NCBI RefSeq assembly: GCF_000177675.1
Contig: NZ_ADGX01000039.1
Span: 1-64,000 of the forward strand
Origin: Parafrankia sp. EUN1f
GTDB lineage: Bacteria; Actinomycetota; Actinomycetes; Frankiales; Frankiaceae
Reading direction: 5' to 3'
Length of the DNA stretch: 64,000 bases
In this document: piece after piece, positions 1-64,000 of the stretch
Layout: the number at the start of each line of letters is the position of its first letter
Numbering within the stretch: position 1 is the first letter of the stretch
Program-made: the position numbers and the translations under genes
The notes under the pieces: model-generated
The model's database searches: none
What the model was told of the DNA's origin: nothing
Seen by the model: the letters and a program-made list of their open reading frames with translations, nothing else

Positions 1-316
1 GCGGCTTCGCGCTGCGGCTTCGCGCTGCGGCTTCGCGCTGCGGCTTCGCGCTGCGGCTTCGCGCTGCGGCTTCGCGCTGCGGCTTCGCGCTGCGGCTTCG
101 CGCTGCGGCTTCGCGCTGCGGCTTCGCGCTGCGGCTTCGCGCTGCGGCTTCGCGCTGCGGCTTCGCGCTGCGGCTTCGCGCTGCGGCTTCGCGCTGCGGC
201 TTCGCGCTGCGGCTTCGCGCTGCGGCTTCGCGCTGCGGCTTCGCGCTGCGGCTTCGCGCTGCGGCTTCGCGCTGCGGCTTCGCGCTGCGGCTTCGCGCTG
301 CGGCTTCGCGCTGCGG
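1..316. repeat. 13-bp tandem repeat, about 24 copies
   Basis: The unit gcggcttcgcgct is repeated without a mismatch 24 times from base 1 to 312, plus a 4-base partial copy. The array probably continues to the left of the window. Because 13 is not a multiple of three, each forward frame cycles through all phases and gives a 13-residue peptide period without stops. No start codon or ribosome site was seen, so it is treated as non-coding minisatellite DNA. Confidence 0.95.
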
Positions 317-544
317 TCGCTGGCGGATCCGGGCCACCGAGCCCTTCGGCCTGGCTGCCCGGATTCACCCGCCGGCGGCACGGAACAGGCGCGCTTGGTT
401 CCAGTCTGTCCGATCTGTCCGACCTGTTCTATCTGTCTGATCTAATCGACCTGTCGGAACTAACCGATCTGACCGGCAATGTGCGGGCATGCCTGAGCCC
501 TACTGGTCGACCGGGTCGGTGTCGCGTGATGTCCGAGGCCGTGA
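317..544. other. intergenic region with short degenerate repeats
   Basis: No gene is visible. From about 405 to 475 the sequence repeats a degenerate 9-10 bp word of the form (c/g)atctgtc, broadly pyrimidine rich and less GC rich than the surroundings. It may hold the promoter of the following hydrolase gene, but no clear -35/-10 pair was identified. Confidence 0.4.
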
Positions 545-1297
545 ATGATGTCCGGTGTGGCGGTGAAGACGGTTCGTGTCGGGTTCGTGCCGTTGAGCGT
601 GGCGGCCCCCGCCGCCGGGGTGACGCCGCACGGCGGGGTCATCGTGGTGGGGGATGCCCGGGGCGTCACCGGCTATGTGCTCTCGGTCTGTGAGCAGCTC
701 CGTGACCTGGGATGGCTCGCGCTCGCTCCGCACATCTATCACCGCGACGGTGTCACGGAGGTGCCGCTGGCCGAGGGTGCGGCGCGGATGCGCACGCTGA
801 CGGCGCGCGGTCTCGACGAGGACATCGAGGCCGGGCTGACCTGGCTGGCCGAGGCCGGGATCGCGCGGGCGGCGACAGCGGTCATCGGGTTCTGCATGGG
901 CGGCACGGCCGCATTCCTGGCTGCGGCGCGGCACCGCCTCGCGGCGGCGGTGTCGTTCTACGGCGGGGCGGTCAGCGAGCCCTACTGGGCCGACGCACCG
1001 CCGCTGCTCGCGGTCGCGGGCGAGCTGCGCACCCCCTGGCTGGGCCTGTACGGGGAGAACGACACCTGGGTCACTCTCGGCGAGATCGGTTCCCTGCGGG
1101 CGGCGACCCGGAAGGCTCACGTCCCCACCGAGCTGGTGAGCTATCCGGGCGCCCAGCACGCGTTCCACACCCCGGAGCGCCCGGCGACCCACGACCCGGC
1201 CGCGGCGCGTGACGCCTGGGGGCGGATGCTCCGCTGGCTGCACACCCATTCCGGGGCGGAGCCGGACTCCGCCCCGGCGTCGGAGGCCACCGGCTGA
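545..1297 (+). CDS. dienelactone hydrolase family protein
   Basis: A 250-residue alpha/beta hydrolase of the dienelactone hydrolase family, which opens lactone or ester bonds such as those in the chlorocatechol/beta-ketoadipate pathways. The nucleophile motif GFCMGG (residues about 117-122) carries the family's catalytic cysteine in place of serine. The acidic member is visible in YGENDTW (about residue 178) and the histidine in GAQHAFH (about residue 204), so the Cys-Asp-His triad is complete. Length fits the family (about 230-250). Two adjacent ATG codons at 545 and 548 are possible starts. The last 20 residues after the WLHTH segment are low-complexity. It stands alone; the convergent neighbour is the decarboxylase on the other strand. 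The substrate cannot be told from sequence. Confidence 0.9.
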   Translation: MMSGVAVKTVRVGFVPLSVAAPAAGVTPHGGVIVVGDARGVTGYVLSVCEQLRDLGWLALAPHIYHRDGVTEVPLAEGAARMRTLTARGLDEDIEAGLTWLAEAGIARAATAVIGFCMGGTAAFLAAARHRLAAAVSFYGGAVSEPYWADAPPLLAVAGELRTPWLGLYGENDTWVTLGEIGSLRAATRKAHVPTELVSYPGAQHAFHTPERPATHDPAAARDAWGRMLRWLHTHSGAEPDSAPASEATG

Positions 1298-1355
1298 TCA
1301 GGTGGCTGCCCGGCCCACCCGGGTCAGACAGACCTCGCGGGCTAGGCCGCGAGGG

Positions 1356-2675
1356 CTAGGAGGGCAGGGACGGCGGGGTGTCGTCAGGGAACTCGAGTGC
1401 CACCAGGTCGTCGTAGGTCTCGCGCCGCCGCACCAGTTTCGCCTCCGCGCCCCGGACGAGGACCTCGGCCGGCCGGAGCTGGCTGTTGTAGTTGCTCGTC
1501 ATCGTCATTCCGTAGGCACCGGCCGTGAAGATCGCGACGAGATCGCCGGCCACCATTGCCGGCAGCGCCCGGCCTTTCGCCAGATAATCGCTCGACTCGC
1601 AGATCGGGCCGACCACGTCATACGCGACGAGATCGTCGACGGATTTCTGGTCGCGGGACCTGGGAATCGCCCCGTTTACCGGGCTTACCGGCCACATGAA
1701 GTGATAGCTGTCATACATTGCGGCCCGGGCGATGTGCGTCATACCCGCGTCGATCACGACGAGCTCCCGCTCGCCGGCCTGCTTGCGGTAACGGACGGCG
1801 GCGAGCAGGACACCCGCGTTGGCCGCGATTGTGCGGCCCGGCTCGAAGATGATCTGTCCGCCGCGGTGGACGAAGCCCTCCAGCCGGGGGCAGATGGCGT
1901 CGGCGAACTCATCCCAGCCCGGAGCGCTGCCCTCGGTGTACTCGGCGGGGAAGCCGCCACCGAGGTTGATCGTGGTGACCGGGTTCCCGGCGGCCTCGAT
2001 GTCGGCGACCAGGGCCAGCACCCGCTCGATCGCCATCGCGTATACCTGCGGGTCGAAGATGGGGCTGCCGATGTGGACGTGGATGCCCTCGGGCCGCAGG
2101 AAACCGTCGCCGGCCGCGCGGCTGAACAGGGCCGCGGCCCGCTCGATGTCCACCCCGAACTTGACGCCCCGGACCGCGGTGGTCGTCCGGGCCGGGGTGC
2201 GCAGGTCAGGGGCGATGTCGGGGTTGACCCGGATGGCCAGCCGGGGACGTCCGCCCTCCTCCCGCGCGATGCGGGCCAGGAGCGCGACCTCCTCCTCGGA
2301 CTCCACGTTGATGCAGCGGATGTCACGCCGCACCGCCTCGCGCAGCTCGTCGGCCGACTTGCCCACGCCGGCCAGGACGATGCGCTCGGGGTCGACGCCG
2401 GCGAGCAGGGCCCGGTGCAGCTCGCCGCCGCTGACCGTGTCGATCCCGGCGCCCTGGTCGCCGAGGATGCGGAGCAGGTGCACATTGCTCAGCGCCTTGG
2501 CGGAGAAACAGATGAGTGGATCGATCGACTCGAAGGCCTTGGCGAACCGGACGTAGTGGTCGACGAGCGTCGAGGCCGAGTAGACATACGTAGGAGTACC
2601 GAATTTCTCGGCAACCTCGCGCAACGGCGTCTGTTCGCACCACAAGGTGCCGTCGCGAAAAGAAAATTCGTCCAT
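1356..2675 (-). CDS. lysA: diaminopimelate decarboxylase (LysA-type fold III PLP enzyme)
   Basis: A 439-residue group IV PLP decarboxylase that would convert meso-diaminopimelate to lysine. The PLP lysine is K60 in ICFSAKALSN. The family signatures HVHIGS, NLGGGFPAEYT, FEPGRTIAANAG, the CESSDYL segment and the C-terminal GAYGMTMTSNYNSQ follow in the usual order. The start ATG at 2675 has a GAGG ribosome site 8-11 bases upstream. It is shorter than the usual actinobacterial LysA (about 460-480) and looks more like the compact variant, and it is not next to thrA/hom, so it may be a second copy or a specialised decarboxylase. The CESSDYL and SNYN motifs favour diaminopimelate over ornithine or arginine as substrate. 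Confidence 0.85.
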   Translation of the reverse strand: MDEFSFRDGTLWCEQTPLREVAEKFGTPTYVYSASTLVDHYVRFAKAFESIDPLICFSAKALSNVHLLRILGDQGAGIDTVSGGELHRALLAGVDPERIVLAGVGKSADELREAVRRDIRCINVESEEEVALLARIAREEGGRPRLAIRVNPDIAPDLRTPARTTTAVRGVKFGVDIERAAALFSRAAGDGFLRPEGIHVHIGSPIFDPQVYAMAIERVLALVADIEAAGNPVTTINLGGGFPAEYTEGSAPGWDEFADAICPRLEGFVHRGGQIIFEPGRTIAANAGVLLAAVRYRKQAGERELVVIDAGMTHIARAAMYDSYHFMWPVSPVNGAIPRSRDQKSVDDLVAYDVVGPICESSDYLAKGRALPAMVAGDLVAIFTAGAYGMTMTSNYNSQLRPAEVLVRGAEAKLVRRRETYDDLVALEFPDDTPPSLPS

Positions 2676-3197
2676 CTCATCCTCACCGTGATGGCCGGTG
2701 CCGGCCTACCCGGAACTATCACCGGGCTCGGTGGCAAAGGCTGACTAGAGGCTACGGCACCGATCGTTGGTGCCCCGTGCACGGATGACCGTTCCTGGCG
2801 GCGGTGATCGGCCGCGACGGATGTCGCCGACGGGGGAGCTGTCATCCCGCCCGCGACCTGCGGCGGTCGACCAGTGGCCAGCGGACCGCCTCGTTGCGGG
2901 ATCGGTGACTGGACATGTGGGTGCGGGCGCCGTCGTCCCCCATCTGGGTGGTCTCCCGGACGTCCCGAGGGCGTCGACGTAGCCAACAGCGTGAGGCGGC
3001 ACGATGAACGGCGACCGTCCACCCGCCGCCATCCCGTCGAATCGGGTGACTCAGTCGAAAAGTGTGGCCATACTCTCGAACGTCGCAGGTGGAGGGGCAT
3101 GTACGGGCTCGCCCGAGCCGGCGCGGGGCGGCGGGGTCACGTTCGCGTTGACATCGTTCGCGACTACTGACGTTCGCGGTTACCGAAGGGGAACACA
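2676..3197. other. intergenic region between divergent genes
   Basis: About 520 bases separate the decarboxylase from the SurE-like gene. Short ORFs exist on both strands but none has coding-like codon use together with a ribosome site. The segment should contain two divergent promoters. The only firm signal is the GAAGGGGA ribosome site just before the GTG at 3198. Confidence 0.5.
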
Positions 3198-4139
3198 GTG
3201 CTGGGTGCTGGTCGGTGGGGTGGGGACTTGAGGGCGACCTGCGGGCGCCGGCAGGCTGCGGTGGTGCTGCTCGCGGCACTGGTCGCCGGCGCCGCCGGCT
3301 GTGGCGGCGACGAGAAAGCCGATGGCTCGCCGGTGACCGAGGCCGCCACGACCAGTGCGAGCCCGACCGGCCCCGCGCCCATCGACATCCTGGTGACCAA
3401 CGACGACGGGGTCGGCGCACCCGGGATCGACGCGGTCGTCAAGGGCCTGAAGGCGATGCCCGCAGTGAACGTGACCGTCGTCGCACCGGCCGCCAACCAG
3501 TCCGGCACCGGTGGCAAAACCACCCAGCCGACGCCCGCGCATCATGACGCCACCACCGCCAGCGGTGTCCCCGCGACGGCCGTCGACGGGTACCCCGCGG
3601 ACTCCGTCCTGGTGGCGTTGGATGTCCTCGGGCTCAAGCCGGATGTCGTCGTCTCCGGCGTCAACCAGGGGCAGAACCTGGGTCCGGTGGTCGATCTCTC
3701 CGGAACCGTCGGTGCCGCCCGCGCCGCGGCGTCCCGAGGCATCCCGGCCATCGCGTCGAGCATGGGGTTCGGGGACACCTTCGACTACAGCGCCGGCGCG
3801 ACACTCGTGGTCGAGTGGATCACCAAGCACCGGGCGGAGTTCGCCGACCCGAAGGCGTCCGCGCGTACGCAGGAGAGCGTCGCGAACCTCAACATCCCGA
3901 ACTGCGCCGCCGGCGGTAAGGTCCGTGGCCTCAAGCAGCTGCCCACCCAGGCGAGCCTGCCGGACCTCGGCGGCGCGCTCGCCAAGCAGGACTGCGCCTC
4001 GACCGCGGAGCCGGCCGAGGAGGTGCCGGCGTTCAACGCGGGCTATGCGACCCTGACCGACATCCCGGTGGCCCCGGCCTCGGCCGCGTCTCCGTCTCCG
4101 TCGGCCCCGGCAGCGGTGCCCTCGCCGACCGCCTCCTGA
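3198..4139 (+). CDS. exported SurE-like 5'/3'-nucleotidase, lipoprotein
   Basis: A 313-residue protein with an N-terminal signal and a lipobox ending AAGC (residues about 31-34), followed by a SurE fold. SurE signatures are clear: ILVTNDDGVGAPGI with the metal-binding Asp-Asp pair (about residues 60-73), VVAPAANQSGTG, VVVSGVNQGQNLG and LSGTVGAARAA. SurE enzymes are metal-dependent nucleoside monophosphatases and are normally cytoplasmic, so a lipoprotein version implies a role outside the membrane, for example phosphate scavenging from nucleotides. A phosphate permease gene lies convergently just downstream. The tail is a low-complexity Ala/Pro/Ser stretch. The start is GTG at 3198 with a good ribosome site. 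Confidence 0.8.
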   Translation: MLGAGRWGGDLRATCGRRQAAVVLLAALVAGAAGCGGDEKADGSPVTEAATTSASPTGPAPIDILVTNDDGVGAPGIDAVVKGLKAMPAVNVTVVAPAANQSGTGGKTTQPTPAHHDATTASGVPATAVDGYPADSVLVALDVLGLKPDVVVSGVNQGQNLGPVVDLSGTVGAARAAASRGIPAIASSMGFGDTFDYSAGATLVVEWITKHRAEFADPKASARTQESVANLNIPNCAAGGKVRGLKQLPTQASLPDLGGALAKQDCASTAEPAEEVPAFNAGYATLTDIPVAPASAASPSPSAPAAVPSPTAS

Positions 4140-4158
4140 TCCACCGCGCCGCGATCGC

Positions 4159-5403
4159 TCACAGCGGAGGGCCGCGGCCGGTACTCCGCGAGGAGGCGCT
4201 CCGGCCCTCCTCGCGGACCCCTTCATGCCCGTAGACGATCACCGAACCGGCTCCGGGTCGCACCGGCACGGCCGTCTCGCCGCCCGGGCCGGCGGCGAGC
4301 TCGGCGCTGATGTCGGACGCCCGCGGCGCGTTGCGCAGGGCGAGCCAGAGCGCGCCGAGCAGGGCCAGCAGCAGGGCGGTGACGAGTCCGATCGCGAGCG
4401 GGTGCACCGGGATCGTCGTCAGGGCGTACACGGCCGCCGCGCAGCCGGCCGAGAACGGGATCGTGACGATCCAGGCGATGGCGAGCCGGCCGAACACCGA
4501 CCAGTTCACCGGCGCGCCCCCGTTTGCGCTGCCGACCCCGGTGATGGCGCCGGCCACGGTGTGGGTGGTCGAGACCGGGGCACCGACCGCGGTCGAGGCG
4601 AAGATGGTCGCCGCCGCGGACGTCTCTGCCGCGAACCCGCTGACGGGGCGCAGCTCGGTGATGCTCATGCCCATCGTGCGGACCAGCCGCCAGCCGCCGG
4701 ACAGGGTGCCGGCGGCGATCGCCACATGCGCCGAGAGCACCACCCACAGCGGGATGTCGAGATGATCGCCGCCCTCGAGGTGACCGGTGGCGACGAGCGT
4801 CGCGGCGATCACGCCCATCGTCTTCTGCGCGTCGTTGCCGCCGTGCCCGAGCGAGACCGCCGCCGATGACGCCAGCTGCGCGACCCGGAATCCGCGTTCG
4901 GTGCGGGCGGCGTCGCGCCGGGCGAGGACCAGGCGCATCAGGGCCATCAACAGGTATCCGACGACCAGGCCCGCGATCGGTGAGATGACCACGAACAGCA
5001 CGGTCTTCTGCAGGCTGGACGTCCGGATCGCGTCGGTGCCGGCGGCGGCCAGCCCGGCTCCCACCAGGCCACCGACGAGCGCGTGTGACGACGACGTCGG
5101 GACGCCGGCGTACCAGGACAGGTAGTTCCAGGTGATCGCCCCCAGCAGCGCCGCGAAGATCACGGCGAGGTTGACGTACGGCTCCTTCACGGTTGCCGCG
5201 ACGGTGTTCGCGACCAGGGTGCCGAAGATCGTGAAGGCGATCAGGTTGAACATCGCGGCCCAGGCGACCGCCCAGCGTGGCGGCAGCACCCGCGTCGCGA
5301 CCACGGTCGAGATCGCGTTCGCCGCGTCGTGGAAGCCGTTGGTGTAGTCGAACAGCAGCGCGAGCGCGATCAGTCCCACCAGCGAGACCGTCGTGAGGTC
5401 CAC
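4159..5403 (-). CDS. PiT family inorganic phosphate transporter
   Basis: A 414-residue polytopic membrane protein of the PiT (phosphate/sulfate permease) family, which imports metal-phosphate complexes with protons. The N-terminal repeat contains the signature DYTNGFHDAANAIST, and the second half has the related SLGHGGNDAQKTMG. About ten hydrophobic segments are spread through the protein, with the family's repeated SSSHALVGGLVG and VSTTHTVAGAITG loops. The start is GTG at 5403. The C-terminal 40 residues are soluble and variable. It is convergent with the SurE-like lipoprotein, leaving only about 20 bases between stops. No PhoU-like partner gene is adjacent. Confidence 0.9.
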   Translation of the reverse strand: MDLTTVSLVGLIALALLFDYTNGFHDAANAISTVVATRVLPPRWAVAWAAMFNLIAFTIFGTLVANTVAATVKEPYVNLAVIFAALLGAITWNYLSWYAGVPTSSSHALVGGLVGAGLAAAGTDAIRTSSLQKTVLFVVISPIAGLVVGYLLMALMRLVLARRDAARTERGFRVAQLASSAAVSLGHGGNDAQKTMGVIAATLVATGHLEGGDHLDIPLWVVLSAHVAIAAGTLSGGWRLVRTMGMSITELRPVSGFAAETSAAATIFASTAVGAPVSTTHTVAGAITGVGSANGGAPVNWSVFGRLAIAWIVTIPFSAGCAAAVYALTTIPVHPLAIGLVTALLLALLGALWLALRNAPRASDISAELAAGPGGETAVPVRPGAGSVIVYGHEGVREEGRSASSRSTGRGPPL

Positions 5404-6055
5404 ACCGGCGCGCTACCCGGCCGAGGTTGAGCCGAAAGGCGGCCGGAGGGTGAGCCCGGGTGCGAGCCGTCCGGGCGTCCGTCCGGCCGGCCGCTGTCGG
5501 TGGCCGGCGGGCGGGCGGCTGTCGGGCCGCTGGGCTGTTGTGGGTGGTGTGGTGGCGGTTACCCGTGTTGCCGACACATCTCGTGGTGGATCATGGGAAT
5601 CCGCCTGAAGCGGCAGCATGCCCCGCAATCGGCCGTCCGAGGCCCGTCGCCGGCTGGTATCTGGCCGTAACACGGCGGCTACCTTTCATGCCCGACTGTC
5701 AGACGTCCCACCCGAAAACGGGGAAAGCTCTACGTTTCCACTACCCCGAACGGGGGCTGGTGGTGACGGTGTTGGTGTTCCCGGCACCTTCCGGACGCCG
5801 CCGGCGCCCCGTTCGGGGGAGGGGGCGGCCAGAGCGTCGCGGGCCAGCGGGTGTGGGCCCCGGCACAACAGGGAGGTAGGCGGCCTTGATGGATGGGCAG
5901 GGTGCTGGCGGAGATGCCAGGGCTGGCGTGGTGGCTGTCCCGCCGTGTCGTGCAGCCAGGAACAACACATCAACAGACGGGCAACTGTGGCGGTGGGTGA
6001 GGGGCGGGTTCTCCGGATCCCGTGCTCCGCGGCCGCGGCCTGAGCTGGGTGCCGC
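5404..6055. other. gene-poor region with inverted repeat
   Basis: No convincing gene was found over about 650 bases upstream of the phosphate permease. Two copies of a GC-box, ccccgaacggggg near 5744 and ccccgttcgggggag near 5811, can pair as a long-range inverted repeat with a loop of about 50 bases. AT-richer patches near 5640-5740 could hold promoters. Confidence 0.4.
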
Positions 6056-6295
6056 GTGAGCGGCCGGCACAGCGCGCGGCGGCGGGCAGCCGGGCCCGTC
6101 CGCAGCCGGCAGGCCGACCGGGCCTACCGGGCGTTTCGCGCCCAGGTCGCGGACCGGGCCTGCCGCCCGGCGCCTCCTGTGCTCCGGGACGCCGCCGACC
6201 GCAGGTCCGCGCTGCTCGCCACCACGGCCAGCCTGATGACGATCGCGCTCGCCTTCGGGATGCTCGGTCTGATGGCCTTCGGATCCGCGGCATGA
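6056..6295 (+). CDS. possible small membrane protein
   Basis: A 79-residue ORF starting with GTG. The first 50 residues are very arginine-rich. The last 28 form one hydrophobic segment (LLATTASLMTIALAFGMLGL) that could be a C-terminal membrane anchor. Codon third positions are strongly G/C, as in the real genes nearby, and the neighbouring stretch otherwise holds no gene. The ribosome site is weak. It is not recognised as a member of a known family. It may be a genuine tail-anchored small protein or a chance ORF. Confidence 0.4.
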   Translation: MSGRHSARRRAAGPVRSRQADRAYRAFRAQVADRACRPAPPVLRDAADRRSALLATTASLMTIALAFGMLGLMAFGSAA

Positions 6296-6583
6296 GCGGC
6301 TCGGGGTCCAGCCCGGTCGGGCGATGCGCCGGAAGGCCGCTGTCCCTGCGCGGCGGCCGACCGGGCGCCCAGGCGGGCGGCCAGGCGGGCGGCCAGGCGG
6401 GCCGGGTGATCCGTCCGCCCGCGAAGGTCCGGACGCCCGTCTTCCTGACGCGAACCTGCCTGGTCCTGTCGCGGCATCCGGTTCCCGCCCCGCCCTACCC
6501 GCGTGGCGACAGCGGCGCCCGCGAGGCCTGACCCGGACCCTCTCCGGCTCGGCCTGGTCTGACCTGTTACGGCTTGTTGGAGT
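6296..6583. other. intergenic, no gene seen
   Basis: About 290 bases without a convincing gene on either strand. A short run of the 10-base unit caggcgggcgg, about three copies, occurs at 6371-6402. Confidence 0.4.
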
Positions 6584-6641
6584 CCACCGCGGACGGCATC
6601 GCCCGACATCAACTCGTGTCGGGCGATGCCGTCCGCGGTGG
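6584..6641 (-). terminator. perfect 25-bp hairpin after tetR
   Basis: Bases 6584-6608 and 6617-6641 are exact reverse complements, leaving an 8-base loop (tcaactcg). The hairpin lies 30 bases past the stop codon of the TetR gene. There is no T-run, as is common for actinobacterial terminators. The length and perfection of the stem are unusual. Confidence 0.7.
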
Positions 6642-6671
6642 CGTCCGCCGTGGCCAGGGGTTGGGCGGGGC

Positions 6672-7385
6672 TCAGTCGGCCTGCGCCAGATGGTCGGCCT
6701 GGGCGAGGTGGTCGGCCGGCGCCACGTGCTTGGCTGGCGGCAGTTGCCGGAATCCGGCAATAAGCACGGCGATGTCCGCGGAGACGACCTCGGTGAACGA
6801 GCTGCCGGCGTACGCGCCGGCGGCCCAGTGGCGAGCACCCTCGCTGATCAGGGACTGCGCCAGCCGTGCCAGCCGTGCCGCGTCGACATGTGGGGGCAGC
6901 TCGCCGGCGGCCACCGCGCGCTCGAAGAGCTCGCCGAGGATCAGTGTCGATCGGGAGGCCGCCTCGCCGGAGGTGAGGGCTCGGTACTCGTAGCGGAGGC
7001 CTTCGAGGACCATCTCCATGATCAGTTCGGGTGGGTTCCGGCGCATCGACCGCTCGAGTGAGCTCAGCGTCGCGGTGACGACCGCTGAGATCTCGTAGGG
7101 GCCGTGGGACAGCTCCCGCGCCGTGTCCCTGGCCGCGTCGGTGGACTGCATGCTGATCTCGAAAAGCAGGTCCTCCTTGCGCGGGAAGTAGAAGTAGAAC
7201 AGCCCCTTGGAAACCCCGGCCGCCCGGCAGATGTCGGCGACCGTGGTCTCTGCGTACCCGTTGGCGCGCCACAGCGCGAGCGCCGCCTGGACCAGCACGC
7301 GCTTGGTCTCGCGTGATCGAGCCTGCTGGTAGGACGCGCGCCGCTGACCACGGTCAGCACCTGTGCTGGCTCCTCCGGCGGTCAT
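6672..7385 (-). CDS. TetR family transcriptional regulator
   Basis: A 237-residue one-component regulator. The N-terminal helix-turn-helix is typical of TetR: ALWRANGYAETTVADICRAA followed by GVSKGLFYFYFPRKEDLL (about residues 40-75). The C-terminal part should bind a small hydrophobic ligand, but its class cannot be told. The last 20 residues are a short tandem repeat of the unit ADHLAQ. It is divergent from the VOC gene at 7531 across 145 bases, so it probably controls itself and perhaps that gene. Confidence 0.9.
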   Translation of the reverse strand: MTAGGASTGADRGQRRASYQQARSRETKRVLVQAALALWRANGYAETTVADICRAAGVSKGLFYFYFPRKEDLLFEISMQSTDAARDTARELSHGPYEISAVVTATLSSLERSMRRNPPELIMEMVLEGLRYEYRALTSGEAASRSTLILGELFERAVAAGELPPHVDAARLARLAQSLISEGARHWAAGAYAGSSFTEVVSADIAVLIAGFRQLPPAKHVAPADHLAQADHLAQAD

Positions 7386-7413
7386 CGCGCGATTCTAACG
7401 CTGTCCGAGAATG

Positions 7414-7428
7414 TTGACTCGATTTCAA
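7414..7428. promoter_or_regulatory. possible promoter/operator in tetR-VOC gap
   Basis: The AT-rich segment ttgactcgatttcaa shows TTGA and TCAA half sites separated by 7 bases, in the short gap between the TetR and VOC genes. TTGACT could also be a -35 element. No good -10 was found at the right distance. This is a weak assignment based on position. Confidence 0.25.
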
Positions 7429-7530
7429 TTGCCGGATTAGCGTTGAGCGGCGGCCGGCCGGACGCCCGGACAGCGCGCCGACGTCCGCTCGGGTCGCACC
7501 TGGAGCCCCTCGCACCCTGGGAGCATCGCC

Positions 7531-8082
7531 GTGCCGGTCGCTGGTCTGCCCATCTCGATCAATCCGAACATCCTGCCGGGAGTGGTCCGTCAGAACGGGT
7601 ACGTCGTGCGCGATCTCGACGCCACGATCGCCGCCTGGTTGAGCCTGGGGATCGGCCCGTGGTACGTGCTGCGCGAGCGTCCCCAGGTCGGCCTTTACCG
7701 CGGCCAGGAATGCGAGGTGACGGTGTCGGTGGCGTTCGCGAACAGTGGTGACCTGCAGCTCGAACTGATTGCGCAGCACGGCGACGAGCCCAGCATCTAC
7801 ACCGAGTTCCTCGAGTCCGGGCGCGAAGGCTACCACCAGCTCGCCTTCTGGGCGCCGGACTTCGACGCGACCATGAGCGCGGTGACGGCCGCCGGCCTGC
7901 CGGTCGTGTGGTCGGGCGGCGGCGACGGGGGAACCCGCTTCGCCTACGTCGAACCGCCGGCGGGTCCGGCGACCATCATCGAGATCATGGAGCTCAATCC
8001 CGCCACCGAGGGCATGGCCGGTCTCGTCCGCGCGGCGGCCGAGAACTGGGACGGCAGCGACCCGGTCCGCTCGATCGGCTGA
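7531..8082 (+). CDS. VOC (glyoxalase/bleomycin resistance) superfamily protein
   Basis: A 183-residue protein of the vicinal oxygen chelate fold. Two beta-alpha-beta-beta-beta modules are visible: an N-terminal one with GYVVRDLDATIAAWLSLGIGPWYVL and a C-terminal one beginning HQLAFWAPDFDATMSAVTAAGLPVV. Metal-ligand candidates are a His in YHQLAFWA and a Glu in IIEIME near the C-terminus. The pattern resembles the VOC_4/methylmalonyl-CoA epimerase-like group, but the substrate is unknown. The start is GTG at 7531. The gene is divergent from the TetR regulator, which may control it. Confidence 0.8.
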   Translation: MPVAGLPISINPNILPGVVRQNGYVVRDLDATIAAWLSLGIGPWYVLRERPQVGLYRGQECEVTVSVAFANSGDLQLELIAQHGDEPSIYTEFLESGREGYHQLAFWAPDFDATMSAVTAAGLPVVWSGGGDGGTRFAYVEPPAGPATIIEIMELNPATEGMAGLVRAAAENWDGSDPVRSIG

Positions 8083-8146
8083 GGACCCGCCCAAGGCGGA
8101 GGCTCCCGAGCCCCGGCCTGCTGCTGCCGCCGTTGCCGTTGCTCGG

Positions 8147-8205
8147 GACCAGGATCTGAGGATCCTGGTCGTAAGAACGACGAAAATCCACAGATTTTGC
8201 GGACT
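8147..8205. repeat. dispersed hairpin element, copy 1 (convergent terminator)
   Basis: Three consecutive small hairpins: gaccaggatc/gatcctggtc with a 4-base loop (8147-8170), gtcgt/acgac (about 8168-8181), and aaaatc/gatttt (about 8184-8199). It sits between the convergent VOC and solute-binding protein genes and so could terminate both. Closely related sequence recurs at 15437-15466, 29438-29495 and 56165-56195. Confidence 0.65.
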
Positions 8206-8386
8206 CGCAACCCGGCCAACCGCCCCGCGGGCTGCCCCCAGGCGAGAATCCGAGCACTCTTGTCGGCAAGAGCCGGTCGCGCACCGCGATCTTGTGTCCA
8301 GGCTCCCCGGCGAAAAGGTCCTCATCCCTTCATCCGGTCGACCAGAGCCGGCCGGTTCGGTCGATCCGAGCCGGCCGGCTCGGGGG

Positions 8387-9811
8387 TCAGCGCACCAGCT
8401 CCGTGACCTTTCGTTGTGCGCCGGCCAGCGTGGAGTTCGGGTCGGCGCCGGTCATGATCGCCACGACCTCGTCGTTGATCGCGTCATGGACCTCGCCGCC
8501 GCGGGTGCCACCCCACTGCGGGGCCTGGACGAGCGACGGAATGATCGCGTCGAACTGGGTCAGCTCGGGGTACTCCTGGTAGAAGGACGCGAGCTGCGTC
8601 CGGGCGGTGTTGTCGACCGGGAAGAAGCTGAAGGCCTCCGTGCCCGCCTTGATCACATCGGGGGAGAGCAGCGCGACGACCAGCTCGGTGGCCATCTCCC
8701 GCTGGCAGCGGTCCGTCGACAGAATCGCCAGGCCGTTACCCCCGGAGACCGGGCGGATGGTGCCGCCCGGAAGCGTCGGGAAGGGCATGACCCCGACCTC
8801 GAAGCCGGCGGCACCCTGATCGTGGATGTACTTCAGCCCGCCGGAGATCGAGGGCAGGGTGACCGCGCTGATCGCGGTTTCCCGGCGAATGCCGAACCGC
8901 AGCAGGCCCTCCCTGGTCGCGTCGCCAGACTGTGGTCCGTAGGTGCCCACCTTGGCGAGGAAGGTGGCGGCCTCACGGGCCGCGGGGGTCGTCAGATCAG
9001 GCTGACCGTCAGCCTTCTGCACCGGGGTGCCCTTGGAACTGGCCAGCGTGCTCAGATACCACTGGCCGAAACCCTGGGTCGGCAGGTCGATCGGCTGGAT
9101 CGACTGACCCGACTTCTTGATCTTCTCGGCGGCCGCGAGCACACCCGCGGTCGTCTTGAGGGTCGCGGGATCGACCCCGGCCTTTTTCAGGGCGTCCGCG
9201 TTGTAGACGAGGGCGAGCATCGAAACCTGCTGCGGGATGGCGACCAGCTTGCCGTCGTACTCACCCAGGTGCAGGAAACGCTGGTCGTAGGAGGCTCGCA
9301 GCAGCTTCGGTGAGAGCGGCTGGGCGCCGAGCTCGTCGGCGAACGTGGGCAGCAGGTCGAAGCCGGCGACGGCGACGTCCGCGGGGCGACCGGCCGCGCG
9401 GTCGGCGCTGAGCTGCGCCACCAGCTCCGGATAGCCGGTCGCGTCGGCGGAAAGCTCCACGGTGAGCCCTGGATGGGCGGCCTCCATGTAGGCCTTGCCG
9501 GACTTCGCCGCGTCGTTGAGCGAACCGACCGCGTACATCCGCAGGGTCTTCACGGACGCCGCGCACTCGGCGGAGGCCTTCGCCCCGTTCACGTCGTCAA
9601 CGCTCGCGGTGGCCGCCCGCGCGGTCGGGCGCAGGCTTTCGGCCGGGTCGACAGCGGTACCGGAACCGCCGCCGCACGCCGTGAGCAGACCGGCCGTCAC
9701 GACACCGGCCAAGGCGGCCGTCAGAGGCACCGCCCGCATGGTCCGCCTCGGACGCATCCCCGCCTCGCGGGGCCTCGACCGTGGTTCTGGCGCATCGCGC
9801 AGCATCGGCAT
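8387..9811 (-). CDS. extracellular solute-binding lipoprotein (ABC transporter, sugar-type)
   Basis: A 474-residue family 1 solute-binding protein. After a basic N-terminus there is a hydrophobic segment and a lipobox, GLLTACGGG, around residue 46, so the mature protein should be lipid-anchored outside the membrane. The mature part has the features of carbohydrate-type binding proteins: AAHPGLTVELSADATGYPELVAQL, a PADVAVAGFD segment and LVYNADALKKAGVDP. Starts at 9811, 9757 or 9739 are all possible; the last gives the most typical signal peptide. No permease or ATPase gene is nearby, so it is an orphan binding protein. The substrate is unknown. Confidence 0.85.
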   Translation of the reverse strand: MPMLRDAPEPRSRPREAGMRPRRTMRAVPLTAALAGVVTAGLLTACGGGSGTAVDPAESLRPTARAATASVDDVNGAKASAECAASVKTLRMYAVGSLNDAAKSGKAYMEAAHPGLTVELSADATGYPELVAQLSADRAAGRPADVAVAGFDLLPTFADELGAQPLSPKLLRASYDQRFLHLGEYDGKLVAIPQQVSMLALVYNADALKKAGVDPATLKTTAGVLAAAEKIKKSGQSIQPIDLPTQGFGQWYLSTLASSKGTPVQKADGQPDLTTPAAREAATFLAKVGTYGPQSGDATREGLLRFGIRRETAISAVTLPSISGGLKYIHDQGAAGFEVGVMPFPTLPGGTIRPVSGGNGLAILSTDRCQREMATELVVALLSPDVIKAGTEAFSFFPVDNTARTQLASFYQEYPELTQFDAIIPSLVQAPQWGGTRGGEVHDAINDEVVAIMTGADPNSTLAGAQRKVTELVR

Positions 9812-10068
9812 TCCCTCTCGTCGGTTTCCGCCCGACGGCTGCCGTTAGCCGTTGGACCCCGTCGTACGGACATCGTCCCGTGCCCGGCCGGGCACGGTGA
9901 AGGGATATCCGGCCACGGCATTCCGACCGGCTAACCCGGCCCGCGGCGCGAACCCTACCGCGCGTCCCGCTTCCGCCGCCCGAAGCGGCATTGCTTTTCA
10001 CGGCGCGCGGCTCAGACTGCGGATATCGCCTTGTTCCCGCTGATCCGCTCATCGTCTCGGAGGCTCCC

Positions 10069-10734
10069 ATGCAGCGATCTGTCGTCCGCCGCCGCGCCTG
10101 GCCCATCCACCGGCCGCGGACGACCGGCGCCGCCACCCTCTCGATCCTGCTCTGCGCCGGAGTCGTGGCCTGCGGTGACGGGTCAAGCCCGCGGGGCGGT
10201 TCGGTCCCCGCGGCCAGTGCCAGCGCCAGCGCCGGCACCGGCACCGGCACCGGCACCGGCACCGGGGTCGGCGCGGTGGTCTCGAGCCCGCCGTCCAGCT
10301 GGGGTGCCGGTGCGGTCAGCGCGCAGCGCCAGCTCGCGCCGTCCGCACGACTGGTCGCCCTTCGGGGGGCCCACAACACGGTGGGCGGTGCGGGATTCGA
10401 CCGGCTGGTGCTGGAGTTTCGCGGAGGTCTTCCCGGTTACACCGCCGGTTACGTCGACGAGGTGGTCCGTCCGGGTTCCGGGGCGCCCCTGCCGTTGGAG
10501 GGTGCGGTCATGTTCGAGGTCGTGGTGACCCCCGCCGCGGCTCATGACGACGCCGGTGTGACGACGCTGACCACCCCCGGAACGGGGGGCGGGCTACCCG
10601 TACTGACCAGTTACGTGCTCGCCGGGGACTTCGAGGGCTACGTGCACGTCGGCGCCGGCCTGAACACCCGGGCGGGCTTCCGGGTCCTCGAGCTGACGAA
10701 CCCCGACCGCCTGGTGATCGACTTCGCTGGTTGA
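10069..10734 (+). CDS. lipoprotein with AMIN-like domain
   Basis: A 221-residue secreted protein. A signal peptide ends in the lipobox CAGVVACGDG (Cys near residue 36), followed by a Ser/Ala/Gly-Thr linker containing a run of about four GT dipeptides from a 6-bp repeat. The rest resembles the AMIN-like all-beta domain of actinobacterial lipoproteins: FDRLVLEFRGGLPGY, VLAGDFEGYVHVGAGL and the closing FRVLELTNPDRLVIDFAG. The start ATG at 10069 has a GGAGG ribosome site; a longer ORF from 9991 is less likely. It ends 17 bases before the stop of the convergent propeller gene. Function is probably envelope binding, not established. Confidence 0.75.
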   Translation: MQRSVVRRRAWPIHRPRTTGAATLSILLCAGVVACGDGSSPRGGSVPAASASASAGTGTGTGTGTGVGAVVSSPPSSWGAGAVSAQRQLAPSARLVALRGAHNTVGGAGFDRLVLEFRGGLPGYTAGYVDEVVRPGSGAPLPLEGAVMFEVVVTPAAAHDDAGVTTLTTPGTGGGLPVLTSYVLAGDFEGYVHVGAGLNTRAGFRVLELTNPDRLVIDFAG

Positions 10735-10751
10735 CGACCATCCCGGCCGGA

Positions 10752-12473
10752 TCACACGATCGGGAGCCCGTCCGGGCTGGCGGATGGGCCGGTGGTGGGT
10801 GACGGAGGCGGGGTGGTCACCGGCGGTGTCGTCACCGGAGGAGGCGACGGTGTCCGCGGCGGCGGGGTGGTCGGCGTGCGTGTCGGTTCGGACGTGGTCT
10901 GATCGTGCTCCGCCTCGGTACCGGTCCGGGTGCCGGTGCCCGGACCGGACGTGGCGGCGGTCGGGGTGCGGGTCGTCGTCGCTGCCGGCGTGGGCCGTGC
11001 CGCGCCCTGGCCGTGGGCGGCGCCGTCGGGGCGCGGCTGCTGCGGCCTGGGCAGCGGTGGGGCCGCAGGCAGCGGCTGGGCCGAGCCGGTGGGCAGGCCG
11101 GGGAGATCCGGCGGCTGCTTGCTGATCGGAGTCCGGCCACGATCATTGATCAGGACGGCGTTGGGCCCGGCGGTGTCATTGATCCACACCTGGCCGTCGT
11201 CGACGGTCACCGTGATCCGTGCGTGCCCGTCGGCCGCGGCGACCGGTATGGGAGCACCGAACGTGCCGTGGGCGAGGTCGTAGTCGAGCACGACGCCAAG
11301 CGCGGATTCCGGCACATAGGCATGGCCCGCCTGGACCACGGGTACGCCGGGCTGCCTCTGCCCCTGCCCCTGCCCTTGATCCCGGCCGGGGAGCTCCGAC
11401 ATCGCCACCGTGCCGTGATCGACATCCACCAGGTAAAGCCGACGGGCCACCGGGTCGAGCAGACCGACGACGCCCCTCTCCGTCCGGCGGGCGACGAGCA
11501 GCTCCGGGCCGGCCGGAGCCGGTGTCTCAGACAGGGGCAGGACCGTACGCGCTCCGGCTCTGGCTCCCGACTCGCCGGGGGCGCCCGGGCCGCCGAGCGT
11601 CGTCAGGCTGCGCGCGGTGCTGTCGACGACGACCGGGCGCCCGCCGGCCAGCACCACGTCGATGGCGTTTCCGGGCGGTGCGACCGGGCCGGCGACCGGC
11701 GCGGCGACACCGTCACGCACCGCCACGACGGTTCCGGTGGAGCGCAGCGGCACCCACAGGGTGCCGTCGTCGCTCTGGGCCGCCGCGCCGAGCGGCGACG
11801 GGAGGTCGAGGGCCGTACCGATGGGCGACAGGTCGTCCGCGGACAGCGGCTGGACCCGCCCGGCTCCGGCCTCGACCGCGTAGGTGATCCCGGACGCCGA
11901 GGTGATCGCCACGCCGGGCCGGAGAGCCGCCGAGCCGACAGTGGCCAGGCGTGCCGGGTCGACCAGGAACATCTGACCGGCGCTCGGATCGACGACGACG
12001 ATCTTGTGGGTGGTCGAGGTGACAGTCAGGTCACGGCCGGCCGTGCCGGGAACGGTCACTGCGGCGTTCGCCCGGCCGGCGGGGCCACTCAGGTGAATCA
12101 GCGTGCCGGTGGCCGAGTCGGTCAGCCAGGTCCCGTTGTCCACCAGATCGAGCCGGACCGGAGCTGTGCCCTGGCCGGCGGCGCCGATCAGCGCGGCTGC
12201 GGTGACGATGGCCGCGCCCGGGAGGAGCACGCGAGCCGCCGGGATGAGCTGCCCCACCCGGCCGAGCCCTCGTGCGGCGAGCTTTCGTATGTCGACCTTT
12301 GGTACGTCGACCTTTCGTGCGTCGACCTTTCGTGCGTCGGCCTTTCGTGCGCCTGGACCTCGTGCGCCGAGACGGCGTGGGCCGAGCCCGGAGGGCCTCG
12401 GTGCGGGCAGTCCTGGTGGCGGTTGACGCCAGATGCCGAGAATCGTCCGACCTCCCCAGACGCCAGGAGCCAT
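10752..12473 (-). CDS. membrane-anchored secreted protein with propeller-like repeats
   Basis: A 573-residue protein with a cytoplasmic basic N-terminus, one membrane segment (about residues 81-100, LLPGAAIVTAAALIGAA) and a large extracytoplasmic part. The outer part contains repeated segments of the type 'TGTLIHLSGP', 'VDPSAGQMFLVDPARL' and 'DDGTLWVPLRSTGTVVAV', consistent with a beta-propeller of about six blades. The last 100 residues are Pro/Thr-rich, cell-wall-spanning in style. The N-terminus has a five-fold repeat of the unit KVDAR. It is divergent from the moxR operon; comparable anchored beta-rich proteins accompany such operons in other actinobacteria. Function is not known. Confidence 0.6.
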   Translation of the reverse strand: MAPGVWGGRTILGIWRQPPPGLPAPRPSGLGPRRLGARGPGARKADARKVDARKVDVPKVDIRKLAARGLGRVGQLIPAARVLLPGAAIVTAAALIGAAGQGTAPVRLDLVDNGTWLTDSATGTLIHLSGPAGRANAAVTVPGTAGRDLTVTSTTHKIVVVDPSAGQMFLVDPARLATVGSAALRPGVAITSASGITYAVEAGAGRVQPLSADDLSPIGTALDLPSPLGAAAQSDDGTLWVPLRSTGTVVAVRDGVAAPVAGPVAPPGNAIDVVLAGGRPVVVDSTARSLTTLGGPGAPGESGARAGARTVLPLSETPAPAGPELLVARRTERGVVGLLDPVARRLYLVDVDHGTVAMSELPGRDQGQGQGQRQPGVPVVQAGHAYVPESALGVVLDYDLAHGTFGAPIPVAAADGHARITVTVDDGQVWINDTAGPNAVLINDRGRTPISKQPPDLPGLPTGSAQPLPAAPPLPRPQQPRPDGAAHGQGAARPTPAATTTRTPTAATSGPGTGTRTGTEAEHDQTTSEPTRTPTTPPPRTPSPPPVTTPPVTTPPPSPTTGPSASPDGLPIV

Positions 12474-13170
12474 CAGATGGGCCCGGCGACGCGGCGGGCC
12501 GGGTCACCGGGGGCTTCCGCCCGGCCGGAGGGAAAGCCGGGCGGAAGCCGGTGACGGACCCCATACACAACAAAGAGAACACAATGCAGCTCAACATCAA
12601 GTGGGCATATGTGGTCCGTGTGTCGTGATACGGAAGGGGCCCGCGGCTGCCCCCGCGGGCTCCCGGCCTTCCGTCGTGGTCCGTCGACAGGTCTGACGCG
12701 CTACTGCGCCGACTGGTTGCGACCCATCTTGGTCGGAGCGTCACATCTGGCGTCCCGGGGTGATGTCTCGGGCCGGTGGGGTCGCCCCCGGCACGCGTGG
12801 GCGGCGTGCCCCTCACCACGGGTTCGACAACATTTTCCGGACCGGGGACAACGAATCGGGAGACTCCGTCGTCTATCGCATCGGAACGGTTCGGCTCCGT
12901 GGCAGCGACGCTGCGGTGACGGTCGCCAGCGACACCGCCTGGTGGTGCTGGCCGGCGGTGTCGGTGGGCACTGGCGGCCTGGCCGTGGGAGGCGCGCCGG
13001 GGGCCGTTCCGTTTCCGGGCAGCTCCCCCCGCTGCCCGTGGCGGGCCGGCCGGTCGCTCCCCCTCGACCGGCCGGCCCGCCTCTCACGACCCGCGCACCT
13101 CGCACACGTCGTACACCTCGCACGATCCACCCGGCTCACACGAAGCCTCACCACACGCGGAGGTTCGTCA
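12474..13170. other. divergent intergenic region upstream of moxR
   Basis: About 700 bases between the propeller gene and moxR. It contains a 14-codon ORF and hairpin (listed separately) and then GC-rich sequence with no recognised motif. The frame of moxR is open back to 12760, but the encoded extension is Arg/Pro-rich and lacks family similarity, so the start at 13171 is preferred. Confidence 0.5.
12584..12660 (+). promoter_or_regulatory. possible leader peptide and hairpin
   Basis: An ATG at 12584 in an AT-rich patch opens a 14-codon ORF (MQLNIKWAYVVRVS) preceded by AAAGAG. Eleven bases after its stop is a hairpin with arms gcccgcgg (12639-12646) and ccgcgggc (12653-12660), extended outward by ggaagg/ccttcc. 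The arrangement resembles a leader ORF followed by an attenuator, or a small independent transcript. No conserved regulatory class is recognised. Confidence 0.3.
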
Positions 13171-14145
13171 ATGACGGTCAGCACCGATCGGGCCATCCCG
13201 TTCGCGATCGCCTTCGAGGACGTCGTCGCCAACATCGAGCAGGTCATCCGCGGCAAGCGGGCCGCGGTGGAACTAGCCACCATCTGCCTGTTCGCGCAGG
13301 GCCACCTCCTGGTGGAGGACGTCCCGGGACTGGGCAAGACCACGCTCGCCCGCAGCCTCGCGGCGTCGGTGAACGCGGGCTGCCACCGAATCCAGTTCAC
13401 GCCCGACCTGCTGCCCGCCGACATCACCGGCACCAACGTCTTCAACCAGCGGACCAGCGAGTTCAGGTTCCGTCCCGGCCCGGTCTTCGCCGGCGTCGTC
13501 ATCGGCGACGAGATCAACCGGGCCTCGCCGAAGACCCAGTCCGCCCTGCTTGAGGTGATGGAGGAACGCCACGTCACCGCCGACGGCACCCGCTACCCGG
13601 TCCCCGCGCCGTTCATGGTGATCGCCACCCAGAACCCGGTGGACATGGACGGGACGTACGCGCTGCCCGAGGCGCAGCTCGACCGGTTCCTCATGCGGCT
13701 GCGCATCGGCTACCCCACGCTGGACGCGGAGCTGGAGATCCTCGAGGGGCGCCAGGTCGGCCGGCGGGTCGAGGACCTCCGACCGGTGCTGCGGGCCGAG
13801 GACGTCGTCGCCCACGCCGAGCGGACGCTGGGCGTGCACGTCGCCCCCGAGATGCGGCGCTACATCGTGCGGGTCGTCGCCGCGACGCGGTCCCGCCGCG
13901 ACGTGGTGCGGCTCGGCGCGAGCCCGCGGGGGAGCGTCGCGTTGCTGCGGGCGGCCCAGGTCCGCGCGGCCTCGACGGGACGTTCCTTCGTCACACCGGA
14001 CGACGTCGGAGTGCTCGCCGGCCCGCTGCTCGCGCACCGGCTGGTGCTGACCCCCGAGGCCGAGCTGCGTCGGGTCACCGCGGAGGACGTCGTCGCGGAG
14101 GTCCTGGACACCGTTCCGTCGCCGCGCCGTCTCGTCGCCACATGA
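13171..14145 (+). CDS. MoxR family AAA+ ATPase
   Basis: A 324-residue AAA+ ATPase of the MoxR group, chaperone-like ATPases thought to remodel or activate partner proteins, often von Willebrand or DUF58 proteins. Walker A is VPGLGKTTLARSL (about residues 50-62), Walker B is VVIGDEINRASPKTQSALLEVMEE (about residues 109-132), and sensor 1 is IATQNPVDMDGTYALPEAQLDRF. The C-terminal helical lid contains RDVVRLGASPRGSVALLRAAQ. The ATG at 13171 is preceded by CGGAGG at good spacing. Its stop overlaps the DUF58 start by ATGA, so the two are translationally coupled. Confidence 0.93.
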   Translation: MTVSTDRAIPFAIAFEDVVANIEQVIRGKRAAVELATICLFAQGHLLVEDVPGLGKTTLARSLAASVNAGCHRIQFTPDLLPADITGTNVFNQRTSEFRFRPGPVFAGVVIGDEINRASPKTQSALLEVMEERHVTADGTRYPVPAPFMVIATQNPVDMDGTYALPEAQLDRFLMRLRIGYPTLDAELEILEGRQVGRRVEDLRPVLRAEDVVAHAERTLGVHVAPEMRRYIVRVVAATRSRRDVVRLGASPRGSVALLRAAQVRAASTGRSFVTPDDVGVLAGPLLAHRLVLTPEAELRRVTAEDVVAEVLDTVPSPRRLVAT

Positions 14146-15770
14146 GCGCGGGCACGCGCACCACCCCAGGGCTACCGAAGATCACCCCCGCGGCCTGGGG
14201 GCTGCTCGCCGCGTTGGTCGGGCTCGGCGCCGCGGCGTCGCTGCTGCGCTACGTCGAGCTGGTGCTGCTCACCGCCGCGGGTGCGGCGGCGCTGCTGCTG
14301 GCCGTGGTGTCGGTGGCTCGACCGCCCCGGGTCGGCGTCGGGCTGCGGCTCACCGCCGAAGCGGTCAGCCGCGGGGAGGAGGCCGCACTGGTGGTCACCG
14401 TCGTGAACCACTCGCGGTGGACGGCGCCCCCGTTCACGCTCTGCGTGTCCGCGATACCCGCCGATCCGGGGGCGCCGTCCGGCCCCGGGGCACCGCCTGT
14501 TCCGGGGGTGCTGTCCGGTCCGGGGGTGCCGTCTGTTCCGGGGGTGCTGTCCGGGCCGCTGGCGCGGCCGGCTGTCGTGGGCGTCCGTCGGCTTCGCGGC
14601 GGTGCCGGCCACGAGGTCGTGCTGCCGCTGGACACGGCTGTCCGGGCGGTCAGCCGGATCGGGCCCTGCTGGGTGGACCGGCGTGATCCGTTCGGTCTGG
14701 CGCACCGCCGGCAGTCCCTGGGCGAGGCGGTCACGCTGCGGGTGCGGCCCCGCACGCAGGCGCTGGTCTCGCCCCCGACCGCGCCCGCCCGCGATCCCGA
14801 CGGCTCCAGCGGCAGCGGAACGGCGGGCGGGCTGATGTTCCACATGCTGCGGGAGTACACCCCCGGAGAGGACCTGCGCCTGGTGCACTGGGCCGCCAGT
14901 GCTCGGCTGGGCACGCTCATGGTCCGCACCCATGTGGATCCGAGCGAGCCCGCCTCCACCGTCGTGCTCGACACCCGCCGGTGTGCCTACCCCGCTGGCC
15001 CGGTCGGGGCAGCCGTCTTCGAGGACGCGGTCGACGCCGCGGCCTCCGCGGTACTGGCCTGTGCACGCGGTGCCTATGGCGTCCGCCTGGTCACATCGGG
15101 CGGTGTGCGGATGACGGGTCGCCGCCGTGCCGCGGACGTTGATTCGCTGCTCGACCAGCTGGCGGCGGTCGCGCCCGACGAGGGCACGAGCCTGGAGGTG
15201 CTGCGGACGCTGCGCCGTGGCCCGGTCGGCACGCTCGTTCTGGTCACCGGCGGGATCGGGCGTGACGCGATCACGGCCCTGACGCCGGTCGCGCATGCCT
15301 TCGGCCAGGTGATCGTCCTGCGGCTGGGGCCGCGCAGCGAGGCCGTCGCCCGCGCGTGGGGCCGGCGGACCCCGGCAGACCGGGCCCGGCTGCGCCGGCA
15401 CCGGGCGAAGGGCGAACAGTGGAAGACGTTTGCCGCTGGGACGACCAGAATCCTCCACTCTTCGGACGGGCTGGACCCCTGGGCCTCCCGGGATCGCCGG
15501 GGTCCTCGTGGTGAGGTCGAGACGGCTCCACCGGCGGCCGCGCCGAACGCCACCGGATCGGGCCAGGTGCGGGTTCTGCACCTGGCAACCGCCGCCGAGC
15601 TGGGGGAGATCTGGCCCCTCTCGCCCCAGACCGCATCGCCCCAGACCACGTCACCCCCGGCCGCGGCCACACCTGCCGGGCCGGAGCCGTCGCCCGGTCG
15701 GGCGGTGTCAGGCCCCGTGGCGAGCTCCATGTCAGTAGCCGTCGACGACCGCGGGCTGATCGAGGCATGA
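14142..15770 (+). CDS. DUF58 domain protein
   Basis: A 542-residue protein typical of the second gene in moxR operons. Two membrane segments lie near the N-terminus (about residues 15-60). The DUF58 core contains the signature HMLREYTPGEDLRLVHWAAS followed by ARLGTLMVRTHVDP (about residues 228-260), then a vWA-like region. A Gly/Pro repeat (GVLSGPGVPSVP type) interrupts the domain around residues 108-140. An unusual short segment near residues 432-442 (RILHSSDG) is encoded by bases that match the dispersed hairpin element found elsewhere in this window. Starts and stops overlap both neighbours by ATGA. Family function is unknown; it is thought to act with MoxR at the envelope. Confidence 0.88.
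   Translation: MSAGTRTTPGLPKITPAAWGLLAALVGLGAAASLLRYVELVLLTAAGAAALLLAVVSVARPPRVGVGLRLTAEAVSRGEEAALVVTVVNHSRWTAPPFTLCVSAIPADPGAPSGPGAPPVPGVLSGPGVPSVPGVLSGPLARPAVVGVRRLRGGAGHEVVLPLDTAVRAVSRIGPCWVDRRDPFGLAHRRQSLGEAVTLRVRPRTQALVSPPTAPARDPDGSSGSGTAGGLMFHMLREYTPGEDLRLVHWAASARLGTLMVRTHVDPSEPASTVVLDTRRCAYPAGPVGAAVFEDAVDAAASAVLACARGAYGVRLVTSGGVRMTGRRRAADVDSLLDQLAAVAPDEGTSLEVLRTLRRGPVGTLVLVTGGIGRDAITALTPVAHAFGQVIVLRLGPRSEAVARAWGRRTPADRARLRRHRAKGEQWKTFAAGTTRILHSSDGLDPWASRDRRGPRGEVETAPPAAAPNATGSGQVRVLHLATAAELGEIWPLSPQTASPQTTSPPAAATPAGPEPSPGRAVSGPVASSMSVAVDDRGLIEA
15437..15466 (+). repeat. dispersed element fragment inside DUF58 gene
   Basis: Bases gaccagaatcctccactctt and the following cggac closely match the 3' half of the intergenic element at 29438-29495 (aagtcctcgactcttcggac) and more distantly the one at 8147-8205. 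The insertion keeps the reading frame and adds about ten residues. Confidence 0.5.
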
Positions 15771-18463
15771 AGGACCTGACCGTCTTGCCACCGGCTGTCA
15801 GGCCGCCGGCCGGCCCGGCACCAGGTGCTGCGGCGTCGGCTGGTGTGCCGGCTGCAGCCCCGGCCCCGGCTGCGGCCCCGGCCCCGGCTGCGACGTCGGC
15901 TGGTGCGGCGTCGACCAGCACGGCGGCGGATGCCGCGCAGATGGAGGAAACGCCGCCGGGTGCCGCGCGCCGCGCGGGCGAGCTGGCGTTCGTCGCGGCC
16001 CTGGCGCTCGTCGGCGGGAGCGGCTTCACGCGGCTGTTCCCGGCTCGGGATCTGTGGGTCCCCCTGCCGGTGGCCGCTGTCCTGCCGGTCGTGCTGGTGG
16101 CCCTGTTGGGCGGGCCGCGCCGGGGCCGCCGGCCGGCGCCCGCGGTCCTCACCGTGCCGGCCTGGATGGTCGGATTCGTCGTCTGGACCGGCTACACCGT
16201 CGCGGCCGAGGCGGGCGGGTTCCTGGCCAGGCTCGAGCTGGTGCGCGCGGGTGTCATCGACGGCTGGGCCCGGCTCCTCGACGTTGCCGCGCCGGCGCCG
16301 GCCGACCCCGATCTGCTGATCGTGGCCCTCGCTCCGACCTGGCTCGCGGCGGCGATCGGTGCCGAGCTGACCATCCGAACCCGGGCGGCGCTCCTGCCGG
16401 TGCTGCCCGCGGTCGTGACACTGGTGGCCGCGACCGCGTTGGCCCTGCCCGTCCCGGGTGACAACCTCCCCCAGACGGGGGTGCTCGTCGCACTGGCCGC
16501 CGGCTACCTCGTGGCGCGGATGCCCCGGTCGGGCGGGTATGGCCTGGTCCGCTCCTCGGCCAGAGGGCTTGTCGCGATCCTGGCGGTCCTGCTCGTCGGG
16601 GTTCTGGCCGCGGTGACGGTGACCGGCGGTCGCCTCGGCGATCCGGTCGATCCTCGGGATCATCACTCGACGACACCGGTCGACGTTACCGAGACCAGCC
16701 CGCTCGCCGCGCTCAGCGGCTGGACCGCCCACCCCGACGACGTGCTCTTCCGCGCCGCGGTCACCGGGCCGGACCCGGCTGCCCCTGTGATCTTCCGGTT
16801 GGCCGTCTTCGACGACTACGACGGTGTGAGCTGGCGCTCCACAGCGCGCTTCGTCGCCGCGGGAGCCGCGATCGTGCCGCCCGCGACGGCGGCGGCGCAG
16901 CCGCGGCAGGCCACGTCGGTGCGCCAGGACATCGAGGTCGTGGGCCTGGGCGGAAACCTGCTGCCGGCGAACGGGTTGCCCTTGAGCAGCCCGCCCGGTG
17001 TGCGGGTCGACCCGGGCACCGGGATGCTGCGCAGTGACCTCCCGCTGGCCGCCGGCTCGCGCTTCGAGATCACGTCGGTTCCGGAGCCTCGACCCGAGCC
17101 GACGCAGATCGCCACCCTGTCGGCTGGCGCCGCCGCGGCTGACCACAACGACCCTGACCTGGCCGTCCCCGCGGACCCGCCGTCGATCCTGCGGTCGATG
17201 GCCGAGCTCGCAACCGCCCGGGGGCGGACGCCGTTCGAGCGGGCGGCCCTGCTGGGCACCTATCTGAGCGCGAACTTCGTCTTCGATCCCGAGGTGCCGC
17301 CGGGGCATGCGTATGGGCACATCGACCACTTCCTCGGTCATACGCGGCGTGGGACGTCCGAGCAGTTCGCGACCGCCTTCGTCCTGGCCGCGCGTCTGCT
17401 CGGGCTGCCGGCCCGGCTGGCGGTCGGGTTCAGCGCTCCAGCTTCAGCTCCCGCGGCCCCGGGCGACGGAGCGGGTGCCGCGGACCAGACCCGCACCGTG
17501 CACGGTTCGGACTCGCTGGCCTGGGCGGAGGTGCGCTTCGACGGGGTCGGCTGGCTGCCGTTCTTCCCGACCCCACAGTCCGCCGAGGCAAGGGGCGCGA
17601 GCGTGGCCGGATCGAACCAGGGCGAGACGCCCGAACAGGCGGAACTGATCGAGGTCGCGCTGCGCTCCGTGGCCGCGGGTGAGGCGACTCCGGCCACGAA
17701 ACCCGCGGCTCCCGCGACGGCGGGCGGCGACGGGGGCCCGGACGGGGGGCACTCGGGCCCCTCCGCCGGGACGGGTGCCTGGTGCAAGAACGTGGTCCTC
17801 GGCGTCCTCATCCTGGTCGCGCTGGCCGGCCTGTACCTCGCGGTTGCCCTGGTCGCGTCCGGTGTCCGGCGCCGCAGGCTCCGGTTCGCGGCCCAGCGGC
17901 GCGAGCGTGTGGTCGGTGCCTGGCAGTGTGCGCTGGAGGCGCTCGCCGATGCCGGGTGCACGGTCCCGGCGGCGGCCAGCCCGGTGCAGGTCGTCCATCT
18001 CGGCGGTACCTTCGCCGCCACCGCGCAGGCGGGACCGGCCGTCGAGGCCGCCCTGCGCGGGCTGGCGGATCTGGTGACGATCGCGCTCTTCGCCCCAGGC
18101 ACAGCCCTGGACTGGGACGGCGCGGCCGGGGCGCGTGCCGCCGAGGAGGCGTGGCGCCAGCTCGACCGGGCCGAGCGGGCGCTGCGCGGCCGTGGGCCGC
18201 GCGGGCAGAACCGGCCGCGCGGCCTGCGGAACCCGCGGAACCCGGAGGACCTGCGGACTCGACGGTTCCGTCGGCTCCGTCAGGTCCGCAGGCTTCGCCG
18301 CCTGTTGGCGCCGGGGACGGTGTGGTCGCGGCTGCGTGGCCCGCGGGATCACGGGAACCCGCCGGATTCCCCGTACGGGAGCGCGTCGAGCGCGGCGGGT
18401 GGCCGCCCCGGCGCGGAGGCCACGGGGGCCGCGGACAGGGACAGCCTTGCCTCGGTGGCGTGA
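15767..18463 (+). CDS. transglutaminase-like membrane protein (TgpA/DUF3488 type), probably catalytically inactive
   Basis: An 898-residue integral membrane protein, third in the moxR operon. The N-terminal third has about six membrane segments (residues 60-290). An extracytoplasmic transglutaminase-core-like domain follows (residues about 480-610), then a membrane segment near residue 680 (VVLGVLILVALAGLYLAVAL) and a cytoplasmic C-terminal part. In active relatives the triad lies in a GxCEQFA block, a HAW block and a DPTP block. Here the blocks read GTSEQFATAF, DSLAWAEVRF and FFPTP: Ser, Leu and Phe replace Cys, His and Asp. It keeps the fold's signatures but should not have transglutaminase or protease activity. 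It may serve as a binding scaffold. The start overlaps the DUF58 stop by ATGA. Confidence 0.85.
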   Translation: MKDLTVLPPAVRPPAGPAPGAAASAGVPAAAPAPAAAPAPAATSAGAASTSTAADAAQMEETPPGAARRAGELAFVAALALVGGSGFTRLFPARDLWVPLPVAAVLPVVLVALLGGPRRGRRPAPAVLTVPAWMVGFVVWTGYTVAAEAGGFLARLELVRAGVIDGWARLLDVAAPAPADPDLLIVALAPTWLAAAIGAELTIRTRAALLPVLPAVVTLVAATALALPVPGDNLPQTGVLVALAAGYLVARMPRSGGYGLVRSSARGLVAILAVLLVGVLAAVTVTGGRLGDPVDPRDHHSTTPVDVTETSPLAALSGWTAHPDDVLFRAAVTGPDPAAPVIFRLAVFDDYDGVSWRSTARFVAAGAAIVPPATAAAQPRQATSVRQDIEVVGLGGNLLPANGLPLSSPPGVRVDPGTGMLRSDLPLAAGSRFEITSVPEPRPEPTQIATLSAGAAAADHNDPDLAVPADPPSILRSMAELATARGRTPFERAALLGTYLSANFVFDPEVPPGHAYGHIDHFLGHTRRGTSEQFATAFVLAARLLGLPARLAVGFSAPASAPAAPGDGAGAADQTRTVHGSDSLAWAEVRFDGVGWLPFFPTPQSAEARGASVAGSNQGETPEQAELIEVALRSVAAGEATPATKPAAPATAGGDGGPDGGHSGPSAGTGAWCKNVVLGVLILVALAGLYLAVALVASGVRRRRLRFAAQRRERVVGAWQCALEALADAGCTVPAAASPVQVVHLGGTFAATAQAGPAVEAALRGLADLVTIALFAPGTALDWDGAAGARAAEEAWRQLDRAERALRGRGPRGQNRPRGLRNPRNPEDLRTRRFRRLRQVRRLRRLLAPGTVWSRLRGPRDHGNPPDSPYGSASSAAGGRPGAEATGAADRDSLASVA

Positions 18464-18743
18464 CCCCGGGCGTGTCGCCACCGGCGATGTCGCGGATGCC
18501 CGCGCCGCCACGGGCGGCACGGGCCTGAGTGGCGGCACTGTCCCGGACGGCGGCACTGTCCCGGACGGCGGCACTGTCCCCGACGGCGGCCCGGGCCTGA
18601 GCAGCGGCGCGGTCCCGAGCGGCAGGCCGGGCTCGGACGGCAGGCCGGGTTCGAATGGCAGCCCGGGCTCGAACGCCGGTGCCGTCCCGGATGACCGGCC
18701 GACCCTTCCGTACCGGCTGCGGCGGCGTCGGAGCGGGCCCGGT
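18464..18743 (+). repeat. low-complexity spacer with 18-bp repeats
   Basis: Between the transglutaminase-like gene and the first in-frame start of the thioesterase, the unit ggcggcactgtcccggac occurs three times (about 18533-18592), followed by looser Gly/Ser/Pro-type repeats. The thioesterase frame is open through it but has no ATG or GTG from 18464 until 18744. Confidence 0.6.
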
Positions 18744-19841
18744 GTGGTCCACTCGGTCGAAGTGACACCCGTCCGGTTCACCGTTGACCGGCTCCGGACG
18801 GGGGCCCCGACGGCTGTTCCGCGGCCCAGCCCTCCGTCCAGCCCTCCGCTCGGACCGCCGTCCAGCCCTCCGCTCGGACCGCCGTCCAGCCCTCCGCTCG
18901 GACCGCCGTCCAGCCCTCCGCTCGGACCGCTGTCCAGCCCTCCGCTCGGCCCTTCGACCAGGCCGCTTCGGGCGGCGGGGCCGAGGCCACGACCGGGCTT
19001 CCTCGAGCTCGCCGCGCTGGAGGACATCGACCGCGACGTCTTTCGCGCCCGGTGGCGCGGCGACGGTGACGAACCCGTCCACACCGGGCTGATCGCGGTG
19101 CAGGCGCAGCTCGCCGCCACCCGCACCGTGTCGAGCGGTCAGCCCGTCCACTCGCTGCACGCGCATTTCCCTCGGCCGGCGCAGGGGCGACGCACGATCG
19201 TCTATCTCGTCGACCGGGTCCGCGACGGTGGCGGTGCGACCTCCCGGCGGGTCACCGGCGTCCAGGGCGGTGAGGTGGTCTGTGTGATGTCCCTGCTCTT
19301 CCGGCCAAACGGGCGGACGGGACATCAGTTGAGGGCTCCGGCCGTCCCGCCGCCCGCGGATCTGGACCGCCCGTCCGAGGCCACCGGCCGGCTGATAGAC
19401 CTGCGAGTCGTCGCGGATGGTGACGCCCGAGGCGCCGCACGGGCGTCGGTGCGCCCGGTGGCCTGGGTACGGCTGGGCCAGGCGCTCCCGGATGATCCGC
19501 CTCTGCACGCCGGCGCGCTCACCTACCTGGCCGATCATGTGACAGCCGCCTTCGCCCGGCAGATGCTGGCGGCCTTCGCCCGAACGCGGCCGAACCCCCA
19601 CCCCGACTCGCATCCGGGCCCGAACCCGCATCCGGACCCGGGCCGGTCACTCCATCCGGCCAGGATGACCTCGCTCGACCACGCGGTCTGGATCCACCAG
19701 CCGTTCCGCGCGGACCAGTGGCTGCTCGTCGTGCGGGACAGCCCGTCCGGTTCCGGCTACCGGACGCTCACCCGGGCGTCCTTCTTCAGCCAGGACGGCC
19801 GGCTGGTGGCCTCGTCCACCCAGGACGCCGCACCCGCCTGA
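18744..19841 (+). CDS. acyl-CoA thioesterase II (TesB-like), double hot-dog fold
   Basis: A protein of about 365 residues if it starts at GTG 18744; GTG 18762 is the alternative. The recognisable TesB-like part begins near FLELAALEDIDRDVFRARW (19000) and runs about 280 residues, the normal family length. Motifs include QPVHSLHAHFPRPAQ and, near the C-terminus, SLDHAVWIHQPFRADQWLL with the catalytic Asp region, then FFSQDGRLVASSTQ. The enzyme would hydrolyse acyl-CoA thioesters. The N-terminal 85 residues are a disordered extension made largely of five copies of a 24-bp repeat (SSPPLGPP unit, 18837-18953). A His/Pro-Asn repeat (PNPHPDS) lies before the C-terminal domain. Start choice is uncertain. 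Confidence 0.75.
   Translation: MVHSVEVTPVRFTVDRLRTGAPTAVPRPSPPSSPPLGPPSSPPLGPPSSPPLGPPSSPPLGPLSSPPLGPSTRPLRAAGPRPRPGFLELAALEDIDRDVFRARWRGDGDEPVHTGLIAVQAQLAATRTVSSGQPVHSLHAHFPRPAQGRRTIVYLVDRVRDGGGATSRRVTGVQGGEVVCVMSLLFRPNGRTGHQLRAPAVPPPADLDRPSEATGRLIDLRVVADGDARGAARASVRPVAWVRLGQALPDDPPLHAGALTYLADHVTAAFARQMLAAFARTRPNPHPDSHPGPNPHPDPGRSLHPARMTSLDHAVWIHQPFRADQWLLVVRDSPSGSGYRTLTRASFFSQDGRLVASSTQDAAPA
18837..18953 (+). repeat. 24-bp coding minisatellite in thioesterase gene
   Basis: The unit tccagccctccgctcggacc plus four bases recurs about five times in direct orientation and encodes SSPPLGPP. The unit length is a multiple of three, so copy-number change would not break the reading frame. Confidence 0.85.
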
Positions 19842-19877
19842 TCACCGATCACCGATCACCGGGCCGGCGCGATACGG

Positions 19878-20555
19878 TCAGATCGGTACCTCGACGGCTT
19901 GGCCCGCGACCAGCCCGGCGACGGCCGTGGCGTACAGCCTCGACTTGATGGTGCCCAGCGTCGGGCCCGCCTTGCCGGTGAGCGGACGGGCCATCCCGAT
20001 CGCCGTCGGCAGCACCTTGTCCTGGTCCGCCACGCCGTCGATGATCCCTGCCGCGAGAGCGTCGTCCCCGCCGTACCGGCGGCCGGTCGTCATCGCCTCG
20101 TGGGCGGTCCGGATTGGCAGCCGGGAGCGGATCAGGTCGGTGATCCCGCCGCTGAAGGGGATGTCGATGTCGACCTCGGGGAAGCAGAAGTAGCCCCGGT
20201 CCACCCGCATGACCTGCTGGTCGTGGGTGAGCGCGAGGGCCGCGCCGGCGCCGAACGCATGCCCGCCGACCGCGGCCACGGTCGGCAGTGGCAGGGTGAC
20301 GAACCGGGCGAACAGCACCCGCACCGACTGGATGAACGGCTCGATCTCGCCGGGGTTCGCGGTCATCCAGGTGAGGTCGAACCCGTTGCACCAGAACTTG
20401 CCGGACGCGGTCGTGACCAGGGCTTTCGGTGCCGGCGCGGCCACCACCTCGTCGAGGGCGAGGTTGATGGCGGCCACCGAATCCGGGTTGAGCCGGTTCT
20501 CCCCGTCCCCCAGATCCAGGATGAACACGTCACCATCGCGGTCGAGTCCTGACAC
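19878..20555 (-). CDS. enoyl-CoA hydratase/isomerase family protein
   Basis: A 225-residue crotonase-fold enzyme. The substrate-binding/oxyanion motifs are present: SGKFWCNGFDLTWM (first oxyanion-hole segment) and AVGGHAFGAGAALALTHD (second). The catalytic-region FCFPEVDIDIPF resembles the Delta3,Delta2-enoyl-CoA isomerase subgroup more than classical hydratase. It is short for the family (about 255), mainly at the C-terminus. GTG at 20555 is preferred over GTG at 20573 because a GAGGAG ribosome site sits just upstream of it. With the convergent thioesterase it suggests acyl-CoA metabolism, though the two are not in an operon. Confidence 0.85.
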   Translation of the reverse strand: MSGLDRDGDVFILDLGDGENRLNPDSVAAINLALDEVVAAPAPKALVTTASGKFWCNGFDLTWMTANPGEIEPFIQSVRVLFARFVTLPLPTVAAVGGHAFGAGAALALTHDQQVMRVDRGYFCFPEVDIDIPFSGGITDLIRSRLPIRTAHEAMTTGRRYGGDDALAAGIIDGVADQDKVLPTAIGMARPLTGKAGPTLGTIKSRLYATAVAGLVAGQAVEVPI

Positions 20556-20573
20556 GTGCCGCTCCTCGCGCAC

Positions 20574-20900
20574 TCGTTTCCGGCTCCCGGTGGGGATCCC
20601 TTGCTGCCGACTATGCCGATCGGGCGGCCGTCATGCGCGACCTGGCGTGTTGTCTCACGCCCCGGCGGGTTCGTCCTGATCCGAGGTACATTCGCGCCGC
20701 GCTGTGCCGTCTGACGTCCGGGCATACCGGCGAGGTCGGGGCCGGCAACCACGGGCCTGTATCCCTGGGATATCCCGGCATGTTCCGGTGTTGATGGCTG
20801 GCACTTGCCGGCATGTTCTGGTGTCCGTCGGGCAACCCTGCGGTAGGTTCCGCCCAACGCTCCTGCCTGGATGGCGATCCTTGAGGGACGGTGACGGACC
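20574..20900. other. intergenic region with 33-bp-spaced direct repeats
   Basis: No gene visible. Two near-identical words, ccggcatgttccggtg (20775-20790) and ccggcatgttctggtg (20808-20823), lie 33 bases apart, about three helical turns, upstream of the small ORF at 20901. They may be paired binding sites for a regulator. Confidence 0.4.
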
Positions 20901-21107
20901 GTGACGCAAGCTGCCGATCTCCCGTACCCGGTTCCGGAGCCGCATGAGTGGATCGACGTACCCGACCCCGGCACGCAGCGCGCCTACGACGAGGCCATGG
21001 CTGACGTTGCCGCCGGCCGGTCGGTGATCTGCACGTCCGAGGAGGCCCTCGACGCGCTGCTGGCAGAGCTGGCCGCCGACCCACGCACGAACACGAAGGC
21101 GAGCTGA
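20901..21107 (+). CDS. small protein, probable antitoxin partner
   Basis: A 68-residue acidic protein starting with GTG. Codon use is coding-like. The C-terminal half (SVICTSEEALDALLAELAAD) is helical and amphipathic, a style common in antitoxins that wrap a toxin. It has no recognised DNA-binding fold. It lies 88 bases upstream of a toxin relic, which is the main reason for the assignment. Alternatively it is simply a small hypothetical protein. Confidence 0.55.
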   Translation: MTQAADLPYPVPEPHEWIDVPDPGTQRAYDEAMADVAAGRSVICTSEEALDALLAELAADPRTNTKAS

Positions 21108-21195
21108 CGCCTCGCTCCTGCTGAAGATCGGCCGCATCCTCCGCGGCCGTCGTGTCGACGCCCAAATCTGACGACCAGCACCCCAAGGTGACGGC

Positions 21196-21330
21196 GTGCC
21201 CACCTATGAGGCCGCCGCCCGCTTCCTCGCGGACTACCACCGGCTGCGACCGGAACAGCGCGCCGCGTTCCAGACAGATCCGCACATCATCTGGGCCCGG
21301 GTCGGCACGCACGACATCTTCCGGGGCTGA
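21196..21330 (+). pseudogene. internally deleted RelE-like toxin relic
   Basis: A GTG-started, 44-codon frame whose first 28 residues (VPTYEAAARFLADYHRLRPE and on) resemble the N-terminus of an actinobacterial toxin-like family of about 100 residues. Its last 16 (PHIIWARVGTHDIFRG) resemble that family's conserved C-terminus. The central half is missing and the two ends are joined in frame. This points to an in-frame deletion that removed the core of the toxin. Family resemblance is from memory of related proteins and was not searched. Confidence 0.55.
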
Positions 21331-21372
21331 TCGTCGGGCCCGTCCACCATGGGGCCGCACGAATGGAACCGG

Positions 21373-22935
21373 TCAGGGGTGCTCGGTGCATCGCTCGACG
21401 CCGGGGACGGAGGTGTCCTCGTCGTGGTAGGTCACCGCCGTCGCGGGCAGGTATCCCCATGCGTCTCCGTACCCGTAGCTGTTGTCCGCCGGCACGTCGC
21501 CCTGGGTGTACAGCCACCAGGTGCTCTGCCTACCCGTTCCGCCGGTGGGATTCGGCCGCCCCTGGATCTGGCAGACGACCCAGACCGCGTCGCCCTTCCT
21601 CATCAGGCCGGTGTCGTCGAGCGGCTCGGTCACACCGGCGCCGATGTTGGCGTAGACCGGTGACTCGACGTCCGTCGGGCACATGTACTGGCTCTTGAAG
21701 ACGCGATTCTTGTAGTCGCGGATCTCTTCGGATCGCACGCCGCATGTGTCAGCGGGGGTGATCGCGGGTGCTGGCGTGCTCGTGCTCACCGCATCGGTGC
21801 CGGTGCCGGTGTTCGTGCCGGTTTCGGGGCTGGTGGGGGCGGTGGGGCTCGTGCCCGCCGTGCTTGCCGGCGGCGCGGTGGAGCTGGTACCGGTCGTGAG
21901 CTCGGAGGCGTCATCCTGTTCGCCCTGGTGGGCAAGCTGCAGGGAGAGGGCGACCGCCCCGGCCGTCAGCAGCGCCGCCGAACCGGCCATGGCCGCGACC
22001 TGCCACCCGCTCCGGCGCTGGCGCCGCGGCCGAGGGCGCTGTGGCGGTTCGAGTGATGCACCTGTGCTGTCCTCGCCGTCCTCCTCGCCGCGCGGGCCTG
22101 TGCCCTGCCAGCCCGCTGAGGGGTAGGGGTCGGCGTGCTCCAGTTCGGCGAGCAGTGAGGTGAGCTCCGCTGTGACCTCATCCAGGCCCGGCCGCTGGTC
22201 ACGGGTGCGGGCGAGCATGCGGCGAAGGAGATCGCCCAGCGCCGGCGGCGCGTCCGGGCGATCGAGCGGCAGCATCTCGCCGGCCTGGATCCGGGTGAAG
22301 ATCTCGGTCGGGGTCTTCCCCGGAAAGGGCGTGCGGTCGGTGAGCAGGGCGAAGAGCGTCGCGGCGAGCCCGAACACGTCCGAGGTGCTTTCCGGCTGCT
22401 CGCCGAGCAGCACCTCCGGTGCCGCGAAACCGGCGGTGAATGCCGCCGAGAAGGTCGCCGGGTCGAGGCCTTCCGCGACGCTGGCGATGCCGAAGTCGCT
22501 GAGGACGGGCTCGCCCGAAGCGCGGAGCAGGATGTTCGCCGGTTTCAGGTCGCGGTGCAGAATGCCGTGCCGGTGTGCGGCATCCAGGGCACGGGTTACC
22601 GGAATCGCGAGTGCCAGCACCTCCCGGACGAGCAGGGGGCCCTGGTCGACCACCCGGTCGCGCAGTGTCCCCGCCGGGAAGTACTCCATCGCGATGTACG
22701 GCCGGTGGTCGATCGTGGTTCCGGCGTCGAACACGGTGATGATGTTCGGGTTCCCGGTGAGCCGGCCGGTCGCCTTGCATTCCCGGACGAACCGGCGCCG
22801 CGCGTCCGGATCGCGCAGGTCGGCATGCATGACCTTCACGGCGACCTGCCGATCGAAGATCTCCTGTTCGGCGAGGTGGACGGTGCTGAAACCACCGTGG
22901 CCGAGGTCCCGGAGGAACCGATAACCGCTGATCAT
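21373..22935 (-). CDS. receptor-type serine/threonine protein kinase
   Basis: A 520-residue Hanks-type kinase. The catalytic domain fills residues 1-275: glycine loop LGHGGFSTVH, ATP lysine K34 (VAVKV), catalytic loop HRDLKPAN (D129, K131, N134) and metal-binding D147 in SDFG; all key residues are present. A Pro/Arg-rich juxtamembrane part and one membrane segment (near residues 315-340) follow. The outer part is a Thr/Ser/Pro linker and a C-terminal domain with four cysteines and an SH3b-like pattern (VYANIGAGVTEPLDDTGLM, DAVWVVCQI, WWLYTQGDVPADNSYGYG). There are no PASTA repeats. ATG 22935 is preferred because of the GAGGAG site upstream; the frame is open further to 23577. Confidence 0.9.
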   Translation of the reverse strand: MISGYRFLRDLGHGGFSTVHLAEQEIFDRQVAVKVMHADLRDPDARRRFVRECKATGRLTGNPNIITVFDAGTTIDHRPYIAMEYFPAGTLRDRVVDQGPLLVREVLALAIPVTRALDAAHRHGILHRDLKPANILLRASGEPVLSDFGIASVAEGLDPATFSAAFTAGFAAPEVLLGEQPESTSDVFGLAATLFALLTDRTPFPGKTPTEIFTRIQAGEMLPLDRPDAPPALGDLLRRMLARTRDQRPGLDEVTAELTSLLAELEHADPYPSAGWQGTGPRGEEDGEDSTGASLEPPQRPRPRRQRRSGWQVAAMAGSAALLTAGAVALSLQLAHQGEQDDASELTTGTSSTAPPASTAGTSPTAPTSPETGTNTGTGTDAVSTSTPAPAITPADTCGVRSEEIRDYKNRVFKSQYMCPTDVESPVYANIGAGVTEPLDDTGLMRKGDAVWVVCQIQGRPNPTGGTGRQSTWWLYTQGDVPADNSYGYGDAWGYLPATAVTYHDEDTSVPGVERCTEHP

Positions 22936-23147
22936 CTGGCTTCCGCTCCTCGGGCGCGGCTCATCTCCGGCGACGCTACATCCGGCGATATAGCGCACGT
23001 CACACCCAGGTCGCCTGCTATATGCGTGGTATCGGCGGATATCGCTCCTGGTAGGAAACATACCGGTACCGGATGGTTCCGGTGAATCGGGTGGACCCGA
23101 TACCCGGATCGCTTCCGGAGAGCTGCGTCCCGAGCGTCTGGCTGCCG

Positions 23148-23202
23148 GCGGACGGCCGGTTGCCAGCGGACGGCCGGTTGCCAGCGGACGGCCGGTTGTC
23201 GG
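23148..23202. repeat. 18-bp tandem repeat, three copies
   Basis: The unit gcggacggccggttgcca is repeated three times (last copy with one or two changes) in the region between the kinase and the small ORF at 23369. No gene is assigned to it. Confidence 0.8.
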
Positions 23203-23368
23203 TGGGGTCCGGCTGTCGCCGGCAGGGGGCTGGCTGTCGGTGTCCGTTGGGATGACCAGGGTCTGATCCGGGCATGTCGACATCGAGGGCGGGATCCGGG
23301 CCGGAAACCACCGGCCGGGTGGATCGTCCGGGGAGCGTGCAACGGCGGCGGATGTCAGGAGGTTGGAC

Positions 23369-23587
23369 ATGTCGCACCAGGTCGTAAAGGGTGGACGGCA
23401 CACGGAGCCAGCCGGGCAGGGCATTTCGGATGACGAGATGGCCCGACAGGTGACGGACCAGACGTCGCACGACCGCCTCGCCAAGACCTTCTTCGAAGGG
23501 GAGCGGGGCGGGGCGCGCAGCGACGAGGAGGCCGCGAAGTTCCGCACCGCGCATCCGACGGGCAAGCGCGAGCGCACCAGCGTCTAG
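23369..23587 (+). CDS. small hydrophilic protein of unknown function
   Basis: A 72-residue protein without cysteine, rich in Glu, Arg, Gly and Lys, with no membrane segment. The ATG at 23369 follows a strong AGGAGG site at 23357-23362, which supports real translation. The sequence (SDDEMARQVTDQTSHDRLAKTFFEGERGG) suggests one amphipathic helix in a mostly disordered chain, as in small stress-type proteins. No family recognised. A hairpin that may end its transcript lies 45 bases downstream. Confidence 0.6.
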   Translation: MSHQVVKGGRHTEPAGQGISDDEMARQVTDQTSHDRLAKTFFEGERGGARSDEEAAKFRTAHPTGKRERTSV

Positions 23588-23631
23588 TGAGGAGGAGCCG
23601 CACCAGCGCCCCGCCCACCCGCTGCTTCTCA

Positions 23632-23683
23632 GCAAGAAGTGCGGGTTTTGGCTGTTGCAGCAACCGAAATCCGCACTTCTTGC
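23632..23683 (+). terminator. hairpin downstream of small ORF
   Basis: The arms gcaagaagtgcgg and ccgcacttcttgc pair perfectly over 13 bp; the interior (ttttggctgttgcagcaaccgaaat) pairs imperfectly, giving a hairpin of about 52 bases. The interior is related to the hairpin at 56390-56423. Confidence 0.65.
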
Positions 23684-24117
23684 GGGTTGCCAAGGGGCTC
23701 CGTGTCCCACTTTCGTCTATGGATGCGAATTGCGGATGCCGCGCGGCGGCGCAGGATCCCCGGGTGGGTCGGCGCGCGGTGGGCATGGGTCGCCGACGCG
23801 GCGGGCCACGATCCGGCGGCGGGCCACGATCCGGCGGCGGGCCACGATCCGGCGGCGGGCCCGGTTCGGTTGCTGGGCGGCGCCCGGGGCGCCCGGGGCT
23901 TGCGGGCGGTGACGGCGATGTCGCGGCCGGAGACGGTGGCCTCGCGGACCTTGAGCGGGTTTGCAAGATCTTTGGCGGCCGGCGACACGGCCGACTAATC
24001 TGTGGGACGCGACCAGCGTCACCGCTCACCCGTGCCACCCGCGTCATCGCTGTCTGCGACCCGGCCACCTGCAACCTGGCCACCGGCAACATCCACAACT
24101 GCACATCGCGCCGCTCA
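23684..24117. other. intergenic region with 18-bp tandem repeat
   Basis: No gene visible. The unit ccacgatccggcggcggg occurs about three and a half times at 23804-23862. The remainder, up to the riboswitch, is an untranslated leader or spacer; a promoter for gcvP should lie near its 3' end but was not pinned down. Confidence 0.5.
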
Positions 24118-24335
24118 CACCCGTGCGGGAGAGCTCCGGGGCCAGCCTCGGAGCGCCGAAGGAGCAAGATCTCCCCGCAAACTCTCAGGCTCAAGACCGC
24201 CGGGTCAGGCGACTCTGAAAAGCGGACACGAGATTGTGTCCCGCCGACGGTGCAAGTCGGCCGCTGGCGTCCGGGGTGCCCCCTGGGCGTGGTGGCCGGC
24301 GAAGCTCTCAGGCTCATGACAGAGGGGGAGGCCCG
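24118..24335 (+). ncRNA. tandem glycine riboswitch
   Basis: Two aptamer-like units in series. The first (about 24122-24222) has gcgggagagc at the 5' side, gccgaaggagcaa in the middle, and the hallmark aactctcaggctcaagaccg followed by a gactctgaaaagcgg closing stem. The second (about 24225-24330) repeats the hallmark as agctctcaggctcatgacag followed by agggggag. The position, about 100 bases before the glycine decarboxylase gene, fits the class: glycine binding should switch on degradation of glycine. The first unit is close to consensus; the second is more divergent in its middle part. Confidence 0.85.
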
Positions 24336-24430
24336 CCGCGACGCGGGCGGGGGACCACGGCCGTCCGGTGTCGTAACCGTTCGGTGTTGGTCTCTCTTCG
24401 GCGTCGCACGACCTCCGGAGCGAAGCGACG

Positions 24431-27628
<3,198 letters not shown>

Positions 27629-27710
27629 TCCGGTCGGTGAACCGGGCCTGGCCCGGGCCTGATCCGGTCGGTGCGCCGGGCATGTTCGGGCCTGGGTTCG
27701 GGGCCTGGTT

Positions 27711-27744
27711 CGGGCCTGACCGGGTCCGGACCAGGTCAGGCCCG
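27711..27744 (+). terminator. hairpin after gcvP
   Basis: Arms cgggcctgacc (27711-27721) and ggtcaggcccg (27734-27744) pair perfectly over 11 bp with a 12-base loop, about 80 bases after the gcvP stop. There is no T-run. Preceding bases repeat the words gatccggtcggtg and gggcctg several times. Confidence 0.6.
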
Positions 27745-27907
27745 GTCCGCGGCAGGCCGGTTTCCGTCCGGTTTCTGACCACCTTCGGGCCTTGACCTGG
27801 AGCTGGTACGTGGTGATGCAGCTGGCGCAGTGTCCGGACTGTGGCCAATGATGGGGGTGGCGGTGGGCCCTCCCGGGCGACTTGTCACAATTGGCACGAC
27901 GGCGAAG

Positions 27908-27947
27908 TGCGCGGTGTTGTGCGTGACAGCACAGACCGCGCATTTTT
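27908..27947 (+). terminator. hairpin with T-run upstream of FkbM gene
   Basis: A stem formed by tgcgcggtgttgtgc and gcacagaccgcgca (one bulge), closed by a 6-base loop, followed by five T residues. It lies about 100 bases before the FkbM start codon, so it could be a second terminator for gcvP or an attenuator in the leader of the next gene. Confidence 0.5.
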
Positions 27948-28050
27948 CGGACAACCAGCCTGGATGGCTCGGCCCGGCGGCCAGCGCAGCGAAGCGCAGC
28001 CGGCGTCGGGCCCGCGCCGGACGGATGGCTCGCGAAAGGGACGTTCCGCG

Positions 28051-28806
28051 ATGCAGGAGCAGATGAACAGACAGCTCGGTCAGCTCCGCCAGACCGCGGT
28101 CGAGCTGGGTCTGGGGCCGGCGCTGAAGCTGGTCCGCCGCACCGTGCTGCCCAGCGCCCGCCGCAACGCGGTCGATGACCAACACCTCGCGCTGCTGCTC
28201 TCCTTCGTGCTCCAGGAGGACTCCAACTGCATCGACGTGGGTGCGCACCGCGGCGACGTGCTCAAGTCGATCGTGCTGCACGCCCCGCGCGGTGAGCACA
28301 TCGCCTACGAGCCGCTTCCGCACCTTTTCGAGTACCTCTGCCTGGAGTTCCCGACCGTCACGCTGAAGCAGGCCGCGCTCGCGGAGAAGTCCGGGGTCAG
28401 CCCGTTCGCCTACGTCCGCAGCCGGCCGGCGTACAGCGGGCTGCGTCAGCGGACGGCGGAGGGCGCCGAGGAGGTCGAGGAGATCGAGGTCGTCGTCGAG
28501 GTGCTCGACGAGACCCTCCCGCCTGAGCACCGCCTCGACCTGATCAAGATCGACGTCGAGGGCGCCGAGTACGGCGTGCTGAAGGGCGGGCAGAAGCTGC
28601 TCGCCACGAACCGCCCGTACATCATCTTCGAGTTCGGTGCCGCCGCCCGGAAGTACGGGACCACGGCGGAGGAGATGTACCGCCTGATCGACGGTGATCT
28701 GGGCCTGCGGATCTTCGACATGGACGGAACCGGCCCGTACACGCTCGGCAGCTTCCGCCGCACCTTCGACAACGGCAACCGCTTCAACTTCGTCGCGCAC
28801 GCCTGA
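28051..28806 (+). CDS. FkbM family methyltransferase
   Basis: A 251-residue SAM-dependent methyltransferase of the FkbM family, which O-methylate sugars, polyketides or similar. The SAM-binding motif is NCIDVGAHRGDVLKSIV (about residues 59-75). The family core YEPLPHLFEYLCLEF and the IDVEGAEYGVLKGGQKLL block (catalytic-region D-x-E-G) are both present. Full length for the family. The ATG at 28051 has a GAAAGGGA ribosome site; the longer open frame upstream reads through the hairpin and is not favoured. The acceptor substrate is unknown, and the neighbours give no pathway hint. Confidence 0.88.
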   Translation: MQEQMNRQLGQLRQTAVELGLGPALKLVRRTVLPSARRNAVDDQHLALLLSFVLQEDSNCIDVGAHRGDVLKSIVLHAPRGEHIAYEPLPHLFEYLCLEFPTVTLKQAALAEKSGVSPFAYVRSRPAYSGLRQRTAEGAEEVEEIEVVVEVLDETLPPEHRLDLIKIDVEGAEYGVLKGGQKLLATNRPYIIFEFGAAARKYGTTAEEMYRLIDGDLGLRIFDMDGTGPYTLGSFRRTFDNGNRFNFVAHA

Positions 28807-28810
28807 CACG

Positions 28811-28882
28811 GAACCCGAACGCGGGGCCCGAACGCGGGGCCCGAACGCGGGGCCCGAACGCGGGGCCCGAACGCGGGGCCCG
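28811..28882. repeat. 14-bp tandem repeat, five copies
   Basis: The unit cgaacgcggggccc is repeated five times immediately after the FkbM stop codon. The copies are individually self-complementary (ggggccc), so RNA from here would fold into a row of small stems that may help end transcription. Confidence 0.85.
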
Positions 28883-28957
28883 GACGCTCCGTGGTGAGCG
28901 TCCCGGCCCCGCGTCGTTCCCGGTGCGTGTCAGCCGCGGCTTCGAGATACTCGCCAG

Positions 28958-29410
28958 ATGGCGACGATCGACGGAATCGACGGGTTGAGGAAGCTGCAGG
29001 GCCAGGAGCTGGGCACCAGCTCGTGGCGGGAGATCACCCAGGAGCAGGTGAACGGTTTCGCCGACGCCACGGGCGACTGGCAGTGGATCCACGTCGATGT
29101 GGAGCGGGCGAAGGACGGGCCGTTCAAGACCACGATCGCCCACGGCTATCTCACGCTGTCGCTGATCCCGGTGATCTCCGCTGACGTCGCGCAGGTCACC
29201 GGGATCAAGCTGGCGCTGAACTACGGCCTTAACAAGGTGCGCTTCCCGCAGCCGGTCCCGGTCGGCTCCCGGGTCCGCGGCATCGTCCGCAACCTGACGG
29301 TCGAGGACGTGCCCGGCGGTGTCCAGGCGGTCAACCAGGTCACCATCGAGATGGAGGGCGCCACCAAGCCGGTCTGCGTTGCCGAGACGGTGGTCCGCTA
29401 CCTCGCCTGA
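28958..29410 (+). CDS. MaoC family (R)-specific enoyl-CoA hydratase-like protein
   Basis: A 150-residue single hot-dog domain protein of the MaoC dehydratase family. The hydratase signature is visible: FADATGDWQWIHVDVERAK, with the Asp and His six residues apart that form the catalytic dyad, followed by IAHGYLTLSLIPVI and YGLNKVRFPQPVPVGSRVRG. Length is normal. Such enzymes hydrate trans-2-enoyl-CoA in fatty acid or ketone pathways. It stands alone, convergent with a methyltransferase. The start ATG lies at 28958. Confidence 0.92.
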   Translation: MATIDGIDGLRKLQGQELGTSSWREITQEQVNGFADATGDWQWIHVDVERAKDGPFKTTIAHGYLTLSLIPVISADVAQVTGIKLALNYGLNKVRFPQPVPVGSRVRGIVRNLTVEDVPGGVQAVNQVTIEMEGATKPVCVAETVVRYLA

Positions 29411-29437
29411 GGCCTTCCCCGGCCGCTGCTGCCGAGC

Positions 29438-29495
29438 AGGATCTGAGGGTCGTGGTCGTCAGAACGACGGAAGTCCTCGACTCTTCGGACTCTCC
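29438..29495. repeat. dispersed hairpin element, copy at MaoC/methyltransferase 3' ends
   Basis: Contains caggatctgagggtcgtggtc, the small hairpin gtcgtcagaacgac and aagtcctcgactcttcggac. It aligns with the elements at 8147-8205 and 56165-56195 and lies between two convergent genes, as does copy 1. Confidence 0.6.
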
Positions 29496-29531
29496 CTACC
29501 GGGCTACCGATGCGCCGTGCGACGGGTGGGT

Positions 29532-30335
29532 TCAGCCGCGGGGCGCGCCCACCGTCGCGGTGACGATCCGGATGGTCGGACGCCAGTGCAGCCCACCGGC
29601 GTCCACCGACGGCGCGTGCCAGCGGGTGAGGTCATCGATCATCGCCGGGAGGTCGGCGTTGTCGACCTTCTCGAGCATCGAGCGGACCGCGGTGCCCCAC
29701 GCCCAGTGCCACCAGTGCTCCACGTCGCGGAAGACCAGGTCGGTGGCGACGAGATCGTCCCGGGTGAGTTCGAATCCGGCCGCGGTGAGCGCCCGGGCCA
29801 GCGCGCCTTCCGCCAGGATGGCCTGCCCGGGCCGGCGGTCGGCCGCGCCCAGGCCGGTCGCCAGGCGAAGCGGGTAGTCGGGCCGGCTCCACAGCGGGTC
29901 CGGGGCACCGAAGACGCTGACGGCCAGCCGCCCGCCGGGCCGCAGCAGGCCACGCCACCGCGCGAGTGCTCCCACCGGGTCGGGCAGCAGGAACAGGCCC
30001 ATGCCGCAGAGCAGGACGTCGGCACTGGCCGGCTCGACCGGAGGGTTCGTCGCGTCGGCGACCGCCACAGTCGCCCAGGGCAGCGAGCGGGCCGCGACGT
30101 CGGCGGCGGTCAGCGCCACCATGGTCGGCGCCAGGTCGAAGGCGCGAACCGAACCGGTGGGCCCGGTCGCCTCGGCGGCGGGGATGAGGACGGCGCCGCG
30201 GCCGCAGGCGAGATCGACCACGTCCTCGCCGGGCCGGACGCCGGCGGCGCTGACCAGCGTTCGGCCCAGCGGGCGGAAGAACGGTATCCCGTGGACGTCG
30301 GCGTCGTAGTCGTGGGCCGCCCGCTCGAAGACCAT
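29532..30335 (-). CDS. class I SAM-dependent methyltransferase
   Basis: A 267-residue methyltransferase of the ubiE/Methyltransf_11 type. SAM motif I is VVDLACGRGAVLIPAAE (about residues 39-55), the acidic motif II is RAFDLAPTMV, and LRPGGRLAVSVFGAPD is the post-motif III strand. The C-terminal part is unusual with many tryptophans (HWWHWAWG), likely a substrate cap. ATG at 30335 starts a typical family N-terminus (FERAAHDYDA). However, there is no good ribosome site, and the preceding ORF on the same strand runs into this gene out of frame. The two may be fused by a frameshift or coupled. Confidence 0.85.
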   Translation of the reverse strand: MVFERAAHDYDADVHGIPFFRPLGRTLVSAAGVRPGEDVVDLACGRGAVLIPAAEATGPTGSVRAFDLAPTMVALTAADVAARSLPWATVAVADATNPPVEPASADVLLCGMGLFLLPDPVGALARWRGLLRPGGRLAVSVFGAPDPLWSRPDYPLRLATGLGAADRRPGQAILAEGALARALTAAGFELTRDDLVATDLVFRDVEHWWHWAWGTAVRSMLEKVDNADLPAMIDDLTRWHAPSVDAGGLHWRPTIRIVTATVGAPRG

Positions 30336-30970
30336 GGTGCTGGGACGGGGGCCGGCACCGACCCCGACCCCGACCCCGACCCCGGCGCCGGCGACGTGGC
30401 ACTGCCGCGCTGGCCGGCGTCGGTGCCGGTTGACAGGTCTGTTCCTCGGTCAAGGCCGTTGCTGGTGGCGGTCACGCTTACAGTGTCCGCCCTGGCGTCG
30501 GCGCCGAGCCGGGTGCCGGCCGCAGCGGTCCGCCGGCCCGTGAGGTCGGTGACCAGGTCCACCGCGGCGTCGTCCGGCTCGAAGCGGCTTACGTCGATCC
30601 CGGCGAGCCCACGACCGCTCAGCCACTCCTCGGCCGCGTCGAACCCGGCGAGCAGTTCCAGGCGGCGCAGGTCGAGGCCGAGCCGGCCCAGGCCGGCGGG
30701 TTCGAGGTCGGCGAAGGTGAAGTCGCCGAGCTCAAGACCGCCCGCCGGTGGGTGTGCCGCGAGCCATCCGCCGCGGGCGGGGCTGGCGCTCGGGCTCCGG
30801 ACCGGAATCCGGACCGGGTCGTCGTCGCGTTCCGGGGTCGCGCCCCGACCCTGCGCACCGGGCGGCAGGATCCGCTCGACAGTGATCTCGTCGATGGTGA
30901 ACCCACCCATGGAGATCGTTTTCATCGCGATCCCGTCCACGGTGAGCCCGTCCATGGTGAGCTCGTCCAC
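30110..30970 (-). CDS. unrecognised protein overlapping the methyltransferase gene
   Basis: A GTG-started frame of 286 codons. The first 210 (down to about 30345) have very strong coding-type codon use. The N-terminus is a striking alternating pattern, DELTMDGLTVDGIAMKTISM, then GFTIDEITVERI, suggesting strands or a recognition segment. A second block (LELGDFTFADLEPAG, LRRLELLAGFDAAEEWLSGRG, IDVSRFEPDDAAVDLVTDL) looks like a small helical domain. After a (GS)n linker encoded by a 6-bp repeat, the frame passes into the methyltransferase gene out of frame and loses coding character. So the true protein probably ends near 30340 or is fused with the methyltransferase by a one-base change. No family recognised. 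Confidence 0.55.
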   Translation of the reverse strand: MDELTMDGLTVDGIAMKTISMGGFTIDEITVERILPPGAQGRGATPERDDDPVRIPVRSPSASPARGGWLAAHPPAGGLELGDFTFADLEPAGLGRLGLDLRRLELLAGFDAAEEWLSGRGLAGIDVSRFEPDDAAVDLVTDLTGRRTAAAGTRLGADARADTVSVTATSNGLDRGTDLSTGTDAGQRGSATSPAPGSGSGSGSVPAPVPAPWSSSGRPTTTTPTSTGYRSSARWAERWSAPPASGPARTWSISPAAAAPSSSPPPRRPGPPVRFAPSTWRRPWWR

Positions 30971-31139
30971 GCCGCGTCGCCTTCTTCCGCCGGGCCGCCT
31001 GGGGCGACTTTCTGCCTGTGGCGTCTCAGCTAATCAGGACAGATCCCCCCATTCCGCCACCCAGATCGGGGCTAGCCGGCCGATCGAAAGTGCTAACCGC
31101 CAGCTGTCGACACCCGCTCTGACCTGCGGAAACGGAATC

Positions 31140-33698
31140 TCATCGGTGCAGTTCGCGGCCGTTCGCCGAATGGTCGATCGGCTCGGTTGAGACCTGTGTG
31201 GGGATGCCCGATCCGGCCATCGCCGGGCCGGAAGGAGGTTTAAGGCGATCTGTCCCACCCGACTTCGGGCTGGTCCCGGAGTCGGGGCCACCCCCGTCGG
31301 CGGGCGGCGGGTCGGGTGCCGGACCACCCCCGGTGCCCAGCGACCCGCGGCCGGTCGGCTCCCCGCCGCCCGCCCCGGCCTTCCGTCCAGTGCCGGCACT
31401 GGCATCGGTACCGGTGCCGCCTTTCCTGTCGGCGCCGGCCTTCCCGACGGTGGCGTGGCCGGCCGTCCTGCCGTCGCCGGCGCGGTCTGTCGGCGCCACC
31501 GCGGCGGCGGCCGGTCCGGGAGCGAAACGCTCACCATGGACGTCGACCTGGGGCAGCAGCCGATCACACCATCGCGGCAGCCACCAGTTCGCCCGGCCCA
31601 GCAGCGCCATCGTGGCCGGCACCAGCACCAGGCGGATCAACGTCGCGTCGACGAACACCGCGACCGCCATGCCGACGCCGACCATCTTCACGGTCACGTC
31701 CGGGTCGAGGGCGAACCCCGCGAAGACGGCGATCATGATGAGGGCGGCGCTCGTGATCACCCGGGCGGTCGAGGCGAGGCCACGCACCACGCTGCCGCGC
31801 GGGTCGCGGGTGACCACCCAGTCCTCCCTGATCCGGGAAAGCAGGAAGACCTCGTAGTCCATGCTCAGCCCGAACAGCACGGTGAACATCAGGACGGGCA
31901 GCCAGCTCGACATCGGGACGCTGTGCGGCAGCCCCAGAAGGTCGGTTCCCCATCCCCACTGGAAGACCGCGGTCACCACGCCGTAGGCCGCGGAGATGGA
32001 CAGCAGGTTCATCACGGCAGCCTTGAGGGCGACCACCGGCGACCGGAAGACGATGGTCAGCAGCAGGATGGACACGCCGACCACGAAGCCCACGACCCAC
32101 CACAGCCGCTCGGCCAGCAGCGCGGACAGGTCGGCGAAGATCGCGGTCGTGCCGGTGACGTCCACGCCGGGTGGCAGGACGTCGTCGCGCAGCCGGTTGA
32201 CCAGCTCGGTCGAGGCGGCGTCGCTCGGTCCGGTCGTCGGCACCACCTCGATCACCGCCGCGGTACCGGACGGTGCGACGACCGCCGGTGTGACGGAAGC
32301 CACGCCGGGGACCGCGGCGACCTTCGAGCCCAGCTCGGCCAGGGCTTCGGGCGGGATCCGCCGAAGGTCGACGGCCAGCAGCAGGGGGCCGTTCGCGCCG
32401 GGCCCGTACTCGCTGGAGATCAGGTCGTAGGCGCGCCGCTGGGTGACGTCGACCGGCTGGCTGCCGGCGTCCTGCGGCCAGGTGCGCATCGTCAGGATCG
32501 GCGCGCTGAGTGCCAGCAGGATGATGAGCGCCCCGAAGGCCCACGGGCCCGGCCGATTACCGATGCGCCTCGCCCAGACGGCGGTCAGGGTGCGTCGCGC
32601 GGCGACGGAGGGCTCACCCGAGCCGAGGAGGGCTCCGGGGGAGGACGCGCCGCTGCCGGCCGCGGCGACCGAACGGGCGACGGATCGGGCCGCCAGCAGC
32701 TCGGCGTGGTTGCGGCGCCGCAGAACCCGCAGATCCGCGAGGCCGCACAACGCCGGAACGAGGGTGATCGCGACCAGCACGACCGCGATCACGACAGCGG
32801 CCGTCGTGAACGCCGTCGTCACATAGGTGCTGAGCCCGACGAGCCGCAGCCCCGTCAACGAGAGGATCACGGTGAGGCCCGCGAAGACCACTGAGGCGCC
32901 GGCCGTGGCGTTCGCCCGGCCTGCGGCCTCCCGAACCGGCAGACCCGCCCGCAGTCCTTCCACGTGCCGGGTGACGAGCAGCAGCGCGTAGTCGATGCCG
33001 ACGCCGATGCCGACCATCGAGGCCAGCGACGGCGCGATCGAGCTCACCGTGGTCACCGCGGCGATCAGGGTGATGCATGACGCCCCGATCCCCAGGCCGA
33101 TCATGGCCACCGCGATCGGCACTCCCGCGGCGACCAGCGACCCGAAGGCGATCAGCAGGATCAGCAGGGCCAGCACGACGCCGGTCGCCTCCGCCCGGCC
33201 GTCGACCTTCTGCAGGTTCTCCGAGATCTGGCCGCCGACGTCCACCTGCAGTCCCCGCTGGGTGGCGGGGGTGGCCGCCGTGAACAGGTCCGCCAGCGCC
33301 TGCTCCGCGTCCATGTCGGCGACCGGATCCGTGTAGTTCACGGTGAGCAGGGCGGTGTCGCCGTCCCGGGAAAGCTGGGGCGGGCTGGCCACCACAGCCG
33401 ACGGCAGGGCGGCGAGCCGGGTTCGCACGGTCGTCAGCAGGCCGGCGTCCAGGGGGGCGCCGTCGGGATCGTGCACCACGACCCGGGCGTCGGCGCCCGC
33501 GAGGTTCGGAAAGTTCGCGCGCAGCAGGTCCGTCCCGTGCTGCGAAGCCGTCATCGGGGCGCTGAAGTCGTCGTGGGGCTCGCCGCCGGAGCCGGCCGCG
33601 AGCCCCAGTGCCACGACGAGGGTGGCCAGCCACATCCCGATGACCCGCCACGGCCGGGTGGCCGCGGCAGCTCCGATCCGGTAAAGCAACCCGGACAT
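31140..33698 (-). CDS. MMPL/RND family transporter
   Basis: An 852-residue integral membrane protein of the MMPL group of RND exporters, which export lipids or drugs using the proton gradient. Two repeats each have an outer loop and a membrane block. The first membrane block holds GIGVGIDYALLLVTRHVEGLRAG and the second has FGLSMDYEVFLLSRIREDW, the paired Asp-Tyr proton-relay segments typical of the family. About eleven or twelve membrane segments are visible. The last 130 residues are a Gly/Pro-rich cytoplasmic tail. ATG 33698 has a GAGGAGGA ribosome site. The unknown protein and methyltransferase genes follow on the same strand after 169 bases. The substrate is unknown. Confidence 0.93.
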   Translation of the reverse strand: MSGLLYRIGAAAATRPWRVIGMWLATLVVALGLAAGSGGEPHDDFSAPMTASQHGTDLLRANFPNLAGADARVVVHDPDGAPLDAGLLTTVRTRLAALPSAVVASPPQLSRDGDTALLTVNYTDPVADMDAEQALADLFTAATPATQRGLQVDVGGQISENLQKVDGRAEATGVVLALLILLIAFGSLVAAGVPIAVAMIGLGIGASCITLIAAVTTVSSIAPSLASMVGIGVGIDYALLLVTRHVEGLRAGLPVREAAGRANATAGASVVFAGLTVILSLTGLRLVGLSTYVTTAFTTAAVVIAVVLVAITLVPALCGLADLRVLRRRNHAELLAARSVARSVAAAGSGASSPGALLGSGEPSVAARRTLTAVWARRIGNRPGPWAFGALIILLALSAPILTMRTWPQDAGSQPVDVTQRRAYDLISSEYGPGANGPLLLAVDLRRIPPEALAELGSKVAAVPGVASVTPAVVAPSGTAAVIEVVPTTGPSDAASTELVNRLRDDVLPPGVDVTGTTAIFADLSALLAERLWWVVGFVVGVSILLLTIVFRSPVVALKAAVMNLLSISAAYGVVTAVFQWGWGTDLLGLPHSVPMSSWLPVLMFTVLFGLSMDYEVFLLSRIREDWVVTRDPRGSVVRGLASTARVITSAALIMIAVFAGFALDPDVTVKMVGVGMAVAVFVDATLIRLVLVPATMALLGRANWWLPRWCDRLLPQVDVHGERFAPGPAAAAVAPTDRAGDGRTAGHATVGKAGADRKGGTGTDASAGTGRKAGAGGGEPTGRGSLGTGGGPAPDPPPADGGGPDSGTSPKSGGTDRLKPPSGPAMAGSGIPTQVSTEPIDHSANGRELHR

Positions 33699-34129
33699 CA
33701 GTCCTCCTCGACTCCGCTGGGCCGACGTGGGCGGTGGACGTGGGCGTGGATGTGGGCGTTGGGGTGGTGCACCGCTGGGCGCTGTTCCCCTGCGGGGGAG
33801 AGGGAGCGGGGGAGCGGGGAACGGCGTCGAGAGCGCCTCGTCCGACTGTTCGGGCGGGACGCTCGGATGGGTGTCGCGGGGAGGGAGGGGGGTGGTGTGT
33901 TCGGCGCTACACGCCGGTGGGAGGATCGAGGTTTCTTCGTTCGAGGTGAAGGCTCGAGCTCTCCGCGGAGATTACGTTGCGAAAGGCGCCCTAAACGGGC
34001 AAATCGCGCATACCACTCAAGGTGCGTCCTGGCGATGACGCGTGCCGGCACGTCGGACGCCTGTCATGTCGCGTAGCCGACGAAACCCGGTGCCTGTCGG
34101 TGCCTCATCAGGCCTGTCGGTGCCGGGCC
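33699..34129. other. intergenic region upstream of MMPL gene
   Basis: About 430 bases with no convincing gene. Bases 33727-33765 repeat the degenerate word gtggacgtgggcgtg. The segment 33960-34030 is AT-richer and may hold the promoter of a transcript running leftward into the MMPL gene, but no motif is clear. Confidence 0.4.
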
Positions 34130-35743
34130 TCAGAGTGCTTCGGCTGCTCCGCTGACCGCGAGCTGGTCGCCGTCCGCGGGCGCCCCGATGGTCCCGCTGA
34201 CCGCGACCTGGTCACGCCCCGCGCTCTTCGCCGCGTACAGCGCGCTGTCGGCGGCCGCGACCAGGCCGAACGTGTCCGCGGCATGGGTCGGTATGGCGGC
34301 CGCGCCCACCGACACCGTGACCGCGACGAGCTGCTCGCCGGCCGGACGCGGCCCGTCTCCCGGGCGCGGCGGGTCGGTGCGCCGGCCCGGCGGGTCGAGC
34401 TGGCCGCCCGGCGAACGGGTGCCGACCCGGATCGGCGTGGCGCAGACCTGGCGGCGCAGCCGTTCCCCGACGGCCGCGAGGTCGATCTCGGGCAGGTCCG
34501 TGACCAGGACGGCGAACTCCTCACCGCCGTACCGGCCCAGCACGTCACCGGGCCGGGTCGCCGCCCGCAGCCGGCGCGCCACCTCGACCAGGACGTCGTC
34601 CCCGACCGGATGCCCGAACCGGTCGTTGATCGACTTGAAGTGGTCGACGTCGATCAGGAACAGACCGAGGCGGTGGCCCTCCCGCAACGCGCGGTCGACC
34701 GCCGCGGACAGCTCACCGTCCAGATGGCGGCGGGTGTGCACGCCGGTCAGGCCGTCGGTGATCGCGGCCTGGTGCTGGTCCGCGACCAGACCCGCCATCC
34801 GGAAGATGATGAGGACGAACATCGCGCCGCTGGAGACGGCGACGACCACCAGGCCGTCGGTCTCGCCGCGAACGCTCTGCACCGTCAGCACGATCGGCGC
34901 GACCAGCGCCGCCGCCGTGAGGGCCAGCAGCCGGGACGTCGACAGGACCGCAGTGCTCCGGTTCCGGGCGGTGGTGAGCTCGCGCATGCTCGGATGGAGG
35001 GCGGCGCCGCCGAGCCCCAGCGCGCTGAGCAGGGCGACGAGCTGTGCGCCGCCCCCGTTCTGGTCCGTCCCGTCGATCTGCCGTGGCAGGTAGAGCAGCG
35101 ATGCGGCCAGGACCGCCGAGAGGTGGGTGAGGAGCAGGTAGCCGGCCGGTCCGCGCCGGCCGCGGTCGAGCACCAGCAGCAGGCCGGCCGCGAACAGCGC
35201 CGGGAACGAGGCGGCGTAGGCCAGCGCGGTGACGCGGGTCGCGAACGTGGACGAATGCTCCGCCGACAGACCTGGGGCGATCACATAGACCCAGGCGACG
35301 AGGGCCCCCGCGACCCCGATGGTCGCACTGTCCAGCACGTCGGTGAGCCCACCGGGCAGGCCACACCGGCGGGCCAGCACGACGACGCCGGCCACCAGCA
35401 GTAGGTACTGGGCCAGGTAGCAGACGTCCCAGAGCCCCGGGAAGCGGTGCCGGTCGAGCAGGCTCCCGATGCCGTAGAGCAGCGAGTCGCCGAGGGTCGC
35501 CGTGGCCTGGGCGGCGGCGAACAGCCACCACGGCAGCGTGGCCGCCGGGCGGTGCCGGCGTACCCCCACGCATACCGCGGCCGTGGCGCAGACGCCGGCC
35601 AGCAGCTCGACGGCGGTGCGCCCGGCCGACAGGATGCCAGCTGCCGACAGCGCCCAGAAGACGATCAGCAGGCCGATCCCGCCGCCCAGCGCCAAGGCCC
35701 GGCGGCAGTCGGACGATGGCCGCATGGCTCGGGGTGCGGTCAC
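34130..35743 (-). CDS. membrane-bound diguanylate cyclase (GGDEF protein)
   Basis: A 537-residue protein predicted to make cyclic di-GMP from two GTP. The N-terminal 320 residues contain about eight or nine membrane segments (MASE-like sensor). The GGDEF domain follows (about residues 350-480, then a C-terminal tail): active site RYGGEEFAVLV, the dimer/metal segment LFLIDVDHFKSINDRFGHPVGDDVL, and an RPGD inhibitory I-site exactly five residues before GGEEF, so product inhibition is expected. There is no EAL domain. Starts at GTG 35743 or ATG 35725 are possible. A long linker with a (G)GQLDPPGRR-type insertion separates the two halves of the domain's C-terminal part. Confidence 0.93.
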   Translation of the reverse strand: MTAPRAMRPSSDCRRALALGGGIGLLIVFWALSAAGILSAGRTAVELLAGVCATAAVCVGVRRHRPAATLPWWLFAAAQATATLGDSLLYGIGSLLDRHRFPGLWDVCYLAQYLLLVAGVVVLARRCGLPGGLTDVLDSATIGVAGALVAWVYVIAPGLSAEHSSTFATRVTALAYAASFPALFAAGLLLVLDRGRRGPAGYLLLTHLSAVLAASLLYLPRQIDGTDQNGGGAQLVALLSALGLGGAALHPSMRELTTARNRSTAVLSTSRLLALTAAALVAPIVLTVQSVRGETDGLVVVAVSSGAMFVLIIFRMAGLVADQHQAAITDGLTGVHTRRHLDGELSAAVDRALREGHRLGLFLIDVDHFKSINDRFGHPVGDDVLVEVARRLRAATRPGDVLGRYGGEEFAVLVTDLPEIDLAAVGERLRRQVCATPIRVGTRSPGGQLDPPGRRTDPPRPGDGPRPAGEQLVAVTVSVGAAAIPTHAADTFGLVAAADSALYAAKSAGRDQVAVSGTIGAPADGDQLAVSGAAEAL

Positions 35744-36249
35744 CGATCACCGGGAATCGCCGGCGACCGGGTGCCGGGCGGAAGCGACCGGGGCATGAGC
35801 AGCGTCTCCGAATACGAATGCCTGAAGCTGCGGAGGCGCCGGTGCAGGGGCGCGGGTCCGCGGGAACGGGGTCCGTGGGTTGTGGTGCGGGGGAGCGCGG
35901 AATCCGAACGCCGGAGACGCTGGACGGGCACACTCCCAGCAGCCGGGACGCCGGTGCGGCCCGCAACGCCACCTTGTACCCGGGATGGCCCGAGTACCGG
36001 AGATGGCCCGACAGAAGAGCTTCAGCCCGTTGGGTCGGACCTGAACCACAACAGAACCATCCTGATGGTAGCTCAGTGTGCACGATCCTTTGACGCAGGG
36101 TATGAGCTTTTGTCTGATTCTTGTGTCGCGGGGACGGCCCGGTACGCCCGGTGTGGGCGAGTGCGCAGTCCTGTCGTGGCTCGCTCCCCGGTCAGCCGGT
36201 GATCAGCCCGTGATGGTGGCCGTTGCCGGCGGCGGCCGTCCCGGGGGGC
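35744..36249. other. intergenic, no gene seen
   Basis: About 500 bases before the ligase gene's 3' end without coding signal on either strand. The stretch 36030-36120 is clearly richer in A and T and contains tttgacgcagggtatgagc, which could be a promoter of a leftward or rightward transcript; direction is not clear. Confidence 0.4.
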
Positions 36250-36251
36250 GC

Positions 36252-36335
36252 GACCGCGGAGCTGTCGGAAACGCGGAGCTGTCGGGAACGCGGAGCTGTC
36301 AGAGACGCGGAGCTGTCAGGAACGCAGAGCTGTCA
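36252..36335. repeat. 17-bp tandem repeat at ligase gene 3' end
   Basis: The word (g)aacgcggagctgtc(a/g)g is repeated five times with small changes and runs into the stop codon of the ligase gene. Each copy includes the palindrome-like gagctgtc. Confidence 0.75.
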
Positions 36336-37481
36336 GATCAGCCCCAGGACGGAGATGAAGCGCCGGGCCGCGTCACCGCCGGCCTCCAACGCCACCGCCT
36401 GTGCCCGGACGGTGTCGAGGTTGTCGAGCAGTGCCGCGTCGACCTCCGCCGCGGCCGGGCTCTCCCGCTCGCCACCGCCACCGCCGTTGGGCCGCGCCGC
36501 GGCCGCATAGAGCCCGTCGAGCGCCGCCTCGGCCGCGTCGAACGCCGACTCGTCGAAGTCCCAGTCGGCGTCCCACGCGCGGCCGAGGCAGAGCAGCCGC
36601 AGCGCGGCCGGCGTGTGCCGGGTCAGCAGGTCGTCGACGAAGGCGAGGTTGCCCAGGGACTTCGACATCTTCACCCCGCCCACTCGGACGGTGCCGGGGT
36701 GCAGCCAGGCCCGCGCGAACGGCCGGACGCCCGTCGCCTGCTCGGCCAGCAGAGACTCCACGGCGTGGTGCGGGAACCGCAGGTCGGCGCCGCCGACATG
36801 AAGATCGATACTGGAGCCGAAGGTCGACAGCACCATCGCCGCGCACTCGGCGTGCCAGCCGGGACGACCCGGCCCCCAGGGGCTGGGCCAGCTCGGGAGC
36901 TGGCCTTCGGCCGGGTCGGCCCGCCAGACCGCGACGTCGAGCGGGTCGTCACGGTCCGGATCCCGCGGGTCGTCGTTGAACTCGGCGGCGAGAGTGATCG
37001 CCGCGGCCCGGTCGAGGCCGGCGCGGTCCGCGGCCTCGGCCGTGCGGGCGTAGACGGTGCCGTTGCGTTCGTAGGCATGACCGGCGCGCAGCAGCGCGGT
37101 CGTGAGCTCGATCACCCGGGTCACCGCGGCGCGCGCTGTCGGCTCGTGGTCCGGTGGCTGGATCCCGAGCGCGGACATCGAGCGGTCGAAGGAGAACCGC
37201 TGCATCGCCGCGACCTGGTCGAAGGGCATCCCGAGCCGGCGGGCCTCGGTGAACATCGCGTCGTCGACGTCGGTGATGTTGCGGGCGAGCTCCACCTGGA
37301 CCCCGGCCGCACGCCATACCCGCGCTGTCAGATCCGTCCACAGGTAGGTGGCCGCATGGCCCAGATGTGTGACGGCATAGGGAGTGATGCCGCACACATA
37401 GACCCGGGCGCGGCCGACGACAGGGATCGGCGTCCGGCCAAGCCGGAGGTCCGGGCGCATCGGGTCCAGTACGACATCCAC
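36333..37481 (-). CDS. cysteine ligase of the CysS/MshC family
   Basis: A class I aminoacyl-tRNA-synthetase-fold enzyme, about 382 residues. The N-terminal motifs are VYVCGITPYAVTHLGHAATYL (zinc Cys and HLGHA variant of HIGH). Further on are WHAECAAMVLSTFG (second zinc Cys), RFPHHAVES (zinc His) and KMSKSLGNLAF (KMSKS loop). The GITPY plus HLGHA combination fits MshC, which ligates cysteine to glucosaminyl-inositol in mycothiol synthesis, better than CysRS. It is shorter than typical MshC (about 410) and its C-terminus lacks the usual extra domain. It may be MshC or a divergent paralog. Start GTG 37481 or 37484, or ATG 37460. Confidence 0.8.
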   Translation of the reverse strand: MDVVLDPMRPDLRLGRTPIPVVGRARVYVCGITPYAVTHLGHAATYLWTDLTARVWRAAGVQVELARNITDVDDAMFTEARRLGMPFDQVAAMQRFSFDRSMSALGIQPPDHEPTARAAVTRVIELTTALLRAGHAYERNGTVYARTAEAADRAGLDRAAAITLAAEFNDDPRDPDRDDPLDVAVWRADPAEGQLPSWPSPWGPGRPGWHAECAAMVLSTFGSSIDLHVGGADLRFPHHAVESLLAEQATGVRPFARAWLHPGTVRVGGVKMSKSLGNLAFVDDLLTRHTPAALRLLCLGRAWDADWDFDESAFDAAEAALDGLYAAAARPNGGGGGERESPAAAEVDAALLDNLDTVRAQAVALEAGGDAARRFISVLGLI

Positions 37482-38030
37482 CACCTCAGCATGCCATCGT
37501 GTCGCCGAGCCGGCCTTCCCAACCGGGGCCCGACCAGCCGGGACGGCCGGGATCCACGCGGACGTGTCCGGACCCGCAGGGCGTCGTCCGGACAGCTCCC
37601 GGGTACACCGGCGAAGGGTCTGGTGTCCCGTCGCACCGGCTGGGCGGCGGCCGGCGGCCGGGAGATCGGGTGCCGGTGAACCTGGCCCGGGCCGGCGCGC
37701 CGAGCGGGCCGAAAGTGATGTTCTGGGGGACTCCTCCGGGGGAGTGACGATCCGTCGCGCAACATCCATACTTTGATCCCCGCACGCCGGCCGTGTGTTC
37801 CACGGCGGTCGGTCCTAGGGGGATCCGCGCGGGTAAAGGTATGGAAAGGTGTGAAGAGGGAGGATCGCCAGCGGCGTCCGGTTGACCGGGGAGCGCCTGC
37901 CCGGAAAGCTTCGCCTGACGTGGTTCACGTGGTACGCGAACCATCAGGTGTTATGTCGGCCACGTCTGCGCGGGCGTGGTCGGACCTGGGGGGGTCTTAA
38001 GCCAAGAAAGGTCTCGAGAGAGGGGCGTCC
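37482..38030. other. divergent intergenic region
   Basis: About 550 bases between the ligase and glycosyltransferase genes. No gene was seen. The region 37780-38020 is more AT-rich than most of the window, consistent with a promoter for the glycosyltransferase; an AGAGAGGGG ribosome site lies just upstream of its GTG start. Confidence 0.45.
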
Positions 38031-39101
38031 GTGCGAACGCTCGAACCCACCACCCTCGACCTCGATGCGATCGAGGTGGACAAGCTCAACAGAGGCGTCA
38101 CGCTAAGTCTGCTGATACCCGCCCGCGGGCCTGAGGCGGCGCGGGCGCTCGGGACCATCATCGCGCTCAACCGGCAACGGTGGATGCAGGAACGCAGCGT
38201 CATCGACGAGATCGGGGTAATAGTCGATCCGTCCTCGGACGGTGACGAGCACGATCTGGTGCGGATCGCGACGGAGGCGGGGGCGAGCTGGGTCGCCCGA
38301 GGCCAGTCCGTCATGGAACGGCACGCGGGGGCGGAGGACGCCGCGGCCGGTGGCAAGGCCGGTGCCATGCGCAGCCTCGCGTACCTCGCGTTCGGTAACC
38401 GGCTGATTTTTCACGACGCCGATCTTGAAAGTTATGATCCGATCACGGTCGGCGTTCTGGCGGCGGCGGCGACCGCCGGTAACGCCCCGCTTTTCGTGAA
38501 CGGAAGCTCGCGTAGGGTCACCGGTGACGGGCAGCCCGGCGGGCGTACGACCGAGATGCTGCGCTCGCTTCTCTCGAAGCAGCTCGCGCGTCATGTGCCG
38601 TCCATCACCCGGACAATCCAGCCATTGATCGGGGAGTTCGTGATTGACGCCGATGTCTTTGCGTCGCTCGCGTTCTCCCGTGGCTACGGGGTGGAGACTT
38701 CCCTGAAGGTTCTCGCTCTGGACCTTCTCGACTACGCGGACTGTCTACAGGTCGAGCTGCCGATCAAGTATCAGGTTGGTCAGCACTACCACAACCTGGT
38801 CAAGCAGTTCCATGAGATCAGTTTCACAATCGATGTTCTCGAGGCCTACTTCCAGCGGCGGCGCCTCGATCCGCATGTCGCCGTCTGGCAGATTGCCGAC
38901 AACTACGACCTCCTATTTCCGGGCCGTACCTATCCGCTCTACCGGCCACCCGGGTACGACGAGACCGATTTTGTTCCGCGGCTGGGCTTCTATCAGCCGT
39001 TGGCGACCTCGCCGGCCTACCAGGCGCGGCTGGGTGAGATCAAGAGCGCCCGCCGTGCTGCCCTCGACACCCTGAGTAGGAGGATGCGGACATCCGCCTG
39101 A
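38031..39101 (+). CDS. glucosyl-3-phosphoglycerate synthase-like glycosyltransferase
   Basis: A 356-residue family 2/81-type glycosyltransferase. The N-terminal nucleotide-sugar part starts with VTLSLLIPARG and includes the GGKAGAMRSLAYLAFGNRLIFHDADLES block, in which DAD is the metal-binding DxD. The central IQPLIGEFVIDADVFASLAFSRGYGVETSL is the acceptor-side block typical of GpgS, which makes glucosyl-3-phosphoglycerate, a precursor of methylglucose lipopolysaccharide or a compatible solute. Codon use is less GC-biased than its neighbours, a possible sign of transfer. The start is GTG. Substrate specificity is inferred only. Confidence 0.7.
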   Translation: MRTLEPTTLDLDAIEVDKLNRGVTLSLLIPARGPEAARALGTIIALNRQRWMQERSVIDEIGVIVDPSSDGDEHDLVRIATEAGASWVARGQSVMERHAGAEDAAAGGKAGAMRSLAYLAFGNRLIFHDADLESYDPITVGVLAAAATAGNAPLFVNGSSRRVTGDGQPGGRTTEMLRSLLSKQLARHVPSITRTIQPLIGEFVIDADVFASLAFSRGYGVETSLKVLALDLLDYADCLQVELPIKYQVGQHYHNLVKQFHEISFTIDVLEAYFQRRRLDPHVAVWQIADNYDLLFPGRTYPLYRPPGYDETDFVPRLGFYQPLATSPAYQARLGEIKSARRAALDTLSRRMRTSA

Positions 39102-39203
39102 AAGGGTGGCGGCAGGTCTGACCCGGCGGTGGCGACACTGTCGCCAGGCGGTGGCGACACCGCCGGAAGGGATCCCGCCCGCGCCGCTCGCGAGGCGGTG
39201 TGA

Positions 39204-40070
39204 TCAGGCGGGCGGGAGGACTCGCGGCGCCGCTCGGCCGGCACCGGGCGGTGCGGCGCCGAGGTCGGGCGGTGCCGCGCCGGCGTCGGGTTCGGGTGCG
39301 CCCTGACCGATACCGGCCGCCACCCGGTCGGCACGGTTGATCACCTCGGCGAAGTCGACGGGTATCTGGCACCCGACCCGCACCAGCGCACCGATCATCT
39401 GCTGGTCGAAAAGCTCGCCCGACCCCCTGAGCGGCTCCGGGAGATGGCCGAACAGGTCCAGCGCCAGCAGCCCGTGCAGCTGGGTCCACACCAGCATGCA
39501 GGCGGCCTCGGCGACCGGGCCGAGGCCGGAGTCGTCACAGTCCCACGCCTCGAACTGCCGGCGGAGGTTGGGTGACAGCTCGGCCTCCAACCCGCTCGGG
39601 TCGAAGACACCGGCCTCGATCGCCTCGGCCATGCACCGCAGGAGCACGGCGACGGACCGTTCGAGCTCGTCGAGCACGGCGGTCGACGGGTCGGTGAGGT
39701 CATCGGGCTGCGGGCCGAAGATCAGCGTGTATTCCGTCGGGTTCAGCATCGCCCAGCGCCGGTGGGAGCGGGCGACCAGCAGCCAGCGCACCATGTGGTC
39801 GTCCGTCGGCGCGGCGTCGAAGGCCGCCTCCAGCACGTCGGCGAGGGAGCTGTAGGCGTCCTGCGCCAGCACGTGGATCAGTGCGGCCCGGCTGTCGAAG
39901 TACCGGTAGATCGCCGACGGGGTCATCCCCATCTCGCGTGCCACGGCCCGCAGCGAGAGGCCGGCCGCACCGTGTTCGGTCAGCTGTTTGTGGGCAGCCT
40001 TCTTGATCTCCTCGATCGTCGTCTGGCGGAGGCGCTCGCGACGGGGGAGTGGACGAGTCACAGCCGCCAT
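39204..40070 (-). CDS. TetR family repressor next to an MMPL exporter
   Basis: A 288-residue TetR-type regulator. The helix-turn-helix is HGAAGLSLRAVAREMGMTPSAIYRYFDSRAALIHVL (about residues 33-68). The C-terminal part (from about residue 100) carries a WHG-type ligand domain (HRRWAMLNPTEYTLIFGPQP). The final 40 residues are an Ala/Pro/Gly-rich tail. ATG 40070 is chosen because the longer frame to 40541 reads across the operator and over the exporter gene. It is divergent from the MMPL gene with about 110 bases between, and the 30-bp palindrome there is very likely its operator. Confidence 0.9.
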   Translation of the reverse strand: MAAVTRPLPRRERLRQTTIEEIKKAAHKQLTEHGAAGLSLRAVAREMGMTPSAIYRYFDSRAALIHVLAQDAYSSLADVLEAAFDAAPTDDHMVRWLLVARSHRRWAMLNPTEYTLIFGPQPDDLTDPSTAVLDELERSVAVLLRCMAEAIEAGVFDPSGLEAELSPNLRRQFEAWDCDDSGLGPVAEAACMLVWTQLHGLLALDLFGHLPEPLRGSGELFDQQMIGALVRVGCQIPVDFAEVINRADRVAAGIGQGAPEPDAGAAPPDLGAAPPGAGRAAPRVLPPA

Positions 40071-40112
40071 GCTGCGGCCGGCAGTGAACCGTGTCAACTT
40101 TCGAGAACGAAG

Positions 40113-40156
40113 CTCTTGACAGAGAACAGTGTTCGCGAACACTGTTCTCTCAAGAG
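40113..40156. promoter_or_regulatory. TetR operator (30-bp perfect palindrome) over an MMPL promoter
   Basis: Bases 40121-40150 are a perfect palindrome with half site agagaacagtgttcg. The flanks ctcttg (40113-40118) and caagag (40151-40156) are also complementary, offset by two bases. A perfect -35 hexamer TTGACA lies at 40116-40121 and overlaps the left edge, with a plausible -10 (aacact) at 40138-40143 inside the palindrome, so repressor binding would block RNA polymerase. It lies between the divergent tetR and MMPL genes, 24 bases from the MMPL start. Confidence 0.85.
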
Positions 40157-40179
40157 ATCGCTTCTCTCGGGAGGGTCCC

Positions 40180-42642
40180 GTGTTCACCGCTGTTGCGAAG
40201 ATCGTCACTCGCCGGCCGCGTCTCGTCCTGCTGCTCACCCTCATCGCACTGCTCGGTGCCGGCGTGCTCGGCCTCGGCGCGTTCGGCAAGCTCGAGTCGG
40301 GGGGCTTCGACGACCCGGCGTCCGCCTCCAGCCGGGCCGCCGACCTCGTCGACGAGCGCTTCGGCGGGGAGCCGAACCTCGTCCTGCTCGTCACGGCCCG
40401 TCCCGACATCACCGGCCAGACCCAGACCGGCCAGACCCAGAGCGGCCAGACCGAGACCGGGCAGGCCGTCGACGATCCGGCGGTGGCGGCGGCCGGGCGC
40501 GAGCTGGCCGCCGATCTGGCCGCCCAGCCCGGGGTCACCAACGTGTCGTCCTACTGGACCGACGCGCCACCGCTGAAATCCGATGACGGCCGGTCCGCGC
40601 TGGTCATCGCCAGCGTGGACGAGGACCATGCCAGCGACCTGGTCGCCCGCTACGAGGACGCCTACGAGGCCGGCCGGGTCCCCGGCGGTGACACCGACTC
40701 GCCGGTCACGGTGCGCCCGGGTGGTGCGGCCACCGTCGGCGAGGACATCAACGGCCAGGTGGGCGCCGATCTCGCGGTGGCCGAGTCGATCGCGATCCCG
40801 ATCACGACCGTGCTCATGATCATCGCCTTCGGTGGCCTGGTGGCCGCGCTGCTGCCGCTGGGCATCGGGCTCATGGGCATCCTGGGCGGCTTCGCCGTGC
40901 TGTCGGTGGTGGGCAGCCTCACCGACGTGTCGATCTTCGCGGTGAACCTCACCACGGCGCTCGGCATGGGCCTCGGGATCGACTACGCCCTGCTCATGGT
41001 CAGCCGTTTCCGCGAGGAGCTCGCCGCGGGCCGGGACCGGGCCGAAGCGGTCGCGGTGACGGTTCGCACCGCCGGGCGGACCATCCTCTTCAGCGGCGCG
41101 ACGGTGATCGTCGCGCTCGCGGTGATGCTGGTCTTCCCGCCCTACTTCCTCAAGTCCATGGCCTACGCGGGGATCGCGGTCACGGCGGTCGCCGTCTTCG
41201 CCGCCGTGGTCGTCCTGCCGGCCGTGCTGATGCTGCTCGGGCCGAAGGTGAACGCCCTGCGGGTCGGCGGCCTGCTCGGCTTCCTGCGCCGCCGCCGGGC
41301 GGCCGGGACGTCCCAGGGCGTCGCGGGTGCCGTGGATGCCACTGGTGGTGCGGGTGGTGCGGGTGCCGCCGCCGGAAGCGCGCCTCGGGAGACCGTCGAG
41401 TCGCCGTTCTGGCGGCGGGTGGCCACCGTGACGATGCGCCGCCCGCTGCTGGCCGGACTGCCGGTCGTCGCCCTGCTCCTCGTCCTCGGCGCCCCGTTCC
41501 TGCACGTCGAGTTCGGCACGCCGGACGACCGGGTGCTGCGCGCGGACAACTCCAGCCGCGCGGTCGGAGACGTCATCCGCGGCGACTTCTCCTCCAACGA
41601 CGCCGGGGCGATCGTGGTGGTGGTGACCGGCGCGGCCGAGGCCACCGGTCCGGACGAGATCGCCGACTACGCGGTCGCGATCTCGAAGATGGACGGTGTC
41701 GCCCGGGTCGACAGCGCCGCCGGCGTGCTGGTCGACGGCCGGACCGTGGTGCCGCCGGGTGCGTCCACCGAGCGCTACTCGGCCGAGAACGCCTCCTACC
41801 TGCGGGTGGTGCCCTCGGTGGAGCCGCATTCGGCGCAGGCGCAGGCGCTGGTCCACCAGATCAGGGATCTCTCCGCCCCGGCCGGCACCGAGGCACTGGC
41901 CGGCGGCCCGCCGGCGGTGCTCGTCGACGGCAAGGCCACGATCGCCAGCCATCTGCCGCTGGCCATCGGGCTCATCGCGCTGACGACCTTCGTCCTGCTG
42001 TTCCTGTTCACCGGCAGTGTGGTGCTCCCGCTGAAGGCGATCGTCCTGAACGGGCTGACGCTCACCGCCGTCTTCGGGGTCGCCGTCTGGATCTTCCAGG
42101 ACGGCCATCTAGCCTCGCTGATGGACTTCACCCCGGGCACGCTCGACACGTCGATGCCGGTGCTGCTGTTCTGCATCGCGTTCGGGCTGAGCATGGACTA
42201 CGAGGTCTTCCTGCTCTCCCGGATCAAGGAGGAGTACGACGCGGGCGCGTCGAACACCGAGGCGGTCGCCGCCGGCCTGGCCCGCACCGGGCGCCTCGTG
42301 ACGACGGCGGCGGCCCTGCTCGCGGTGACCTTCATCGCCTTCTCCACGTCCTCGGTCCGCTTCATGCAGATGTTCGGGCTGGGCACGGCGCTGGCGATCC
42401 TGCTGGACGCCTCTCTGATCCGCGGCGTGCTGGTGCCGGCGTTCATGCGGGTCGCCGGGCAGGCGAACTGGTGGGCACCGAAGCCGCTGCGCGCCCTGCA
42501 CGCCCGCATCGGGCTGAGCGAGGCCGGCCCGGCCGGCAGCACCGCCACGGTGCCTTCCGACCGGATCCCGGCCGACCGGGCGCCCTCCGGTGAGGAGGAC
42601 GTCAGAACCGCTCAAAGCAGCGTCGGCGTTCCCAGTCCGTGA
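40180..42642 (+). CDS. MMPL/RND family exporter under TetR control
   Basis: An 820-residue RND/MMPL-type exporter. Paired motifs LGMGLGIDYALLMVSRFREELAAG and FGLSMDYEVFLLSRIKEEYDAG mark the two halves with the proton-relay Asp-Tyr. Eleven or twelve membrane segments. An insert of alternating Gln/Thr/Gly (TGQTQ type) lies in the first outer loop, encoded by a 15-bp repeat at about 40410-40470. GTG 40180 is preferred (GGAGG at 40170-40174); the frame's earlier ATG at 40129 is inside the operator. It overlaps the glutamine-synthetase-like gene tail to tail by 41 bases. Its position next to the siderophore genes makes siderophore export possible, but TetR control suggests a ligand-inducible drug-type exporter. 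Confidence 0.9.
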   Translation: MFTAVAKIVTRRPRLVLLLTLIALLGAGVLGLGAFGKLESGGFDDPASASSRAADLVDERFGGEPNLVLLVTARPDITGQTQTGQTQSGQTETGQAVDDPAVAAAGRELAADLAAQPGVTNVSSYWTDAPPLKSDDGRSALVIASVDEDHASDLVARYEDAYEAGRVPGGDTDSPVTVRPGGAATVGEDINGQVGADLAVAESIAIPITTVLMIIAFGGLVAALLPLGIGLMGILGGFAVLSVVGSLTDVSIFAVNLTTALGMGLGIDYALLMVSRFREELAAGRDRAEAVAVTVRTAGRTILFSGATVIVALAVMLVFPPYFLKSMAYAGIAVTAVAVFAAVVVLPAVLMLLGPKVNALRVGGLLGFLRRRRAAGTSQGVAGAVDATGGAGGAGAAAGSAPRETVESPFWRRVATVTMRRPLLAGLPVVALLLVLGAPFLHVEFGTPDDRVLRADNSSRAVGDVIRGDFSSNDAGAIVVVVTGAAEATGPDEIADYAVAISKMDGVARVDSAAGVLVDGRTVVPPGASTERYSAENASYLRVVPSVEPHSAQAQALVHQIRDLSAPAGTEALAGGPPAVLVDGKATIASHLPLAIGLIALTTFVLLFLFTGSVVLPLKAIVLNGLTLTAVFGVAVWIFQDGHLASLMDFTPGTLDTSMPVLLFCIAFGLSMDYEVFLLSRIKEEYDAGASNTEAVAAGLARTGRLVTTAAALLAVTFIAFSTSSVRFMQMFGLGTALAILLDASLIRGVLVPAFMRVAGQANWWAPKPLRALHARIGLSEAGPAGSTATVPSDRIPADRAPSGEEDVRTAQSSVGVPSP

Positions 42643-44020
42643 CGGTTCGTTCGTAGCCGGCCAGCTCGACCTGCGCCGCGTGGGCGAGATGATCCACCAC
42701 CGGCTGCCCGAAGGCGGCCCGGGCGACGGCGCTTTCCCGCCACGCCCGGGCCGCTTCACGCAGTGAGGTGGGCAGCCTGGGGACGTCGTTCGCGGCGAAG
42801 GCGTTCCCGACCCGCGGCGGCTCCAGCGGCAGTCGATGCTCGATGCCGTACAGCCCGGCCGCGATCATCCCGGCGACGGCGAGGTAGGGGTTCGCGTCGC
42901 CGCCGGGCACCCGGTGCTCGATCCGCAACGAGCCCCCGGAGCCCACCACCCGCACCGCGCACGTGCGGTTGTCGTACCCCCAGGAGATTCCGGTCGGCGC
43001 GAAGGCGCCGGGAGCCAGCCGCTTGTAGGAGTTGACGGTCGGCGCGTACAGGAGGGTGAGCTCGGCCAGGCAGGCCAGCTGCCCCGCGACGAACCAGCGC
43101 ATCAGCTCCGACATCCCGCCGCTGCCGCTGCCGCTGCCGCCGCGTTCGCCCGAGTTATCGCTTCCGCTCTCGCTCGTGGCGGCGGCGAGGACGAGACCGC
43201 CCTGCGTCGTGCGCAGGGACAGGTGGACGTGGCAGGAGTTCCCCTCGCCCTGGTCGTACTTGGCCATGAAGGTGAGAGCCCGGCCCGCCGCACCGGCGAT
43301 CTTCTTGGCGGTGGTCTTGTAGAGCACGTGCTGGTCGCAGGTGCGCATCGCCTCGTCGTAGCCGAAGACGATCTCGTACTGTCCGGGATGCACCTCGGCA
43401 CGCGCGGACTCCACCCGGGCGCCCGCCACCGCCATCGCGGTGCGGATCGAGCGGACGAGGTCGTCCAGGCGTTCGGTGCCGGCGAGCGCGTAGTCGATGT
43501 TGTAGGTGCTGGCCGGCGTGAGCCGGGTGTAGTCCCGGCGGGCCGCGTCGCGGTAGTTCTCCTCGAACACCAGGAACTCCGGCTCGGTGCCGGCCAGCGC
43601 ACACAGGCCCAGGCCGGCCAGTCGGTCCAGCTGCCGGCGCAGCACCGTTCGCGGCGCGACCTCGACGGTGGAGCCGTCCGGCCAGAGCGCGTCCGCGATC
43701 ACGATCGCCGACCGCGGCCGCCACGGCGCGCGGCGCAGCGTCGCCGGGTCGGGGATCAGCCGCAGATCCCCGAAACCGCCCTGCCAGGGGTCGTAGGCGT
43801 AGCCGGGTCCGGTCTCCATCTCGACGTCGACCGCATAGAGATAGGTGCACGCGCCGACGCCGTCGCCGCCCAGCAGCCGCTCACGGAAGTACTCCGGCGA
43901 CAGCGCGGTGCCGAGGAGCCTGCCCTGCAGGTCGGGTGCGGCGACGATCACCTCGTCGACGCTGCCGTCGGCAAGCAGCGCCATCGCCTCGGGCGCAGGG
44001 GGCGGGGGACTCCCGGCCAT
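42602..44020 (-). CDS. glutamine synthetase family ligase, last gene of siderophore operon
   Basis: A 472-residue protein of the GlnA/PuuA (gamma-glutamylpolyamine synthetase-like) family, ATP-dependent amide ligases joining glutamate-type carboxylates to amines. Active-site segments are all visible: GTEPEFLVF (metal Glu), HPGQYEIVFGYDEA (metal Glu), GNSCHVHLSLR (His) and the ATP-side KRLAPGAFAPTGISWGYDNRTCAVRV. The adenylylation loop typical of GlnA is absent, arguing for the GlnA3/PuuA group. A (GS)n run interrupts it near residue 300. It begins two bases after the stop of the NIS synthetase gene, so the two are coupled. This suggests it amidates an amine such as 1,3-diaminopropane or a siderophore carboxylate. 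Confidence 0.85.
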   Translation of the reverse strand: MAGSPPPPAPEAMALLADGSVDEVIVAAPDLQGRLLGTALSPEYFRERLLGGDGVGACTYLYAVDVEMETGPGYAYDPWQGGFGDLRLIPDPATLRRAPWRPRSAIVIADALWPDGSTVEVAPRTVLRRQLDRLAGLGLCALAGTEPEFLVFEENYRDAARRDYTRLTPASTYNIDYALAGTERLDDLVRSIRTAMAVAGARVESARAEVHPGQYEIVFGYDEAMRTCDQHVLYKTTAKKIAGAAGRALTFMAKYDQGEGNSCHVHLSLRTTQGGLVLAAATSESGSDNSGERGGSGSGSGGMSELMRWFVAGQLACLAELTLLYAPTVNSYKRLAPGAFAPTGISWGYDNRTCAVRVVGSGGSLRIEHRVPGGDANPYLAVAGMIAAGLYGIEHRLPLEPPRVGNAFAANDVPRLPTSLREAARAWRESAVARAAFGQPVVDHLAHAAQVELAGYERTVTDWERRRCFERF

Positions 44021-44022
44021 CG

Positions 44023-46119
44023 TCAACGCCCATCTCCGAGCGGTTCCTCGGCGCCGGACGGTCCGCCGCCGCCGGATGTGCCGATGGCCACGAGCGGGTT
44101 GGCGACCATGCCGTGCAGGACGTCGAACTGAGCGTCCCGGCCGGCACGCTCGTGGAAGCCCGCCCCCGACAGCTGCTCGCGGTTCAGGCAGACCCGGTCG
44201 AACGACGGGGCCAGCAGGTCGATCAGCGCGAAGCGGTCGGCCAGCTCCGGATGCGCCCGCTGGTAGTCGAGCACGGCTTCCCGCACCATCGCCCAGAACT
44301 GTGGTTCGGCAATCCCGAGGTGATCCTCGACGACCACCGAGAAGTACCGGAAGTGACCGGCGAACACGGCGGAGAGCACCGAGTGGGCGAGCATCCGGGC
44401 CGGCCAGTGGCGGCACAGCGCGCCCGCACCGCCGTCTGTGGCGGCGCGCTGCGGGAAGTCGCCCTCGACCAGGTCGATGTCGGCCCCGAAGTCCTTCACC
44501 GCGATGCGCCGCGGCACGTCGTCGGCGTCGAACACGCAGATCACGTTCTCGCCGTGGGGGGTGAAGGCCACTCCGTACACGTACAGGTAGTGCAGCAGCG
44601 GTGGGAGCAGGGCGTGCAGGAACGCGGCGAGCCACTGGGCGGCGGTCAGCCCGGACCGGTGCGCCAGCTCGGCTGCCAGCGCCCGGCCGTCCGACCCGAT
44701 GGTGAGCAGCGCGGCCATCGTCCGGGCCCGTTCGCCCGGGGCGAGGAAGGCGGTGACCGGCTCCCGCCAGAGCACGCCCAGCAGCTCGTGCAGGCGGTAG
44801 GGGGCGTCCGCCAGCGCGTCGAAGGCGGGATGCGCCACGGTCGCGCCGGCGACCTCCGGCAGGGGGATCACGCCCATGGCCCGCAGCTGCGGATCCTGCC
44901 GAGCCAGCGACGTCAGCCACGAGGAGACCACGGGACCGGCCTTCGCGTCCTCCGCGGACATCCCCCGCCACACCAGGGTGTTGCGGATCATCAGGGCGAG
45001 CTTGACGTCGCGCCCGCCCACCGTGTCGATGTTCGCCACCGTGCGGACGGACTGCAGCGGCAGGTAGCGGTCCGGTGCCTCGCCCAGATCGACGAGGGCC
45101 CCGGTGGCCAGCTCGCCGGCGAAGAGCGTGGTCACCACGTTCTCCCACTGCCATGGATGGACCGGCAGCCACACATACCGCTCCGCCAGCGCGTCGGCTG
45201 TCCCGGCCGTGGCGGCCGCGGCTGCGTCGAAATCGGCGGCGTCATTGTCAGCGGAACCGGCTCCTCCGTTGCCCCCGGAACGGCCGCTGCCCCCGGAACG
45301 GTCGCTGCCCCCGGCACGCCCGCTGCGGATCAGCGCCGCGGTGAGCACCGCGGTGAACTCCGCCCGGGTCGCGGCCGACAACTCGCGGTCATACAGGGCG
45401 GACGGCGTCAGCCCGGCCTGCGTGACGAGCAGCCCCAGAGCCGGCTCGGCGGCCACCCAGCGCAGCCGGAACGGAACGCCCGACTCCGGGGCGTAGCGGG
45501 CCGCGTCGGCCACGCCGAAACCGAGCCGGCCCTTGTTCGCGGCCAGGCAGGGATGACCGGCCTGGCGCCCCTCCAGCTCCAGGTGGGACAGCTCGGCCAG
45601 CCGCGCCGCGGGCAACGCGCCGCGCAGGATCTCCACATCCGCGCGCTGGGTCGCCGTCACCTCGCGCACGACATCGGCGAGGACATCGCCGGACCACCCC
45701 AGCAACGCCTGCGCGTCGAGCAGGAACCGGACCGGGTCGTCGGCCGGCTCACCATCGCGGCGCAGGGTCGCGGCCGCCGGCCACCAGGTGCCGAACGTGC
45801 CCCGCCGGGCCGTGAACGTGTAGGTCACCGGACCGCATTCGATCCGGTAACGCGCCGGCGCGCCCCGCCCGACGGCCACTGTGGGCGGCAAGGTTGTGGG
45901 CGGCAAAGCTGTGGGCGGCGCCGCGGCGGGTGGCGTGGCAGTGGGTGGTGTGGCGGCGGGTGGCGCGGCATGCGTGGTGGGGACGATTAGTTCCTCGTAG
46001 GCCAGCTCGGCGATCAGCCGAGACAGCAGCGCGCGGCCCGCGGTGCGCCACAGCTCCGCCTGCGTCGGCTCTGCCTGCGTCGGGTCTGCCTGCGTCGGCT
46101 CTGCCTGCGTCGAGCCCAT
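44023..46119 (-). CDS. IucA/IucC family NIS siderophore synthetase (C-type)
   Basis: A 698-residue NRPS-independent siderophore synthetase. These enzymes use ATP to join citrate or a succinyl group to amines or hydroxamates. Family signatures: GHPCLAANKGRLGFG (ATP/substrate loop), VWLPVHPWQWENVV, a RTVANIDTVGGRDVKLALMIRNTLVWRGM block, and FTPHGENVICVFDADDVPRRIAVKDFGADI near the C-terminus. The N-terminal 25 residues are a 15-bp coding repeat (unit TQAEP). An Arg/Gly/Ser insert (SGRAGGSDRSGG) and several Pro/Thr repeats lie in linkers. The start ATG overlaps the hydroxylase stop by one base (TGATG). Likely adds the second amine arm to a citrate backbone. Confidence 0.9.
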   Translation of the reverse strand: MGSTQAEPTQADPTQAEPTQAELWRTAGRALLSRLIAELAYEELIVPTTHAAPPAATPPTATPPAAAPPTALPPTTLPPTVAVGRGAPARYRIECGPVTYTFTARRGTFGTWWPAAATLRRDGEPADDPVRFLLDAQALLGWSGDVLADVVREVTATQRADVEILRGALPAARLAELSHLELEGRQAGHPCLAANKGRLGFGVADAARYAPESGVPFRLRWVAAEPALGLLVTQAGLTPSALYDRELSAATRAEFTAVLTAALIRSGRAGGSDRSGGSGRSGGNGGAGSADNDAADFDAAAAATAGTADALAERYVWLPVHPWQWENVVTTLFAGELATGALVDLGEAPDRYLPLQSVRTVANIDTVGGRDVKLALMIRNTLVWRGMSAEDAKAGPVVSSWLTSLARQDPQLRAMGVIPLPEVAGATVAHPAFDALADAPYRLHELLGVLWREPVTAFLAPGERARTMAALLTIGSDGRALAAELAHRSGLTAAQWLAAFLHALLPPLLHYLYVYGVAFTPHGENVICVFDADDVPRRIAVKDFGADIDLVEGDFPQRAATDGGAGALCRHWPARMLAHSVLSAVFAGHFRYFSVVVEDHLGIAEPQFWAMVREAVLDYQRAHPELADRFALIDLLAPSFDRVCLNREQLSGAGFHERAGRDAQFDVLHGMVANPLVAIGTSGGGGPSGAEEPLGDGR

Positions 46120-47561
46120 CACCGGCCCGCTCCGCCGGCCTCGAAGGGCTGGACGGGCCGGATGGGGACCGCACCCGTGGCCGCCGCTCCGTTGGGTGCT
46201 CCGTCCGTTCCGTCCGGCGCGGCGGCCCGCGGTGGCTCGGGAGCGCCGAACGTGGTGAAGGCGGTGGGCGGAGGCAACCGGTGTGCCCGACCGCCGGTCA
46301 GGTCGTCCAGGATGACCGCGGCCCGCCAGGCGCCCAGTCCCAGATCGGGCGCGCCCACCCCGTGCGTGTGCAGCTCGGCGTTCTGGACGTAGATCCGTCC
46401 CGTGACCTCGGCCGCGGTCGCGAGGCGGTACCGGTCGTCGACCCGGAAGCGGCCGCCGGGGTCGAGGTGCAGCAGCCCGCCGACCGGGTCGAGCAGCGTC
46501 GGCCGGCGCGGTGCGTAGCCGGTGGCGAGGACGACCGCGTCGGTGTCGACGGTGAACTCGCGGTTCTGGGCGCGGTGTCGGCACCGCAGGCGCAGGGCGT
46601 GCGCGTGATCCGCGCCGGGCTGGCTCACCGCCTCCACGGACACGTTCGGCAGCAGCAGTGCGTCCGCGTCGGTGCCGCCGATGCTGCGTTCGTAGAGCAG
46701 GTCGTAGATCTCGCCGATGGTCTGCGCGTCGATGCCCTTGTAGAGCTGCCACTGGCCGGGCACGGTGGCGTCCTTCGTCGGCTGGTCCAGCCCGTGGAAG
46801 TAGCGCACGTAGTCCGGGGTGAACTGTTCCAGGCCCAGCTTGGAGTACTCCATCGGCGCGAACGCGGGGGTGCGGGTGATCCAGGCCAGCGACTGCCCCG
46901 TCGAAGGCTGGGCGCGCAGCAGCTCCGCGAACACCTCGGCGCCGGACTGCCCGGAACCGACGACCGTGACGTGCCGGGCCCCGCCCAGCTGGTCGCGTTG
47001 CCCGCGGAAGTCGGCCGAGTGGAACACCCGCCGGCCGCGCGCACCGGCGAAGGCCGGCGGGACGACCGGCTCGGTGCCGAGGCCGAGCACAAGGTTGCGG
47101 GCGGTGAGCACGCGGGGCGCGGACTCGTCCGGGCCGCTGACTGTCACCTCGAACAGCTCGCTGCCCGGCCGCCAGCGCACCGCGTCCACCCGGCTCCCGA
47201 ACCGGGTGGACCCGAGCGCCTGCGCGACCCACCGGCAGTAGTCGTCGTACTCGCGCCGCGGCAGGTGGAACCGCTCGTAGAAGTAGAAACGGAACAGGCG
47301 GTCGTGTTCGCGCAGGTAGGACAGGAACGACCACCGGCTGGTCGGGTCGATCAGCGTCACCAGGTCGGCGAGGAAGGGAACCTGCAACGTCGTGCCGTCC
47401 AGCAGCAGCCCCGGATGCCAGTGGAAGGCGTCCTGCTGCTCCAGGAAGACGGCCCGCACGTCCGGCACGCCGTCGGCGAGCGCCGCCAGCGACAGGTTGA
47501 ACGGGCCGAGTCCCACCCCGAGCAGATCGAACGGCTCGAGGGCTGCGGCGGAGGGTGACAT
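46119..47561 (-). CDS. L-lysine/L-ornithine/diamine N-monooxygenase (IucD/RhbE-like)
   Basis: A 480-residue flavin N-hydroxylase that makes the hydroxamate nitrogen of siderophores. The FAD motif is FDLLGVGLGPFNLSLAAL (residues 11-28), the NADPH motif is VTVVGSGQSGAEVFAELL, and the C-terminal ATGYAPRRPT block marks the family. The substrate-side FHWHPGLLLDGTTLQVPFLADLVTLIDPTSRWSFL resembles IucD/PvdA/RhbE. In the context of a diaminobutyrate aminotransferase and decarboxylase, the natural substrate is probably 1,3-diaminopropane. Start ATG 47561 overlaps the stop of the gene before it by one base. No acetyltransferase follows it, unlike in the rhizobactin or aerobactin operons. Confidence 0.92.
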   Translation of the reverse strand: MSPSAAALEPFDLLGVGLGPFNLSLAALADGVPDVRAVFLEQQDAFHWHPGLLLDGTTLQVPFLADLVTLIDPTSRWSFLSYLREHDRLFRFYFYERFHLPRREYDDYCRWVAQALGSTRFGSRVDAVRWRPGSELFEVTVSGPDESAPRVLTARNLVLGLGTEPVVPPAFAGARGRRVFHSADFRGQRDQLGGARHVTVVGSGQSGAEVFAELLRAQPSTGQSLAWITRTPAFAPMEYSKLGLEQFTPDYVRYFHGLDQPTKDATVPGQWQLYKGIDAQTIGEIYDLLYERSIGGTDADALLLPNVSVEAVSQPGADHAHALRLRCRHRAQNREFTVDTDAVVLATGYAPRRPTLLDPVGGLLHLDPGGRFRVDDRYRLATAAEVTGRIYVQNAELHTHGVGAPDLGLGAWRAAVILDDLTGGRAHRLPPPTAFTTFGAPEPPRAAAPDGTDGAPNGAAATGAVPIRPVQPFEAGGAGR

Positions 47562-48303
47562 CAGGGACGGACCTCCACGAGCGGGTTGGGGATCTCCACG
47601 TAGATCGACTGGGAGGTCACGGGGCCGACCAGCTCGTCGCGGCCGTCGACGCAGGTGCGCAGGTTCGCTTTGCAGGGCAGGGTGGGGGCGTCCAACAGGC
47701 GGTTCAGCAGCGCCCGGCCCCGCCGTGCCCGCCCGCCCGGGCCGCAGCGGGCGCGGACCAGCTCCGCGCGCAGCTGTGCGAGCAGGGCGCGTTCGTTCGC
47801 GATCCCGGCGGCGCCGAGCGCGCCGATGACGGCGAGGGCGTTGTTCACCACCGTGTAGTAGATGAGGCGCTGCTCGACCAGCGCGTCGTCGAAGACGGCG
47901 GGCAGCCCGTCCCCGAGGCCGGGGACCTCGTGCCGCGCGGCCTCGGCGCGGGAGGCGGCCAGGTAGTAGCCCTGGCTGTCCCGGAACCATCCGGTGACCG
48001 GCCAGCCCTGGTCGTCGAGGGTGACGACGGTGTTCTGCAGATGCGCCTCGAGGCCGACGCCACGGCGTAGGTAAAGGTCGAGCACGGGCAGGATGAGCAC
48101 CCGCAGGTACTGGCCGTACCACTCGCCCGCCACTGTCGTCGTCGCCGCGTGGCTGGCCGCCGCCGAGCCGGTCGCGGCCGAGCCGGTCGGCGCCGAGCCG
48201 GCCGCCGCCGGGCGGGTCGCGGCCGGGCGGGTCGCGGACGTTCCGCGGCGGGTGAGGCTCGTGATGATCTCGGCGAGCATCGACCGCCGTGACCGGTCGG
48301 GCG

Positions 48304-48307
48304 CCCC
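48304..48307 (-). other. frameshift site in IucA-type gene
   Basis: The C-run cccc in the context gcgccccgggg is where the two frames of the synthetase meet. One extra base restores the frame. Downstream coding character resumes within a few codons, so the break is narrow. Confidence 0.7.
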
Positions 48308-49086
48308 GGGGCGAGGTCGGGCCGGTCGGCGATCAGCGCGGCGGCGCACACCGCCCGGTCCCCGGCCCCGAACGGGTTGGTCCGCAGCGCGCACTCCAGC
48401 CCACCGGGCAGCACCGCGGCCCACGACGGCTCGGAAAGGAGCCGGAAGTCCGGATGGTGGCGGCCAAGCCATTCGTCCAGGGCCAGCCGGGCGTACCGGG
48501 CCATCTCCGCGCCGAGGGCGAGCTCGTCGGTGTGAAGCTCCCGACGGGAGTTGGTGATCCGCATACCGAGGGAGAGCTTGAGCATGACCGGCGCGTCCGG
48601 CCGCCACACCGTGCGCAGCGACGACGTGGGGAACCAGGGCGGCCCGGACGGACCGAGATCCACCAGCCGTCCGTCGTCGAGCAGCCGGGCGAGCTCCGGG
48701 CGGTCGCCGATGGTGCGCGCCTGCCAGGGGTGGGCGGGCAGCAGCAGGTATCCGGACGGTGCCGCCGGGCCGGTATCCGTCCCCTTCCCGTTCCCGGTCT
48801 CCGTCCCGGTCTGGGCCCGCAGCGACGCGAGTGTTCGGGCCGGGTCGGGTCCGCCGTGGCGGACGATGCCCGGATGCGCCGCGAACCAGTGCAGCCGGAA
48901 CGCCCCGTGCAGCTCGGGCGAGTACCGCGCCGTCTCGGCGGCTGAGGCCTCCCCCCGGTTCTTCGCGGCCGGGTGAAACGGGTGGCCGGTGATCAGAGCA
49001 CGTTCGGCCACGAGGAACGGCGCACGGTTCGCGTCGTCCCCGGCCGGCACGCGGGCGGGCTCACGGGCCGACCGATCCGCGGGCTC

Positions 49087-49160
49087 ACTGGCCGCCGACG
49101 CGCTGGCCGCCGACGCGCTGGCCGCCGACGCGCTGGCCACCGACGCGCTGGCCGCGGACG
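49087..49160. repeat. 15-bp coding repeat in IucA-type gene
   Basis: The unit ctggccgccgacgcg is repeated about five times and encodes an Ala/Ser-rich linker (ASASAAS type). The unit is a multiple of three and so copy-number change keeps the frame. Confidence 0.85.
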
Positions 49161-49685
49161 TGGCGGCGGGCTCACCGCGGCGGAAGGCGACGATCCGGTT
49201 GATCCACTCCGCCGAGTCGACGATGCGTGCCAGAGCACCGCGCGCGGCGCCGGGGGGCAGCGCCGCACCGGCGGCCACCTCCCGGGTCAGGAGTGCGGCG
49301 AGCAGGCCAGCGTCGAGCCGGCCCGCGTCGATCGGCGTGCCGTGCAGACGCGGCGGGCCGAAGCGGTGCCAGCCGGTCGGAGACCGGTAGGTGATGTCGA
49401 GGGCCAGTGCCAGGCCGGTCGCGGGCAGCGGCAGCCGGAGCGCCGGGCCGGTCGGCGCTGCCGCCTCGGCGCCCAGCTCCCTCAACCAGCACCGGAGCAG
49501 GACCTCGGTCACGATCTCGTCCGCCTCGTCCGCCGTGGCACCGGCCGGGTCCGCGGCTGTAGGGCCCGCGGCTGCGAGGCCGGCCGCGCCGAGGCCGGCC
49601 GCGCCGACGCTGGTCGGGCCTGGGATGGTCGGGCCGGGGTCGGGGGCTTCGGCGGTCCTGTCGGCGACCGGCCGCTTCGCGATGG

Positions 49686-51233
49686 TCAAGGCTGTGCCTC
49701 GGCCACGATGCGGTCTCCGGTGGCGGCGACGAGCGCGAGCAGCGCGGAGACGTCGGCGGCGGTGGCCGCCGGGTTCAGCAGCGTGAGCTTGAGGTGGACG
49801 GCGGCCTCGGGGCCGGCGGTCGTCCGCCCCACGACCGCCGCGCCGTCGTCGAGCAGGCGGCTGCGGATCGCGGCGTTCAGCCGATCGAGCCGGGTGCCCT
49901 CCTCGGTGCCGGCGCCGGTGCCGGCCGGGACGTACCGGAACAGCACGGTGCTGAGGGTGACCGGCGCGGCGAGCTCCAGCCGAGGGTGGTCGGCGATGAC
50001 GCGCGCCGCGTGCTCGGCGAGGTCGTGGCAGGCGTCCACCATCGCCCCGAGGCGCTCTCGGCCGAGCGCGCGGAAGGTCACCGCGATCTTGAAGGCGTCC
50101 GGCCGGCGGGTCGTTCGCAGCGATCGTCCCAGCAGGCTGGTGTATCCCGCGGTGGTCTCATCGGCCGGGTTGAGGTAGGCGATCTCGGCTTCCAGCCGGC
50201 TCCAGCCGCGCCGTGACGGGGTGAGGAAGATTCCCGCGGGTGCCGGCTGCCAGCCCAGCTTGTGCAGGTCGAGCGCGACGGAGTCGGCCTGGTCCAGGCC
50301 CGTGAGGCGGCCGGCGAGCCGGCGGGAGAACAGGGCGCCACCGCCGTGCGCGGCGTCCACGTGCAGCCAGCTCGGTGCCGGATGGCTGTGCACCAGGTCG
50401 GCTATCTCGGCCAGCGGGTCGATCGCGCCGGCGTCGGTGGTGCCCGCCGTCGCGACGACGAGGACGGGGCCGTCGTGCCGGGCCAGCGCGGCCCGCAGCG
50501 CCTGGACGTCCATGCGGTACGCGGTGTCGACCGCGACCGCCACGACCTTCGTGAGCCCGAGCAGCTCGGCACCGCGCCGAACCGAGTGGTGGCCGGCCGC
50601 CGAGCACAGGACGGGAACCGGACCCGTGCTGCCACCACGGCCGGCCCGCCCGAGGTGGGCCCGTGGCCCGGGCCGGCCATGGTGGGCTCTCGGCCCGCTT
50701 CGGCCCCGGGCTCGCGACCGGACCGCCGCCTGCCCGGTGGTGTGGCTGCCGAGCAGCAGACCCATCAGGTTGGACTCGGTGCCGCCGGTGGTCACGGTGC
50801 CCACGGCGTGCGCCGGGTCGAACCCGACGAGCTCGGCCAGCGCGGCGACCACCTCCAGCTCGACGGTCGTGCCGGCCGGGGCCTGGTCCCAGGAGTCCAG
50901 CGACGGGTTGAGCGTGCTCACCGCGAGATCGGCGGCCACGGCCACAGCCAACGGTGGGCAGTGCAGATGGGCCGCGCAGAACGGATCCGCGGGATCGGCC
51001 GACCCCGCGGTCAGCATGCGGGTGAGCGCGCCGAGCGCCGCGGCCTCACCGTCGCCCGTTCGGGGCAGGAGCGGCCCTGGCCCGAGCGCGTCGAGCGTCG
51101 CCTGCCGGACGGCGGCCGGCCCACCGGCGGGCAGCGGGCCGCTGCGGTCCCGGCGGCCGGCGTCGAGGGCGTCCAGCGTGACCCGGAGCAGCGCGCGCAG
51201 ATCGTCCGCGGGCCGGTGACCCGGCCCCGTCAT
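49686..51233 (-). CDS. PLP-dependent decarboxylase (2,4-diaminobutyrate/tyrosine-type, group II)
   Basis: A 515-residue fold I PLP decarboxylase, similar to RhbB/Ddc-type L-2,4-diaminobutyrate decarboxylases. The PLP pocket is seen in GTVTTGGTESNLMGLLLG, HHSVRRGAELLGL, WLHVDAAHGGGALFS and the PLP lysine in SVALDLHKLGWQPAP. It would give 1,3-diaminopropane, the amine arm of schizokinen/rhizobactin-type siderophores. An Arg/Gly-rich insert (RARGRSGPRAHHGRPGPRAHLG) interrupts the domain near residue 185. Its start overlaps the aminotransferase stop by ATGA, and its stop overlaps the TTG start of the next gene by TTGA. Confidence 0.9.
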   Translation of the reverse strand: MTGPGHRPADDLRALLRVTLDALDAGRRDRSGPLPAGGPAAVRQATLDALGPGPLLPRTGDGEAAALGALTRMLTAGSADPADPFCAAHLHCPPLAVAVAADLAVSTLNPSLDSWDQAPAGTTVELEVVAALAELVGFDPAHAVGTVTTGGTESNLMGLLLGSHTTGQAAVRSRARGRSGPRAHHGRPGPRAHLGRAGRGGSTGPVPVLCSAAGHHSVRRGAELLGLTKVVAVAVDTAYRMDVQALRAALARHDGPVLVVATAGTTDAGAIDPLAEIADLVHSHPAPSWLHVDAAHGGGALFSRRLAGRLTGLDQADSVALDLHKLGWQPAPAGIFLTPSRRGWSRLEAEIAYLNPADETTAGYTSLLGRSLRTTRRPDAFKIAVTFRALGRERLGAMVDACHDLAEHAARVIADHPRLELAAPVTLSTVLFRYVPAGTGAGTEEGTRLDRLNAAIRSRLLDDGAAVVGRTTAGPEAAVHLKLTLLNPAATAADVSALLALVAATGDRIVAEAQP

Positions 51234-52657
51234 CCCATCCTCTCCGCTGCGCCGGACAGTTCGGGCGAGCCGGACAGTGCGATGGCGTCGGCCAGGATCT
51301 CCAGCGCGAGGTCAGCCTCCTCGTCCGTGATGGTCAGCGGCGGCAACAGACGGAGCACGGCGTCATGCCGGCCGCCGAGCTCGATGATCAGGCCACGGTC
51401 GAGGCACGCGGATCTGATCGCCGCGGCCCGAGCGGCATCCGGGGGCCGAGCGCCGGTCCGGTCCGGCTCCCGGTGCGGGTCGACGATCTCGACGCCGAGC
51501 ATCAGGCCGCGGCCGCGCACGTCGCCGACGATCTCGGTGCCCCGGGCGATGTGGTTCAGACCGGCCAGCAGCCGGTCACCGACCACGGCCGCGCGCTCGC
51601 TGAGCCCGTGGTCCCGAACCAGCCGCAGGGTCGCCAGCCCCGCCGCCATCGCGAGCTGGTTTCCGCGGAAGGTGCCCGCGTGCGCTCCCGGCGCCCAGAC
51701 GTCCAGGTCGGCGCGGTAGGCGACGACGGCCAGCGGCAGCCCACCGCCGATCGCCTTCGACATCACGAGCATGTCGGGCACCACGCCGGCCCGTTCGCAG
51801 GCCCAGAAGGTGCCGGTGCGCCCGACACCCGTCTGGACCTCGTCCACGATGAGCGGGATCCCGCGGCGGCTGGTCAGCTCGCGCATCGCCCGTAGCCACC
51901 CGTCAGGGGCCGGAACGACGCCGCCCTCCCCCTGCACCACCTCGAGGATCATCGCGGCCGGGCTCGTGATGCCGCCGCAGGGATCGTCGAGCAGCTGCTC
52001 GACATAGTGCGCGGAGATCTCCGCGCTGGCGGGGCCGCCCACGCCGAACGGGCACCGGTACGGGTAGGGGAACGGAAGCCGGACGACCGATGACGGTGTC
52101 GGCAGCGGCTCCTTGACGGGCACCTTGCCGGTCACGGCGAGTGCTCCGGCTGTCATCCCGTGGTACGCACCGGTGAACGCCAGGACGTTCTGGCGCCCGG
52201 TGACGGTGTGCGCGAGCTTGAGCGCGGCCTCGACGGCATCGGCTCCGGTCGGCCCGCAGAACAGCAGCTTCGGGTCCTCGCGCAGCCCGGCGGGCAGCGT
52301 GTTCGCCAGCTCCTCGGTGAAGGCGTCCTTCTGCGGGGTGGCCATGTCGAGGACGTGCAGGGGCGCTCCGGAACGCAGGACGCGCTCGATCGAGGCTACG
52401 ACCGCCGGGTGGTTGTGCCCGGTGGCGAGGGTGCCGGCTCCGGCGAGGAAGTCCAGGTAACGCCGCCCGTCTGCACCGGTGATCCAGGACCCCGTGGCGC
52501 GGGTCGGCACAATCGGGAGCGATCGTGCGTAGGTGCGGGCGGCGGATTCACGGGTGGCCTGCCGCGCCAGGATCGCCGCCGCGGCGTTGGGATCCGCATC
52601 GTTGGGACCTGCTTCGCCGGTACTGGCATCGATGTCGGCCGGTGAGATCGTCGTCAC
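51230..52657 (-). CDS. class III aminotransferase (2,4-diaminobutyrate-2-oxoglutarate type), first gene of siderophore operon
   Basis: A 475-residue class III aminotransferase that would make L-2,4-diaminobutyrate from aspartate semialdehyde with glutamate as donor (RhbA/EctB/DABA-AT type). Motifs: LLFCGPTGADAVEAALKLA, FTGAYHGMTAGALAVTG, IPLIVDEVQTGVGRTGTFWACE (PLP Asp) and PDMLVMSKAIGGGLPLAVV (PLP Lys). The start is GTG 52657 with a GGAG site six bases upstream. It is followed by the decarboxylase with a 4-base overlap. The promoter and iron box are about 0.9 kb upstream, beyond a decayed TnpB element. Confidence 0.92.
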   Translation of the reverse strand: MTTISPADIDASTGEAGPNDADPNAAAAILARQATRESAARTYARSLPIVPTRATGSWITGADGRRYLDFLAGAGTLATGHNHPAVVASIERVLRSGAPLHVLDMATPQKDAFTEELANTLPAGLREDPKLLFCGPTGADAVEAALKLAHTVTGRQNVLAFTGAYHGMTAGALAVTGKVPVKEPLPTPSSVVRLPFPYPYRCPFGVGGPASAEISAHYVEQLLDDPCGGITSPAAMILEVVQGEGGVVPAPDGWLRAMRELTSRRGIPLIVDEVQTGVGRTGTFWACERAGVVPDMLVMSKAIGGGLPLAVVAYRADLDVWAPGAHAGTFRGNQLAMAAGLATLRLVRDHGLSERAAVVGDRLLAGLNHIARGTEIVGDVRGRGLMLGVEIVDPHREPDRTGARPPDAARAAAIRSACLDRGLIIELGGRHDAVLRLLPPLTITDEEADLALEILADAIALSGSPELSGAAERMG

Positions 52658-52671
52658 GGGTAACTCCGGAG

Positions 52672-52697
52672 GATGTCCCGGCCTTCAGGCCGGGGAC
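52672..52697 (+). mobile_element. IS200/IS605-like end hairpin, left copy
   Basis: The hairpin cccggcc-ttca-ggccggg (52677-52694) has the same core as the right end at 53485-53511 (ccttcag with flanking C/G runs). It lies 15 bases upstream of the aminotransferase start. Its orientation is the same as the right copy. Confidence 0.5.
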
Positions 52698-52886
52698 GGA
52701 TCCGGTCTCCCATGCAGCGGGGCAGGGGCGGGCGATTCGCCGCTGGGCGGACCGCCGTCTGTGGCAGCCAGGCCGCGCTTGACCAGCCACAGGCTCTCAG
52801 CGTGAATCGATCGTTCATCGCGGGTCGTGGCCTCCTTGACCTGGGCGTATAGCTTGTCCTGGATACGCAGTCGTGTACCGGATCAT
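52685..52886 (-). pseudogene. ribbon-helix-helix (Arc-like) protein relic
   Basis: On the minus strand a 66-codon frame reads RLRIQDKLYAQVKEATTRDE followed by RSIHAESLWLVKRGLAATD. That is the pattern of an Arc/MetJ ribbon-helix-helix DNA-binding domain, common as antitoxin or regulator. The frame has no start codon: the likely ATG at 52886 is in another frame and would need a one- or two-base change near the sixth codon. It lies inside the decayed element, so it is probably a broken gene. Confidence 0.4.
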
Positions 52887-52913
52887 GACGCAATGTAGGG
52901 GCAGAATGCTGGG

Positions 52914-53480
52914 TTGACCCGGTTTCGGCTGTACCCCGACGAGGGGCAGGAGGAGACCCTGCTCGTGCACTGCAGGCACGCCCGGTACGTCTGGAACCTT
53001 GCCGCCGAACAGCAGTCGTGGTGGAACCCGCGCCGCGGCCCCGCACCCGGCTACGCCGAACAGAACCGGCAGCTGACCGAAGCCCGGCATGTGGCATTCG
53101 CCGTCGTCCCCGACCCGATCCCCGCGCCAGGCACCGAGGAAGTCGTCGGGGTGGACCGGGGTGTGAAGGTGGCCGCCGCTCTGTCCACGGGCGAGCTGCT
53201 GACCTGCCCGGGTCTGCGGCCCGGCGAGGCGCAACGGCTCCGCCGGCTGCAACGGCGTCTGTCCAGGGCGCAACGCGGGTCGAACCGGCGTGCCCGGCTG
53301 AAAGCGCAGATAGCCCGAGTGAAGGCCCGGGAGGCGGACCGGCGGAAGTACACGGCCAACGCGGACATCAACGCAGCACGCAACATCGCCGCAGGACGTG
53401 CGGTGACTGCGCGGGGAGGCTCGCCGTCGGGGTTGCCCGCGAACCGCGAACCCCAGCAACACGAACTCCTGTTCGTGTAG
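52914..53480 (+). pseudogene. decayed TnpB (IS200/IS605-type) gene
   Basis: A 188-codon frame (TTG start) that is a much-shortened TnpB, normally about 400 residues. The N-terminus FRLYPDEGQEETLLVHCRHA and RYVWNLAAEQQSWW is intact. After an internal deletion comes the first RuvC motif EEVVGVDRGVKVAAAL with its catalytic Asp, then the Arg/Lys-rich helix RRLQRRLSRAQRGSN. After a second deletion comes the C-terminal TANADINAARNIAAGR with the last RuvC Asp. The RuvC Glu motif and the zinc-finger cysteines are gone, so nuclease activity is not expected. It is flanked by IS-type hairpins and sits between the siderophore operon and its iron box. Confidence 0.85.
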
Positions 53481-53484
53481 TTGG

Positions 53485-53517
53485 AATCCCCCGCCTTCAG
53501 ACGGGGAGGACGTCAAG
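53485..53517 (+). mobile_element. IS200/IS605-like right end
   Basis: The segment gaatcccccgccttcagacg, then gggaggacgtcaa, immediately after the TnpB stop is typical of the right end of TnpB elements: a C-run/ccttca/G-run hairpin followed by ggaggacgtcaa. The next bases lead into the region with the iron box. Confidence 0.7.
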
Positions 53518-53547
53518 GGCGACTTCCCTTCGAGTGCGGGGACCGGA

Positions 53548-53566
53548 TCAGGGAAGCCTAACCTCA
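53548..53566. promoter_or_regulatory. IdeR/DtxR-type iron box
   Basis: Read on the minus strand the sequence is tgaggttaggcttccctga. Compared with the established IdeR/DtxR box ttaggttaggctaacctaa it matches at 15 of 19 positions, including the conserved agGTTAGGCT core. It lies between the siderophore operon (about 890 bases away, leftward) and the divergent type III decarboxylase (about 440 bases away, rightward). Iron-loaded repressor would switch these genes off. Confidence 0.65.
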
Positions 53567-54005
53567 ATGAGTCCCGATCTCCGGCCAGTGGACGCGCCGA
53601 GCTCTTCCTCACTGTTGAACTCCGGTGGGCCCCTCGTGTCGGGCCGTTGCTCCCCCTCCGTGGCCGCCGGGTGCGCGACTGGGGTGCTGGCCGTGTTCCC
53701 CGAGTGGGCTTTGTGTGGGTGGGCTTCCTCGGCGGGTTTCCTGTGCGGGCTTTGCCCGTGGCTCCCCGTTCGACCCGGCGCGCGATTGTTGCCCACCGTG
53801 ATACTACGATCGCAGATGGGCGAAGTGGAGTGGTTCCGGAGATGTCCGTATCGTTTCGGCACGATTTCTATTTCGTGACCTCTTTTCCCGGTCGGGCCGC
53901 CGGGCGTGCTTGCTCCTGGCCCGGGCATGACGGCTGATTGGCGATCCGGTCGGGCGAGGCTCGGGCAACGCGCATGTTCTGCCGCCGCGTCGTACATTTC
54001 GGGCT
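53567..54005. other. intergenic region between iron box and type III decarboxylase
   Basis: About 440 bases with no convincing gene. The region 53790-53880 is less GC-rich (gtgatactacgatcgcag and following) and may contain the promoter of the rightward gene. A 20-codon ORF at 53816-53878 has no clear ribosome site and is not annotated. Confidence 0.45.
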
Positions 54006-55595
54006 GTGCTGGATCTTCCGATCTCGGCGGCGCCGCTGCGCGCCCTCGGTCTGGACCGGTTGCCCCCGGCTGTGATCGAGCACGTGCGGGCCTGGCCCGG
54101 TGACGGGCCGCAGCCCGGTATCAGCGCGGAGCCCGGTGTCAGCGCGGAGCCCGGTGTCAGCGCGGAGCCCGGTGTCAGCGCGGAGCCCGGTGTCAGCGCG
54201 GAGCCCGGTGTCAGCGCGGAGCCCGGTGTCAGCGCGGAGCCCGGTGGCGGGCCGGAGCCCGGTGGCGGGCCGGAGCTCAGTGCTTACCTCTACGCGCCGG
54301 CCGTGGCGGCGCGCGCCGCCGTCGACCTGCGTCGCCATCTGCCGCCCTGGGCGCACCTGTACTTCGCGGTCAAGGCCAACTCCTTCCCGCCGGTGCTCGA
54401 CGCGCTGCTGGCCGGCGGTCATGGGGTCGACGGGTTCGAGATCTCCTCGGCGCGTGAGCTCGCGCTCGCCACCGATGCCCTGGCCCGCGCGGGCCAGCCA
54501 ACCCAGCCGCGACCGCAGCGGCAGTCGCAGTCGCAGCTCCAGCCCCCGCTGCCGCCCCGGTCCCGGCCCCGGCTGGTGGCGTCGGGCCCGGGAAAGTCCC
54601 TGAGCCTGCTGCGGGCCCTCCTGGACCCCGCCGCGGGTGAGAGCTCGGGAACCGTCGACGTCGTCAACGTGGAGAGCCCGCTGGAGCTGTTGCGGATCGA
54701 TGCGGTGGCCACCCGGGCCGGCCGCCGTTCCGCGGTCGCGCTGCGGGTGAACCCCGCCCGGGTCGGGCTCGCCGGCTCGTTGCGGATGGGTGGGCGTCCG
54801 AGCGCCTTCGGGATCGAGGAGCGGGAGGTGCCGAGCGCGGTCGAGCTGGCGCGCTCTCTGCCGGGGATTGATCTGGTGGGCTTCCACGTGCATGCCGTCT
54901 CGGGAAACCTCGACGCGGCCGCGCACCTGGAGTACGTGCGGTGGTGTCTCGACTTCGCCGTCCGGCAGGCGCACGAGGGCGGCTTCGACCTGCGGGTGGT
55001 GGACGTCGGCGGTGGTCTCGGTGTGCCCTTTGAACCGGACCGGCTGGGCGAGCGTCCGTTCGACCTCGATCTTTTCGGTGACGGCCTGGCCCGGCTGCGC
55101 CCGCCGACGGACGTCCGAGTGATCTTCGAGCCTGGCCGGATGCTGGTGGCCGACTGTGGCTGGTACGCGGCCGAGGTGACCGATGTCAAAAGGGTGCACG
55201 GTGAGGCTTTCGCGGTGCTTCGGGGCGGTATCAACCATTTTCAGCTGCCGACCTCCTGGGAGATCGTTCACAACTTCGCCGTGGTGCCCCGCGAGAGCTG
55301 GCCGGTGGGCTGGCCCCGGCCTGAGGTGGCCGCCGGCCCGGTCACCGTGGTGGGCGAGCTGTGCACTCCCGAGGACACCCTGGCCCGGGACGTGACCGTC
55401 GACCGCCTGCGGGCCGGCGACGTCGTGGTCTTCCCGATGGCCGGTGCCTACGGCTACGAGTTCGCGATGCACGAGTTCCTCGGCCACCCCCGCGCGGCCC
55501 GCATCGTCCTGCCGCCGCCGGCTCCGGATCGGTCGGCTCCGGATCTGTCGGCGTCGGATCGGTCGGCCCGGGACTCGTCTACTGCGACCGGTTGA
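54006..55595 (+). CDS. type III PLP-dependent decarboxylase (siderophore-associated)
   Basis: A 529-residue fold III PLP enzyme of the diaminopimelate/ornithine decarboxylase group, like those in staphyloferrin or vibrioferrin clusters. The PLP lysine is in LYFAVKANSFPPVLDALL. HVHAVSGN, VVDVGGGLGVPF, VIFEPGRMLVADCGWYAAEV, GELCTPEDTLARD and GAYGYEFAMHEFLGHP complete the family pattern. The N-terminal extension holds seven copies of an 18-bp repeat (GVSAEP unit) before the family begins. The start is GTG 54006. It is divergent from the siderophore operon across the iron box. The specific amino acid substrate is not known. It ends convergently with the RsbW-like gene, overlapping 17 bases. Confidence 0.85.
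   Translation: MLDLPISAAPLRALGLDRLPPAVIEHVRAWPGDGPQPGISAEPGVSAEPGVSAEPGVSAEPGVSAEPGVSAEPGVSAEPGGGPEPGGGPELSAYLYAPAVAARAAVDLRRHLPPWAHLYFAVKANSFPPVLDALLAGGHGVDGFEISSARELALATDALARAGQPTQPRPQRQSQSQLQPPLPPRSRPRLVASGPGKSLSLLRALLDPAAGESSGTVDVVNVESPLELLRIDAVATRAGRRSAVALRVNPARVGLAGSLRMGGRPSAFGIEEREVPSAVELARSLPGIDLVGFHVHAVSGNLDAAAHLEYVRWCLDFAVRQAHEGGFDLRVVDVGGGLGVPFEPDRLGERPFDLDLFGDGLARLRPPTDVRVIFEPGRMLVADCGWYAAEVTDVKRVHGEAFAVLRGGINHFQLPTSWEIVHNFAVVPRESWPVGWPRPEVAAGPVTVVGELCTPEDTLARDVTVDRLRAGDVVVFPMAGAYGYEFAMHEFLGHPRAARIVLPPPAPDRSAPDLSASDRSARDSSTATG
54117..54242 (+). repeat. 18-bp coding minisatellite, seven copies
   Basis: The unit ggtgtcagcgcggagccc is repeated seven times (first copy has one change) and encodes GVSAEP near the N-terminus of the decarboxylase. 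Followed by two related GGGPEP units. Copy-number change would keep the reading frame. Confidence 0.95.
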
Positions 55596-56022
55596 CCGGC
55601 AGGTCGAACCAGAGGTACTTGCCGGACTCCACGGAGACGGCGCCCCAGCTGCCGGCCAGCGCGTCGAGGACCAGCAGCCCGCGGCCACCCTCGGAGTCGG
55701 AGTCGATCACACGGCGGTGCGGCAGCGTGGTCGACGTGTCCGACACCGAGGCGTGGACGAGGCCCGGCCGTAGCTCGACGAGCAGCCACACCGGCGGACT
55801 GCCGTACTTGACCGCGTTGGTGACGAGCTCGCTCACCAGCAACTCGGCCGTGGCCCGGCTGTCGTCCGGCAGGTCGGTCAGCCCGAGGCACTCCCGCAGC
55901 ACCCGCCTTGCCTGCGGCACGGCGGACGGGAGGTAGGGCAGCTCCGCGACGATGTGCGTCGCCGGCGGACGGCACGAACCCGTCTGCTGGACCACACTCA
56001 TCGGAACCGACGTAGAACTCAT
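55579..56022 (-). CDS. RsbW-like anti-sigma/ATP-binding protein
   Basis: A 147-residue GHKL-fold ATPase of the HATPase_c_2 type. The N-box LLVSELVTNAVKYGSPPV and the GGRGLLVLDALAGSWGAV G-box are present, as in RsbW/SpoIIAB anti-sigma kinases that sequester a sigma factor or phosphorylate an antagonist. Its C-terminus overlaps the decarboxylase gene tail to tail. It lies near a SpoIIE-type phosphatase with its own HATPase domain, so the two may act in one partner-switching circuit, although no RsbV-like antagonist gene is in the window. Start at 56022 or the internal ATG at MSVVQQ. Confidence 0.88.
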   Translation of the reverse strand: MSSTSVPMSVVQQTGSCRPPATHIVAELPYLPSAVPQARRVLRECLGLTDLPDDSRATAELLVSELVTNAVKYGSPPVWLLVELRPGLVHASVSDTSTTLPHRRVIDSDSEGGRGLLVLDALAGSWGAVSVESGKYLWFDLPVNRSQ

Positions 56023-56389
56023 CGATCACCACGTCTTTAACGGGGACATCTCGCACTGTTTACCCATCAGGCGGCAGCGCAATCCAGGCGCCCGGGGTCA
56101 GTGAGCCTTCCTATCGCACCATCCACGCCCGGCTCCTCGAGCTATGGCTTCGGGCCGGGGTCAGGGCCGGGTCTGCTGCCGGGCAGGATCCGAGGATCGT
56201 GGTCCTCTGCGAGCGTGTAGCAAGATCCCGAGAAAGTGGCGGATCCGGGGCCACCGATCGTGGCCGGGCGGTCCGTGCCCACCTGTCGCACGGCGACCCA
56301 CCGGGGATCCCGCGCCGCCGCCCAGCGCCAGCAATTCGGGCAATAGGGGCAAGCGGAAACGCTGAGTCGCTTGACGGTCCGCAAGATCT
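56023..56389. other. intergenic region with dispersed element copy
   Basis: No gene. Bases 56165-56195 (ctgctgccgggcaggatccgaggatcgtgg and following) match the element at 8147-8205 and 29438-29495, here in a more degraded form. The region should include the promoter of the RsbW-like gene. Confidence 0.5.
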
Positions 56390-56430
56390 GAGGATTTTGG
56401 CTGCTCAAGCAGCCAAAATCCTCATTTTTT
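56390..56430. terminator. strong intrinsic-type terminator after SpoIIE gene
   Basis: Arms gaggattttggctgct (56390-56405) and agcagccaaaatcctc (56408-56423) are perfectly complementary over 16 bp with a 2-base spacer; the real loop would be four bases. A run of six T follows on the plus strand (56425-56430). It lies about 90 bases after the stop of the SpoIIE phosphatase (minus strand), so it works as a plain hairpin there and as a canonical terminator for any plus-strand read-through. Its interior resembles the hairpin at 23632-23683. Confidence 0.75.
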
Positions 56431-56522
56431 GCTCAGAAGCAGTGGCGGCGGGGGCGGTGGCAGCGGGGGCAGTGGCAGTGGCAGGGGCAGGGGCAGGGGC
56501 AGCGGCGACGATGGAGAAGGCT

Positions 56523-58808
56523 TCAGTCGGCCACCCGGGCGACGAGAATCGCCACGTCGTCGCGCAGATTGCCGCCCGCGAACCGTTCTGCCGCGGACAG
56601 CACCCGGTCGGCCACCCCCTGTGCGGAAAGGCCATGGCAGCCGGCCACCGCGTCGACCAGCCGTTGCTCCCCGAACAACTCCCGCCCCTGCCTGGCCTCG
56701 ACGACGCCATCTGTGTAGAGCACGAGAGACTCGCCCGCCTGTAGCTGCAGCTCCAGGCCCGGGAAGGAGATCTCGTCGTCGTCGAGCACGCCCAGCAGGG
56801 TGCCGGCCAGGCCGACGAGGGACGCTGATCCGTCCTGGTGCAGGACCACGGGTTGGGGATGGCCGGCCAGGTGCAGGTGGAACCGGGCGTTGCCGCCCGC
56901 CAGCGGAAGCATCGAGGCGGCGGCCATCGTGCAGAAGCGGGCGTTCCCGGCGGTGGCGGTGTCCCGCAGCGCGCGGTTGAGCTCGAGCAGCAGCTCCTCC
57001 AGCGCCGCGCCCCGGCCGGTGAGCAGCCGCAGCACGGCGCGGGCGACCCCGGTGACGGTCGCGGCCTCCGCTCCCTTGCCGCAGACGTCGCCGATGGCCA
57101 CCGTCCAGCCGTTCGGACCGTGGATCAGGTCGAAGAAGTCCCCGCCGACGTCGAGCCCGGCGGACTGCGCGGCCCCGTAGGCGGAGCCGAGATCGATCCC
57201 CGGGATGTCCGGCAGCGCGGGCGGGCGCAGGCCGGCCTGCAGGGTGCCGGCGAGCTCGACCTGGCGGCTGTACAGCCTGGCGTTGTCGACCGCGAACGCG
57301 GCCCGGCGGGCCAGGTCCGCCAGCAGATCCATTTCGTCCGCGAGGAAGGCGTGGCCGGGGGCGCGACCGAGCGCGAGCACGCCGAGCACGCGGCGCCGCG
57401 CCTGCAGGACGACGACCAGCGCGGGCCCGCCGAACGCGGTCACCATCTGGACCTGGTCGCCGCGCGCGGCGCGCACCGCGGCCATCAGCGCGCCGTCCGG
57501 GTCGACCGCGGCCCGGGTGAGCGCGGCCGTCTGGGACTCCTCGGCGTGCCCGAACGCCTCCAGCGTCGGGCTCGCGCCCTCGTGGTTGAGGTAGACCGCG
57601 CACCACTGCGCCAGCCGGGGCACCGGAAGTCGGGCCAGCAGCGCGAGCGAGCGGGCCAGGTCCAGATTGCCCGCCAGCAGGTCCGATGCCTCGGCGAGGA
57701 AGGAGAGCATCCCGATGCGGCGTTCCTCGGCCCGTCGCATGTCGCCGCCGCCGAGAGCCAGGGCCATCCAGCGTGAGACGAGCTGGACGCGCTCGACGTC
57801 GAAGCCGTCGTGCCCTCCCGTGTGCCCTTCTGCGCGCCCTGCCGAGTGGCTGTCCGCAGGCCCACCGGCGCCGGTGGCGGCGCCGTCGACGGAGGGCCAG
57901 AGCAGCAGCTCGCCCAGGCTGTCCTGGGTCGGGTCGAGGGGAAACACCCGTGCCTGTGCGTCCGTGCCGGCGCGGCCCATCGCCGCGACGGTCTCGACCC
58001 GAACGCCGTCCGCGGCGGGGCGCCGCACCATGCCGCCGCTGGCGGGCAGGGCGTCGAGAAGCTGGGCGAGCAGCTCGGACACTTCGCCCTCGGCGCTCAG
58101 CGCACGGGCGGTGTCGCGGGCGATCAGCCGGGGGAGTCTGGGTGGGACGCCTGCGGAACCGGGCTTGAGCGGCGCGACGACCGCGGCGCCCTCCGCGGTC
58201 CCCGTGCCCTCCGCGCTCAGCGCGTTCCCCGCGTTTCCCGCGCCTCCCGTGCTTTCCGCGCCGCGCGCGGCACCGGGTGGCGTGCCTTCCGGTGGCTGTG
58301 CGGAGGCGGCGGCCGTCAGCCGGAACCAGACGGTCTTCCCGCCGGCGACGTGCTCGGTGCCCCAGGAGCTGGCCAGCGCGTCGACCAGCGCGAGGCCGCG
58401 GCCGTCCTCGCGCAGGCCCTCGAGCCCGTCGGGACTGCCGTCAAGGTCCTCCAGGCCCAGCCCGTCGAGGCTTTCGAGGTCGTCGGGTTCGGCCGGGCGC
58501 GGCCGCACCACCTGCGTCTCGCGGCGACCGACGCCGATGCGGACCGGATGGCGGTCGCTGACGCTGACGCGCACGCCCGCGGACTCCAGCGCGATGCCGA
58601 CCGTCGCGACCGTCCCCGCGTGCACGACCACGTTGGTGACCAGCTCGGTGACCAGGAGCAGTGCCGAGTCGAGGGTGTCCTCATCGAGATTGCCGCGCAG
58701 GACGTCCTGCACGAAGCGCCGAGCCGACCGCGGAGAGTCAGCAGTCGGTGGCAGTTCGACAGAGCGCGGGGGCGCGACCCGGTCTCCGGCCGCTGGGTCG
58801 GCGTTCAT
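56523..58808 (-). CDS. SpoIIE-type PP2C phosphatase with N-terminal HATPase and GAF-like domain
   Basis: A 761-residue three-domain signalling protein. The N-terminal HATPase_c_2 domain (about residues 25-165) has the N-box ALLLVTELVTNVVVHAG and G-box DGRGLALVDALASSWG. The central 300 residues form a GAF-like sensor. The C-terminal PP2C/SpoIIE domain (from about residue 525) has GLDVGGDFFDLI, AIGDVCGKGAEAA, SLVLYTDGVVEAR and NLRDDVAILVARV with the metal Asp residues. It could both phosphorylate and dephosphorylate an anti-sigma antagonist. Close to the RsbW-like gene on the same strand, with a strong terminator between. Confidence 0.92.
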   Translation of the reverse strand: MNADPAAGDRVAPPRSVELPPTADSPRSARRFVQDVLRGNLDEDTLDSALLLVTELVTNVVVHAGTVATVGIALESAGVRVSVSDRHPVRIGVGRRETQVVRPRPAEPDDLESLDGLGLEDLDGSPDGLEGLREDGRGLALVDALASSWGTEHVAGGKTVWFRLTAAASAQPPEGTPPGAARGAESTGGAGNAGNALSAEGTGTAEGAAVVAPLKPGSAGVPPRLPRLIARDTARALSAEGEVSELLAQLLDALPASGGMVRRPAADGVRVETVAAMGRAGTDAQARVFPLDPTQDSLGELLLWPSVDGAATGAGGPADSHSAGRAEGHTGGHDGFDVERVQLVSRWMALALGGGDMRRAEERRIGMLSFLAEASDLLAGNLDLARSLALLARLPVPRLAQWCAVYLNHEGASPTLEAFGHAEESQTAALTRAAVDPDGALMAAVRAARGDQVQMVTAFGGPALVVVLQARRRVLGVLALGRAPGHAFLADEMDLLADLARRAAFAVDNARLYSRQVELAGTLQAGLRPPALPDIPGIDLGSAYGAAQSAGLDVGGDFFDLIHGPNGWTVAIGDVCGKGAEAATVTGVARAVLRLLTGRGAALEELLLELNRALRDTATAGNARFCTMAAASMLPLAGGNARFHLHLAGHPQPVVLHQDGSASLVGLAGTLLGVLDDDEISFPGLELQLQAGESLVLYTDGVVEARQGRELFGEQRLVDAVAGCHGLSAQGVADRVLSAAERFAGGNLRDDVAILVARVAD

Positions 58809-59291
58809 GTGGCTCAGTCTCTCCTGCGTCGTCCTCGGTAAGGCGGATACTGGCGGCTGATGTGCCTGCTTCGAGCGTTCCTGGCCCGAAGTTGCTCAGG
58901 CGGGGACAAAAGTCCACAGCAGGACCACAGTTCGGACCGATCAGACGACACCAGCACACCTCCGTCCCATGGCCACATTCCGCATCGTCGTCGGCTACAC
59001 GCCTACCCACGCACCGATCTCGACCACACCATCGTCAGTCACCCTGGAACCCGGGCCAACGGATGTCGACTGCTGGGCCGAACGGGCCACCGGCCGGGCC
59101 CGGTGGCACCACCTGTGCGCGACCGGCCATGCACCAGTCGGTCAGGCGCCGGACCAGCCATGCATCGCGGACCCGCTGCCGCGCACCGGCCACGTGGCCC
59201 GAGCCACCCGGCCGCCACCGCTTGCCCCAGGCCGCCCGTGGGTGGCTCGTAGCCCTCATAATTCCACCGTCACCGGCAAGGTAGGAGACTG
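58809..59291. other. divergent intergenic region
   Basis: About 480 bases between the phosphatase and the hybrid kinase. An ORF of 107 codons from 58969 exists on the plus strand but has poor codon pattern and runs into the kinase start, so it is not annotated. The TAGGAG site just before 59292 fits the kinase start. Confidence 0.45.
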
Positions 59292-62200
59292 ATGAGCGCC
59301 GACGTGAGCCCCGACCGCCAGCAGTCGTCCGAGCATGGCGGGGATGCCGGCGGTCCGCCCGCGGGCTCCACCGGCACCCTCGCGACGGGCGACACCACCA
59401 ACGGGTCGGTCAATGGCTCTGCCTACGGCGCCCCGCCGCCTCCTGGCGTGGAGGCGTTGCTGCCAGGCCTGCTCGCGGGGCTCGACCGGCTGGTCGACGG
59501 TGACTTCGGTGTCCGGCTCCCGATCGGTGACGGTGTCGGTGGCGACGTGGCCCGCCGGTTCAACGAGCTCGCCGGCATGCAGGAGCGGCACGCACGTGAG
59601 GTTTCCAGAGTCTCCAAGGTGATTCGACGTGACGGTCGTCTCACCCTGCGGATGGACGACCTAGGTGGCAGCGGTGGCTGGGACGAGCTCACCCAGTCGG
59701 TGAACTCGCTCATCGACGATCTGGCCCGGCCCACCCACGAGGTCGCCCGGGTCATCGCCGCGGTGGCCGAGGGCGACCTCTCCCAGCAGATGGCGCTGGA
59801 GATCGCCGGCCAGCCGGTGCGCGGCGAGTTCCTCCGCATCGGTACGACCGTGAACACGATGGTCGACCAGCTGTCGTCGTTCGCGGACGAGGTCACCCGG
59901 GTCGCCCGCGAGGTCGGCACCGAGGGCAACCTCGGCGGTCAGGCCAAGGTCATGGGCGTCTCCGGGGTGTGGCGGGATCTCACCGAGTCGGTGAACTCGA
60001 TGGCCGGCAACCTGACCAGCCAGGTCCGCAACATCGCCCAGGTGACGACCGCCGTCGCGCAGGGCGACCTCTCGCAGAAGATCACCGTGGACGCCCGCGG
60101 CGAGATCCACGAGCTGAAGTCGACCGTGAACACGATGGTCGACCAGCTCTCGGCCTTCGCCGACGAGGTCACCCGGGTGGCGAAGGAGGTCGGCACCGAG
60201 GGCAAGCTCGGCGGTCAGGCCAAGGTCATGGGCGTCTCCGGGGTGTGGCGCGACCTCACCGACTCGGTGAACATCATGGCCGGCAACCTGACCACCCAGG
60301 TGCGCAGCATCGCCGAGGTCGCGGCCGCGGTGGCCCGGGGTGACCTGACCCGGCAGATCACCGTGGACGCCCGCGGCGAGGTCGCGGGGCTGGCGCACAC
60401 CCTGAACACGATGGTGGACCAGCTGTCGTCGTTCGCGGACGAGGTCACCCGGGTCGCCTGGGAGGTGGGTACCGAGGGGAACCTGGGTGGCCAGGCGCAC
60501 GTGCGGGGTGTGTCGGGGGTGTGGCGGGATCTCACCGAGTCGGTGAACTCGATGGCCGGCAACCTGACCAGCCAGGTCCGCAACATCGCCCTGGTGGCGA
60601 CCGCGGTGGCCCGCGGCGACCTCTCGCAGAAGATCACGGTCACCGCCCAGGGCGAGATCCTGGAGCTCAAGGAGACCCTGAACACGATGGTGGACCAGCT
60701 GTCGTCGTTCGCGGACGAGGTCACCCGGGTCGCCCGCGAGGTGGGTACCGAGGGGAACCTGGGTGGCCAGGCGCACGTGCGGGGTGTGTCGGGGGTGTGG
60801 CGGGATCTCACCGAGTCGGTGAACTCGATGGCCGGCAACCTCACCACCCAGGTCCGCAACATCTCGGCGGTGACGACGGCGGTCGCCCGCGGCGATCTCT
60901 CCCAGAAGATCACGGTGACCGCGCAGGGCGAGATCGCCGAGCTGAAGGACACCGTCAACACGATGGTCGACCAGCTCTCCTCGTTCGCGATCGAGATCAC
61001 CCGGGTCGGCCGGGAGGTGGGCGTCGAGGGCAAGCTGGGCGGCCAGGCCACGGTCGCCGGCGTCGCCGGCACCTGGCGGGACCTCACCGACAACGTCAAC
61101 CAGCTCGCCACGACCCTGACAATCCAGCTGCGCGCGATCGGCGACGTGTCCACCGCGGTGACCCGCGGTGACCTGACGCGCTCGATCACGGTCGAGGCCG
61201 AGGGTGAGGTCGCCGAGCTCAAGGACAACATCAACCAGATGATCGCCCGGCTGAGGGAGACCACCGAGGTCAACGCCCAGCAGGACTGGCTGAAGTCGAA
61301 CCTGGCTCTCATCGGCAGCAAGATGCAGGGCCAGCGCGACCTCTACACGGTCTGCCAGATGATCATCAGCGAGATGACCCCGGCGGTGAACGCCCAGCAG
61401 GGCACCGTCTATCTGCTCGACTTCATCGAGGGCGACAAGCTGCGCTACGTCGCCGGCTACGGGTCGGTGCCGCGGCGCCGCTCGGACGGCACGTTCCTGT
61501 TCGGCGAGGGGCTGATCGGCCAGGCCGCGCTGGAGAAGAAGCGCATCCGGGTCGAGGACGTCCCGGCCGGCTACCTCAACATCCGCAGCGGCCTCGGTGA
61601 GGCGCCACCGTGTGACCTCGTGGTGGTCCCGGTCATCTTCGAGAACCAGGTACTCGGCGTCATCGAGCTGGCGTCCTTCACCCCGTTCTCCGACCTGCAC
61701 CTCACCCTCGTCGACCAGCTCGTCGACACCATCGGCGTCGTCCTGAACACGATCATGGCCAACGCCCGGACGGAGGAGCTGCTCGCCCAGTCGCAGCGCC
61801 TCACCCAGGAGCTGCGCTCCCAGTCCGTCGAGCTCCAGCGCACCAACAACGAGCTGGAGGAGAAGGCGGCGCTGCTGGAGGAGAAGAACACCGAGATCGA
61901 CATGGCCCGCATCGGCCTGGAGGAGAAGGCCGAGCAGCTGGCGCTGTCGTCGCAGTACAAGTCCGAGTTCCTGGCGAACATGAGCCACGAGCTGCGGACC
62001 CCGCTGAACAGCCTGCTCATCCTGGCGAAGCTGCTGGCCGACAACCCCGACCACAACCTCAGCCAGAAGCAGATCGACTTCGCCGAGACGATCCACTCCG
62101 CGGGCTCGGAGCTGCTCGGTCTCATCAACGACATCCTCGACCTCTCCAAGGTCGAGGCGGGCAAGATGAACGTCGACGCTGGTCCGGTGCGCACCGCGGC

Positions 62201-63530
62201 CCTGTGCGACGCCGTCGCGGGAGTGTTCGGGCCCACCGCGGAGGAGAAGGGCCTCACCTTCGAGATCAGCGTCACGAGCGACGTCCCGGAGGAGTTCGTC
62301 ACGGACGAGCAGCGCATCCAGCAGGTGCTGAAGAACCTGCTGTCCAACGCCGTGAAGTTCACCGACTCCGGCACCGTGCGCCTGGATGTGTCCGTCGCGT
62401 CGCCCGACACCCCGTTCGTCGCGCCGAGCCTGCGGTCGGCGCCGATGGTGCTGTCCTTCGCCGTCAGCGACACCGGGATCGGCGTCGCCGCCGAGAAGCT
62501 CCGCATGATCTTCGAGGCCTTCCAGCAGGCGGACGGCACGACGTCCCGCCGCTACGGCGGCACCGGTCTGGGGTTGTCGATCAGCAAGGAGATCGCCCGC
62601 CTGCTCGGCGGCTCGATCGCGGTGTCCAGCCAGATCGGCCAGGGCAGCACGTTCACGCTGTTCGTCCCGTCGGTGATGCCGGCCGAGGTGCCGGCGGTCG
62701 TGATTCCCGGCGAGCCGGACGGCGTTCTCATGATCGTCGAAGGTGCGGGTGGGGCCCGGTCGCGGCTGGAGGCGGGCGGTGACGGTGGGCGAGGCCCGGG
62801 GCTGGCCGGGGCCGAACTGGCCGCGCCGGATCGTAGGCAGGGCCCGGGGTTCGTCACGGCGGGCTCCTCTGCGGAGGTGGGGCCGGGGTCGGGCTCGGGG
62901 TTTGGCTCGGGGTCGGGGCGCACCGGCGTGGGGTTGGCGGGGGCGGCCGGGCCGGCGGCGCCCGGGATCGGTTCCGCACCGAACGGCGAGGGCTCGGGGC
63001 AGGCCGGGAGGTCGCGGGTCGGAGAGCGTACGCTGTGGTCAAGCCGGGCTTCTGATGGGAACGCCGTGGACCCGCGCTCGGACGGGGGCACACCGTTTCT
63101 CACCGACCCGTCGGCGGTGGCTCGGCCACCCGCTGCGAACCTCGACAGCTCCGATCCGCTTGTGGGCGCCTCCGTGCTGGTAGTCGATGACGATGTCCGC
63201 AACGTGTTCGCGCTGACCAGCGCTCTGGAGATGCACGGGATGCGGGTGCTCTACGCTGACAACGGCCACGACGCGATCCGGATGCTCCAGCAGGACAGCG
63301 CGCCGGTGCACCTCGTGTTGATGGACGTCATGCTCCCCGGCATGGACGGCAACGAGACGACATCCGCGATCCGCGCGATGCCCGCCTTCGCGCCGCTGCC
63401 GATTCTCGTGCTGACCGCGAAGGCGATGCCCGGTGATCGGGAGAAGAGCATTTCGGCCGGGGCGACGGACTACATCACCAAGCCCGTGGATCTCGATCAC
63501 CTCCTCGGAGTGATGCGGTCACATCTGTGA
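59292..63530 (+). CDS. poly-HAMP hybrid sensor histidine kinase with receiver domain
   Basis: A 1412-residue soluble hybrid kinase with no membrane segment or signal peptide. Residues about 50-660 are a tandem array of HAMP-type units of 92 residues, six clear copies (each including [20 protein letters not shown] and [17 protein letters not shown]) plus a divergent first one. A GAF domain follows (about residues 676-822), a coiled coil (about 830-890), HisKA with phosphoacceptor H899 in [13 protein letters not shown], and HATPase with [16 protein letters not shown] Gly/Ser/Ala-rich linker of about 135 residues ends in a receiver domain with phosphoacceptor D1345 in [13 protein letters not shown]. 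Similar kinases occur in Streptomyces (OsaA-like, NahK-like). ATG 59292 follows TAGGAG. Confidence 0.93.
59868..61100 (+). repeat. 276-bp tandem repeats encoding HAMP units
   Basis: The HAMP array is built from near-identical 276-bp DNA units. Stretches of 60 or more bases are identical between copies (for example 60466-60575 compared with 60745-60854). Such identity suggests recent duplication or gene conversion and would allow expansion or contraction without frame loss. Confidence 0.85.
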
Positions 63531-63669
63531 TGATCAGATCGCGTATGGTGCGCATTCGGGTAAGCGTCGACGGGCCGGTGATGGCCCGGACATGCCGATC
63601 GGCGAAGGTGGAACAGTGGTGTCGTCGCCACGAACATCCAGGCCGACCGGCGAAGGAGGAGGCAGGCGG

Positions 63670-64000
63670 GTGACCGAGCGGACCGGCGGACCTGTCGAAA
63701 CCGCGGGCGCTTCGAATTCGGAGCGCCCGCGAAGCAAGATCCTCCTTGTGGATGACCGGCCTGACAACCTCATGGCCCTGGAGGCGATCCTCGCCTCGCT
63801 GGACCAGGATCTGGTCACGGCGTCCTCGGGCGAGGAAGCACTCAAGCGTCTGCTCATCGACGACTTCGCGGTCATCCTTCTGGACGTTCAGATGCCGGGG
63901 ATGGATGGCTTCGAGACCGCGCACCGGATCAAGCAGCGTGGGCGGACGAGGGACACGCCTATCATCTTTCTGACGGCGATTGACCGTGAGCCACATCACG
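63670..64000 (+). CDS. response regulator receiver domain protein, cut by window end
   Basis: The first 110 codons of a receiver-domain protein. After a 24-residue leader the REC domain begins KILLVDDRPDNLMALEAIL, with the phosphoacceptor Asp in FAVILLDVQMPGMDGFE and the conserved Thr in IIFLTAID. The GTG at 63670 has a strong AAGGAGGA site (63653-63660). An in-frame GTG at 63616 is less likely. It follows the hybrid kinase by 139 bases on the same strand and would be its partner. REC proteins with this DRPDN pattern often continue into a SpoIIE or histidine kinase domain; what follows is outside the window. Confidence 0.9.
   Translation, partial: MTERTGGPVETAGASNSERPRSKILLVDDRPDNLMALEAILASLDQDLVTASSGEEALKRLLIDDFAVILLDVQMPGMDGFETAHRIKQRGRTRDTPIIFLTAIDREPHH

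Follow-up and report, generated by a model that had tools for sequence, protein, structure and literature searches.

The draft genome of Parafrankia sp. EUN1f (9.35 Mb in 396 contigs) contains, in the 64,000-nucleotide stretch analysed here as the window, two minus-strand reading frames that overlap out of phase: an upstream frame with a GTG start (30970-30110, 286 codons) and the frame of a methyltransferase. We asked if these are two genes or one gene that has come apart. In the ORF list the two frames share about 226 bases in different reading frames, which bears out the sequence-only reading that the upstream frame runs out of frame into the methyltransferase gene. ORF length alone means little as evidence in sequence of about 72% G+C, and the other strand holds a 623-codon open frame across the upstream frame. 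Codon-position base composition fits the upstream frame in approximately 30470-30979 and the methyltransferase frame below approximately 30400. The strong coding character that had been ascribed to the upstream frame stands as far as this composition goes, but a plus-strand frame fits nearly equally well and substitutions in the linker are near neutral. What places the upstream frame beyond chance is its fusion to the methyltransferase, in one frame, in all five congeners compared. The patterned N-terminus noticed earlier is also present: the first residues, MDELTMDGLTVDGIAMKTISMGGFTIDEITVERILPP, follow a pentapeptide pattern, and the tandem-repeat listing gives a 15-bp repeat at 30932-30971. 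The features of the locus are collected in Table 1.

Table 1. Features of the methyltransferase locus and of one comparison gene (window positions unless stated)
Feature	Position	Strand	Description
Methyltransferase frame	29532..30335	-	267 codons, ATG; class I SAM-dependent (predicted), Methyltransf_25/11; C-terminal part of the fused protein in relatives
Linker	30336..30862	-	Repeat-rich, fast-evolving; joins N1 to the methyltransferase; in the N1 frame as far as the G run
G/C run	30347..30351		Five long, versus six in the nearest relative (G004); frames part here, at the array edge
Hexamer array	30358..30384		GGGGTC on minus (unit CCGACC on plus), 4.5 copies (TRF)
N1	30863..30970	-	Pentapeptide-patterned block; first 36 codons, GTG start; conserved in six of six Parafrankia genomes
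Conserved stretch 5' of the GTG	30971..31075	-	Has single-base indels between relatives
Shine-Dalgarno-like sequence	30980..30988	-	Purine-rich GGAAGAAGG, 5' of the GTG at 30970; read by eye
MMPL-family transporter	31140..33698	-	Upstream neighbour; orthologue precedes the fused gene in five relatives
Error-prone DNA polymerase, out-of-frame stretch	G000:C355, contig positions ~34585-35272		Sites at or beside C runs

The extension and the methyltransferase are fused in other Parafrankia genomes

Queries for the N-terminal part and for the methyltransferase fell within one open frame of 438-539 codons, free of inner stops, in each of the five other Parafrankia genomes, among which are, by presumed assignment, Frankia sp. 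EI5c (G005), Parafrankia colletiae (G001) and Parafrankia soli (G003). The gene is split only in the genome of the window among the six. The search for a natural fusion in relatives that had been suggested was therefore positive, and the opposite pattern, two separate and non-overlapping genes with a stop near 30340, was found in none of the five. Because both halves share one frame in every congener, the comparison indicates that fusion is the native state, with an N-terminal extension of approximately 154-243 residues in the relatives. The overlap itself, for which a role in regulating translation had been proposed, is absent in all five relatives, and with the upstream stop about 226 bases inside the methyltransferase it would lie too far in for ordinary stop-start coupling; the comparison gives this proposal no support.

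In G001, ATG, GTG and TTG codons are all lacking in the 40 codons that precede the methyltransferase start motif and in the 11 that follow it, and the nearest upstream starts are GTGs located 57-60 codons before that motif, inside the linker. Since there is no nearby start codon, the enzyme of this genome should be translated together with at least some of the linker, and translation may begin in the linker, 57 or more codons upstream, instead of at N1. Outside the genus, the methyltransferase query at E up to 1e-20 matched in 10 of 52 genomes (16 of 58 counting the six Parafrankia).

The C-terminal part is a predicted class I methyltransferase

The C-terminal 267 residues match Methyltransf_25 over the entire Pfam profile (1-97 of 97) at 53.8 bits (cut-off 27), and the columns of the glycine-rich SAM-binding motif I (DLACGRGA in the window, which we take to be motif I of SAM-dependent methyltransferases) are invariant in the five relatives. 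By its predicted activity, the product of this locus is a class I SAM-dependent methyltransferase. It resembles the Methyltransf_25 and Methyltransf_11 (UbiE-like) families in scoring above their curated cut-offs with these residues, and differs in carrying the N-terminal extension: of 12 more distant loci, 11 were read by eye over at most 120 residues upstream of the methyltransferase, and none of these shows an N1-like block. None of the 25 matches shown, of 28, to NCBIfam equivalogs (e.g. MenG, BioC, daptide MTase) reached its cut-off, with the best at 49 bits against 155, so a substrate is not assignable. By sequence, a single solved structure came within the E threshold of 1e-5, namely 3bus (E = 1.1e-6), presumably RebM, a sugar O-methyltransferase. 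The methyltransferase parts of the window and G004 are 99% identical, with 1, 3 and 15 differences at the first, second and third codon positions, and dN/dS in pairs of relatives is 0.19-0.34.

The extension consists of a conserved block and a fast-evolving linker

At E up to 0.001, the N1 profile matched in 8 of 393 genomes of the class, namely the six Parafrankia and two with weak matches (no more than 15 candidates were scored in each genome). N1 is built of five-residue units, of which G001 carries two extra, seen as a 30-base insertion that was left out of the N1 column comparison. We argue that N1 is translated, since single-base indels between relatives occur upstream of the GTG and are absent from N1. 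The linker gave dN/dS values of 0.79-1.20 in nine of ten pairs and 0.56 in the closest pair, and for the first 56 codons the closest pair gave 0.11 and the other nine 0.46-0.98. The substitution analyses excluded codons containing gaps or N. From these values the linker appears to evolve near-neutrally, almost without protein constraint. Over the first 186 codons the window and G004 differ at 9, 5 and 7 sites by codon position.

Searches with the extension returned little. No Pfam family, the pentapeptide family included, matched the frame 30110-30970, and the only two NCBIfam matches to the N-terminal frame fell far below their cut-offs. Within its own genome N1 had no second credible match (150 of 324 candidates scored), and it had none in plasmids. 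In viral contigs we obtained one 27-residue match, inside an unrelated protein that looks tail-like by eye, which we rejected. Against solved structures N1 gave two matches, both weak, the better of them to a ribosomal protein (E = 0.043), and against PHROGs the N-terminal part gave one (E = 0.11), whose function is not annotated. Kinship with a segment of an ArsA-like ATPase (named by eye; E of about 0.007-0.5 per genome) was taken as chance; the match is one short motif of an apparent single orthologue, recurring in several genomes. The N-terminal modelling that had been suggested was carried out with AlphaFold2 on the P. soli protein (4 sequences), and it returned N-terminal blocks without secondary structure (pLDDT 22-31) in what is overall too poor a model to build on (mean pLDDT 45.4). 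With no Pfam match, a mostly unconstrained linker and no modelled secondary structure, the N-terminal frame does not fit the two-domain enzyme that had been envisaged.

Pentapeptide repeat proteins are defined by the pattern A[DN]Lxx. N1 shares with them a five-residue period and 15-base units that vary in number, as in G001, and differs in its non-canonical pattern, [LIF][TSA][MVI]xx as read by eye, and in lacking a Pfam match. A regular expression for at least three strict pentapeptides, demanding D then G/E in every unit, found none in 489 kb and missed the block of the window as well; it was too strict to be informative. As a separate observation, a UreG-like frame at L007 (G050; 652-1696) ends in a pentapeptide tail of SADGI/SVDGV type, and units resembling these stand at the end of an MFS-like frame (L036) and at the beginning of an enoyl-CoA-hydratase-like one (L038), all three names being by eye.

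The frames part at a G/C run that is one base shorter than in the nearest relative

The cleanest frame-changing difference from G004 is the G/C run of five, versus six, beside the GGGGTC array. The run has identical eight-base flanks in both genomes. Gaps in the array region total 18 bases and keep the frame, and the run adds one, for a net 19. These data support the earlier proposal of a one-base change, in that the two frames are set apart by a single base of run length where the G/C-rich repeat ends.

To place this difference among others we counted indels against G004 in 87.6 kb of alignment, made up of 53.3 kb from the window and 34.3 kb from a second contig. Among all single-base indels, this genome is the shorter in 24 and G004 in 15 in the window, and in 7 versus 4 in the second contig. 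Within runs of at least three bases the imbalance is stronger, with corresponding counts of 9 versus 2 and 4 versus 0, a total of 13 versus 2 (exact two-sided binomial, approximately 0.007). A strict count of C/G runs with identical flanks found five shorter here and one shorter in G004, which is a small count. Of 16 C/G runs with identical flanks and a length of six in G004, three are five long here; the reverse was not seen.

An FtsZ-like frame (judged by eye) has one of these three five-for-six runs immediately before its apparent start, a position at which little would be lost by a natural change. Another falls within a gene that is identified in G004 as an error-prone DNA polymerase (1491 bits versus 939). 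In this genome the polymerase gene loses its frame at that run; two further single-base differences follow, one of them again five versus six, before the frame is regained about 230 codons on, and between the leaving and return sites the protein looks identical by eye to that of G004. Such an out-and-back pattern fits base-calling errors better than decay. The 24 G004 genes that lie wholly within aligned blocks of the window show few interior breaks, and the other frame-changing events (12985/13017, 23203/23223, 33878, 37644/37659, 39323 and 48310) are located close to 5' ends or in a gene that was called in only one of the two genomes.

Given the excess of shortened runs and the polymerase gene whose frame goes out and back, we favour the reading that the run at the joint is most likely a run-length undercall in the draft. 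The locus is probably one gene, which would start at GTG 30970 and encode a methyltransferase with a genus-specific extension, and which the draft splits by reading a run of six as five.

Alternative explanations

A real and recent frameshift, by which the strain truly has a run of five and has either lost the extension or makes it as a separate, mis-tailed peptide with the methyltransferase starting from ATG 30335, is possible but unlikely. Runs of G/C mutate naturally, the ATG at 30335 is present here and in G004, and the methyltransferase has kept its identity to G004, with most differences at third positions; however, we saw no Shine-Dalgarno-like sequence by eye before this ATG, and the draft has the excess of shortened runs described above. 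The suggestion that a fusion was broken in this strain could therefore be right, but an undercalled run is the likelier cause. We regard as very improbable a phase-variable or slippage-controlled switch, in which run length or ribosomal slippage would set how much fused enzyme is produced. Phase variation usually involves runs longer than five or six, and the four other relatives have a different linker sequence here, which argues that the run is not a kept device. Such a switch would account for a run at the very joint, beside a hexamer array, and homopolymer tracts have been proposed as regulators in prokaryotes in at least one survey (PMC2831843).

It is also improbable, if less so than a switch, that the upstream part is wholly or partly untranslated, as conserved leader or regulatory DNA linked in frame by chance. 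Synonymous change in N1 is low (3 of 23 conserved codons, versus 102 of 168 methyltransferase codons; p = 2e-5 by Fisher's test, with N1 picked for its conservation), and its differences by codon position (8, 7 and 8) show no excess at third positions. Conservation continues upstream of the GTG, the linker is near neutral, and the G001 linker contains GTG and ATG codons of its own. Yet lengths are in frame in all five relatives while single-base indels occur upstream of the GTG, the 30-base insertion in G001 amounts to two whole pentapeptides, and G001 has no start close to the methyltransferase. Moreover, across nine other genes used as controls (four to six sequences per gene) the lowest 36-codon windows have synonymous fractions of 0.077-0.37, compared with 0.13 for N1, and those of two genes fall below N1 (0.077 and 0.125); this weakens the case for a hidden element, which we set aside. 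A structured RNA or riboswitch leader was rejected as well: the window sequence, the only one folded, has an ordinary z-score of -0.83, and the lone Rfam match is far below cut-off (E = 4.5).

Possible role of the extension

If the locus is one gene with an undercalled run, translation of the fused gene from the GTG at 30970 would yield a single protein composed of N1, a flexible linker and then a methyltransferase acting on a small-molecule or lipid substrate. The extension could serve as a flexible tether bearing a short motif for docking. Given the MMPL neighbour, a connection with the export of an envelope or secondary metabolite is conceivable, and no more. A bolder version has N1 as a docking or targeting tag of a new type, built from an expanding 15-base minisatellite under both protein and nucleotide constraint, that would deliver the methyltransferase to a partner, perhaps the MMPL transporter, and could be detached by a change in run length; we consider this version improbable.

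Encapsulin cargo enzymes have a disordered N-terminal loading region, and the fused Parafrankia protein, with a short conserved motif, a low-complexity linker and an enzyme, is laid out in a similar manner. It differs in that the draft of the window has no match to encapsulin (PF04454) and no second credible N1 match among the 150 of 324 candidates scored. Encapsulin matches were found in all five congeners (that of G004 weak and partial); their lack in this draft could be an assembly gap. With the shell gene not found in the draft, an encapsulin cargo tag was rejected.

The locus illustrates how, in a draft actinobacterial genome, a single base of a G/C run can make an ordinary fused gene look like a puzzle of overlapping genes. 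Elsewhere in this draft further genes, such as the error-prone polymerase, may be split likewise. What it leaves for Parafrankia is a small question, the conserved 36-residue N1 block.

Two other repeats were seen in the window. At 59847-61227, inside a long frame at 59292-63530, a 276-base unit is repeated in tandem five times (81% matches), and the encoded residues may be repeated HAMP-type sensor segments. At the very start of the window, positions 1-316 form a perfect 13-base tandem array of 24.3 copies.
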